28,922 nucleotides of DNA from a virus. A program made the position numbers and the translations under genes. Location: positions 1 to 28,922 of the IMG/VR virus record IMGVR_UViG_3300031576_000635. One strand, given 5' to 3'. Below are positions 1-28,922 of the stretch, piece by piece; positions within the stretch are counted from its first letter, which is position 1, and the number at the start of each line of letters is the position of its first letter. The notes under the pieces were generated by a model, which was given only the letters and a program-made list of their open reading frames with translations, was not told the DNA's origin and did not search any database.

Positions 1-374
1 TGCGCGCTGTATATATCAACAAAACTTTTCAAAAGCTGAGGAACATCGGTTCCAAGTTCCACAATGGTTTCATTTTTCACCCAAGTTAATTTATTACCAG
101 CTACTTCTGTCGTAAGGTCGCCCGTAAATTTAAGACCTCGAAGTAAAATCGTGATAGACGCACTAGCAATAGTGGAGGGGTCCCATTCAAAAATTTCTAA
201 TAAAGTATTGGCATCGTTTCTGAACACACCATAAGCTTTAGTTCCAAAATCAGCAGATGTTAATGCTACACCGTCCCAACCAAGAATATTATTGAGTTGA
301 AAACTTGTGGATGAACCAGTTATAGAAGCGGCTAAACGTTTTGAAGAAATTGTCGAAGGAAATATTGTGGCCAT
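1..374 (-). CDS. Virion structural protein, N-terminal part (runs off the window)
   Basis: An open frame starts at the ATG at 374 (MATIFPSTISSKRLAASI) and is still open at base 1 after 124 codons. It is rich in Ser, Thr, Ala and Gly with alternating hydrophobic residues, as in phage tail or fibre proteins. It is the last visible gene of the minus-strand structural run and begins 6 bases after the HNH gene upstream. There is no Shine-Dalgarno; the leader is A/T-rich. I do not recognise a specific family. A tail or receptor-contact role is inferred from position and composition only. Confidence 0.65.
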   Translation of the reverse strand, partial: MATIFPSTISSKRLAASITGSSTSFQLNNILGWDGVALTSADFGTKAYGVFRNDANTLLEIFEWDPSTIASASITILLRGLKFTGDLTTEVAGNKLTWVKNETIVELGTDVPQLLKSFVDIYSA

Positions 375-380
375 GTTATT

Positions 381-1031
381 TTAATTATATACTGGTAAAT
401 TTATTTTAATCATTGATTTAGAACCATAAGTGTCAGTCTTTTGATGACAGGGAACACAAAGAGTTCTACCATTATCTATATTCCATAATTCTTGGCACGA
501 AACTGCTTCATTCACTGTCTTGATATTATTTTCTCTTAATAGAGAAGAAAACGATTTTATATGGTCAGAGTTTAATTCATTTCCATGCGATTCTCCACCC
601 CAGACACATTTATATCCATCTCTCTTAAAAATTTTAGTTCTCCATCTTGAATATTCTGAACTTTCCCGAATAGAATGTTTTAATTCAGTTATTCCCCCTT
701 TCCAGTTCCAGTATTTTTCTCCAGAAATATCTGGTCTTTTAATTCCAAGACGAGCCATCCTTATCTTATTTTTTGTTTCTTCAGAACGAATTAACCCCGT
801 ATGATTTGGTGGTATAACTCCACGTTCTTTGCAAGAGATACTCATCTTTAATTTTGTTTCATCAGATAAAAATTTTCCTTTTCTATGAGATGGTTTCCCT
901 TTTCGTATCGAGCTTAATTTTTGACAATATTCTTTTGACATTTTAATCCCTTTATTCCATGTTGATTTACCAAGATGAGAAATTCTCATTTTTTCTTTAG
1001 TTTCTTTAGAATGTTTTTGTCCTTTTTTCAT
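381..1031 (-). CDS. NUMOD3-HNH homing-type endonuclease with a broken zinc knuckle
   Basis: 216 aa. The N-terminal half (about residues 1-95) carries several NUMOD3-like DNA-binding modules of the form K-G-K-x-H-S-x-E-T-K-x-K-I/M. It is followed by G-E-K-Y-W-N-W-K-G-G (residues 104-113) and an HNH domain with D156-H157, an N-rich N-x-D-N-G stretch near 184-188 and C192-x-x-C195-H196. Such proteins are free-standing homing endonucleases that nick or cut intronless alleles. The first zinc pair should read C-x-x-C, but here it is C142-V-W-G145; the codon at 597-599 is GGT where TGT would restore cysteine. Activity is therefore doubtful. The gene sits with 13-base and 6-base gaps between two structural genes, as expected for a mobile insertion, and is a paralogue of the gene at 3092-3703. 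Confidence 0.85.
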   Translation of the reverse strand: MKKGQKHSKETKEKMRISHLGKSTWNKGIKMSKEYCQKLSSIRKGKPSHRKGKFLSDETKLKMSISCKERGVIPPNHTGLIRSEETKNKIRMARLGIKRPDISGEKYWNWKGGITELKHSIRESSEYSRWRTKIFKRDGYKCVWGGESHGNELNSDHIKSFSSLLRENNIKTVNEAVSCQELWNIDNGRTLCVPCHQKTDTYGSKSMIKINLPVYN

Positions 1032-1044
1032 ATATTTAATTATA

Positions 1045-3105
1045 TCAAATTGATTTAATTCTTGATGTATCTATAGAAATACTCTCAGAAATTCCAAGCC
1101 CAAATCTTGAAATTTCATAATCTAGGTCTTGACCAGAGGACGTAAAGCCAATCGAGAAATGGTTTCCATATTGTGCGGGAAAATAAACCCTGAAATAAAA
1201 ATGTCTTCTACCGTCAGTCCCCGCTTCGCCCACCGCCCCAATCGGCGAAAGGCCAAGCGCTTCTCCACCCATAAATGCTCCCAATTCCTCGCCATCCAAC
1301 AGCCCCGTTTCCGTCCCCGCAAAATTAAATTGTAAAAAGGCCGTTGAAGCAAAATCTTTCCAAGCTTGAAAAGTAATAGTCGTTCCACCTTTTATATATC
1401 CTTCGAAATATAGAGAATTAAGAGCTTGGCTATTGGCGTGTGAACCAGTCAGATTCATAAAATGGCTGGCATAGCTTGAAGAGATGGGATAGCGCGTTAT
1501 CCCAACCACATCCGAGTGGTCCTTATTCATTTCATAAACATTTGGGGTATTGCTTTCTCCATAATAAAGAAGACCGTTAAAACGAGCAAAATAATTAGCG
1601 TGAATTTCCCAAACACCATCAAAAGCTTTATTCTGTTTATTATAAACAATAATTATATCGTTAGATGTTTCGGTACTGGCCGACTTACAGGGAATATAAA
1701 TTCTGTCATTATCCTCTATTCCCTTCCCTGTTCCAAAAGTATATGTATCGAGCAGTCTTTTTATTCTAAAGCCAATATTATCGGTCTGGGGAAGAATATC
1801 TTTAGTGGCCACGCGACCAACCGAAGTAAATTTTTTGTCATCGGTAATAAAATAAATATCGTCCGACCCTTTAATAACCTGACCAGAACTGCCAATTTCA
1901 GCTTTGAGTGGTGTTCTATTAACGAGGTCATTTGAATCTTGAGAATATTTTATTGCTTCAATATATCGAGGCTTGAAAACATAAGCCGTATCTTCTTGGT
2001 GGGCGACATCAGTAATTTCCCCGCCTCCATATGGAGTAGCCACCACGTCTCCTTCTCCCGCCACTCGCGTTGCTGAATAAGTAAAATCTGTTGGAGTTAA
2101 AATTTTAGAAACAAAGAAACTGCCAGCCGAAGAATATCCTTGTAAAGCACCTCCTGTGTCTCGCGCTAAAGCCGAGCGAACATTACCGACTATAATTCTT
2201 CCGAGATAGTTGCTTAAACGATTACCGCGTGGCGCGCCTGGATAGACCGTAGGCACAAGGGCTACCGCCGCATTATCAGCCCCAGCGTGAGCAGAGGCCA
2301 CGGTAAAGGTAGTGACCGTAGGAATGGCAGTATAAGCGATATTTGTCCCGTTATAAATAATCGTACCAGTGGCAGGGAAGGCCGCTTTTCTAATTTGAAA
2401 AGTCGGAGTAACGGGGTCGGAACCAAGTGTGGCAAAAGTAATTTGACTCGTTGTATTGGCGCTGATAAGGCGAATTTTCCCATTATGAACCCCCGAAGTT
2501 ATATAAACATACATATTTACCCACTGGCTCGCGGCCCAGGGAGTTCCCGTGACATCCAGCGTTGTCGCGGAACTGGCGCTGGCTGTTTTTGATTCAAATA
2601 TCTCTTCCGTTAGAACCGAATCAACGGTTACGGTAGTTTCTCCGCCAGCCAAAGCTCCGTTTAAAAGAGTGACCGCTCCTTGCCATCTTTGGTATTCTTC
2701 GTAACGATTACAGAAAATTGTATAGTCCTCGTTATCGGTATTAACAAGAGAGGTCACAAAACCAAATTCTTTTCCTACTGTGAATCCACTTTTCAATCTC
2801 CACCAATCAGCGGAACTGTGATTCTTTGAATATACTTCCAGCTCATCGTCATAAGTCTTCATTAAAAATTCATCAGAATCAAAAGATTTTCTGAAGTTAT
2901 AAAGCCCCGTAGTAGCCAAGGTACTGGAATTAAAAGTTCCTAAAAGTTTAGTTCCCATGCGCGGGGAAACACCCCCTCGGTCAGTTACCAGCATATTTGT
3001 CATATCGCGGGCAGTACCAAAAGGGGCCTTAGTTGTATCGGTCAACGAAAATAAGCCCTTTTTAAAATCCTCATAATCTATATATATCTCGTTAGATTTT
3101 GGCAT
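1045..3105 (-). CDS. Large tail / DNA-stabilisation-like structural protein
   Basis: 686 aa. The N-terminus contains A-R-D-M-T-N-M-L-V-T-D-R-G-G-V-S-P-R-M-G (about residues 32-51), a pattern I associate with podovirus tail-tube or P22 gp10-like packaged-DNA stabilisation proteins (the N-M-x-x-x-x-G-x-x-x-R-x-G-T block). The middle is beta-rich, with repeated strands consistent with a beta-propeller or beta-sandwich body. A Thr/Ala-rich stretch around 150-290 looks like an inserted domain. It lies downstream of the adaptor gene, where a tail or nozzle protein is expected. The start overlaps the end of the upstream HNH gene by 14 bases. The exact tail component cannot be fixed without structure comparison; a structural role is well supported. 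Confidence 0.75.
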   Translation of the reverse strand: MPKSNEIYIDYEDFKKGLFSLTDTTKAPFGTARDMTNMLVTDRGGVSPRMGTKLLGTFNSSTLATTGLYNFRKSFDSDEFLMKTYDDELEVYSKNHSSADWWRLKSGFTVGKEFGFVTSLVNTDNEDYTIFCNRYEEYQRWQGAVTLLNGALAGGETTVTVDSVLTEEIFESKTASASSATTLDVTGTPWAASQWVNMYVYITSGVHNGKIRLISANTTSQITFATLGSDPVTPTFQIRKAAFPATGTIIYNGTNIAYTAIPTVTTFTVASAHAGADNAAVALVPTVYPGAPRGNRLSNYLGRIIVGNVRSALARDTGGALQGYSSAGSFFVSKILTPTDFTYSATRVAGEGDVVATPYGGGEITDVAHQEDTAYVFKPRYIEAIKYSQDSNDLVNRTPLKAEIGSSGQVIKGSDDIYFITDDKKFTSVGRVATKDILPQTDNIGFRIKRLLDTYTFGTGKGIEDNDRIYIPCKSASTETSNDIIIVYNKQNKAFDGVWEIHANYFARFNGLLYYGESNTPNVYEMNKDHSDVVGITRYPISSSYASHFMNLTGSHANSQALNSLYFEGYIKGGTTITFQAWKDFASTAFLQFNFAGTETGLLDGEELGAFMGGEALGLSPIGAVGEAGTDGRRHFYFRVYFPAQYGNHFSIGFTSSGQDLDYEISRFGLGISESISIDTSRIKSI

Positions 3106-3703
3106 GTTGATTTTTCCAGTTTACCTTTAAAAAACTCCTTGTCTTTTCATTATGACATTTTCTACAAAGGGTTTGGCCATTATTTATATCCCAAAGTTCT
3201 AAACAACTCATCGCATCCTTAAGAGATTCTATTTTATTTTCAGAAAAAATAATTGAAAATTCTTTTATGTGGTCTGCGTTTAACTTTCCACCCCTTAATC
3301 CACATTTTTGGCAGGTAAAATCATCTCTTTCAAATATTTCTAATCTCCATAATTTCATTTTAATAGAGTTGCGAATTTTGATTACCAAAGAAGTAATCCC
3401 CCCCTTCCAATTATGATTTTTTTCGCCAGCACTCCCTATATTAATTTTCCCCCACATTGGGTGATTTATTCCTTGAATTTCTGGTCTTTCTTTTCCCTTA
3501 AATGGACTTTTTTGGTTTTTATGGGCGATACTTAATTTAACTTTCATTTCTTCAGACCAGGGGATTCCTTTATTCCAAGAAGGTTTTCCTTTTTTAGATT
3601 CACTAATTTTTTTTCTAATTTCATCTGTCATAATATAAGGTCGCCTTCCTTTTAAGGAATTACTAATCTTTTTTCTTACTTCTAATGTAATTGATTTAGC
3701 CAT
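3092..3703 (-). CDS. NUMOD3-HNH homing-type endonuclease (intact zinc site)
   Basis: 203 aa from the ATG at 3703. NUMOD3-like modules fill residues 1-75 (K-G-R-R-P, K-G-K-P-S-W-N-K-G). Then comes G-E-K-N-H-N-W-K-G-G-I-T (93-104) and an HNH core with C131-x-x-C134, D144-H145, N174-N175-G and C180-x-x-C183-H184. All expected metal and catalytic positions are present, unlike its paralogue at 381-1031. An upstream in-frame ATG at 3739 would give 12 more residues but a 44-base overlap with the preceding gene; the 3703 start leaves only 8 bases. The 3' end overlaps the next tail gene by 14 bases. It is likely a mobile endonuclease gene inserted into the tail operon. Confidence 0.85.
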   Translation of the reverse strand: MAKSITLEVRKKISNSLKGRRPYIMTDEIRKKISESKKGKPSWNKGIPWSEEMKVKLSIAHKNQKSPFKGKERPEIQGINHPMWGKINIGSAGEKNHNWKGGITSLVIKIRNSIKMKLWRLEIFERDDFTCQKCGLRGGKLNADHIKEFSIIFSENKIESLKDAMSCLELWDINNGQTLCRKCHNEKTRSFLKVNWKNQHAKI

Positions 3704-3887
3704 TTCTTTTTTTAGAAAACTGCTTAACTTCTTTTTCATCGAGACCAGCCATAATTATCGTTTGGATGCGGGCTTCAACCAATTTCAACATATCAATCGT
3801 TACTGAAGGAAAAGCCCCTGAAGTTAACAGTTCTTCGGTTATCGCTTCTCGCAACTCCTGTATTTGTTTGTAGTCGTTAATAATCAT
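3696..3887 (-). CDS. Small hypothetical protein in the tail operon
   Basis: 63 aa, mostly helical by composition (I-Q-E-L-R-E-A-I-T-E-E-L near the N-terminus). It overlaps the 3' end of the adaptor gene by 11 bases and the following HNH gene by 8 bases, so translational coupling is likely. I recognise no family. Position between adaptor and tail protein suggests a small head-tail completion or chaperone role, but nothing in the sequence proves it. Confidence 0.6.
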   Translation of the reverse strand: MIINDYKQIQELREAITEELLTSGAFPSVTIDMLKLVEARIQTIIMAGLDEKEVKQFSKKRNG

Positions 3888-5046
3888 AGTAGTCGGATGT
3901 CATTATTTTCGCCTCGGAAGGATTTCTTAATTGATACGTTCTGGCTTTTTCCTTATATCTGCGTTCACAATCAGCGGCCACGTCATATTCTCTGACCTCG
4001 CGGGCTGCCAGTTCAGTTCCCTTTTCAATTAAAATTTCGTATTCATCGGCATCGGCAACCAATAAATCAGTCTCTGCCGTTGAATTTTCCTTATAAGCTC
4101 CCGCGGACGACTGCCAACCATATTTAGTGTAGTAATCCACGTTATGAATTACCCCCCTCTTCAAAACCAACCAATCAAATTTGTAATCAGTTTCGGAAAT
4201 TTTAGTAGTAAGTTTCGTCATGTAAATGACAAAGTATTTAATATTCGTATTGGTCGGCGTTCCTGTTGTGGAATAAGAAGCCACGTCAAATTTAAGCAAA
4301 TTCCATCCAGCCACGAATGCCGTGCCATCGGCTTGAGTGGTGACAGTTTTAGAATAATAATTTAAAGAATCGGTTCCGAATCTTAAAATATAATTAGTTA
4401 AACCAGTGGTAGAGTTTATTTTAGCCCAGACAAAAATTGAAGAAGTCCCACCAAAATAATCCGTCATATCAACAGCGTTAATAGAAGAGTGTTGAATGCC
4501 CGCCGTTGTTCCAGCCGCGGCGCTAATATTCCATTTTATACTTCCATTACCTTTTATAAAATCATCCGTGTCAGCGGCTAGGGTCGTTGCGTCTCCAAAG
4601 AGCGCCCAAGAAGACCCATCACTTGAAGCGGAAGTTAAGGAATCTAGTTCTGCAATGGTGATGGAATTAGAATCAACTTCTGAATTAATATTAAGAACCC
4701 TAGTCCCGTTATAATCTTTAATCGCTATATCCCCGATTTTTTTTCTTATATCAAATTCTCTCGGCGGAACAAGGAAAAATTCTCCGTCTTGTCTTTTAGC
4801 CTGAGCGGGGATATCTATTATTTTAAACGCCTCTAAATCAGTAGGACAGGCGTAATCAAAAATTCCGTTATACAAATTAGGAGAAAGAGTCGAGCGCCTA
4901 CGAGCAGAGCGTAAATCTAGTTCACTGAAACATTGCCTGACCGCGCGATTAGCTGTTTCATTTGCGTCAATAAGCATCCCGCTTTTACCGTGAATGCCCG
5001 CGTTTATCTGGGATTTAAACTGAGTTCTCGTATATATAAATGACAT
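3877..5046 (-). CDS. Head-tail adaptor-like protein with inserted beta-sandwich domain
   Basis: 389 aa. The N-terminal third (residues 1-120; helices with A-N-E-T-A-N-R-A-V-R and an F-D-Y-A-C-P-T-D-L strand) and the C-terminal helices (335-389; E-K-G-T-E-L-A-A-R-E-V-R-E-Y and R-R-Y-K-E-K-A) resemble podovirus adaptor or connector proteins. Between them, about residues 135-300, is a Ser/Thr/Gly-rich beta domain (G-N-G-S-I-K-W, F-V-W-A-K-I-N-S, Y-K-F-D-W-L-V-L) with the look of a carbohydrate-binding or concanavalin-like sandwich. It is the first gene after a consensus promoter at 5130-5158 and is preceded by a terminator-like hairpin. Adaptor assignment is inference from order and domain layout. 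Confidence 0.65.
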   Translation of the reverse strand: MSFIYTRTQFKSQINAGIHGKSGMLIDANETANRAVRQCFSELDLRSARRRSTLSPNLYNGIFDYACPTDLEAFKIIDIPAQAKRQDGEFFLVPPREFDIRKKIGDIAIKDYNGTRVLNINSEVDSNSITIAELDSLTSASSDGSSWALFGDATTLAADTDDFIKGNGSIKWNISAAAGTTAGIQHSSINAVDMTDYFGGTSSIFVWAKINSTTGLTNYILRFGTDSLNYYSKTVTTQADGTAFVAGWNLLKFDVASYSTTGTPTNTNIKYFVIYMTKLTTKISETDYKFDWLVLKRGVIHNVDYYTKYGWQSSAGAYKENSTAETDLLVADADEYEILIEKGTELAAREVREYDVAADCERRYKEKARTYQLRNPSEAKIMTSDYYDY

Positions 5047-5052
5047 TTTTTT

Positions 5053-5088
5053 AAAAAAATAACCACAAATACCATTAAAGTATTGTGG
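5053..5088 (-). terminator. Terminator-like hairpin in the leader of the adaptor gene
   Basis: On the minus strand CCACAATAC pairs with GTATTTGTGG (one bulged base, 7-base loop), followed by TTATTTTTTT. It lies between the promoter at 5130-5158 and the ATG at 5046, so any transcript from that promoter must pass through it. Upstream, at 5118-5127, a second copy of AGCCACAATA could pair with the same GTATTTGTGG arm. The arrangement fits an attenuator; alternatively it is the plain end of the upstream operon. Confidence 0.5.
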
Positions 5089-5129
5089 CTGTTGGTTCTT
5101 CCATTTAGCCGCTATTCTATTGTGGCTTG

Positions 5130-5158
5130 ATTATAGTGTTTTACATATGTTTTGTAAA
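5130..5158 (-). promoter_or_regulatory. Consensus sigma70-type promoter for the adaptor/tail operon
   Basis: Read on the minus strand: TTTACA (5158-5153), exactly 17 bases, then TATAAT (5135-5130). Both hexamers are near or at consensus. The predicted start point is about 5123, giving a leader of roughly 76 bases to the ATG at 5046. The spacer contains the palindrome ACATATGT (5143-5150), which also occurs in the divergent control region, so an operator inside the promoter is possible. Confidence 0.75.
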
Positions 5159-5186
5159 GGTTCCATGTGTGGATATGGTAATAGAC

Positions 5187-5441
5187 CTATTTTAAGCCCT
5201 GACAGGCCACCCCATTATGGTCAGCGTCTAAACGAGAAAAGGTTTTCCTATCAGAATCAAAGACTTTTTGAGCGTCAACCTGGTGAATAAAACTAGAGCA
5301 ATTTATTTTTTTAGCACTAACACTTGTACTCATAAAATTGACTAATCCTAACGATAAAAACAAAACCACAAAAAAACCAGTAACAAAAAAATCTTTTGGT
5401 TTAATATAAATTTTATTTCCTTGTTGATTTATTTCTTTCAT
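5187..5441 (-). CDS. Membrane-anchored Excalibur-domain protein
   Basis: 84 aa from the ATG at 5441. A hydrophobic segment at residues 18-36 (F-F-V-T-G-F-F-V-V-L-F-L-S-L-G-L) acts as signal anchor. The C-terminal domain (47-84) has the Excalibur pattern: C48, helix with A-Q-K-V-F, then L-D-A-D-H-N-G-V-A-C80, a calcium-loop-like D-x-D-x-N-G with a closing cysteine. Excalibur domains are extracellular calcium-binding modules of bacterial surface proteins. This is the one gene with a clear Shine-Dalgarno (AAAGGAG, 7 bases before ATG), lying inside the end of the preceding gene. A 28-codon upstream extension exists but overlaps the previous gene and is rejected. It could alter the host envelope (superinfection exclusion or surface change) as a moron gene; that role is inference. 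Confidence 0.8.
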   Translation of the reverse strand: MKEINQQGNKIYIKPKDFFVTGFFVVLFLSLGLVNFMSTSVSAKKINCSSFIHQVDAQKVFDSDRKTFSRLDADHNGVACQGLK

Positions 5442-5442
5442 A

Positions 5443-6060
5443 TTAATCTCCTTTAATTGATAAATAAACAGTAAACCCGTCTGCCGATGAAACAAACTGA
5501 ATAATCCCCAAAAGAACCGTGCCAAGTTTATTAATCGTCACCGTGATACTTTTATTATCTCCCGATACGGTATAGTTTCCAAATTGATATTGGATTAAGG
5601 CATCGTCTACCCAAAACTTTGCGCTATCTTTATAGATATTAGTAAAGATAGCTGTCCCACCAGAAGTTCCATCATCGGTTAAATAAAATGTTACGGTTCC
5701 ACCAGAGACTGTTCCACTGGTATGATATTCTTTACAATTCGATTTTAATACGCTATTCACCCGTGTTACGATTTTAGAATCTTTTAGGGATTGAAAAATC
5801 GTTGGCGACATGGCGTTAAATCCCGCCCATAAAATATCTTGTTCAGTAATTCCATAAGATTTATCATTAGAATAAATCAAAATTTCCTCCTGCATTTTAG
5901 TCTTTAAACCATCAAGGTCATTTGTCACCAAATTTCTATTTATTATAGAAAGCTCGATAACATCCCTAAAATCAGTTGTAGTAGTATCAAAGAACCCTAC
6001 TTGGAAAAATAACAGTTGACTGTGTGTAAAAAGACTCGTACTTAATACGATTGCTTTCAT
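5443..6060 (-). CDS. Virion/tail-associated protein of unknown family
   Basis: 205 aa. The N-terminal half is mixed helical with D-L-D-G-L-K-T-K-M-Q-E-E-I. The C-terminal half is a beta-rich domain with G-G-T-V-T-F-Y-L-T-D-D-G-T-S-G-G-T, as in small phage fibre or tail-tip domains. It follows the lectin-like protein with a 3-base gap and precedes the Excalibur gene by 1 base, so it is part of the same operon. There is no Shine-Dalgarno. A structural role is inferred from context. Confidence 0.6.
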   Translation of the reverse strand: MKAIVLSTSLFTHSQLLFFQVGFFDTTTTDFRDVIELSIINRNLVTNDLDGLKTKMQEEILIYSNDKSYGITEQDILWAGFNAMSPTIFQSLKDSKIVTRVNSVLKSNCKEYHTSGTVSGGTVTFYLTDDGTSGGTAIFTNIYKDSAKFWVDDALIQYQFGNYTVSGDNKSITVTINKLGTVLLGIIQFVSSADGFTVYLSIKGD

Positions 6061-6063
6061 ATA

Positions 6064-7554
6064 TTATTCCCACACAACATCATAGTTAACCATAAACGTA
6101 ATTGCCCCCGTCGCGGTAACAACACCACCCACGCCAAGTTTCAATACAATAGCGACAAATTCGCCTGGACGTACAATTTGTGGAACTTCCCAACGAACAT
6201 CTATATTACTACCCCTTGTGTTTGCAACTGCCGCAACCGCTGTTGAATACCCAATCGTACCCAATGGAACAACACGAGGAGCGTGGGTTGTTGCTGTAAC
6301 AAACGAGCCAGTTTCAGCTGTGGCAAGAGAAACTGCCGTATGACCATACTGCATTGACGCTTGATAAGTAATAATTGCTGCTGCCGACAAAATAACGGAC
6401 ACATGACTTTCAATATGAACACCGTAAATCAACAAGTTTCTACCAGTAATATTGATTGTAGAAGCGGGGTTTTGATAAGCCATCAAAATACCATCACTAC
6501 TAACCGCTAGTGTGGGTAATACTGCCGCTTGTCCACCAAGTCCCGTAAAAGCTGCCGTAGTATTTGTAAGAGCAGCGGCGGTAGGTGCGGTACTATTAGC
6601 ATAAAGAGTATTTTTACCTTGGGTGTGTCCATTTTGTCCCAAATTTCCAGATTGTCCTGCGGTTGAGAGTTGTGAATTCCAGTCTTTATTACTTGCAATA
6701 TCTGAAATATAAACATTTATATCAGACACCCTCATTGTATTTGTATTAGTAACTGCACCAGTACAAAGTTTCTGCATAAATAATGGCAATGAAGCATTTT
6801 GAAACGGTTGTCCGTTCGCTGCCGCATTAGCTAAAGTTCCAAGCAACACCCCATCTCTCCAAAATTCTATAGATTGTTCACCTAAAATTATTTCAAGGTT
6901 ATAAATTGTTCCTACTGTAAAACTCGCAAGTGTGGCTAATGAAGCTGTTGTTGCTTCAACTCCATTAAAAAATGTTTTACCAAAAAGTCCCGCTGTTGTT
7001 AGTAAAAACCAAACTCCTTCCGTTGGAGCTGTTCCACCGACTGTTGGTTTTCCAAAACCAACTCGCCATTCTTCATTTGCCACAAGGGTTGCGTTAAATA
7101 CTCCAAAATTAAATTTAGACGCAATAGAGGCTTTTCCAATGACTGGGAAATACTGATAAGAGCGCATTAATGCCCCGTGAGTTGCCGCTGTTCCTTGAAC
7201 AGTTCCAAAGTTAACTGTCCCCGCCCCTGGCTGTGAAGCAGTAAGTGTTACAAAGATATATTCCCATAAAGAAGTATTTTGAGTTGTGGCGTTGAAAGTA
7301 TCGTTAAAGAGTAAAGTATCAATACCAACTCTTAGCCTTCTATGTAGTGAAGTTTTTGGAGACTTAACACTACGGGCCAGTGTTGTTGTACCTTCATCAT
7401 TAACACTATAAATTCCCACTGACCCAGCCTGTGCTGGCCCCCCACCCTGAATCACTCCTGCGGAAGTATAGCCAGGAGTATTAACCATCGCATTGTAATT
7501 TGCGTCAATATTCTGTTTCCCCGCCGTACTTGCCCCAGTTTCTAGTGTTGCCAT
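6064..7554 (-). CDS. Large structural protein with lectin/LamG-like central domain
   Basis: 496 aa, Ala/Thr/Gly-rich and cysteine-poor. Residues about 95-285 contain strands and turns typical of a concanavalin or laminin-G fold, including E-E-W-R-V-G-F-G, G-V-W-F-L-L-T-T and I-E-F-W-R-D-G-V-L-L-G-T-L. The C-terminal part (about 340-496) is a second beta domain ending in I-T-F-M-V-N-Y-D-V-V-W-E, with P-G-E-F-V-A-I-V-L strands. Such proteins are usually surface-exposed virion parts (fibre, decoration or glycan-binding). It follows other fibre-like genes and has no Shine-Dalgarno. The exact location in the virion is unknown. Confidence 0.7.
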   Translation of the reverse strand: MATLETGASTAGKQNIDANYNAMVNTPGYTSAGVIQGGGPAQAGSVGIYSVNDEGTTTLARSVKSPKTSLHRRLRVGIDTLLFNDTFNATTQNTSLWEYIFVTLTASQPGAGTVNFGTVQGTAATHGALMRSYQYFPVIGKASIASKFNFGVFNATLVANEEWRVGFGKPTVGGTAPTEGVWFLLTTAGLFGKTFFNGVEATTASLATLASFTVGTIYNLEIILGEQSIEFWRDGVLLGTLANAAANGQPFQNASLPLFMQKLCTGAVTNTNTMRVSDINVYISDIASNKDWNSQLSTAGQSGNLGQNGHTQGKNTLYANSTAPTAAALTNTTAAFTGLGGQAAVLPTLAVSSDGILMAYQNPASTINITGRNLLIYGVHIESHVSVILSAAAIITYQASMQYGHTAVSLATAETGSFVTATTHAPRVVPLGTIGYSTAVAAVANTRGSNIDVRWEVPQIVRPGEFVAIVLKLGVGGVVTATGAITFMVNYDVVWE

Positions 7555-7576
7555 GTTGTTTTATATTATATATTTA

Positions 7577-8017
7577 TTATGAATAAGTGTAAAATACCTT
7601 TCTCTTCCCAATAATCGCCCCGCTTGCCGTTGCATACAAAGTAAAAGAACCCGACCCCGCAAGGGCTGAATAATTTACTGAATCAAACAGGTTGTCGCCC
7701 GAGGTTCTCCCCGTTGCTGTATTACCACTCTCAACACACATAATTTTACTTGCCGAGGTAATCGCAGCATCAGTAACGGTGAATGTTTTATCTACGACTG
7801 GCGGTGTACCAACCGTTCCAAAATCCACTTCTGCCTCTGTCACGGCAAAAGTGCCTGCCCCACCAGGAATATTTATCGTGGCAGTAGCTCCCGCTCCCGA
7901 AGCAGTAACCCCCGCCCCAGTAAAATCAAGGGTTGTTACTATTGTACTTTGAGTAGTCCCCTCGTCCTTAACGGTTATTGTTCCTCCAGCTGCCGCACCT
8001 GATGTTTCTAATCTCAT
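7577..8017 (-). CDS. Small beta-rich tail/fibre protein
   Basis: 146 aa. The N-terminal part is a Gly/Thr/Ala repeat region with V-K-D-E-G-T-T-Q and I-N-I-P-G-G-A-G, as in fibre shaft starts. The C-terminal domain begins F-A-V-T-E-A-E-V-D-F-G-T and continues K-T-F-T-V-T-D-A-A-I-T, a pattern I recognise from small phage fibre or baseplate-associated beta-sandwich domains. It lies 1 base downstream of the 471-aa fibre gene. Function is probably virion surface; confidence is moderate because it rests on pattern recognition only. Confidence 0.65.
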   Translation of the reverse strand: MRLETSGAAAGGTITVKDEGTTQSTIVTTLDFTGAGVTASGAGATATINIPGGAGTFAVTEAEVDFGTVGTPPVVDKTFTVTDAAITSASKIMCVESGNTATGRTSGDNLFDSVNYSALAGSGSFTLYATASGAIIGKRKVFYTYS

Positions 8018-8018
8018 A

Positions 8019-9434
8019 TTATTGGTACAAAATATCGAACCAAGTATCTGCTGACCCTATCGTTTTAGTCGGTCCAGTTGATGAATTACAAACTGTTATT
8101 CCTGTTGAAAAAAATCGACCAAATTTATCAGCGGAATAACTAAAATTTGAAATTGCTGGAACAGTAAAAATAACAATCGGGACAGAAGCATCAGCAGGAA
8201 CACTTGTAGTATTGTGAACTTGAATAAATTGCGAAGTTGCTTTTGAATTATAACCAGTAATTGAATATAAAGTTCCCGCACTCGCCTTAGCCACACGACT
8301 TGCTTCATATGCTGTCGATGTTGCGTTAGTTGGAGCAAAAGTAGAAGTTGCATCTGGAACTTCTTTTGTTCCAACTGTATCTGTAGCCGTGGCAAGATTT
8401 CTGATATCAAGGTCTACCGCATCCACTGTAAGCGAACTACCATTATCATCCACACTAACTAATCCCGTAGAGTCATTGGCTATTGTTACACGAAGTGCCG
8501 CGGCTTCAGTCCCTCCACCAGTTGTAGAAAGTGGTGCAGGAACTGTCAAAACATCAACATCACCGATATTATTTGTTCCAGCAGGAATTGGCGAATTAGG
8601 AGAAAGGGCTACAACATAAGAAGTATCTGTTGCAATGGCCGCTGTAGAGGCGGCCTTAATTGTTCCATCTCTTGTTCCGTCAGTAAGTTGTGTCTTCTGG
8701 TTTCTATCTGTTTGGGTCGCAGAAAGAGCAAGGGCTGATGTATTTAAATTTGTCCCTGCGTTAGCCGTTACAGACCCCGTAACAGTGACATCATTATTAG
8801 TTCCGAGATTAACCAATGTTCCATCTGTAGAATCTCCTTTAGCACGGTCCCAGGTGGCTCCGTCATACACCATTCCCATAGACATTACATTCGTTGTCGT
8901 AGGATTGGCAAAATTATCTGAAGAGGCTGCAGCTACAGGAAATTCCGCAATCGTTACATCAAGCGTTGAACCAGAAACATCTACTTTATCAGTGGCAAAT
9001 ACTAAGTTTCTAATATCAAGGTCTGTGGCAGAAACAGTAACAGAACCATCAACAGTAATTGTATTCCCACCATCTTGAATATTAACCGCTGAAGCTGCCC
9101 CAGCATTATTTATCGTAACATCACCAATATCTACTCCTGGCTGAGTTTGTAAGGCTGCCGTAGAAGCACCAGAAGGAAGAGGAAGAGAAGCGGCAGAAAC
9201 TGGTTGAGTTACCGCAGAACCATCAACTTTTAAGGCGTTTGCTCCCGTGACAGTTGCTCTTGTATCATCAGTACCATTTTTAATTTCAACTGCACCAATT
9301 TCTATATCTACAGTAGAAAGAGAAACTGGAACTGGTGTAGCGCGAAGTTGGTTATCAGTAAGTAAACCTTGCGTTCCTAACTCAAGGATGTCGGCTGAGT
9401 TGAATTCATCTTTAATGTTATGTCCGCCAGCCAT
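8019..9434 (-). CDS. Repeat-containing fibre-like protein
   Basis: 471 aa, low in Cys and aromatic residues, rich in Thr, Ala, Val and Asp. Short repeats recur, notably D-L-D-I-R-N-L followed by A-T-D, at about residues 137-149 and 342-354, within blocks of T-V-D-G-S / S-L-T-V-D. The C-terminal domain (about 385-471; [26 protein letters not shown]) is a compact beta domain common at the end of phage surface proteins. The layout is repetitive shaft plus terminal head. It is 7 bases downstream of the coiled-coil gene and starts without a Shine-Dalgarno. Confidence 0.7.
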
Positions 9435-9441
9435 ATCATAA

Positions 9442-10305
9442 TTATATAATCAAATTATCAAATGTCTTACCATAAAACTCTTCAAGCTGAGTCTTATAAC
9501 TTCTAAGTTTTTGTTCTTTATCATTAAGATAAGCTTCCTTAATAGAGGAATCCGATTCCCTTTTAACCATTTCTTCTTCTCTAGCCACTATATCTTTTTT
9601 ATGTGATTCCTTTTTTTCTTCCAATAATTTCAAAATAACATTTATTTCTTCAACAACTTTTTCTTTATTTCTTTCCGCCTTAACAACCTCATTATTCGCA
9701 TTAGAAATATCAACATTTTTACCATCAATAATAACTTCCAGAGCGCTAATTTCTCCGTTTAGTTCTTTTTTCTTTTGTTCAAGAGCAGTTATTTCTCCAT
9801 TATGTTTAAAGACAACTTGTTCATGGCTTTTAATCGAAGCATCCTTTAATTTCTTTTTTTCTTCCGTTTCATTAATAATATTTTCCTGTTCTTTTTGTAG
9901 GTCAGTAATAGAATCTTGGATTATTTTTTTCTTTCCGATTTCTGCTTCAGTTTCTCTTTCAGCCTTAGCCAAAGACTCGCCCTGTTTAATAATTAAAGCT
10001 TCGTTATTTTTTATAATATCATCCTGAACCGCGAGATGTTCTTCTTTTTTCCTAAAATCATCATCTATTTTCTTTTTCTGGCTAATACTATCATCTAAAG
10101 AACTGATAAGTTCTTGTTTCTCATTTATTTCACTATCAAGTTTTTCTATTTCCTCGGTTTTATCTTCAATTTTTCTAACTTGTTCTTCCGCCAGTTCAAT
10201 AGTTTTACCTAAAGAGGAAATCTCTTCAAGCATTTTTTTCTTTTTGGCCTCCAAATGAAGGTCTCGGTCTACATCTGGCGGTTGTTGAGTATTTCCGAAG
10301 CTCAT
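9442..10305 (-). CDS. Long coiled-coil protein
   Basis: 287 aa. Nearly the whole chain from residue 15 to 275 is Lys/Glu-rich heptad sequence (for example [21 protein letters not shown]). A short non-helical N-terminus (F-G-N-T-Q-Q-P-P-D) and a C-terminal tail ([10 protein letters not shown]) flank it. It has no membrane segment or enzyme motif. A coiled coil of this length could be a whisker or fibritin-like spacer, or an internal rod. It is too short to be a classical tape measure and sits among fibre genes. Spacing to neighbours is 3 and 7 bases, so it is operonic. Confidence 0.7.
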
Positions 10306-10308
10306 AAA

Positions 10309-10722
10309 TTAAGTTATTCCAATAACGGCAGAAACAGTAGCACTAGAAGCCGTTACCGTTCCTGTTCCTTGAGCGCTTATTTTAACATAATTATCTTTTA
10401 ATGGAACGGAAATACGATAATTTCCAGTAGCGGTAATGGTATGTATAAGCAAACTTTCAGTTGATGTTCCACCAGCCACCGCACTAGCTGTTTCTTGGTA
10501 ATAAGTGGTTCCATCGTGCGAGAATTCAACCTTCAATTCACCAGAGGTTAAAGACCCCTTAGTAAAACCCCAATAGATATTTAATTGATTGTATACGGAC
10601 GGAGAAGCGTCATTTTGGGTTCCTGAAATTTCAGTTGGCCCAAGAATCAACCCCGCCACATACGCATTAGTTAAAATCGCTGCCGTCCTAACTGGAAAGT
10701 AATTATAATTTGAGCTGTGCAT
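10309..10722 (-). CDS. Small beta-rich virion protein
   Basis: 137 aa. An all-beta composition with S-G-E-L-K-V-E-F-S-H-D-G-T-T-Y-Y-Q-E and Y-R-I-S-V-P-L-K-D-N-Y-V-K-I-S resembles small phage head or fibre domains with an immunoglobulin-like or lectin-like fold. It follows the beta-helix protein after a 63-base gap that carries a GC-rich hairpin. I recognise no named family. A structural role is inferred from composition and position. Confidence 0.6.
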   Translation of the reverse strand: MHSSNYNYFPVRTAAILTNAYVAGLILGPTEISGTQNDASPSVYNQLNIYWGFTKGSLTSGELKVEFSHDGTTYYQETASAVAGGTSTESLLIHTITATGNYRISVPLKDNYVKISAQGTGTVTASSATVSAVIGIT

Positions 10723-10755
10723 ATTTTTATTTTATTAATTCTTGCGACCTTATCC

Positions 10756-10771
10756 CAGCCCCAAGGGGCTG
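10756..10771. repeat. GC-rich perfect hairpin between structural genes
   Basis: CAGCCCC-AA-GGGGCTG, a 7-bp perfect inverted repeat in the 63-base gap between the beta-helix gene and the next gene. It stands out in AT-rich surroundings. No T-run follows on the minus strand, so it is not a standard terminator; it may stabilise or process the mRNA. Confidence 0.55.
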
Positions 10772-10785
10772 AGGAAGGTAACAAA

Positions 10786-11727
10786 CTAGAGGTTATCAAA
10801 TAATGTACCAACATTAATAACAGTACCGACTTCATCAGCACCAGCAATATAGTTGCGGGCTGCATAGATTTTTGATGCAATCGGAACAGCAACGTTGGCT
10901 GCTGCATCAGCGGTTTTCATATCGTTATCAACAATACTTCCACTAGACGCAGTTCCAGTTGTAATAACTAGAACACCAACAGCCCCATCAGTCTGACCAG
11001 TCTGAACGAAGTTTCTACGAACATCTATACCTAAGAATTCCGCAGCACCGCCAGTCAAAAGACCAGCAGCTGTAGCGGCGTGAACTACATAGTTGTTGTA
11101 GAACTTTAGGTCATTATGTGCTGCCGCTGTAATAGCCAGCGCAAGCTGACCAGTATCTGCGGTTCGTAGATAGATACGCTCCCATCGGCAACCATCGGAA
11201 ATGTTCGCTGCACCAAGGGTAAAACCATTGATGAAGTTGAATGTAGAAGTAGCGAAGAACTCAATATCGAGATACTGCGTGTTCTGAGCAGCAGTAGCGT
11301 GCAGAACCGCAGTTACAACATCGCCAACAGCAGCCGTCCAGCGAAAGTTCCGCCAAGTGCAATTAGCTACCGTAACATTAATACGAGAACTTGTCACCCC
11401 AAATGAAAGGGTAGGCTTCATAGCACCACTACCAAGACCAATAAAATTAACACCAGCAACATCACACGCAATACTTGTTGAGGTTACTGCTTCTGTATGA
11501 CCAGGAAGAACATAGATGGTATCTCCCGCATTCGCTGTACAAAGACCAATAGCAGCATCTATTGTGGCCGCAAATCGTACCACACCTTTTGAATCAGGAG
11601 AAAAGATTTCCGTGTACATATCACGATGACCAATAGCACTTGCACCAACGACAATAGTTTTACCAGAAAGGCTTAAGCCAAATCTTGTTTCAACATTTTG
11701 TCCGTAACCAGAATTTTGATTAAACAT
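10786..11727 (-). CDS. Parallel beta-helix (pectin-lyase-like) virion protein
   Basis: 313 aa. The N-terminal region includes D-T-I-Y-V-L-P-G-H-T-E-A (about 69-80), followed by successive coils of short strands with Asn/Ser turns (F-I-G-L-G-S-G, N-C-T-W-R-N-F, N-D-L-K-F-Y-N-N-Y, V-R-R-N-F-V). These are the hallmarks of right-handed parallel beta-helices. Phages place such proteins in fibres or head decorations. It directly follows the capsid gene across a 92-base gap containing an inverted repeat. No catalytic residues for a lyase can be assigned, so I read it as structural. Confidence 0.65.
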   Translation of the reverse strand: MFNQNSGYGQNVETRFGLSLSGKTIVVGASAIGHRDMYTEIFSPDSKGVVRFAATIDAAIGLCTANAGDTIYVLPGHTEAVTSTSIACDVAGVNFIGLGSGAMKPTLSFGVTSSRINVTVANCTWRNFRWTAAVGDVVTAVLHATAAQNTQYLDIEFFATSTFNFINGFTLGAANISDGCRWERIYLRTADTGQLALAITAAAHNDLKFYNNYVVHAATAAGLLTGGAAEFLGIDVRRNFVQTGQTDGAVGVLVITTGTASSGSIVDNDMKTADAAANVAVPIASKIYAARNYIAGADEVGTVINVGTLFDNL

Positions 11728-11736
11728 ATTTTTTAG

Positions 11737-11785
11737 GAGTTTCGTCCCACCACCACCTCAGGAATTTCTTCCCTATCCGAAACTC
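11737..11785. repeat. Inverted repeat after the capsid gene
   Basis: GAGTTTCG (11737-11744) and CGAAACTC (11778-11785) form a perfect 8-bp stem around 33 bases. It lies in the gap between the capsid gene and the beta-helix gene. On the minus strand the enclosed sequence is purine-rich with GGTGGTGGTGGG. It may be an mRNA-stabilising or partial-termination structure adjusting expression after the highly expressed capsid gene. Confidence 0.5.
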
Positions 11786-11819
11786 AATTACTTTAATAAT
11801 CCTTTTGAGCTGAACTAAA

Positions 11820-12827
11820 CTAAGCTACTCCGTCTCCAGAACTCATCGAAACCCAAGTCGCGGAAACAATCACAATCAACCAACCAGCGCGAGTACCGAA
11901 GTTCCAAGCGTCAGTAGAGAATTCCTCTGCGTTAGAACCAGGGGTTGGAAGTTTCACATGAGCTTCCTCATGCACACCGAGGTATGCCGTGGACATCTCA
12001 CTTGAAGCAAGCCCCCAATACTTTGACTTAGTTGAATCGTTTGCACCAATCGCTGAAGTATCAAGACGAGGGAGAATGACGTGACGATACTTACCAGAGT
12101 AAGTATTAATAACACCAGGGTTGTTCTGCGTGTTATTTGAAGACGAACCAAGCGTCTCGCGGATTGCGCGATTCGTATTTGGGTCATCAGCTGACCAAAT
12201 AATATCAGCATTAATCACCATCTTCTCACCGAACTGATTGTAGGTATTTTGCTTTCTCATCGTCTCCATACTCTCAAGCGCTCCAGGGGAGAACTGAGGA
12301 TTATTAGCAAGACGATTGCGGAAAGTTGTTGACGAGCCTCGGAGAGTGTGGGCCGTGTAAAACAACTGGAAAGTATCACCTACGGTTGTTGAAACCGTAT
12401 CTCCGTCCATGTCCGTATAAGAAGTCGCCGTACCGAAGGTAAAGCGGTGGGTAAGGTCAAGGTCCAGGCGATTCGGTGCAAGCTTACCAAGATTGGTAAG
12501 TTTCTCTTTTATTTCGAGATACTTGCCCTGTGTTCGCATTTCATACGAGATACCAATATCTTTCGATACGCGGTAAAGGGTTCCTGTTTTAGAGTAACCC
12601 TGTTGCCCTCTCGCGCGAGACGACTGGTCGTCTTCGCCTTTCTTTGATGCGTACTCTTCAAGGTCAATTTCCGAGAAGGTGCGGGTGTTACCCGTCATCT
12701 GCGGAATTTGGACTTCCTTGAAAAGTCCAGAAGTTCTGGCAACCTGTGGAACGCTAGTAAATCCTTTTACCCAAAGAATTTCTGCGTTTGAAACAAAGTC
12801 CGCCAGACTGTTAATATTTAGTTCCAT
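11820..12827 (-). CDS. Major capsid protein
   Basis: 335 aa, a usual size for HK97-fold capsid proteins without a long propeptide. The N-terminal arm is followed by V-Q-I-P-Q-M-T-G-N-T-R-T-F-S-E-I-D and a charged loop (Y-A-S-K-K-G-E-D-D-Q). Then comes a long spine-like helix region (L-D-L-D-L-T-H-R-F-T-F-G). A C-terminal P-domain-like stretch has A-D-I-I-W-S-A-D-D-P-N and the end strand G-W-L-I-V-I-V-S-A-T-W-V. Its place after portal, scaffold and decoration-like genes supports the call. It starts without a Shine-Dalgarno behind an A/T-rich leader. The fold is inferred, not computed. Confidence 0.8.
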   Translation of the reverse strand: MELNINSLADFVSNAEILWVKGFTSVPQVARTSGLFKEVQIPQMTGNTRTFSEIDLEEYASKKGEDDQSSRARGQQGYSKTGTLYRVSKDIGISYEMRTQGKYLEIKEKLTNLGKLAPNRLDLDLTHRFTFGTATSYTDMDGDTVSTTVGDTFQLFYTAHTLRGSSTTFRNRLANNPQFSPGALESMETMRKQNTYNQFGEKMVINADIIWSADDPNTNRAIRETLGSSSNNTQNNPGVINTYSGKYRHVILPRLDTSAIGANDSTKSKYWGLASSEMSTAYLGVHEEAHVKLPTPGSNAEEFSTDAWNFGTRAGWLIVIVSATWVSMSSGDGVA

Positions 12828-12852
12828 AAATTATTAGTAAAATTAAATTCGA

Positions 12853-13269
12853 TTAATAAGCACCGTCAACTTTCAAGTAACCGCGAACTTTAGTAGCAGT
12901 CACAACCTCAATCACTTTGAAGGCCTTGGCGGTTGTTTCAGTAAAGTCAACAGTTCCTGAATCAGAGATTCCGTACTCCACACCTTCATCGGTACCACCA
13001 ACAGTAAAGCCAGTGGCATCAGCCTCCCAAATAACATGCCTCTCGGTTGGTACTCTAATACCAACTTTTCTTGCGGTAGCGTAATCAGAATCGGTGGAAG
13101 CAATGGTTTTAACCAAAGTACCAATGATATTATCTGCCGCTTCATCAGCGTCCGCAGCAGCGATTCGGCCAGACGTAAACTCAACCAACGTATCTTTTGT
13201 AAGAGCCGTTGATACAGTTACTGGCATCGGAACCACTTTTACTTTTCCTCTATATACTCTAAAAGCCAT
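12853..13269 (-). CDS. Capsid decoration-like small protein
   Basis: 138 aa from the ATG at 13269 (MAFRVYRGKVKV). A longer frame to 13365 adds 32 residues that run into the structured leader and look non-coding. It is beta-rich and acidic: T-K-D-T-L-V-E-F-T-S-G-R-I-A-A-A, then D-N-I-I-G-T-L-V-K-T-I. This is the arrangement seen in small head-decoration or capsid-stabilising proteins encoded just before the capsid gene, often described as DUF2190-like. It is separated from the capsid gene by 25 bases and preceded by a structured non-coding stretch. Confidence 0.65.
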   Translation of the reverse strand: MAFRVYRGKVKVVPMPVTVSTALTKDTLVEFTSGRIAAADADEAADNIIGTLVKTIASTDSDYATARKVGIRVPTERHVIWEADATGFTVGGTDEGVEYGISDSGTVDFTETTAKAFKVIEVVTATKVRGYLKVDGAY

Positions 13270-13311
13270 AAATGATAAATAAATTATTTGACTCTTGTAA
13301 TAAAATGCTAA

Positions 13312-13392
13312 TTTTTTGACTAGAGTTTTAATCTCCGAAGGGAAGCAGCCTACTTCCCACAGCAATGTTTTTTAACTAGAGTTGTCTCTCCG
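13312..13392. repeat. Direct repeat pair in the leader before the decoration/capsid genes
   Basis: Two copies of a ~25-base unit: 13312-13337 and 13368-13392, both starting TTTTTT(G/A)ACTAGAGTT and ending TCTCCG, with few differences. Between them lies a hairpin (GGGAAG/CTTCCC on the minus strand). They sit upstream of the gene starting at 13269 on the transcribed minus strand. Function is unknown; a regulatory or RNA-structural role is likely. Confidence 0.6.
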
Positions 13393-13394
13393 CT

Positions 13395-13448
13395 CTCTCT
13401 GCTTGTTTGCAGAGAGTTCAGGTCCAGTCGCTTAGACCCGAACTCTCT
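13395..13448. repeat. Two overlapping, mutually exclusive hairpins
   Basis: Hairpin A: CTCTCTGC (13395-13402) with GCAGAGAG (13409-13416). Hairpin B: AGAGAGTTC (13411-13419) with GAACTCTCT (13440-13448), enclosing GGTC/GACC and a 10-base loop CAGTCGCTTA (13425-13434). Both need the AGAGAG at 13411-13416, so only one can form, as in switching RNAs. The loop of B is one of four loops in the window containing CAGTCGCT. Confidence 0.65.
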
Positions 13449-13450
13449 AT

Positions 13451-13507
13451 AAACAAAAATGGCGATGTCGAAAAATTCCATTACGAAACTTTTTTGACAT
13501 CGCCATT
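13451..13507 (-). terminator. Strong intrinsic terminator ending the packaging/portal operon
   Basis: An 18-bp stem (13458-13475 with 13490-13507, one wobble) with GGCGATGTC at its base and a 14-base loop. On the minus strand it is followed by TTTTTGTTT. It comes after the last small gene of the terminase-portal-scaffold block (13604-13777) and before the capsid block. Capsid genes then need either read-through or their own promoter, which I could not identify with confidence. Confidence 0.75.
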
Positions 13508-13594
13508 CTTTGGTCGAAATCGAAACTATTTAATTTTCAATTTCCTATTACTTGTAGCATATAGCATATCTTGTCCATATGCAAAACACAACTA

Positions 13595-13603
13595 TGTGGA
13601 TAA
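13595..13603 (-). promoter_or_regulatory. Perfect DnaA box
   Basis: TTATCCACA read on the minus strand, immediately after the stop codon of the 57-aa gene. It matches the canonical DnaA-binding nonamer exactly. Two other exact copies are intergenic or leader-located (21049, 25185) and one lies inside an HNH gene (17794). Confidence 0.5.
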
Positions 13604-13777
13604 CTACAAATCCTTAGATTCGAAGGCCTTCGTTATCCTATAGGGCAAACCATCCCTAACCAGAATAATAAGCTCCCCAAAGCGAAATCTCGTCCTAATC
13701 CAATAAATTAGGTCTATTTCCTTCTGGTTTAACTCTCCCAGGTCTTTAGGTGTTATCTTTTGGTTTTTCTCTTCCAT
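13604..13777 (-). CDS. Small 57-aa protein, DUF2292-like
   Basis: 57 aa (MEEKNQKITPKDLGELN...), starting inside the 3' end of the preceding gene in another frame (32-base overlap) and ending TAG at 13604. The C-terminal half reads F-R-F-G-E-L-I-I-L-V-R-D-G-L-P-Y-R-I, a beta-hairpin pattern (Y/F-G-x-hydrophobic, then D-G-x-P) typical of the short DUF2292-type proteins of phages and mobile elements, which have no established function. Amino-acid content and codon use are convincingly coding. It is the last gene before the terminator at 13451-13507. Confidence 0.7.
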   Translation of the reverse strand: MEEKNQKITPKDLGELNQKEIDLIYWIRTRFRFGELIILVRDGLPYRITKAFESKDL

Positions 13778-14201
13778 CTAAATTTATTTTACTTAGGATT
13801 TGGTCGGCCTGAAGTAATGTTCTATCCGATAGGAAAGAAACTCCAGAAATCCATTCTTTATCATTACCAGTCCACAAGAAGCTTGAAGCCCGCTCAAAAG
13901 CATCTTCCACATCATTCACTAGGCGCTTACCAACATACCCTAAATCACTAAATTTAAGGTCATGTTCAAGTAAAACCGCTTTTAGTTCCTGGATAACATC
14001 TTTATATCTAGCTTCCCTGAGCGCGGTAAAATCAGTTGGAACATCTTTAGTAAGTCTTTCAAAATCGGCTTTAGGCATCGTCTCTGGAGGAAGATTTGGT
14101 GCCTCATATATTACTTTAACAATTTCGTTTCCCTTAGGAGTTTTATAAGATTCAATTATCGCCGCTGAAACTTTATGTGGTCCGAGATATTTATTTTCCA
14201 T
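13746..14201 (-). CDS. Hypothetical protein of the head-assembly block
   Basis: 151 aa from ATG 14201 (MENKYLGPHKVSAAII), which begins 1 base after the upstream stop. An alternative ATG at 14213 would overlap by 11 bases. The N-terminal part is beta-rich (I-V-K-V-I-Y-E-A-P), then a D-F-x-x-L linker and a helical C-terminus (Y-K-D-V-I-Q-E-L-K-A-V-L-L-E, D-V-E-D-A-F-E-R-A-S). The following small gene starts within its end. I do not recognise the family; a head-assembly accessory role is inferred from position. Confidence 0.6.
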   Translation of the reverse strand: MENKYLGPHKVSAAIIESYKTPKGNEIVKVIYEAPNLPPETMPKADFERLTKDVPTDFTALREARYKDVIQELKAVLLEHDLKFSDLGYVGKRLVNDVEDAFERASSFLWTGNDKEWISGVSFLSDRTLLQADQILSKINLDGREKPKDNT

Positions 14202-14202
14202 A

Positions 14203-14724
14203 TTAGAAGGCATTAATAAATCTAATATCAAGTTTTATTTTACGACCATCTTTAAGTTGCATTGTCCAATACTGACCATTTTCATTTTCAGACCTTTCCA
14301 CAACTTCTCCAGACTGAGAAGATGTATTCTGCGCCCAAAAAAGATAATCAACCTCGACTTCTTTAGGTTCCTTTTTCCCTTCATCGAGAAAAAGTTTTAT
14401 AGTTTGATTAACTGTCAAACGTCCATCACGAAAACCAACTTCATCTTTTCCTTTTGACCAAGCAAGAATTGGTAAATCATTCCAAAAAGAAACTTTTGCT
14501 GTCGGAATAAGTGGCCCTTTTTGTGAATCTTCATACTTAGATAGACGACCTTTATCAGAAATGTTTTTAAGCATTTCAATTTCTCCCTCTCTTTTTTTAT
14601 CTCTAACAACGAGCGCATCATTAGACTCCTGTAATGTTTCAACAGTTTTAATAAGAGCTTTCAGTGTTTTTTCACCGACCTCTATTTTCTTTTCTTCTTC
14701 AATTATTTCTGGTTCTTTAGCCAT
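14203..14724 (-). CDS. Hypothetical protein with coiled-coil N-terminus
   Basis: 173 aa. Residues 1-55 are a charged coiled-coil segment (E-I-I-E-E-E-K-K-I-E, L-K-A-L-I-K-T-V-E-T-L-Q-E). The rest is a beta-rich globular part with L-P-I-L-A-W-S-K-G-K-D-E-V and Y-W-T-M-Q-L-K-D-G-R-K-I. It lies 5 bases after the scaffold-like gene. Neighbouring the scaffold and portal suggests a head role, but no family is recognised. Confidence 0.6.
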   Translation of the reverse strand: MAKEPEIIEEEKKIEVGEKTLKALIKTVETLQESNDALVVRDKKREGEIEMLKNISDKGRLSKYEDSQKGPLIPTAKVSFWNDLPILAWSKGKDEVGFRDGRLTVNQTIKLFLDEGKKEPKEVEVDYLFWAQNTSSQSGEVVERSENENGQYWTMQLKDGRKIKLDIRFINAF

Positions 14725-14729
14725 GATAT

Positions 14730-15395
14730 TTATGATTTATGAGTTTTCTTATAAACTTCAGTTGCTTCACGGTCTTTATCAGTGATACCAAGAACTTTTC
14801 CGATAGCTCCTTCATTTGGGGTCACTTCTTTTTTCTGATTACCACCACCAGGTACGCCCGTTCCCCTATCCCCCCCTCCAGTAATATTATCCAAAATAGC
14901 GGGTTCTGGTTTATTACCAGTAGCTAATTGATAGGCTTTCAACATTCTGTCTTCAACATCTTTCTTAGTTGTAGCATTCGCTCTGTAGCTATCAAACTCA
15001 AATTTAATTTTCTTTCTCATCTCGGCATCCCCTTTCGAAAGTTTATCCAGCATTTCAGTTTCCGTATTACCAGCAAACTCTTTCCTAAAATCCTCCAGTT
15101 TCTTATCAAAAGAAGCCTGAAGGTCAGTGGTTAATTTTTTAGCGGCATCCCTCTCATCCCTTAACCTCTTTATCTGCTCATCATCCGTTCCCGCCTCGGC
15201 AACTTTAAGTTTTTCCTCAAGGTCAGTAACTGACTTTTTAGCAGCATCAAGCTCTGCCGTCTTGTCTGGATTAGCCACTTTAAATTCCTCAACCGCTTTA
15301 GTTGCGGCAGCCTCAGAAGTTGTTTTTACTTTTTCAGCGACTTCCGCTTCAGTAAAAACTTCAATGTCTTCGCCCTTCTCGTTTTTTATCTTCAT
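14730..15395 (-). CDS. Putative capsid scaffolding protein
   Basis: 221 aa. Residues 10-125 are strongly helical and charged, with coiled-coil heptads (A-A-K-K-S-V-T-D-L-E-E-K-L, L-R-D-E-R-D-A-A-K-K-L). After a helical stretch comes a Gly-rich linker (G-G-G-D-R-G-T-G-V-P-G-G-G) and a basic C-terminus ending K-K-T-H-K-S. Acidic coiled-coil body plus basic C-terminal tail is the usual design of phage scaffolds, which line the procapsid through a basic capsid-binding end. Location between portal and capsid supports this. No protease domain is visible. Confidence 0.7.
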   Translation of the reverse strand: MKIKNEKGEDIEVFTEAEVAEKVKTTSEAAATKAVEEFKVANPDKTAELDAAKKSVTDLEEKLKVAEAGTDDEQIKRLRDERDAAKKLTTDLQASFDKKLEDFRKEFAGNTETEMLDKLSKGDAEMRKKIKFEFDSYRANATTKKDVEDRMLKAYQLATGNKPEPAILDNITGGGDRGTGVPGGGNQKKEVTPNEGAIGKVLGITDKDREATEVYKKTHKS

Positions 15396-15401
15396 ATTTA
15401 A

Positions 15402-15707
15402 TTAAGGATTAATTTTAATATCGGCGCCATTATTTTGATTATCAACCTGTTCACTTACCATCAACTCTCCCCAACGCATCAATTCCCGAAAGGCATATAT
15501 GGTGCCTTTTATCGCTTGGTCATATTCCCTGTCATTCGATGCCTCTTCGAGCATGTCATGCGCTCGTGTAATCATCTGCTTCAATTTCGGTTCGAGAATT
15601 TCTTTATATATTCCAGCGACTTGAGATACATAAAGCGCTCTCGCTTCCTTATCTGTCGGAGAGGGGTCTCTCGCAGACACATCAATTAAATCTTTTTTAT
15701 CAACCAT
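15402..15707 (-). CDS. Small helical protein between portal and scaffold
   Basis: 101 aa, predominantly helical: A-R-A-L-Y-V-S-Q-V-A-G-I-Y-K-E-I-L and A-I-K-G-T-I-Y-A-F-R-E-L-M-R-W-G. It is 7 bases downstream of the portal gene and 6 bases upstream of the scaffold-like gene. Its size and position resemble small proteins that accompany portals in many phages. No family is recognised. Confidence 0.6.
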   Translation of the reverse strand: MVDKKDLIDVSARDPSPTDKEARALYVSQVAGIYKEILEPKLKQMITRAHDMLEEASNDREYDQAIKGTIYAFRELMRWGELMVSEQVDNQNNGADIKINP

Positions 15708-15714
15708 AATATTA

Positions 15715-17748
15715 TTACATCGCTCCCGCCAACGCTCCTGGTGTCATTGGCACACCAGCAGTATTCCCTCGACCTGGGGCGCGCGCACTCCCGCCCGCGG
15801 CAGATATCCCCGCCATATCTGGCGACATTTGGGTGCTGGCGAAAAGTTTATTACGGGGTTTGCCCCAAATACGGGCAAATTCTTCTTCGAGTCCTTCTTT
15901 ATTTGGGACAGAGCCAAGTTGCATGAGTGAGAGCATGTCCGCTAACATTTCCTTAAACATTGTTTTAAAGAAAGGAGATGATTCGCGTTCCTTACTATTT
16001 ATAACGACATACCAAAGAATTCCAGCCTTTCGAAGTTCCGTAGGATTAATATAAATTTGTCGGACAGGAGTTCCTCTTGCTTTTTCAGTAACAAGTTCCA
16101 AATCTCGAATTGATTGAGCGTCAGGAAGTTTATCATCCTGCAATATTACTTGTCTTTCGCCAGGCCCTTCTCCTGGGATAGCGGTTTCGCGGGTGACTTT
16201 TCTATAAGAATTTACAAGTTTTCGCGCTTCTTCAACCCCCATAACTTTAGTATCGACTGGCTCGAACCAATTATCTAAAATATTATATAGGCGAAGTAAC
16301 GCCAACTTTTTCTCAAGTAGCATACAGGCCGCGACAGTGAGACCAAGAGTTAAGCGAGCTTGCCTCTGTAGTTCCAAGACCTCAGTCGCGGTTTGCTGAG
16401 CGCCACTTTTTTGACCAGTAAATTGTTCCGAAACAGTAGACTTATCTATAAGCTGGTTCATTTTATCAAAGAAGGCCGTCTCTCCAGCTGTAATTCCTTG
16501 TACTTCGTTGCCCGCAATCGGAGTAAGGGAACCAGGGTCTATTCCCATTGAGATACGCCCAGGAGACAACACTTTTCTATCTATCACCCGACCAGAAGTA
16601 TTAACATATGCGGGAGTGAAACTCTTACGTGTCTTAAGAACAAACAACTTTAACATCTCATCAAGAATCGCTGAAATTTCCTTAACCGAACCAGAAGAAA
16701 CAAAAGACGCGCCAAAGGCGAATTTATCATTAATGATTCTAAATACCTGCTTGGCAATATTGTATTCTCCGCGAGGCGAGACTGCCGACAAAGGAAATCC
16801 GACTGGTAACATTAAAACTCCATTGATGACTATTTGGAATTCATCCGATGGTTTAGCTTGATATAAAATAATTTCTACCTGGTCATCTTTAAGGTCTGTC
16901 AACCGCCACTTATTATCAAAAATAGTTTTTGGGTCACTAGCATTAATTAATGGAACCCTACCCTTATGCACAAACTTCCAGTTCTCAAATTTGCCGTAGC
17001 GCGCCTTAGCATCGTCATAGTTAGTTTGAATTAAAACAAAAACATCTGGCTGATTTTCCATATGGAACTTAGTGAGGTCTCCAAGAAAAACATTCGGTGT
17101 ATATAAAATAGTTCTGGATGGACCTTCAAAAACCAATTCAAGGGCATCGGTATAACCCGCAAAATCTTTAAATTCTCCCTTATATTTTTGTTTGAGAATT
17201 TTTTTAGTCTCAAATTTCTTGACCCATTCTTCCTGAACAAAAACAGTTCCCTGTTTTAAGAGTTCGCGCTGGCGCGATAATTTTTTCTCTTCGTCTCCCC
17301 CACCATCCGCCCCGTCTCTGATTTCTGTATCGTAAATAATATCTTCCAGGGCTTGTCCAAGCGCTGTCACCTTGTCATTATTTTTATCAAAAGCAAAAAC
17401 CTCTGGTGAAAGATTTAAATTATTTATATGGGACAAAAGTGAATCTAGTTTTTGTTCAACGGTTCCAGCACTGACCACGACATCATCAGGATTTTTCTTT
17501 GGGTCAAGATGATGGGTATTGGCAATTTTTTCGTTGTCTTCGTAGTATTTATAGCGGGTAATATTATTAAGTTCAGGGAATGATTGGTTATTTAATTGAT
17601 AAATCCTTTCCAATCGCGCCTGTAAAAAACTTAAATACGCCCTATCTTTATCACTATAAATACTAATCACGCTCTCTTCGGATTTTTTTTCCTTATCAAG
17701 AGGATTTTCTGGGATGGCTTTTTGAGTGATGTCTAATACTGGAGGCAT
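15715..17748 (-). CDS. Portal protein
   Basis: 677 aa, within the large (P22-type, podovirus) portal size range. It has wing and clip-like regions (for example F-V-Q-E-E-W-V-K-K-F, residues 170-179). A helical segment at 440-495 (E-Q-F-T-G-Q-K-S-G-A-Q-Q-T-A-T-E-V, then L-E-K-K-L-A-L-L-R-L) corresponds to the stem/crown helices typical of portals. The tail 640-677 is Gly/Pro/Ala-rich and probably disordered. The dodecamer would form the DNA channel at the packaging vertex and dock the large terminase. It starts 11 bases after the HNH gene, without a Shine-Dalgarno. Confidence 0.82.
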   Translation of the reverse strand: MPPVLDITQKAIPENPLDKEKKSEESVISIYSDKDRAYLSFLQARLERIYQLNNQSFPELNNITRYKYYEDNEKIANTHHLDPKKNPDDVVVSAGTVEQKLDSLLSHINNLNLSPEVFAFDKNNDKVTALGQALEDIIYDTEIRDGADGGGDEEKKLSRQRELLKQGTVFVQEEWVKKFETKKILKQKYKGEFKDFAGYTDALELVFEGPSRTILYTPNVFLGDLTKFHMENQPDVFVLIQTNYDDAKARYGKFENWKFVHKGRVPLINASDPKTIFDNKWRLTDLKDDQVEIILYQAKPSDEFQIVINGVLMLPVGFPLSAVSPRGEYNIAKQVFRIINDKFAFGASFVSSGSVKEISAILDEMLKLFVLKTRKSFTPAYVNTSGRVIDRKVLSPGRISMGIDPGSLTPIAGNEVQGITAGETAFFDKMNQLIDKSTVSEQFTGQKSGAQQTATEVLELQRQARLTLGLTVAACMLLEKKLALLRLYNILDNWFEPVDTKVMGVEEARKLVNSYRKVTRETAIPGEGPGERQVILQDDKLPDAQSIRDLELVTEKARGTPVRQIYINPTELRKAGILWYVVINSKERESSPFFKTMFKEMLADMLSLMQLGSVPNKEGLEEEFARIWGKPRNKLFASTQMSPDMAGISAAGGSARAPGRGNTAGVPMTPGALAGAM

Positions 17749-17759
17749 TTTTTTTTATA

Positions 17760-18269
17760 TTAGCATTTAATATATGTCAAGCATATGTTTTTCTGTGGAT
17801 AAAGGTAGGGTGTTCTATTCCCCTTCTTAGAATTACACCTTCTACAGCGCGGTAAAATATTACTAATCAAATCATTTCCTCCCCTAGAAAGCGGAATAAT
17901 ATGGTCTTTTTCGATATTTTCAGTAGTTTTGCAATCCACACATTTCCCCTTATTTTTCTTTAAAAGCTCAAGCCATTCTTTATCAGAATGATGTTCTAAA
18001 ATACTCAATATTGCCCTATTTTTATATTTCTGAATTTTAGCATTATGTTTAGCTTTCGGAGTTTGCCAATATTTTTTATATGTTTCTTTACACCTCTCAT
18101 AAGATTCTCTTTTCTGTTGAAGAATTTTTTCTCTATTTTTTAATTTATATTCTTTTACTCTTGTATTTTTATTCTCCTCATACCATTTTTTACAACGAAT
18201 AATAACTTTTTCTCTATTAAGAATATGCCATTCTTTTTTATATTGTTTTATTTCTTCTTTTGTTTTCAT
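17760..18269 (-). CDS. HNH endonuclease coupled to the large terminase
   Basis: 169 aa. Residues 1-90 are Lys/Glu-rich helices with repeated K-x-x-Y/W elements, probably DNA-binding. The HNH domain is complete: C110-x-x-C113, E120-K-D122-H123-I-I-P-L-S-R-G-G, N137, C142-x-x-C145-N146. Its ATG overlaps the terminase stop as ATGA, so it is probably translated together with TerL. That fits either a packaging-associated HNH nuclease, as found beside terminases in several cos phages, or a homing endonuclease that captured this slot. It lacks NUMOD3 modules and is distinct from the other two HNH genes. A TTATCCACA (minus) lies within its 3' end at 17794-17802. Confidence 0.85.
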   Translation of the reverse strand: MKTKEEIKQYKKEWHILNREKVIIRCKKWYEENKNTRVKEYKLKNREKILQQKRESYERCKETYKKYWQTPKAKHNAKIQKYKNRAILSILEHHSDKEWLELLKKNKGKCVDCKTTENIEKDHIIPLSRGGNDLISNILPRCRRCNSKKGNRTPYLYPQKNICLTYIKC

Positions 18270-19801
18270 TTTGAAAAAAAAGCCTGGTCTTGTTCTTTAA
18301 TAGATTCCCCATCAAGAACTAAAATTTCATCACGCCACAATTCACCCAAAAGCCTCACTGGGTCAGCAAAGTGTGAATTATCATCATGACGTGGCTTATC
18401 TTTAAAAGTACCCAACTTATCATCAAATTCTCTACGATAATTAAACAGTGCCTCGTGAAGTCTCTGGCACTTTTCTTCGTCAAATTCAAATTTATAAAAT
18501 AATTGTCGCACTCTCTCTATTCCATCTTGTATGGGGATTTTAGTACCAACGCGAATATTTCTTAATCCCAAATTATAAAGACTTTGTTTCCTGGAAACAC
18601 CAGTACCAAGTTCTTTAACTTCAATATCGTGAGGGAAATGATGCGTCCCATATCTATAACCAGAGTTTTCTTTTTTATCCTTTAGCCAATCATAATAATG
18701 TGAAAGGGGTTGGTTTCTACTCCAGTACATATCTATAAAACGAATTTTCTGATTAATATTTTGAGTCAAAAGAATAACAGTAAAATCATTCATACCGAGG
18801 TCAAACCAAGTATCAACTGTTTTCATTGGGTCGCACGGTAATGGCTTAATTCTATTTTCTAAATAAACTTTCGCCATCTCCCGTGCGTAATAAGAACCCT
18901 CGACATTTGTTTGAAAACATTCATCAAGCATTGACGGATATTCCGAGAAAATCTTGTCCTTCATTAAAACTTTTTTCTTGACATACCAATTTTGTTGCTC
19001 GGTATCAAGAACAATCCCATGCTTATCCTTTAACATTTTAAAATAATCCTGAAGCTCCTGTGGAATAATTACATATCCTGAAAGCCTATACTTCGGGTCC
19101 ACCCACCATGGGAAAAATATTATTTTAAAATCAAACGGGGTTAACTCCCGTCCTTCCTTCCGCGCCCTCTCGGCATCCATGCAAAAATTATAAAAATATC
19201 CCTCTCGGCCAGCAGCGGTAGACTCAATCGATACCACATTCCCTATATGCACCGAGTTAATCGCCCCCGTTACAATCTCTTCAGCCTTCTCAGGAAACTT
19301 CTGACAGATATACCCAAACTCTGAGACGTGCAAATATTGTATCGTTCCAGAACGAGTGGACATCGAAACGAATATCGTCCCCCCATTCTGCCCCTCGCCC
19401 GTCCAAGAAAGTTCATAAGCGCTGTTTGTATTCGGCTCCCCAAGATATTTCTTTAACCACGGGTGCATATTATCCCAGGCGAATTTAATTTTGTTTTTAA
19501 AAATCTTTTTCATGTCATCCTGACGGTGAGCGATAATGCCCGCGGTTTTATTTTCCTCAAAAAGTATCGCATCAAAATAAAGAATGGCGTAAAAAGTCGT
19601 GACCCCAAGTTGACGGGCTTTTGGAGAAATCATGAAGTACCAAAAATTTTCATAGAGAGTTTTTTGGATTTCTCTATTTTCTGGTTTAAATAAAACCTTT
19701 TTTCCATTCTCGTCTTTTATAAAATAAAGATTGTTTAAGCGCCACCACCTGTCGCCTAATTTTTCTACAACTTCTTCTACTGTCATTTGTTCGGGATTCA
19801 T
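18266..19801 (-). CDS. terL: Terminase large subunit
   Basis: 511 aa, full-length. The ATPase domain has a Walker A-like P-K-A-R-Q-L-G-V-T-T (60-69), Walker B Y-L-H-V-S-E (156-161) and coupling motif S-I-E-S-T-A (191-196). A conserved E-Y-P-S-M-L-D-E-C-F follows at 287-296. The nuclease domain carries acidic residues D334 (W-F-D-L-G), H391-D392 (H-F-P-H-D) and D473/D474 with D480 (H-D-D-N-S-H-F-A-D). It packages DNA through the portal and cuts it at start and end of packaging. Start and stop both overlap neighbours as ATGA, with the small subunit and the HNH gene. Confidence 0.92.
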   Translation of the reverse strand: MNPEQMTVEEVVEKLGDRWWRLNNLYFIKDENGKKVLFKPENREIQKTLYENFWYFMISPKARQLGVTTFYAILYFDAILFEENKTAGIIAHRQDDMKKIFKNKIKFAWDNMHPWLKKYLGEPNTNSAYELSWTGEGQNGGTIFVSMSTRSGTIQYLHVSEFGYICQKFPEKAEEIVTGAINSVHIGNVVSIESTAAGREGYFYNFCMDAERARKEGRELTPFDFKIIFFPWWVDPKYRLSGYVIIPQELQDYFKMLKDKHGIVLDTEQQNWYVKKKVLMKDKIFSEYPSMLDECFQTNVEGSYYAREMAKVYLENRIKPLPCDPMKTVDTWFDLGMNDFTVILLTQNINQKIRFIDMYWSRNQPLSHYYDWLKDKKENSGYRYGTHHFPHDIEVKELGTGVSRKQSLYNLGLRNIRVGTKIPIQDGIERVRQLFYKFEFDEEKCQRLHEALFNYRREFDDKLGTFKDKPRHDDNSHFADPVRLLGELWRDEILVLDGESIKEQDQAFFSK

Positions 19802-20376
19802 ATAGCTGCGCTATTAGTACCTGATAAAATATCACCTATTTTTTCGACCAATCCTTTTGAAGTTTTTTTAACAACAACAGCGCGACCTGATGTTTCAGAA
19901 ATAAGCGGGGTGCTTCCTTCTTTACGGATAAATTCAAAAGCTTGGAAAATGACATCATCTCCATTCCCTTCTGGTCTTTTTTTATCACCATATTCATCTG
20001 GAAACTTTTTTGAGAGGAGCCAAGCCGCTAGTTTATCATCTCCGCTTCGCGCACGCGAAGCGATAGTGTGGAGCATGTCTTTTTTAAATTCTAATTCCTT
20101 CATCCTGATTATTTTACCAATCAGGGGTTCGAGCTTTATATCTTCCTGGAACTTTTTAAAATCAATATCCACGAGCATGCACGACTCTTCGAGTGAGAGG
20201 CCGACCTTGGATGTGTAATAGGCGATTTTTTTGACAATGAGAATTGTTTCTGGTTTAAGTTTTTTCCTTGCCTGGTCCTCAAGAGATTGTGAAGCTAATT
20301 CTAAAGAATTAGCTTCTATTTCAGTTTGACTGGGTTCGAGAGCGGGAGGGGTTAATTCTTTTTTTTTACCTGCCAT
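19798..20376 (-). CDS. terS: Terminase small subunit
   Basis: 192 aa. A helix-turn-helix lies at about residues 50-82 (V-G-L-S-L-E-E-S-C-M-L-V-D-I, F-K-K-F-Q-E-D-I). Oligomerisation helices follow (K-D-M-L-H-T-I-A-S-R-A-R), then the common S-K-K-F-P-D-E-Y-G-D-K-K motif (122-133) and a Thr/Ser-rich tail. It recognises the packaging site and regulates TerL. It overlaps terL as ATGA. The promoter at 20385-20413 places the transcript start almost on the ATG, so the mRNA is predicted to be leaderless or nearly so. Confidence 0.85.
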   Translation of the reverse strand: MAGKKKELTPPALEPSQTEIEANSLELASQSLEDQARKKLKPETILIVKKIAYYTSKVGLSLEESCMLVDIDFKKFQEDIKLEPLIGKIIRMKELEFKKDMLHTIASRARSGDDKLAAWLLSKKFPDEYGDKKRPEGNGDDVIFQAFEFIRKEGSTPLISETSGRAVVVKKTSKGLVEKIGDILSGTNSAAI

Positions 20377-20384
20377 ATGTGGAA

Positions 20385-20413
20385 ACTATACAATACATAT
20401 TTTTTTTATCAAA
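20385..20413 (-). promoter_or_regulatory. Promoter of the terminase/late block
   Basis: On the minus strand: TTTGAT (20413-20408), 17 bases, TATAGT (20390-20385). Only 8 bases separate the -10 box from the ATG at 20376, so a start point 7-9 bases downstream of the -10 box leaves a leader of 0-2 bases. The spacer end ATATGTATTGTATA (20400-20387) is repeated exactly on the plus strand at 21104-21117. Confidence 0.65.
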
Positions 20414-20461
20414 GCCTTAAGGGTGGATATCTGAAAATTTGAAAAAAATTTTGGGGGATTC

Positions 20462-20530
20462 CTATGAAACAGCCCCCCCTCTAAAACTTAGGGGATGCCA
20501 CCCTTCCCTTCCATCTTTCTATGAAACAGC
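20462..20530. repeat. 12-bp direct repeat upstream of the small terminase gene
   Basis: CTATGAAACAGC occurs at 20462-20473 and 20519-20530, 57 bases apart start to start; the matching flank extends to TT(C/T)CTATGAAACAGC. It lies 86-154 bases upstream of terS. Terminase recognition sites are often repeats near terS, so it could belong to a packaging site, but no cleavage site can be seen. Confidence 0.5.
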
Positions 20531-21048
20531 ACGCGCACGGAACCAAGTACCTAACCATGAAATTTTAGGCGTGGGGGTCGTTCTTTGGGGGTATGGTATG
20601 CCCTGTATCGTCTTGTGTATAAAATAACGATTTATAGCCATATTTAGAGTGTCGCACAATCTACATTTTCCGCCACTAAAGAAAAAAGCTATATATAGAG
20701 CCATATAATCAACATACCTTATGCGACATAGAGCGTTTCTGTTGTGGTTTCGTGGTTTTCGCGTTCGGGACATAAAGAGCCAAAAGAGAGAAATACCCTA
20801 TAGATAGCTATATATTCTATAATAGATATAATTTTTTTTTTATTTTTAATTTTTATAATTAAACATGTTTTATAGAGCATATGAAAAACATATATAACAT
20901 ATGTTTTATGAAGTAAAATAAGGATGAAAAGTTTTTCTTTTTTAAAAAATATCACTATCTGGCTCGCTCACGCTCGCCTTAATAGGGAAAATATCCTTAT
21001 TTTAAGCCATCACCATTTGACAAAATATCATCATTTATGTTGTAGTGG

Positions 21049-21057
21049 TTATCCACA
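21049..21057 (+). promoter_or_regulatory. Perfect DnaA box in the control region
   Basis: TTATCCACA on the plus strand, followed by a very AT-rich stretch (21061-21140) that could unwind. This is the layout of a DnaA-dependent origin, though only one exact box is present here. Confidence 0.5.
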
Positions 21058-21065
21058 GATAGATA

Positions 21066-21119
21066 TTTACATATGTATCACATATGCTATATACTTGTTT
21101 TATATATGTATTGTATAAT
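21066..21119 (+). promoter_or_regulatory. Candidate early promoter(s)
   Basis: TTTACA at 21066-21071 is followed after 16 bases by TATATA (21088) or after 18 by TATACT (21090-21095). A second -10, TATAAT, lies at 21114-21119 but has only a weak -35. The -35 overlaps an ACATATGT palindrome. A start near 21100-21126 would give a 60-90 base leader to the first early gene. Confidence 0.5.
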
Positions 21120-21187
21120 AGAATATATATAGAACATATGTAGTCAATATGTTTTTATTAAAAGAACTTTTTAACTGCAAAATAAAT

Positions 21188-21310
21188 ATGATTACGAAGT
21201 CAAGTTTACGAAGTATACGAAATATCCTCTTAATTGTTGCGTTAGTGATTGCGTTCCTAGTCGCAGTCCATAACGACTACTTAATGCTACAAGGTGGATT
21301 TATAAATTAA
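21188..21310 (+). CDS. Tiny membrane protein, first early gene
   Basis: 40 aa: a basic N-terminus (M-I-T-K-S-S-L-R-S-I-R) then a single hydrophobic segment (I-L-L-I-V-A-L-V-I-A-F-L-V-A-V) and a short polar tail ending G-G-F-I-N. Positive-inside topology predicts the C-terminus outside. It is the first gene after the early promoter, 12 bases before the next gene, with leader AAAATAAAT before ATG. The function is unknown. Confidence 0.6.
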   Translation: MITKSSLRSIRNILLIVALVIAFLVAVHNDYLMLQGGFIN

Positions 21311-21322
21311 ATAAATAAAGTT

Positions 21323-21559
21323 ATGTTTGTAAAAAAAGACACTATCCTAGATATCAATCATTCCCGTAAAGGGCAATTCCGCGCCATTGCTTTGGAGAAT
21401 TTTGACACTAATAAAACTGAGTTTTACCCCGTCGCTATCGCTCTTTTGAAAGGTAAACCGAGCGCGGTCCGCGGCTTAAACCCCAATAATATCTGGGTAG
21501 CGGGAGACGCCATCCCCTGCCGAAACACTCTCTGTATTATTAAAATAGTAAAAAATTAA
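21323..21559 (+). CDS. Small early protein, unknown function
   Basis: 78 aa, beta-rich and basic: D-I-N-H-S-R-K-G-Q-F-R-A-I-A-L-E near the N-terminus, a central P-V-A-I-A-L-L-K-G-K-P and a C-terminal I-P-C-R-N-T-L-C strand with two cysteines. The start follows AAATAAATAAAGTT. The compact beta domain with an S-R-K-G-x-F motif looks like a small nucleic-acid-associated phage protein, but no family is recognised. Confidence 0.6.
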   Translation: MFVKKDTILDINHSRKGQFRAIALENFDTNKTEFYPVAIALLKGKPSAVRGLNPNNIWVAGDAIPCRNTLCIIKIVKN

Positions 21560-21564
21560 ATTAT

Positions 21565-21747
21565 ATGGAAGATAAAAAATACCTATTAAGAGTTTTAGAG
21601 CATTTACGCAAAACAGGTCAATACTTCTGTTTCACGGGAAACGGACAGCTATTGACTGCTGAAGAATTACTAACAAAATTAAGAGGTCATCAAGTCAGTT
21701 ATGGCGAAGCAGTCAGATATTTAACAGGTAAGCGAGTAAAAGTATAA
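21565..21747 (+). CDS. Small early protein, unknown function
   Basis: 60 aa, helical: L-L-R-V-L-E-H-L-R-K-T-G-Q-Y-F, then a T-A-E-E-L-L-T-K-L-R segment and Y-G-E-A-V-R-Y-L-T-G-K-R. It starts 5 bases after the previous gene behind AAATTAAAT. The helical repeats could form a small DNA-binding or regulatory domain; nothing more specific is visible. Confidence 0.55.
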   Translation: MEDKKYLLRVLEHLRKTGQYFCFTGNGQLLTAEELLTKLRGHQVSYGEAVRYLTGKRVKV

Positions 21748-21751
21748 AAAA

Positions 21752-21931
21752 ATGGAAACAAAAAACGAATTTTTGGTAGTAAAAGACGAAGAGGGTATTT
21801 ATAGACCATTAGCGGGTATGTGGGTTGATTACGGAAGAATGAAAGGACTTTCAAAGCTTGAAATAGACAAGTTTTTGAAGAAAAACAAGGATAGTAAAGT
21901 TGTCAGAGTAAAATTTACTGAAATTAAATAA
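21752..21931 (+). CDS. Small early protein, unknown function
   Basis: 59 aa (METKNEFLVVKDEEGIYRPL...), ending K-F-T-E-I-K. It has charged, alternating beta and helix character, with V-D-Y-G-R-M-K-G-L-S-K-L-E-I-D. It is separated by 4 bases from the upstream gene and 1 base from the next, all in one operon. Coding is supported by tight packing and leader AAAAAA before ATG. Confidence 0.6.
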   Translation: METKNEFLVVKDEEGIYRPLAGMWVDYGRMKGLSKLEIDKFLKKNKDSKVVRVKFTEIK

Positions 21932-21932
21932 A

Positions 21933-22106
21933 ATGGAAGTTGCTTACTATAAATATCAAAACACCGATTTATCCGTCTATTTTCGTGGATACATAAAGAA
22001 ATATCAAGGAAATAAGCTACTGGTAAAAACTTGTGGACAGGTCAGAAAGACACGAGCCGAAGCGTTAAAGGACGCTAGGCGATTATTGAAAATAATTAGT
22101 ATCTAA
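21933..22106 (+). CDS. Small basic early protein
   Basis: 57 aa. The N-terminal half is beta-like (Y-Y-K-Y-Q-N-T-D-L-S-V-Y-F-R-G-Y). The C-terminal half is a basic helix: V-R-K-T-R-A-E-A-L-K-D-A-R-R-L-L-K. The beta-strands-then-helix layout with T-R-A-E-A-L-x-D-A resembles the arm-binding (AP2-like) domain of phage integrases, but here it stands alone. It is the last gene before the structured leader at 22121-22216. Confidence 0.55.
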   Translation: MEVAYYKYQNTDLSVYFRGYIKKYQGNKLLVKTCGQVRKTRAEALKDARRLLKIISI

Positions 22107-22120
22107 ATTATTTATCCTTA

Positions 22121-22226
22121 TATCGTATATAAAAAATATATGCGATACATAGGGCAAAGAATTATTATAAAGCCCTAACGCTACACTTTTGCTAGTGGAA
22201 GCGTAGCACATTGAAAATTAAATATG
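22121..22226 (+). promoter_or_regulatory. Structured leader of the 22224 gene
   Basis: Three successive inverted repeats: TATCGTATAT with ATATGCGATA (22121-22147), AGGGC with GCCCT (22151-22176), and GCTAC...GTAGC enclosing CACT-TTTGCT-AGTG (22180-22207). It ends in TTGAAAATTAAATATG (22211-22226), which recurs exactly at 23864-23879 before the 23877 gene. TGCTAGTG at 22190-22197 also recurs there (23851-23858). This looks like a shared translation-initiation leader, possibly under RNA control. Confidence 0.5.
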
Positions 22227-22754
22227 GCACAAGAACAAAACGAAAAAGAAGCGTTAAAATATACGCACGGAAATTGTGAGAACCTACAAACAGAAGACGG
22301 GGAGTTTTGTAAAGAACATTACCCGTCCGTAGATACATCAAAAATAATCCCCAGTTTTACTTCTTATGGCGAGTATTCGTCATCAAATTACGGGCTTAAT
22401 TCTATCCGTTTTGACTTGCCTAACGGACTATCGTTTTACTTCTCTTACAGCACGCTAGTTGCTTTCAATAGCGGACATAGCGGATTTATAGTGAGGAAAA
22501 ATGACTGGTCAACAACAACGGGTAAGCATTTAAACTGGATAGACGGAGGAAGTAAGGATAAGCGTATAGACGAAGCTAGTTTTAACCTAAAACTAGCCGA
22601 TACGCTAAAACATTACGGCCTTTATGATGAAAAATGCTTGATATGCGGAGAAAACTTGCACGGACAAGTCCGTGTCCATCATCATCACAGGGACGATTGC
22701 AAGGAGCTACACGATTGTGCAACAGATACAGCGTGTAAAGGGAAGGGTCAATAG
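22224..22754 (+). CDS. Phage protein with small beta domain and Cys/His clusters
   Basis: 176 aa. The N-terminus has C-E-N-L-Q...F-C-K-E-H-Y-P (residues 18-32), a possible zinc site. The middle (about 50-130) is a domain I recognise from small phage and plasmid proteins: Y-S-S-S-N-Y-G-L-N-S-I-R-F, F-Y-F-S-Y-S-T-L-V-A-F, then N-D-W-S-T-T-T-G-K-H-L-N-W-I-D. Its function is not established. The C-terminus carries C-L-I-C-G (137-141) and H-H-H-H-R-D-D-C, probably a second zinc knuckle. The fused zinc elements suggest nucleic-acid or protein binding. It is expressed from the structured leader and ends before a terminator. Confidence 0.65.
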   Translation: MAQEQNEKEALKYTHGNCENLQTEDGEFCKEHYPSVDTSKIIPSFTSYGEYSSSNYGLNSIRFDLPNGLSFYFSYSTLVAFNSGHSGFIVRKNDWSTTTGKHLNWIDGGSKDKRIDEASFNLKLADTLKHYGLYDEKCLICGENLHGQVRVHHHHRDDCKELHDCATDTACKGKGQ

Positions 22755-22780
22755 GACTTTAGAGAGCGAATAGGAAGGGC

Positions 22781-22849
22781 AGAGACCGTTAGCGTCTCTT
22801 AATAAGCCGAACCGAAAGCCGATAATACACTAGCAGTTATCGGCTTTTT
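22781..22849 (+). terminator. Hairpin plus intrinsic terminator
   Basis: First a hairpin AGAGAC-CGTTAGC-GTCTCT (22781-22799), then the terminator AAAGCCGATAA / TTATCGGCTTT (22815-22847) with T-run to 22849. The terminator loop contains CACTAGCAG (22828-22836), the exact 9-base complement of CTGCTAGTG in the leader of the 23877 gene. It ends the transcript of the 22224 gene. Confidence 0.8.
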
Positions 22850-22901
22850 GTTTTGTCAGAAATTAAAAATAATTTTTAACTAAAAACAAAACAAAACAAC
22901 A

Positions 22902-22921
22902 TAGCAGGCCATGATAACGGC
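22902..22921 (+). repeat. Conserved 20-bp intergenic element, copy 1
   Basis: TAGCAGGCCATGATAACGGC, matching 17 of 20 bases with copy 2 at 25087-25106. Both follow an A/C-rich tract (here AAAACAAAACAAAACAAC) and an upstream terminator. The ATG inside opens a small membrane-protein frame in both cases, so it may be a shared translation-initiation element or a DNA site. Confidence 0.6.
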
Positions 22922-23138
22922 ATTTTACCATCATGAATTATTTTGTTTTACTACCAAAATTTTGCGCTTTATCCAGTCGCTAGAGCGCAAAACATTATTA
23001 GTAAAACAAAAATCCTATATGGAATTTGGAATTGGGCTTGATGTTTATTATCTATTGAGCGATATATTCTATCAAGTTGTTTTTGTGGTACAAACAATCG
23101 CTATTGTCGTTATAGCGGTGAAGATTATTAGGAAATAA
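22911..23138 (+). CDS. Small membrane protein (start uncertain)
   Basis: 75 aa from the ATG inside the conserved 20-bp element (begins M-I-T-A-F-Y), or 39 aa from the ATG at 23019 (M-E-F-G-I-G-L-D-V-Y-Y). Either form ends in a hydrophobic segment (V-V-F-V-V-Q-T-I-A-I-V-V-I-A-V) and a basic tail K-I-I-R-K. The segment between the two starts coincides with a large hairpin (22941-23011), so it may be leader rather than coding. The parallel frame at 25096 starts M-L-T-P-F-C in the same context. Function is unknown. Confidence 0.5.
   Translation: MITAFYHHELFCFTTKILRFIQSLERKTLLVKQKSYMEFGIGLDVYYLLSDIFYQVVFVVQTIAIVVIAVKIIRK
22941..23011. repeat. Large two-part hairpin with CAGTCGCT loop
   Basis: Outer stem TTTTGTTTTACTA (22941-22953) with 22999-23011, 13 bp perfect. 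A 6x6 internal loop follows, then inner stem TTTTGCGCT (22960-22968) with AGCGCAAAA (22984-22992), 9 bp perfect. The 15-base loop TTATCCAGTCGCTAG contains CAGTCGCT and a 7/9 DnaA-box match. No T-run follows, so it is not a terminator. Confidence 0.7.
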
Positions 23139-23146
23139 ATCTTAAA

Positions 23147-23371
23147 ATGACGAAAAAGAAAATTGAGATTGAGGTAGAAGAACTTTCGGGAAAAGCTCTT
23201 CATCTTACACAACATTTAGGCAACGGAACTTTAGGTAAAACAAAGTTTGACGCCTGTTTTGTTTTACCAACAATGAGTTTATTGGTTGAAGTTGATAAGA
23301 AAAAGTATTTAGTTGATAGCCAGTCGCTTATCAAAAGTATAATTGATGCTCATTTAAGAGTAAAAAAATAA
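23147..23371 (+). CDS. Small early protein, unknown function
   Basis: 74 aa: basic start (T-K-K-K-I-E-I-E-V-E-E-L), a central L-G-K-T-K-F-D-A-C-F-V-L-P-T-M segment and a C-terminal S-Q-S-L-I-K-S-I-I-D-A helix. It is 8 bases after the membrane-protein gene and 1 base before the next gene. One of the CAGTCGCT stem-loops (23323-23344) lies inside its 3' end. No family is recognised. Confidence 0.55.
   Translation: MTKKKIEIEVEELSGKALHLTQHLGNGTLGKTKFDACFVLPTMSLLVEVDKKKYLVDSQSLIKSIIDAHLRVKK
23323..23344. repeat. CAGTCGCT stem-loop inside a gene
   Basis: TTGATA (23323-23328) pairs with TATCAA (23339-23344) around loop GCCAGTCGCT. The hairpin is embedded in coding sequence and shares its loop word with three other hairpins in the window. 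Confidence 0.5.
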
Positions 23372-23372
23372 A

Positions 23373-23609
23373 ATGCCTAAAATAGAACTGATAAATACCG
23401 AAACACAATATATGAAAGTAGTAAAAACTTTCACTATAAACGCTTTCGGTATAGAAATAAAGGTTGATAAATGGTGCGAGGATGACGCGCTTTTTAATCA
23501 GTACGACAATGATTACGAAATACAGGATGAAAAAAAAGTTAAAGAGAAATTGACCGAAGAGCAGTTGGACGAGTTGGATGAGTTTATTAGCGAATTGGTT
23601 ATACACTAA
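23373..23609 (+). CDS. Small acidic protein, unknown function
   Basis: 78 aa, acidic. The N-terminal half is beta-like (V-V-K-T-F-T-I-N-A-F-G-I-E-I-K-V), followed by W-C-E-D-D-A. The C-terminal half is a long acidic helix (E-K-L-T-E-E-Q-L-D-E-L-D-E-F-I). It starts 1 base after the upstream stop and ends 1 base before the next gene. The composition could fit a DNA mimic or small inhibitor, but this is speculation. Confidence 0.55.
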   Translation: MPKIELINTETQYMKVVKTFTINAFGIEIKVDKWCEDDALFNQYDNDYEIQDEKKVKEKLTEEQLDELDEFISELVIH

Positions 23610-23610
23610 A

Positions 23611-23763
23611 ATGAAAAAATTTATAGTTTCTTTTTCTGGCGCGGTGGATATTGAAGCTAAAGACGAAAACGAAGCCCGCGAGAAGTGGTTAGATATGGAA
23701 GATGTTGATATAGGCCACGCGGTTGAAGAGTATGACGAGATAAAAGAAAGCGACCATAATTAA
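23611..23763 (+). CDS. Small phage protein of the beta-hairpin plus D-E-N-E-A-R-E type
   Basis: 50 aa from ATG 23611 (a longer frame from 23578 overlaps the upstream gene and is rejected). F-I-V-S-F-S-G-A-V-D-I-E-A-K-D-E-N-E-A-R-E-K-W is a pattern often seen in tiny phage proteins: two strands, then a helix beginning (D/N)-E-x-E-A-R-E-K. The acidic end carries E-E-Y-D-E-I-K-E-S. Function is not known for the family. Confidence 0.6.
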   Translation: MKKFIVSFSGAVDIEAKDENEAREKWLDMEDVDIGHAVEEYDEIKESDHN

Positions 23764-23876
23764 GTCGTTCTTTATCCTTTCTGTACCTGTACACGGATTA
23801 TGGGTGCAGAAAAGGGTATGGAATTAGCCATAGCCCGTTAAATTGGTATCTGCTAGTGGTACTTTGAAAATTAAAT
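23764..23876 (+). promoter_or_regulatory. Structured leader of the 23877 gene
   Basis: 113 bases with an imperfect hairpin (CCTTTCTGTACC against GGGTGCAGAAAAGG, about 23776-23818), CTGCTAGTG (23850-23858) and the terminal TTGAAAATTAAAT leading into the ATG. The last 16 bases including ATG match the leader of the 22224 gene exactly. No convincing promoter boxes were found. Confidence 0.5.
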
Positions 23877-24596
23877 ATGAGAAATGAACCAGTTGAAGTG
23901 ATTGAATACAAAAAATATCACATCAATATATACCAAGATATTGACGCGCAATCGCCTGAAGAGTGGGATGATAATAGCGTTTTTCTAGTCGGCTTTCATA
24001 GACAATTTTCGGTGAATGTAGAGGGTTTTTCTAAAGAAGTATGTCAAATGCTTTTTGAAAAGCCATCAGATATTTACGAGGAGAGTTTAAGAGAGCGCGT
24101 CAAGCAAATTAAACGCGAGTATCACTTTTTCGGCCTTGAAGCGTATATCCATAGTGGTGTCGTACTTGCTCTATCGCGCGAGGGAAACTTTGTGGATAGA
24201 CAATGGGATGTTTCACAGTTAGGTGTTGTTTTTGTTTCTAAAAAAGAGGCAAAAAACAGGGCGAAAGCCAAAAAACTTGCAAAAGTTTTGATTGAAGAAT
24301 GGAATGATGCTCTTTCAGACAATGTTTATGGTTATCGCATAGAAGAAACGGATGATAGTTGTTGGGGTTTCTTTGGCGATTATCGTAAAAGTGGATTGAT
24401 TGAAAACGCGCAAGGAGATATTGAAAATGCGATTAAATTAAAGAATGATAATAAAGATTGTCCGCACGAAGATAATATCACTTACGGAAAACTTGAGCAG
24501 GTTGATGGCGAGCCGAGATATAATGTCCGTTGCCAAAAGTGTGGCCGAAACGGGATAATTATGTTAGTAGAGGGTAAAAACGAATGGTATGACTAA
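23877..24596 (+). CDS. Conserved phage protein with C-terminal zinc ribbon
   Basis: 239 aa. The body (residues 10-185) matches a common but uncharacterised phage pattern: G-L-E-A-Y-I-H-S-G-V-V-L-A-L-S, W-D-V-S-Q-L-G-V-V-F-V-S-K-K-E-A, a Lys-rich helix, then E-W-N-D-A-L-S-D-N-V-Y-G-Y-R-I and D-S-C-W-G-F-F-G-D. Here a C-terminal segment adds C-P-H near 204-206 and C-Q-K-C-G (223-227), a plausible zinc ribbon. It is the longest gene in this part of the early arm and follows the structured leader. Its role is unknown; early host-takeover or regulation is a guess. Confidence 0.65.
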   Translation: MRNEPVEVIEYKKYHINIYQDIDAQSPEEWDDNSVFLVGFHRQFSVNVEGFSKEVCQMLFEKPSDIYEESLRERVKQIKREYHFFGLEAYIHSGVVLALSREGNFVDRQWDVSQLGVVFVSKKEAKNRAKAKKLAKVLIEEWNDALSDNVYGYRIEETDDSCWGFFGDYRKSGLIENAQGDIENAIKLKNDNKDCPHEDNITYGKLEQVDGEPRYNVRCQKCGRNGIIMLVEGKNEWYD

Positions 24597-24825
24597 AATC
24601 CCTATAACCAATGCCGAACATCCCTTTCGCCAGTCGGCCATCCATATCATTGAAGAGATTATTGAGCCATTACTGATGTCAAAATGCGGTGATGAGGATG
24701 GACTTAATGGCGAGGAATACTATCGCGTGGAGGATGATATTACTAACTTAATTGCGAACCATTCTTCTAAAAACTATGGACTACGACAAAATAACACTAA
24801 AAGAACTGCTGTGCGTCAAAAATGA
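24589..24825 (+). CDS. Small acidic early protein
   Basis: 78 aa. It overlaps the previous gene by 8 bases, suggesting coupling. A helix with A-I-H-I-I-E-E-I-I-E-P-L-L-M is followed by G-E-E-Y-Y-R-V-E-D-D-I-T-N-L-I. The last ~16 codons overlap the next gene. No motif is recognised. Coding is supported by the acidic helical content and operon packing. Confidence 0.5.
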   Translation: MTKIPITNAEHPFRQSAIHIIEEIIEPLLMSKCGDEDGLNGEEYYRVEDDITNLIANHSSKNYGLRQNNTKRTAVRQK

Positions 24826-24961
24826 GACCATATATCGCAATGCAAAATCAATCTTTGAGCAGATGTTAAAGAAAAAGTTTTGCACGAATTGCGGTTATGT
24901 TGAAGCCCAGAGAGGTATATATTGTGTGAAGTGTAAGAGAGAAATGACAGGAATAATCTAA
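24776..24961 (+). CDS. Small zinc-ribbon protein
   Basis: 61 aa from ATG 24776 (M-D-Y-D-K-I-T-L-K-E-L-L). A slightly longer frame from 24752 is less likely because it extends the overlap. The C-terminal half has F-C-T-N-C-G-Y and Y-C-V-K-C-K-R, two C-x-x-C knuckles about 15 residues apart, a typical rubredoxin-type zinc ribbon. It overlaps the preceding gene by 50 bases. It is the last gene before a terminator module and is probably nucleic-acid or protein binding. Confidence 0.6.
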   Translation: MDYDKITLKELLCVKNETIYRNAKSIFEQMLKKKFCTNCGYVEAQRGIYCVKCKREMTGII

Positions 24962-24973
24962 CGCTTTTCTACC

Positions 24974-25024
24974 CCGTAGATAACACTACGGCATCAAGAA
25001 GCCCCTTACTAGCAGGGGTTTTTT
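24974..25024 (+). terminator. Hairpin plus intrinsic terminator
   Basis: Hairpin CCGTAG-ATAACA-CTACGG (24974-24991) followed by CCCCT-TACTAGC-AGGGG (25002-25018) and T6 (25019-25024). The order is the same as at 22781-22849, and the loop again contains CTAGCAG. It ends the 23877-24961 operon. Confidence 0.8.
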
Positions 25025-25086
25025 GTTTGCCTAAAATCCCTATCCTAGTAAGGTTATTCTTTTAAGGAAACCAAACCAAACCAAAC

Positions 25087-25106
25087 TAGCGGGCCATGTT
25101 AACGCC
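25087..25106 (+). repeat. Conserved 20-bp intergenic element, copy 2
   Basis: TAGCGGGCCATGTTAACGCC, preceded by AAACCAAACCAAACCAAAC. It matches copy 1 (22902-22921) at 17 of 20 positions, and the same ATG opens the frame at 25096. Confidence 0.6.
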
Positions 25107-25272
25107 TTTTTGCAGACTCAATTTAAATATAAATAGTCCTAAATTTGTACTCAAATTTAGGCTCATGTTGCGGTTAATAGGTGTTTATCCACACCTTGCG
25201 GTTGCGTTTATTTTAGGATGTGATATGTTTTACATATGTTCAGTGCTATCAGTCGCTATAGTATTTAAGTAA
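25096..25272 (+). CDS. Possible small membrane protein in an intergenic module
   Basis: 58 aa open frame from the ATG of the conserved 20-bp element (M-L-T-P-F-C-R-L-N-L), ending in a hydrophobic stretch (L-A-V-A-F-I-L-G-C-D-M-F-Y-I-C-S-V-L-S-V-A-I-V). It matches the frame at 22911 in start context and general design. Against it: the frame covers several hairpins, a DnaA box and an ACATATGT palindrome, which may be the real function of the sequence. It could be a toxin-like or lysis-like peptide; I give it low to moderate weight. Confidence 0.35.
   Translation: MLTPFCRLNLNINSPKFVLKFRLMLRLIGVYPHLAVAFILGCDMFYICSVLSVAIVFK
25138..25161. repeat. Perfect 10-bp hairpin
   Basis: CCTAAATTTG-TACT-CAAATTTAGG, perfect stem with 4-base loop, without a following T-run. 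It lies 24 bases upstream of a DnaA box, and may be a DNA cruciform or RNA structure. Confidence 0.6.
25179..25196 (+). promoter_or_regulatory. DnaA box inside a hairpin
   Basis: TTATCCACA (25185-25193) is exact; it overlaps the perfect inverted repeat AGGTGT-TTATCC-ACACCT (25179-25196). Direct repeats TTGCGGTT flank it at 25168-25175 and 25196-25203. This combination of box, hairpin and iteron-like repeats resembles a replication or replication-control site. Confidence 0.5.
25242..25265. repeat. CAGTCGCT stem-loop upstream of the 25285 gene
   Basis: AGTGCTAT (25242-25249) with ATAGTATT (25258-25265): eight pairs including two G-T wobbles, with loop exactly CAGTCGCT (25250-25257). A TATAGT at 25257-25262 could be a -10 box for the next operon, but no good -35 is at the right distance. 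Confidence 0.5.
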
Positions 25273-25284
25273 AAATTTTAGCTT

Positions 25285-25479
25285 ATGTTAAAAACTGAAA
25301 AGAAAGGAGTTTTACTCGTTCAAGATAAAGAAAAAAATCTAGTTGCTATCGTCCATAAAGATGATGCTACTAGAAAAAATCTTCTTTATATTTGCACTGA
25401 AGCTACTTTGGACCAATTCGCTCAAATAATTGAGGGAACGATAGTTGAGGAGAAAATTAATGTAGAAAAACCAGTATAA
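25285..25479 (+). CDS. Small early protein, unknown function
   Basis: 64 aa, beta-rich start (G-V-L-L-V-Q-D-K-E-K-N-L-V-A-I-V-H) followed by a helix T-L-D-Q-F-A-Q-I-I-E-G-T and charged tail. It opens the third early cassette and is 2 bases before the next gene. It resembles small strand-strand-helix phage proteins; no family is recognised. Confidence 0.55.
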   Translation: MLKTEKKGVLLVQDKEKNLVAIVHKDDATRKNLLYICTEATLDQFAQIIEGTIVEEKINVEKPV

Positions 25480-25481
25480 AT

Positions 25482-25709
25482 ATGATTGACTCCATAAAAT
25501 TCAGATTGTCCATGCGCGGTGTCCCGCATACCCTAGTGGAAGTAGACGGCATAACTTACAGCATTTGTTTTTTTGGTAAGACAAAACTCTATCGCGTCTG
25601 GCGCTATGATAATCAGAATGAATTACTTTTTGATATTGCTCTCGAGAACGGTAAACATGTTAGTTTTGAGGATGAGGTAAGAGCTTTTTTAAAAGAAAAA
25701 AATATATGA
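25482..25709 (+). CDS. Small early protein, unknown function
   Basis: 75 aa. Strand-rich with R-G-V-P-H-T-L-V-E-V-D-G-I-T-Y-S-I-C, K-L-Y-R-V-W-R-Y-D-N-Q and a helical end (F-E-D-E-V-R-A-F-L-K-E). Its stop overlaps the next ATG (ATGA). No family is recognised; coding is supported by coupling on both sides. Confidence 0.55.
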   Translation: MIDSIKFRLSMRGVPHTLVEVDGITYSICFFGKTKLYRVWRYDNQNELLFDIALENGKHVSFEDEVRAFLKEKNI

Positions 25710-25918
25710 AAAAATTCTATATTACTTTCGGGCAAGTTCACACACATTCCTACAATGGAAAAACTTTAGATAAGGACTGCGTTCTTGAGGTTTGGGGCGA
25801 AGACGAAGCACGAGTGAGGACTTTTGCTAATAATACATTAAAGGGAGTGTATGCGAATATATATGACAATAAACCAAATATGAAATATTTTCCACGAGGA
25901 ATAATTAAAGCTTCATGA
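25706..25918 (+). CDS. Conserved small phage protein
   Basis: 70 aa: K-F-Y-I-T-F-G-Q-V-H-T-H near the start, L-E-V-W-G-E-D-E-A-R-V-R-T-F in the middle and K-Y-F-P-R-G-I-I at the end. This strand, E-A-R helix, Y-F-P-R-G layout recurs in small proteins of many tailed phages, without known function. It is coupled to neighbours on both sides by ATGA overlaps. Confidence 0.65.
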   Translation: MKKFYITFGQVHTHSYNGKTLDKDCVLEVWGEDEARVRTFANNTLKGVYANIYDNKPNMKYFPRGIIKAS

Positions 25919-26361
25919 ACCCAAATAAAGTCATAAAATTTACAGAACGCCTCCTCGAAATGGTAGAGGAAATAAAAGCTCGCAAGGGCTTCCCTACTTT
26001 TACCGCTGTGGTTCACGCCGCTCTTATTGAAATGTACACCCGCATGAACCCCGACTATAAGGCCACTCTTCGCCCAGAGTCCCCTGAAGACAGGGTGAAG
26101 CGAAGGAAGGCAGAAAAGGATGTCAAGGCGGAAATGGTCAGAAGCGATTCCTTTGAGGTGGTCGCTCTTCTGGGCGGTCAAATAATCACCGAAGCGGGCA
26201 AAGAATTCTGTAAGTATTTTACCTACTCTGGCAAGAAACGTTTCGAACAAAAAGTACCTCTTAACATGCTCTCAAACGATTTGGTAATTACTCAATTTCA
26301 ACCATCGCGTGAGAAGGTCGAGATATTACAAAAGGAGGGGAAGGTTGATTATCAGGTTTAA
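25915..26361 (+). CDS. Ribbon-helix-helix-like DNA-binding protein
   Basis: 148 aa. Residues 5-43 (V-I-K-F-T-E-R-L-L-E-M-V-E-E-I-K, then F-P-T-F-T-A-V-V-H-A-A-L-I-E-M-Y) fit a ribbon-helix-helix: a short strand, helix, turn, second helix. RHH proteins bind operators as dimers, often palindromic sites, so the ACATATGT palindromes are conceivable targets. The C-terminal two thirds (basic linker at 60-80, then V-V-A-L-L-G-G-Q-I-I) is unassigned. It may be the regulator of this arm; this is inference. Confidence 0.55.
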   Translation: MNPNKVIKFTERLLEMVEEIKARKGFPTFTAVVHAALIEMYTRMNPDYKATLRPESPEDRVKRRKAEKDVKAEMVRSDSFEVVALLGGQIITEAGKEFCKYFTYSGKKRFEQKVPLNMLSNDLVITQFQPSREKVEILQKEGKVDYQV

Positions 26362-26370
26362 AATAACATA

Positions 26371-26460
26371 ATGAAAAAAAAGAAAATTGTTAAAGTTAGC
26401 TCTATAGAATTGGCATTTATTATATTAATATTTGGAGCATTGTTAATATATTGGCTATGA
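26371..26460 (+). CDS. 29-aa membrane peptide
   Basis: A basic N-terminus (M-K-K-K-K-I-V-K-V) followed by one hydrophobic span (L-A-F-I-I-L-I-F-G-A-L-L-I-Y-W-L). It starts 9 bases after the RHH gene with an A/T leader. Very short, so coding is uncertain, but the lysine cap and clean hydrophobic helix are typical of real small membrane proteins. Confidence 0.5.
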   Translation: MKKKKIVKVSSIELAFIILIFGALLIYWL

Positions 26461-26524
26461 ATTGAATCTCAATCTTGCTCCTTTATGGGGGTAAGAATGG
26501 GGATTTAATAATTAATTAAATAAA

Positions 26525-26674
26525 ATGAAGCTTTTATTACTTCTTTTTGGGATACCATCAGTCGCCAGCGCCGATATTACTGAACCTACGGGAACACTAC
26601 CAGATATTGCTGTGATGTGGATAGTGGGATTGTTTATTTTATTAATAGTGGTAAGTAAATTTTATAAAAAATGA
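26525..26674 (+). CDS. Small secreted/membrane protein coupled to the ATPase
   Basis: 49 aa. A signal peptide-like start M-K-L-L-L-L-L-F-G-I-P-S-V-A-S-A (A-x-A cleavage motif) is followed by a short polar stretch D-I-T-E-P-T-G-T-L-P-D and a membrane span I-A-V-M-W-I-V-G-L-F-I-L-L-I-V-V with tail S-K-F-Y-K-K. Its stop overlaps the ATPase start (ATGA), so the two are likely co-translated. Signal peptide plus one span and basic tail recalls pilin-like or channel subunits, but the protein is much shorter. Confidence 0.65.
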   Translation: MKLLLLLFGIPSVASADITEPTGTLPDIAVMWIVGLFILLIVVSKFYKK

Positions 26675-28023
26675 AAATGAATCTAGGCTCAATTCAAATA
26701 CCGATTAACGCCGCGACTAAAGCTTTTGCAATTTTAGCCAAGCGTGGTGCGGGTAAAAGCTATACGGGGGCGGTCATGGCCGAGGAGTTTCATAAAAATA
26801 ATATTCCTTTTGTGGTCTTTGACCCGATTGATGTCTGGTGGGGCCTGCGCCTATCGGCCAATGGTAAGGAAAAAGGATTGCCGATAGTTGTCTTTGGTAC
26901 GGAACATGCTGACATTTCACTTGATAGAGATATGGGTAGGAAAATCGCTCAAGCTGTCGTCCAGGAAAATATTTCTTGCGTTATTTCAACTTTTGGTATT
27001 CCTGGTGGTAAGACTGCGGAGCGTCATTTGATTGCCGAATTTTCCGAAGAACTTTTAAGAATTGTTAAAAATCCAATTCATGTTTTCATTGAAGAAGCTC
27101 ACGAATATGTTCCACAGAGAGTATTCGGTGGTCTTGGTAAGACCTTTAATGCAGTTGCAAATCTGGTGGTTATGGGCCGAAATCGTGGAATTGGAGTGAC
27201 GATGATTAACCAGCGCGCCTCCACCATTAATAAAGATGTTCTTACGCAACTTGATACACTTCTAGCGTTTCAAAGTACATCTCCGCAGGACCGTAAAGCT
27301 CTTCAGGATTGGGTAGAATATCATTCTGCCGAAGGAGATTTTGAGAAATTTATGAAATCTTTACCGCACCTACCGCGCGGTGAGGGGTGGATTTGGTCGC
27401 CAGAATTCTTGGGTAAATTTGAGCGTATAAAAATAAGGAAGCGGGAAACATTTCATCCTGACAGAGAAAAAGCTGGTGGTAAATTTACGATGCCTGAATT
27501 AAATCAAGTAGATGTTCAAAACTTTATTTCTAAATTCACAGCTTCTCTAGTAAAAGAGAAAAAACCTAAAGGAAAAAGGGTTAAAAGTATTACTGAAGAT
27601 ACAAGAACTTCAACCGCGACATTAAATATTACTATGCCTCACCGCGAGACTCAAGAAATCATTAACCTGCGAAATCAACATGAATCCCAACTACTTCAAA
27701 AAGACGGTGAAATAAGGAGATTACAAGGGGTTATTACTCAAGTTCAAAAAATAGTTGGAGAGAACTCCGCTGGTAGTTCCTCTGTGTCAGTTTCAAGTGA
27801 TGCTGTGTCGCTCTGGCAATCAAAACTCGGCGGTGGGCTGGCTGGAAAAGCGTTTAAGTTTCTTTCTGAAAATCCAAGTCGTCAATTTACTCGTGAACAG
27901 ATTTGTTTGGCGATAGGGGTTCCCTTAAAGGCTGGCCATACTTCAAACGAGTTTAGTAAAATGATGAGAACGGGTGCAGTAAAGCGAGAGGGTAATTTAT
28001 ATCAACTTAATTCAAATTTATGA
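26671..28023 (+). CDS. HerA/DUF87-type ATPase with C-terminal winged helix
   Basis: 450 aa. Walker A A-K-R-G-A-G-K-S-Y (23-31), Walker B I-H-V-F-I-E-E-A-H-E (136-145), followed by G-R-N-R-G-I-G-V-T-M-I-N-Q-R-A-S-T-I (169-186), the sensor/arginine-finger region typical of HerA-FtsK/VirB4-class hexameric ATPases. Residues about 330-360 form a coiled coil (L-R-N-Q-H-E-S-Q-L-L-Q-K-D-G). Residues about 390-450 look like a winged helix (A-F-K-F-L-S-E-N-P-S-R-Q-F-T-R-E-Q-I). It would translocate or pump DNA or protein; the winged helix favours DNA. Coupling with a small membrane protein upstream suggests membrane association. Role in this phage is unknown. Confidence 0.82.
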   Translation: MKMNLGSIQIPINAATKAFAILAKRGAGKSYTGAVMAEEFHKNNIPFVVFDPIDVWWGLRLSANGKEKGLPIVVFGTEHADISLDRDMGRKIAQAVVQENISCVISTFGIPGGKTAERHLIAEFSEELLRIVKNPIHVFIEEAHEYVPQRVFGGLGKTFNAVANLVVMGRNRGIGVTMINQRASTINKDVLTQLDTLLAFQSTSPQDRKALQDWVEYHSAEGDFEKFMKSLPHLPRGEGWIWSPEFLGKFERIKIRKRETFHPDREKAGGKFTMPELNQVDVQNFISKFTASLVKEKKPKGKRVKSITEDTRTSTATLNITMPHRETQEIINLRNQHESQLLQKDGEIRRLQGVITQVQKIVGENSAGSSSVSVSSDAVSLWQSKLGGGLAGKAFKFLSENPSRQFTREQICLAIGVPLKAGHTSNEFSKMMRTGAVKREGNLYQLNSNL

Positions 28024-28259
28024 TTAAAAACAAAAAACTAAAGTGGTATTCCTATAAACAAGTTTTTGGTAAAGACATGAAAAATCCTAAATTTAAAAAG
28101 GCTTATAAAAAAGAAATGAAAAGATTAAAAGAAAAAGGTCAAGTTATTTTTTATACAGGCACCTTCCATTGGTTCACCTGTAAACATTGTAAAAAACTAA
28201 ATATCCTTTCCTCGCCAGACGGGGTTAAAGTCTTAAGAAAATGGAAAAAAATAAAATAG
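28020..28259 (+). CDS. Small basic protein with CxxC knuckle
   Basis: 79 aa, strongly basic (K-F-K-K-A-Y-K-K-E-M-K-R-L-K-E-K). It has a single C-K-H-C knuckle after W-F-T-C region (about residues 54-57), and ends K-V-L-R-K-W-K-K-I-K. It overlaps the ATPase stop as ATGA, so it is co-translated with it. It could be a nucleic-acid-binding accessory of the ATPase. Confidence 0.6.
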   Translation: MIKNKKLKWYSYKQVFGKDMKNPKFKKAYKKEMKRLKEKGQVIFYTGTFHWFTCKHCKKLNILSSPDGVKVLRKWKKIK

Positions 28260-28564
28260 ACGAAATCGCAGACAAATTACTCTCCCACGAGGCGATAAAA
28301 TTTGCCGATAGTGCCATTGCCCTTCAAGCGGCCAGGACAAGCTCAGGTGGTTATCAAGGACCAAGTTTTCGTGAGGCGATAATTTCTGCTTTAAAAGAAT
28401 ATTCTCAACAAAGAGATGAAGAGATAGTGGGGATGGTGGAGAAAATGAAAAGACGAGAGAGGAAAATAACCGAACAAGAATTGACGAAAGACGAAAAAAC
28501 TTATGATGAAGGTTATAACAAGGCTTTGTCTGTCCTCATTAATAAAATATATGAATTGGAATAA
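28241..28564 (+). CDS. Helical hypothetical protein
   Basis: 107 aa: N-terminal helices (K-I-D-E-I-A-D-K-L-L-S-H-E), a Gly/Ser segment (T-S-S-G-G-Y-Q-G-P-S-F) and a coiled-coil-like charged helix (R-D-E-E-I-V-G-M-V-E-K-M-K-R). It overlaps the previous gene by 19 bases. No family is recognised. Confidence 0.55.
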   Translation: MEKNKIDEIADKLLSHEAIKFADSAIALQAARTSSGGYQGPSFREAIISALKEYSQQRDEEIVGMVEKMKRRERKITEQELTKDEKTYDEGYNKALSVLINKIYELE

Positions 28565-28583
28565 TACGGGGAATAAAAATAAT

Positions 28584-28823
28584 ATGAAAAAAATACTTAA
28601 AAAATTTGTTGTATGGTGTATGTCGAACGATAAAGACTATATTTCTTATGATGATATTAGTAGAGCATTTTGGGTTTTGGTTTTTTCACCAATTTGGATT
28701 CCTTTTTATGTTCTTTTCCATATTATCAGATATTCGTGGCGAATTATAAAAAACCCCTTTATTTATCTTGATAACAAAATATTTATGGCAAAAATCAACC
28801 TTGCTAGGTGGCTTGAAGATTAA
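28584..28823 (+). CDS. Small membrane-associated protein
   Basis: 79 aa from ATG 28584 (a longer frame from 28503 overlaps the upstream gene). A hydrophobic, aromatic segment (A-F-W-V-L-V-F-S-P-I-W-I-P-F-Y-V-L-F, about 29-46) follows a D-Y-I-S-Y-D-D-I-S motif. The rest is basic and ends A-R-W-L-E-D. It probably lies in or on the membrane. Function is unknown. Confidence 0.55.
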   Translation: MKKILKKFVVWCMSNDKDYISYDDISRAFWVLVFSPIWIPFYVLFHIIRYSWRIIKNPFIYLDNKIFMAKINLARWLED

Positions 28824-28832
28824 AACTTAACA

Positions 28833-28922
28833 ATGAATAAAATGCCAACATTATATTACACCCCTCCCCCAGACGAAGCCTTCGATGAAATGCGAAAGGC
28901 GTGTATTGAAGTCTGGGGTCAA
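28833..28922 (+). CDS. Small phage protein, N-terminal part (runs off the window)
   Basis: 30 codons visible: M-N-K-M-P-T-L-Y-Y-T-P-P-P-D-E-A-F-D-E-M, then R-K-A-C-I-E-V-W-G-Q, still open at the right edge. The P-P-P-D-E-A-F-D-E-M-R-x-x-x-I-E-x-W pattern recalls small uncharacterised phage proteins. It starts 9 bases after the previous gene. It is too partial to classify. Confidence 0.5.
   Translation, partial: MNKMPTLYYTPPPDEAFDEMRKACIEVWGQ

What the first reader, a model, noticed from the sequence alone, without database searches (positions are those of the whole stretch)
13270..13603. Structured non-coding stretch before the decoration and capsid genes
Within about 330 bases there are a strong minus-strand terminator, two mutually exclusive hairpins sharing AGAGAG, a 25-bp direct repeat pair, a smaller hairpin, and a DnaA box. 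No gene is present and no clear promoter was found for the heavily expressed capsid genes downstream. This may be a switching leader, a processed small RNA, or a terminator controlled by an antitermination factor.
Basis: partly seen in the sequence, partly recalled or inferred. Interest (0 to 1): 0.52.

Follow-up and report, generated by a model that had tools for sequence, protein, structure and literature searches.

The report
Structured RNA leader of capsid genes
The gap before this phage's capsid genes encodes a folded RNA start-piece, kept in shape but not in sequence across many related phages, that probably decides whether transcription stops early or runs on into the capsid genes.

Summary
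Every feature named lies in 13270-13603, on the strand of the capsid genes, in the most structured part of the window (MFE -107.3, z -8.6). Relatives (82 distinct leaders) show it is the 5' leader of the decoration-capsid operon: a DnaA box, a promoter candidate, a strong intrinsic terminator, then an RNA element absent from Rfam. The "25-bp repeat" is two copies of one module, a short hairpin followed by an A-tract. In relatives the strands flanking the second hairpin pair with each other, with different letters in each phage (own 12.3 v permuted 9.7, 0 of 20,000). Models find it almost only in capsid leaders and on the coding strand. In nine leaders a terminator's 5' arm uses that helix strand, so the two folds exclude each other. 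In the window group the terminator lies upstream instead.

I read it as a transcription-attenuation leader acting by antitermination. Structure and conservation are shown; readthrough control is inferred. Host (probably Patescibacteria) and effector are not established.

The parts
13595..13603 (-). DnaA box TTATCCACA
   Evidence: exact match; 4 in window v 0.26 expected; a box with at most 1 mismatch lies at this place in 7 of 7 of the window group, the window included; a box 30-52 nt 5' of a -10 hexamer in 19 of 82 leaders v 1.4 in shuffles
13556..13584 (-). promoter candidate TTGCAT-17-TATGCT (weak consensus)
   Evidence: coordinates; inferred from position, compare L017 TTGACA-16-TATGCT and L018 TTGATT-16-TATAAT
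13500..13517 (-). small pre-terminator hairpin CCA-AAGAA-TGG, overlaps the terminator 5' arm
   Evidence: stem letters vary in relatives (L016 CTG/CAG, L017 CCG/CGG); a wider pairing test was not significant
13458..13507 (-). intrinsic terminator hairpin, reads in the direction of the capsid genes
   Evidence: conserved in shape with double changes among 7 window-group leaders
13451..13459 (-). U-run of the terminator (TTTTTGTTT)
13411..13448 (-). hairpin P, loop region AAGCGACTGG
   Evidence: loop kept in L016, L017 (one or two changes) and L088
13395..13416 (-). hairpin Q, shares 6 nt with P
   Evidence: comparable small hairpins by eye in L016, L018, L020, L021 and L088
13376..13392 (-). 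H1 hairpin of module copy 1
13365..13375 (-). J1 A-tract of module copy 1
13361..13364 (-). hx 5' strand TGCT
   Evidence: pairs with the hx 3' strand; partner letters change in L016-L019 and L021
13340..13358 (-). H3 hairpin inserted inside hx (window group)
   Evidence: stem letters differ in relatives
13320..13337 (-). H2 hairpin of module copy 2
   Evidence: best R2 hit in 1.4 kb is 13284-13337, 14.6 bits
13310..13319 (-). J2 A-tract of module copy 2
13306..13309 (-). hx 3' strand AGCA
12853..13269 (-). decoration protein gene, first gene after the leader
   Evidence: model pLDDT 89.6; weak fold matches to capsid decoration/stabilising proteins
11820..12827 (-). major capsid protein gene
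   Evidence: 3 of 13 aligned family members match Phage_capsid_4 (best E 5.9e-6) and 3 of 13 the PHROG major head protein (best E 2.9e-4); the window protein itself does not

Best explanation
The stretch is the 5' leader RNA of the decoration-capsid operon. Transcription starts at a DnaA-box-adjacent promoter near 13550 (inferred) and soon meets a strong intrinsic terminator (13458-13507). Polymerase must pass it to make capsid mRNA, so the leader acts as an attenuator whose readthrough sets capsid expression, probably late in infection. Behind it lies a conserved RNA element: hairpin H1, A-tract, helix strand, (H3), hairpin H2, A-tract, partner strand. In several relatives the terminator is placed so that its 5' arm uses the partner strand itself; there, folding of the element must compete with termination, so the element is an antiterminator. 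In the window group the terminator lies upstream, and the element may act on read-through RNA or on the elongation complex. Shown: structure, conservation, location, strand, mutual exclusion of folds. Inferred: promoter use, readthrough control, timing, effector.
For: Modules found without using the helix: 28 of 82 leaders v 2 of 82 control stretches; own helix 12.3 v permuted 9.7, 0 of 20,000. Covariation on seeds fitted to the structure: 31 cores, 148 double-change cells v 43 shuffled and 13-28 in slid controls; 21 double modules, 132 v 35. Unsupervised RNAalifold on 7 window-group leaders: 24 of 36 pairs with a double change. Location: R1 over 36 phage records gives 18 hits, 16 in the capsid leader; R2 over 87 loci gives 28 hits, 27 on the coding strand. 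Terminators of -9 kcal/mol or better in 45 of 82 leaders v 12 and 15 in two shuffled sets. Terminator 5' arm overlaps hx 3' by 4-6 nt in L022, L027-L031, L035, L038 and L073.
Against: No RNA data. In the window the terminator precedes the element, so the element cannot be the antiterminator of that terminator. Tests for an upstream strand pairing with the terminator arm were not significant (type I 5,774 of 20,000; type II in a loose form 1,414 of 20,000). Overlap of hx with terminators was not tested against a null, and L064, L102 and L112 have a downstream terminator-like hairpin without overlap. The element is not recognised in about half of the 82 leaders. R2 did not find the window's leader copy in the 688-kb search.
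Confidence: 0.55

Rival explanations
1. The element is a translation enhancer or mRNA stabiliser of the capsid genes: hairpins protect the 5' end of the processed or read-through mRNA and the A-tracts help 30S binding. The terminator only insulates from upstream transcription.
For: The element sits close upstream of the first structural gene whether or not a terminator follows; one relative has a second copy 2.3 kb upstream, just before another ORF, with no terminator seen there (L072); H1 and H2 are weak hairpins with exposed A-tracts.
Against: In nine relatives the helix strand is also a terminator arm, which translation or stability would not need; promoter and terminator occur together in both arrangements.
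Confidence: 0.22
2. The element is an operator bound by a phage structural protein (capsid or decoration) for feedback control.
For: Model hits lie almost only in leaders of these structural genes; hairpin loops share an A-rich pattern and stems often carry a mismatch or bulge at a constant place (by eye).
Against: No RNA-binding evidence for either protein; I know of no double-stranded-DNA phage capsid protein with an RNA operator (recalled).
Confidence: 0.08
3. Ordinary intergenic spacer: a terminator for upstream genes and a promoter for capsid genes, the remaining structure being incidental.
For: Terminators and promoters are common between phage operons; the window promoter is weak.
Against: Covariation of hx and H2 across diverged phages; promoters lie before the terminator in relatives.
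Confidence: 0.1
4. The first ~100 nt are a stable small RNA made by stopping at the terminator, acting in trans.
For: Promoter-to-terminator distance is short and fairly constant in the window group.
Against: The sequence up to the terminator diverges between relatives; no target known; nothing here tests it.
Confidence: 0.05

Closest known systems
HK022 put RNA (putL/putR)
   Same: Phage leader RNA of about 70 nt with two stem-loops downstream of a promoter, letting polymerase pass terminators (PMC9378689, passages read)
   Different: put serves early operons and is not described with paired A-tract modules or the hx helix; R1 and R2 find nothing in the HK022 stretch fetched, though put itself was not annotated or located there
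Riboswitch-like leaders with terminators overlapping the conserved RNA (crcB, pfl motifs)
   Same: Conserved RNA whose strand is shared with a terminator, so folding is expected to raise expression (PMC2864571, passages read)
   Different: Those precede metabolic or stress genes and were proposed to bind ligands; here the genes are phage capsid genes and no ligand is implied
Lambda late operon control (pR', leader terminator, Q protein)
   Same: Promoter followed by a leader terminator in front of late genes (recalled)
   Different: Q engages DNA near the promoter (recalled); no Q relative among the window proteins scanned
Lambda nut boxB / BglG-type RAT antiterminators
   Same: Short hairpin with an A-rich loop, or one overlapping a terminator (recalled)
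   Different: No N or BglG/LicT relative among the window proteins scanned; stems and loops differ

Membership tests
Rfam families (release 15) | score at or above a family's gathering threshold | tested here: not met
   0 hits in window and in 16 relatives; in 14 more only tRNA and group I introns; best sub-threshold hits in the region are miRNA models
HK022 put RNA | sequence/structure similarity to put | tested here: inconclusive
   no R1/R2 match in 15.7 kb of HK022; the put site was not located or aligned
HK022 put RNA | readthrough of terminators in cis without a phage protein | not testable with these tools
   needs transcription assays
Terminator-overlapping attenuator leader | conserved RNA strand shared with the 5' arm of an intrinsic terminator | tested here: inconclusive
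   met in 9 relatives but not in the window, whose terminator is upstream of the element; no null computed for the overlap
Terminator-overlapping attenuator leader | a ligand or factor that changes the fold | not testable with these tools
Lambda Q-type late antitermination | Q-like protein encoded | tested here: inconclusive
   no Q family hit among 21 distinct window proteins scanned (19 of them in both Pfam and PHROGs); not all ORFs were scanned and the contig is a fragment
New leader RNA family (this work) | H1-A-tract-hx-H2-A-tract-hx architecture with covarying hx | tested here: met
   window hx TGCT/AGCA, weaker than in relatives (score 10.5 v 12-14); H2 and A-tract hit 14.6 bits, E 0.05, in a local search

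The most novel reading that the evidence does not exclude
A new class of cis-acting phage antiterminator RNA, built from paired hairpin-plus-A-tract modules and unrelated to put, controls capsid operons in phages of Patescibacteria. In one group it sits behind promoters marked by a DnaA box, so capsid production would be tied to the replication initiator.
Probability: 0.2. Interest if true: 0.82.

Novelty: new variant of a known kind. Interest (0 to 1): 0.55.

Why it matters
Very little is known about gene control in phages of uncultured bacteria such as the Patescibacteria. A structured RNA that recurs in one position, ahead of the capsid genes, in dozens of phages of one lineage gives a concrete, testable handle on how they time capsid production. 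If it is an antiterminator it would add a new architecture to a short list of RNA elements that act on RNA polymerase in cis. The DnaA-box association would suggest a link between replication and late expression.

Tried and rejected
Known families: Rfam at gathering score and by E-value gave nothing credible. I considered pistol ribozyme and preQ1-I riboswitch from recalled consensus; the A-rich loops seem to lack the pairing partners those folds need, and Rfam did not report them.

Antiterminator test: helices between sequence upstream of each terminator and its 5' arm were no better than permuted ones in 19 type I leaders (5,774 of 20,000) and only weakly so in 11 type II leaders (1,414 of 20,000). 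I therefore keep the small AAGAA hairpin before the terminator as a lead only. Its A-rich loop also faces the U-run, as in bidirectional terminators.

The first automatic core search was noisy: at score 24 or more, 22 of 82 real, 2.7 shuffled, 12 of 217 control windows. MAFFT alone misaligned the cores (A3). R2 over 379 genomes of the phylum of a Woesebacteria MAG found nothing, but under those stricter filters it also missed the one copy known there, so it is uninformative. A pattern scan of viral contigs gave 5 hits: 3 on contigs already known as capsid leaders (two of them with the same leader), one inside a coding region, one unresolved (L175); a second pattern gave none. The capsid model was poor (pLDDT 33.3) and was not used. 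The second-leader architecture at 5176-5047 is not shared: before the homologous gene in six relatives no such leader is seen.

Rows dropped: core alignment A4 uses 31 of 82 leaders, chosen by eye; others with recognisable but irregular modules (among them L025, L032, L033, L034, L037, L039, L041, L046, L059, L129, L131, L136 and the window group) were left out. A6 uses 21 of those 31. The permutation test uses the 31 chosen rows; one search uses automatically found modules only.

Full report
What the stretch is. The window is a 28,922-base virus record. The structural genes run on the minus strand, so 13603 to 13270 is read as the leader of the decoration gene (12853-13269) and the capsid gene (11820-12827). 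The capsid call rests on relatives: 3 of 13 aligned members match a Pfam capsid family (best E 5.9e-6) and 3 of 13 a PHROG major head family (best E 2.9e-4), while the window protein has no such match. The decoration call rests on a good model (pLDDT 89.6) whose nearest solved folds include capsid or head proteins of Sf11, Pam3, phi29, phage 21 (SHP) and lambda (gpD), all weak (best E 2.2e-3).

Observation. The 334 nt fold at -107.3 kcal/mol against -66.5 +/- 4.7 for 200 shuffles, z -8.6. Of 82 windows sampled across the contig, the two lowest z-scores (-9.7, -7.5) are the two strands of the window covering this place.

Relatives. Capsid-protein searches of viral contigs gave loci at 36-86% identity. 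After removing identical leaders, 82 distinct leaders including the window remained. The window and L016-L021 are called the window group.

The element. The two repeat copies are two copies of a module: a short hairpin with an A-rich loop, then a joint such as GTTAAAAAA. A detector for hairpin plus A-run that ignores everything else finds one within 170 nt of the start codon in 28 of 82 leaders and in 2 of 82 same-size control stretches. In these, the sequences on either side of the hairpin pair with each other: own helix score 12.3, permuted 9.7, 0 of 20,000 permutations as high, on 27 distinct cases. This is the fairest test, since nothing was picked for pairing. With 31 hand-picked cores the structure is supported by 148 cells with both sides changed against 43 in shuffles, and every slid control is far lower; with 21 double modules, 132 against 35. 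Those seeds were fitted to the structure, so I lean first.

Window group. RNAalifold without guidance on 7 leaders (window, L016-L019, L021, L088) finds the terminator, hairpin P and H1, with double changes in 24 of 36 pairs. The hx strands after the two A-tracts pair within each phage: scores 10.5 (window) and 12 to 14 in five relatives. Own pairs mostly beat cross-pairs; the exceptions are tied or higher cross-pairs for the window, L017 and L021. The window helix (TGCT/AGCA, 4 bp) is the weakest. This group has an extra hairpin H3 inside hx. In L016-L018 the H3 loop also matches sequence before the start codon (seen by eye; untested).

Where it occurs. Model R1 (core) over 36 phage records gives 18 hits in 17 records; 16 are in the capsid leader. 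The others are a second copy in the L072 record, 2.3 kb upstream and just before an acidic ORF, and a weak one at G002:36457. Model R2 (double module) over 87 loci gives 28 hits, 27 on the coding strand. Three of the 28 lie elsewhere: L072:1072, L030:7352 and window:21024, the one minus-strand hit of the table (which for the window is the strand of the late genes). L050 has the element before the gene preceding the decoration gene. Many hits are training sequences; independent ones include L050, L072, L051, L039, L064 and L032. In the large search R2 misses the window leader; in a local unfiltered search its best hit is 13284-13337, 14.6 bits, E 0.05. In the Woesebacteria MAG that carries a relative, the only hit at E up to 1 is that phage leader.

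Terminators. 45 of 82 leaders have a terminator-like hairpin of -9 kcal/mol or better, against 12 and 15 in two shuffled sets. Two arrangements appear. Type I (window, L016-L021, L040, L088, L102, L129 and others): the terminator lies between promoter and element. Type II (L022, L027-L031, L035, L038, L073; by eye also L025, L032, L051): it follows the element and its 5' arm overlaps the hx 3' strand by 4-6 nt in the nine scored cases. The two folds exclude each other there, as reported for terminator-overlapping motifs such as crcB (PMC2864571, passages read). Counter-cases: L064, L102 and L112 have a downstream terminator-like hairpin with no overlap, and overlaps in L044 and L071 involve doubtful terminators. 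No null was computed for the overlap.

Promoter and DnaA box. Good sigma-70 promoters lie before the leader in relatives (L030 and L046 match 12 of 12). The window has a weak one at the same place. A DnaA box (up to 1 mismatch) sits 30-52 nt 5' of a -10 hexamer in 19 of 82 leaders against 1.4 +/- 1.2 in shuffles. Among exact boxes over 648 kb of these loci, 8 of 23 have a -10 hexamer 30-50 nt downstream, background 11%, and these are mostly window-group leaders.

Mechanism. The best reading is attenuation of capsid-operon transcription with the RNA element as antiterminator in type II leaders. In type I the element comes after the terminator and its action is less clear; HK022 put RNA shows that a leader RNA can act on the polymerase in cis (PMC9378689, passages read). 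A pre-terminator hairpin CCA-AAGAA-TGG could be the type I antiterminator; its stem letters change together in L016, L017 and L040, but the broader pairing test failed. A second place in the window, 5176 to 5047, repeats box, promoter TTTACA-17-TATAAT, hairpin TGG-AAGAA-CCA and terminator, yet relatives with that gene lack it.

Novelty. No Rfam match. Paper searches for Patescibacteria or CPR phages with structured RNA or antitermination, conserved RNA near capsid genes, structured phage RNAs, and DnaA-box late promoters showed nothing on this in their listings; most subscription papers are not held. I file it as a new variant of a known kind: a phage leader RNA of new architecture. Host: capsid relatives lie in contigs binned as Woesebacteria, Taylorbacteria and Dependentiae, so Patescibacteria are likely but not proven.

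Noticed in passing
window 5176-5047 (minus): Second leader of the same architecture before gene 3877-5046: ATATCCACA, then TTTACA-17-TATAAT starting 18 nt after the box start, hairpin TGG-AAGAA-CCA, terminator. Not seen before that gene in six relatives.
   Followed up: partly
window 13595, 17794, 21049, 25185: Four exact DnaA boxes (0.26 expected); at 21049 TTTACA-18-TATACT starts 18 nt after the box start, at 17794 a TTGACA starts 22 nt after it, just before the 677-aa ORF start.
   Followed up: partly
L105:2325-2396, L113:2356-2427, L117:2363-2434, L120:2353-2427: Complete tRNA genes with CAT anticodon lie in the capsid leader just upstream of the module; L040, L112, L122, L124 and L131 have what look like T-arm remnants there (by eye).
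   Followed up: partly
L120:3906-4098, L140:3454-3646: Group I introns (Rfam) in or next to the capsid gene; the capsid gene of the Woesebacteria contig (L141/L051) is also split.
   Followed up: no
L072:1062-1106: Second copy of the core, the best R1 hit of all (31.5 bits), directly before an acidic ORF 2.3 kb upstream of the capsid leader.
   Followed up: partly
window 13604-13777 (minus): Small 57-aa gene directly upstream of the leader with a pattern RFG...RDG-P that seems to recur in relatives at the same place (by eye in the DNA); function unknown.
   Followed up: no
window 17760-18269 (minus): HNH endonuclease gene between the terminase-like gene and the 677-aa gene.
   Followed up: no
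L175 around 8163 (reverse orientation): Exact pattern match to the hairpin-A-tract module in a GC-rich contig without a detectable capsid relative; could be chance or a wider spread of the module.
   Followed up: no
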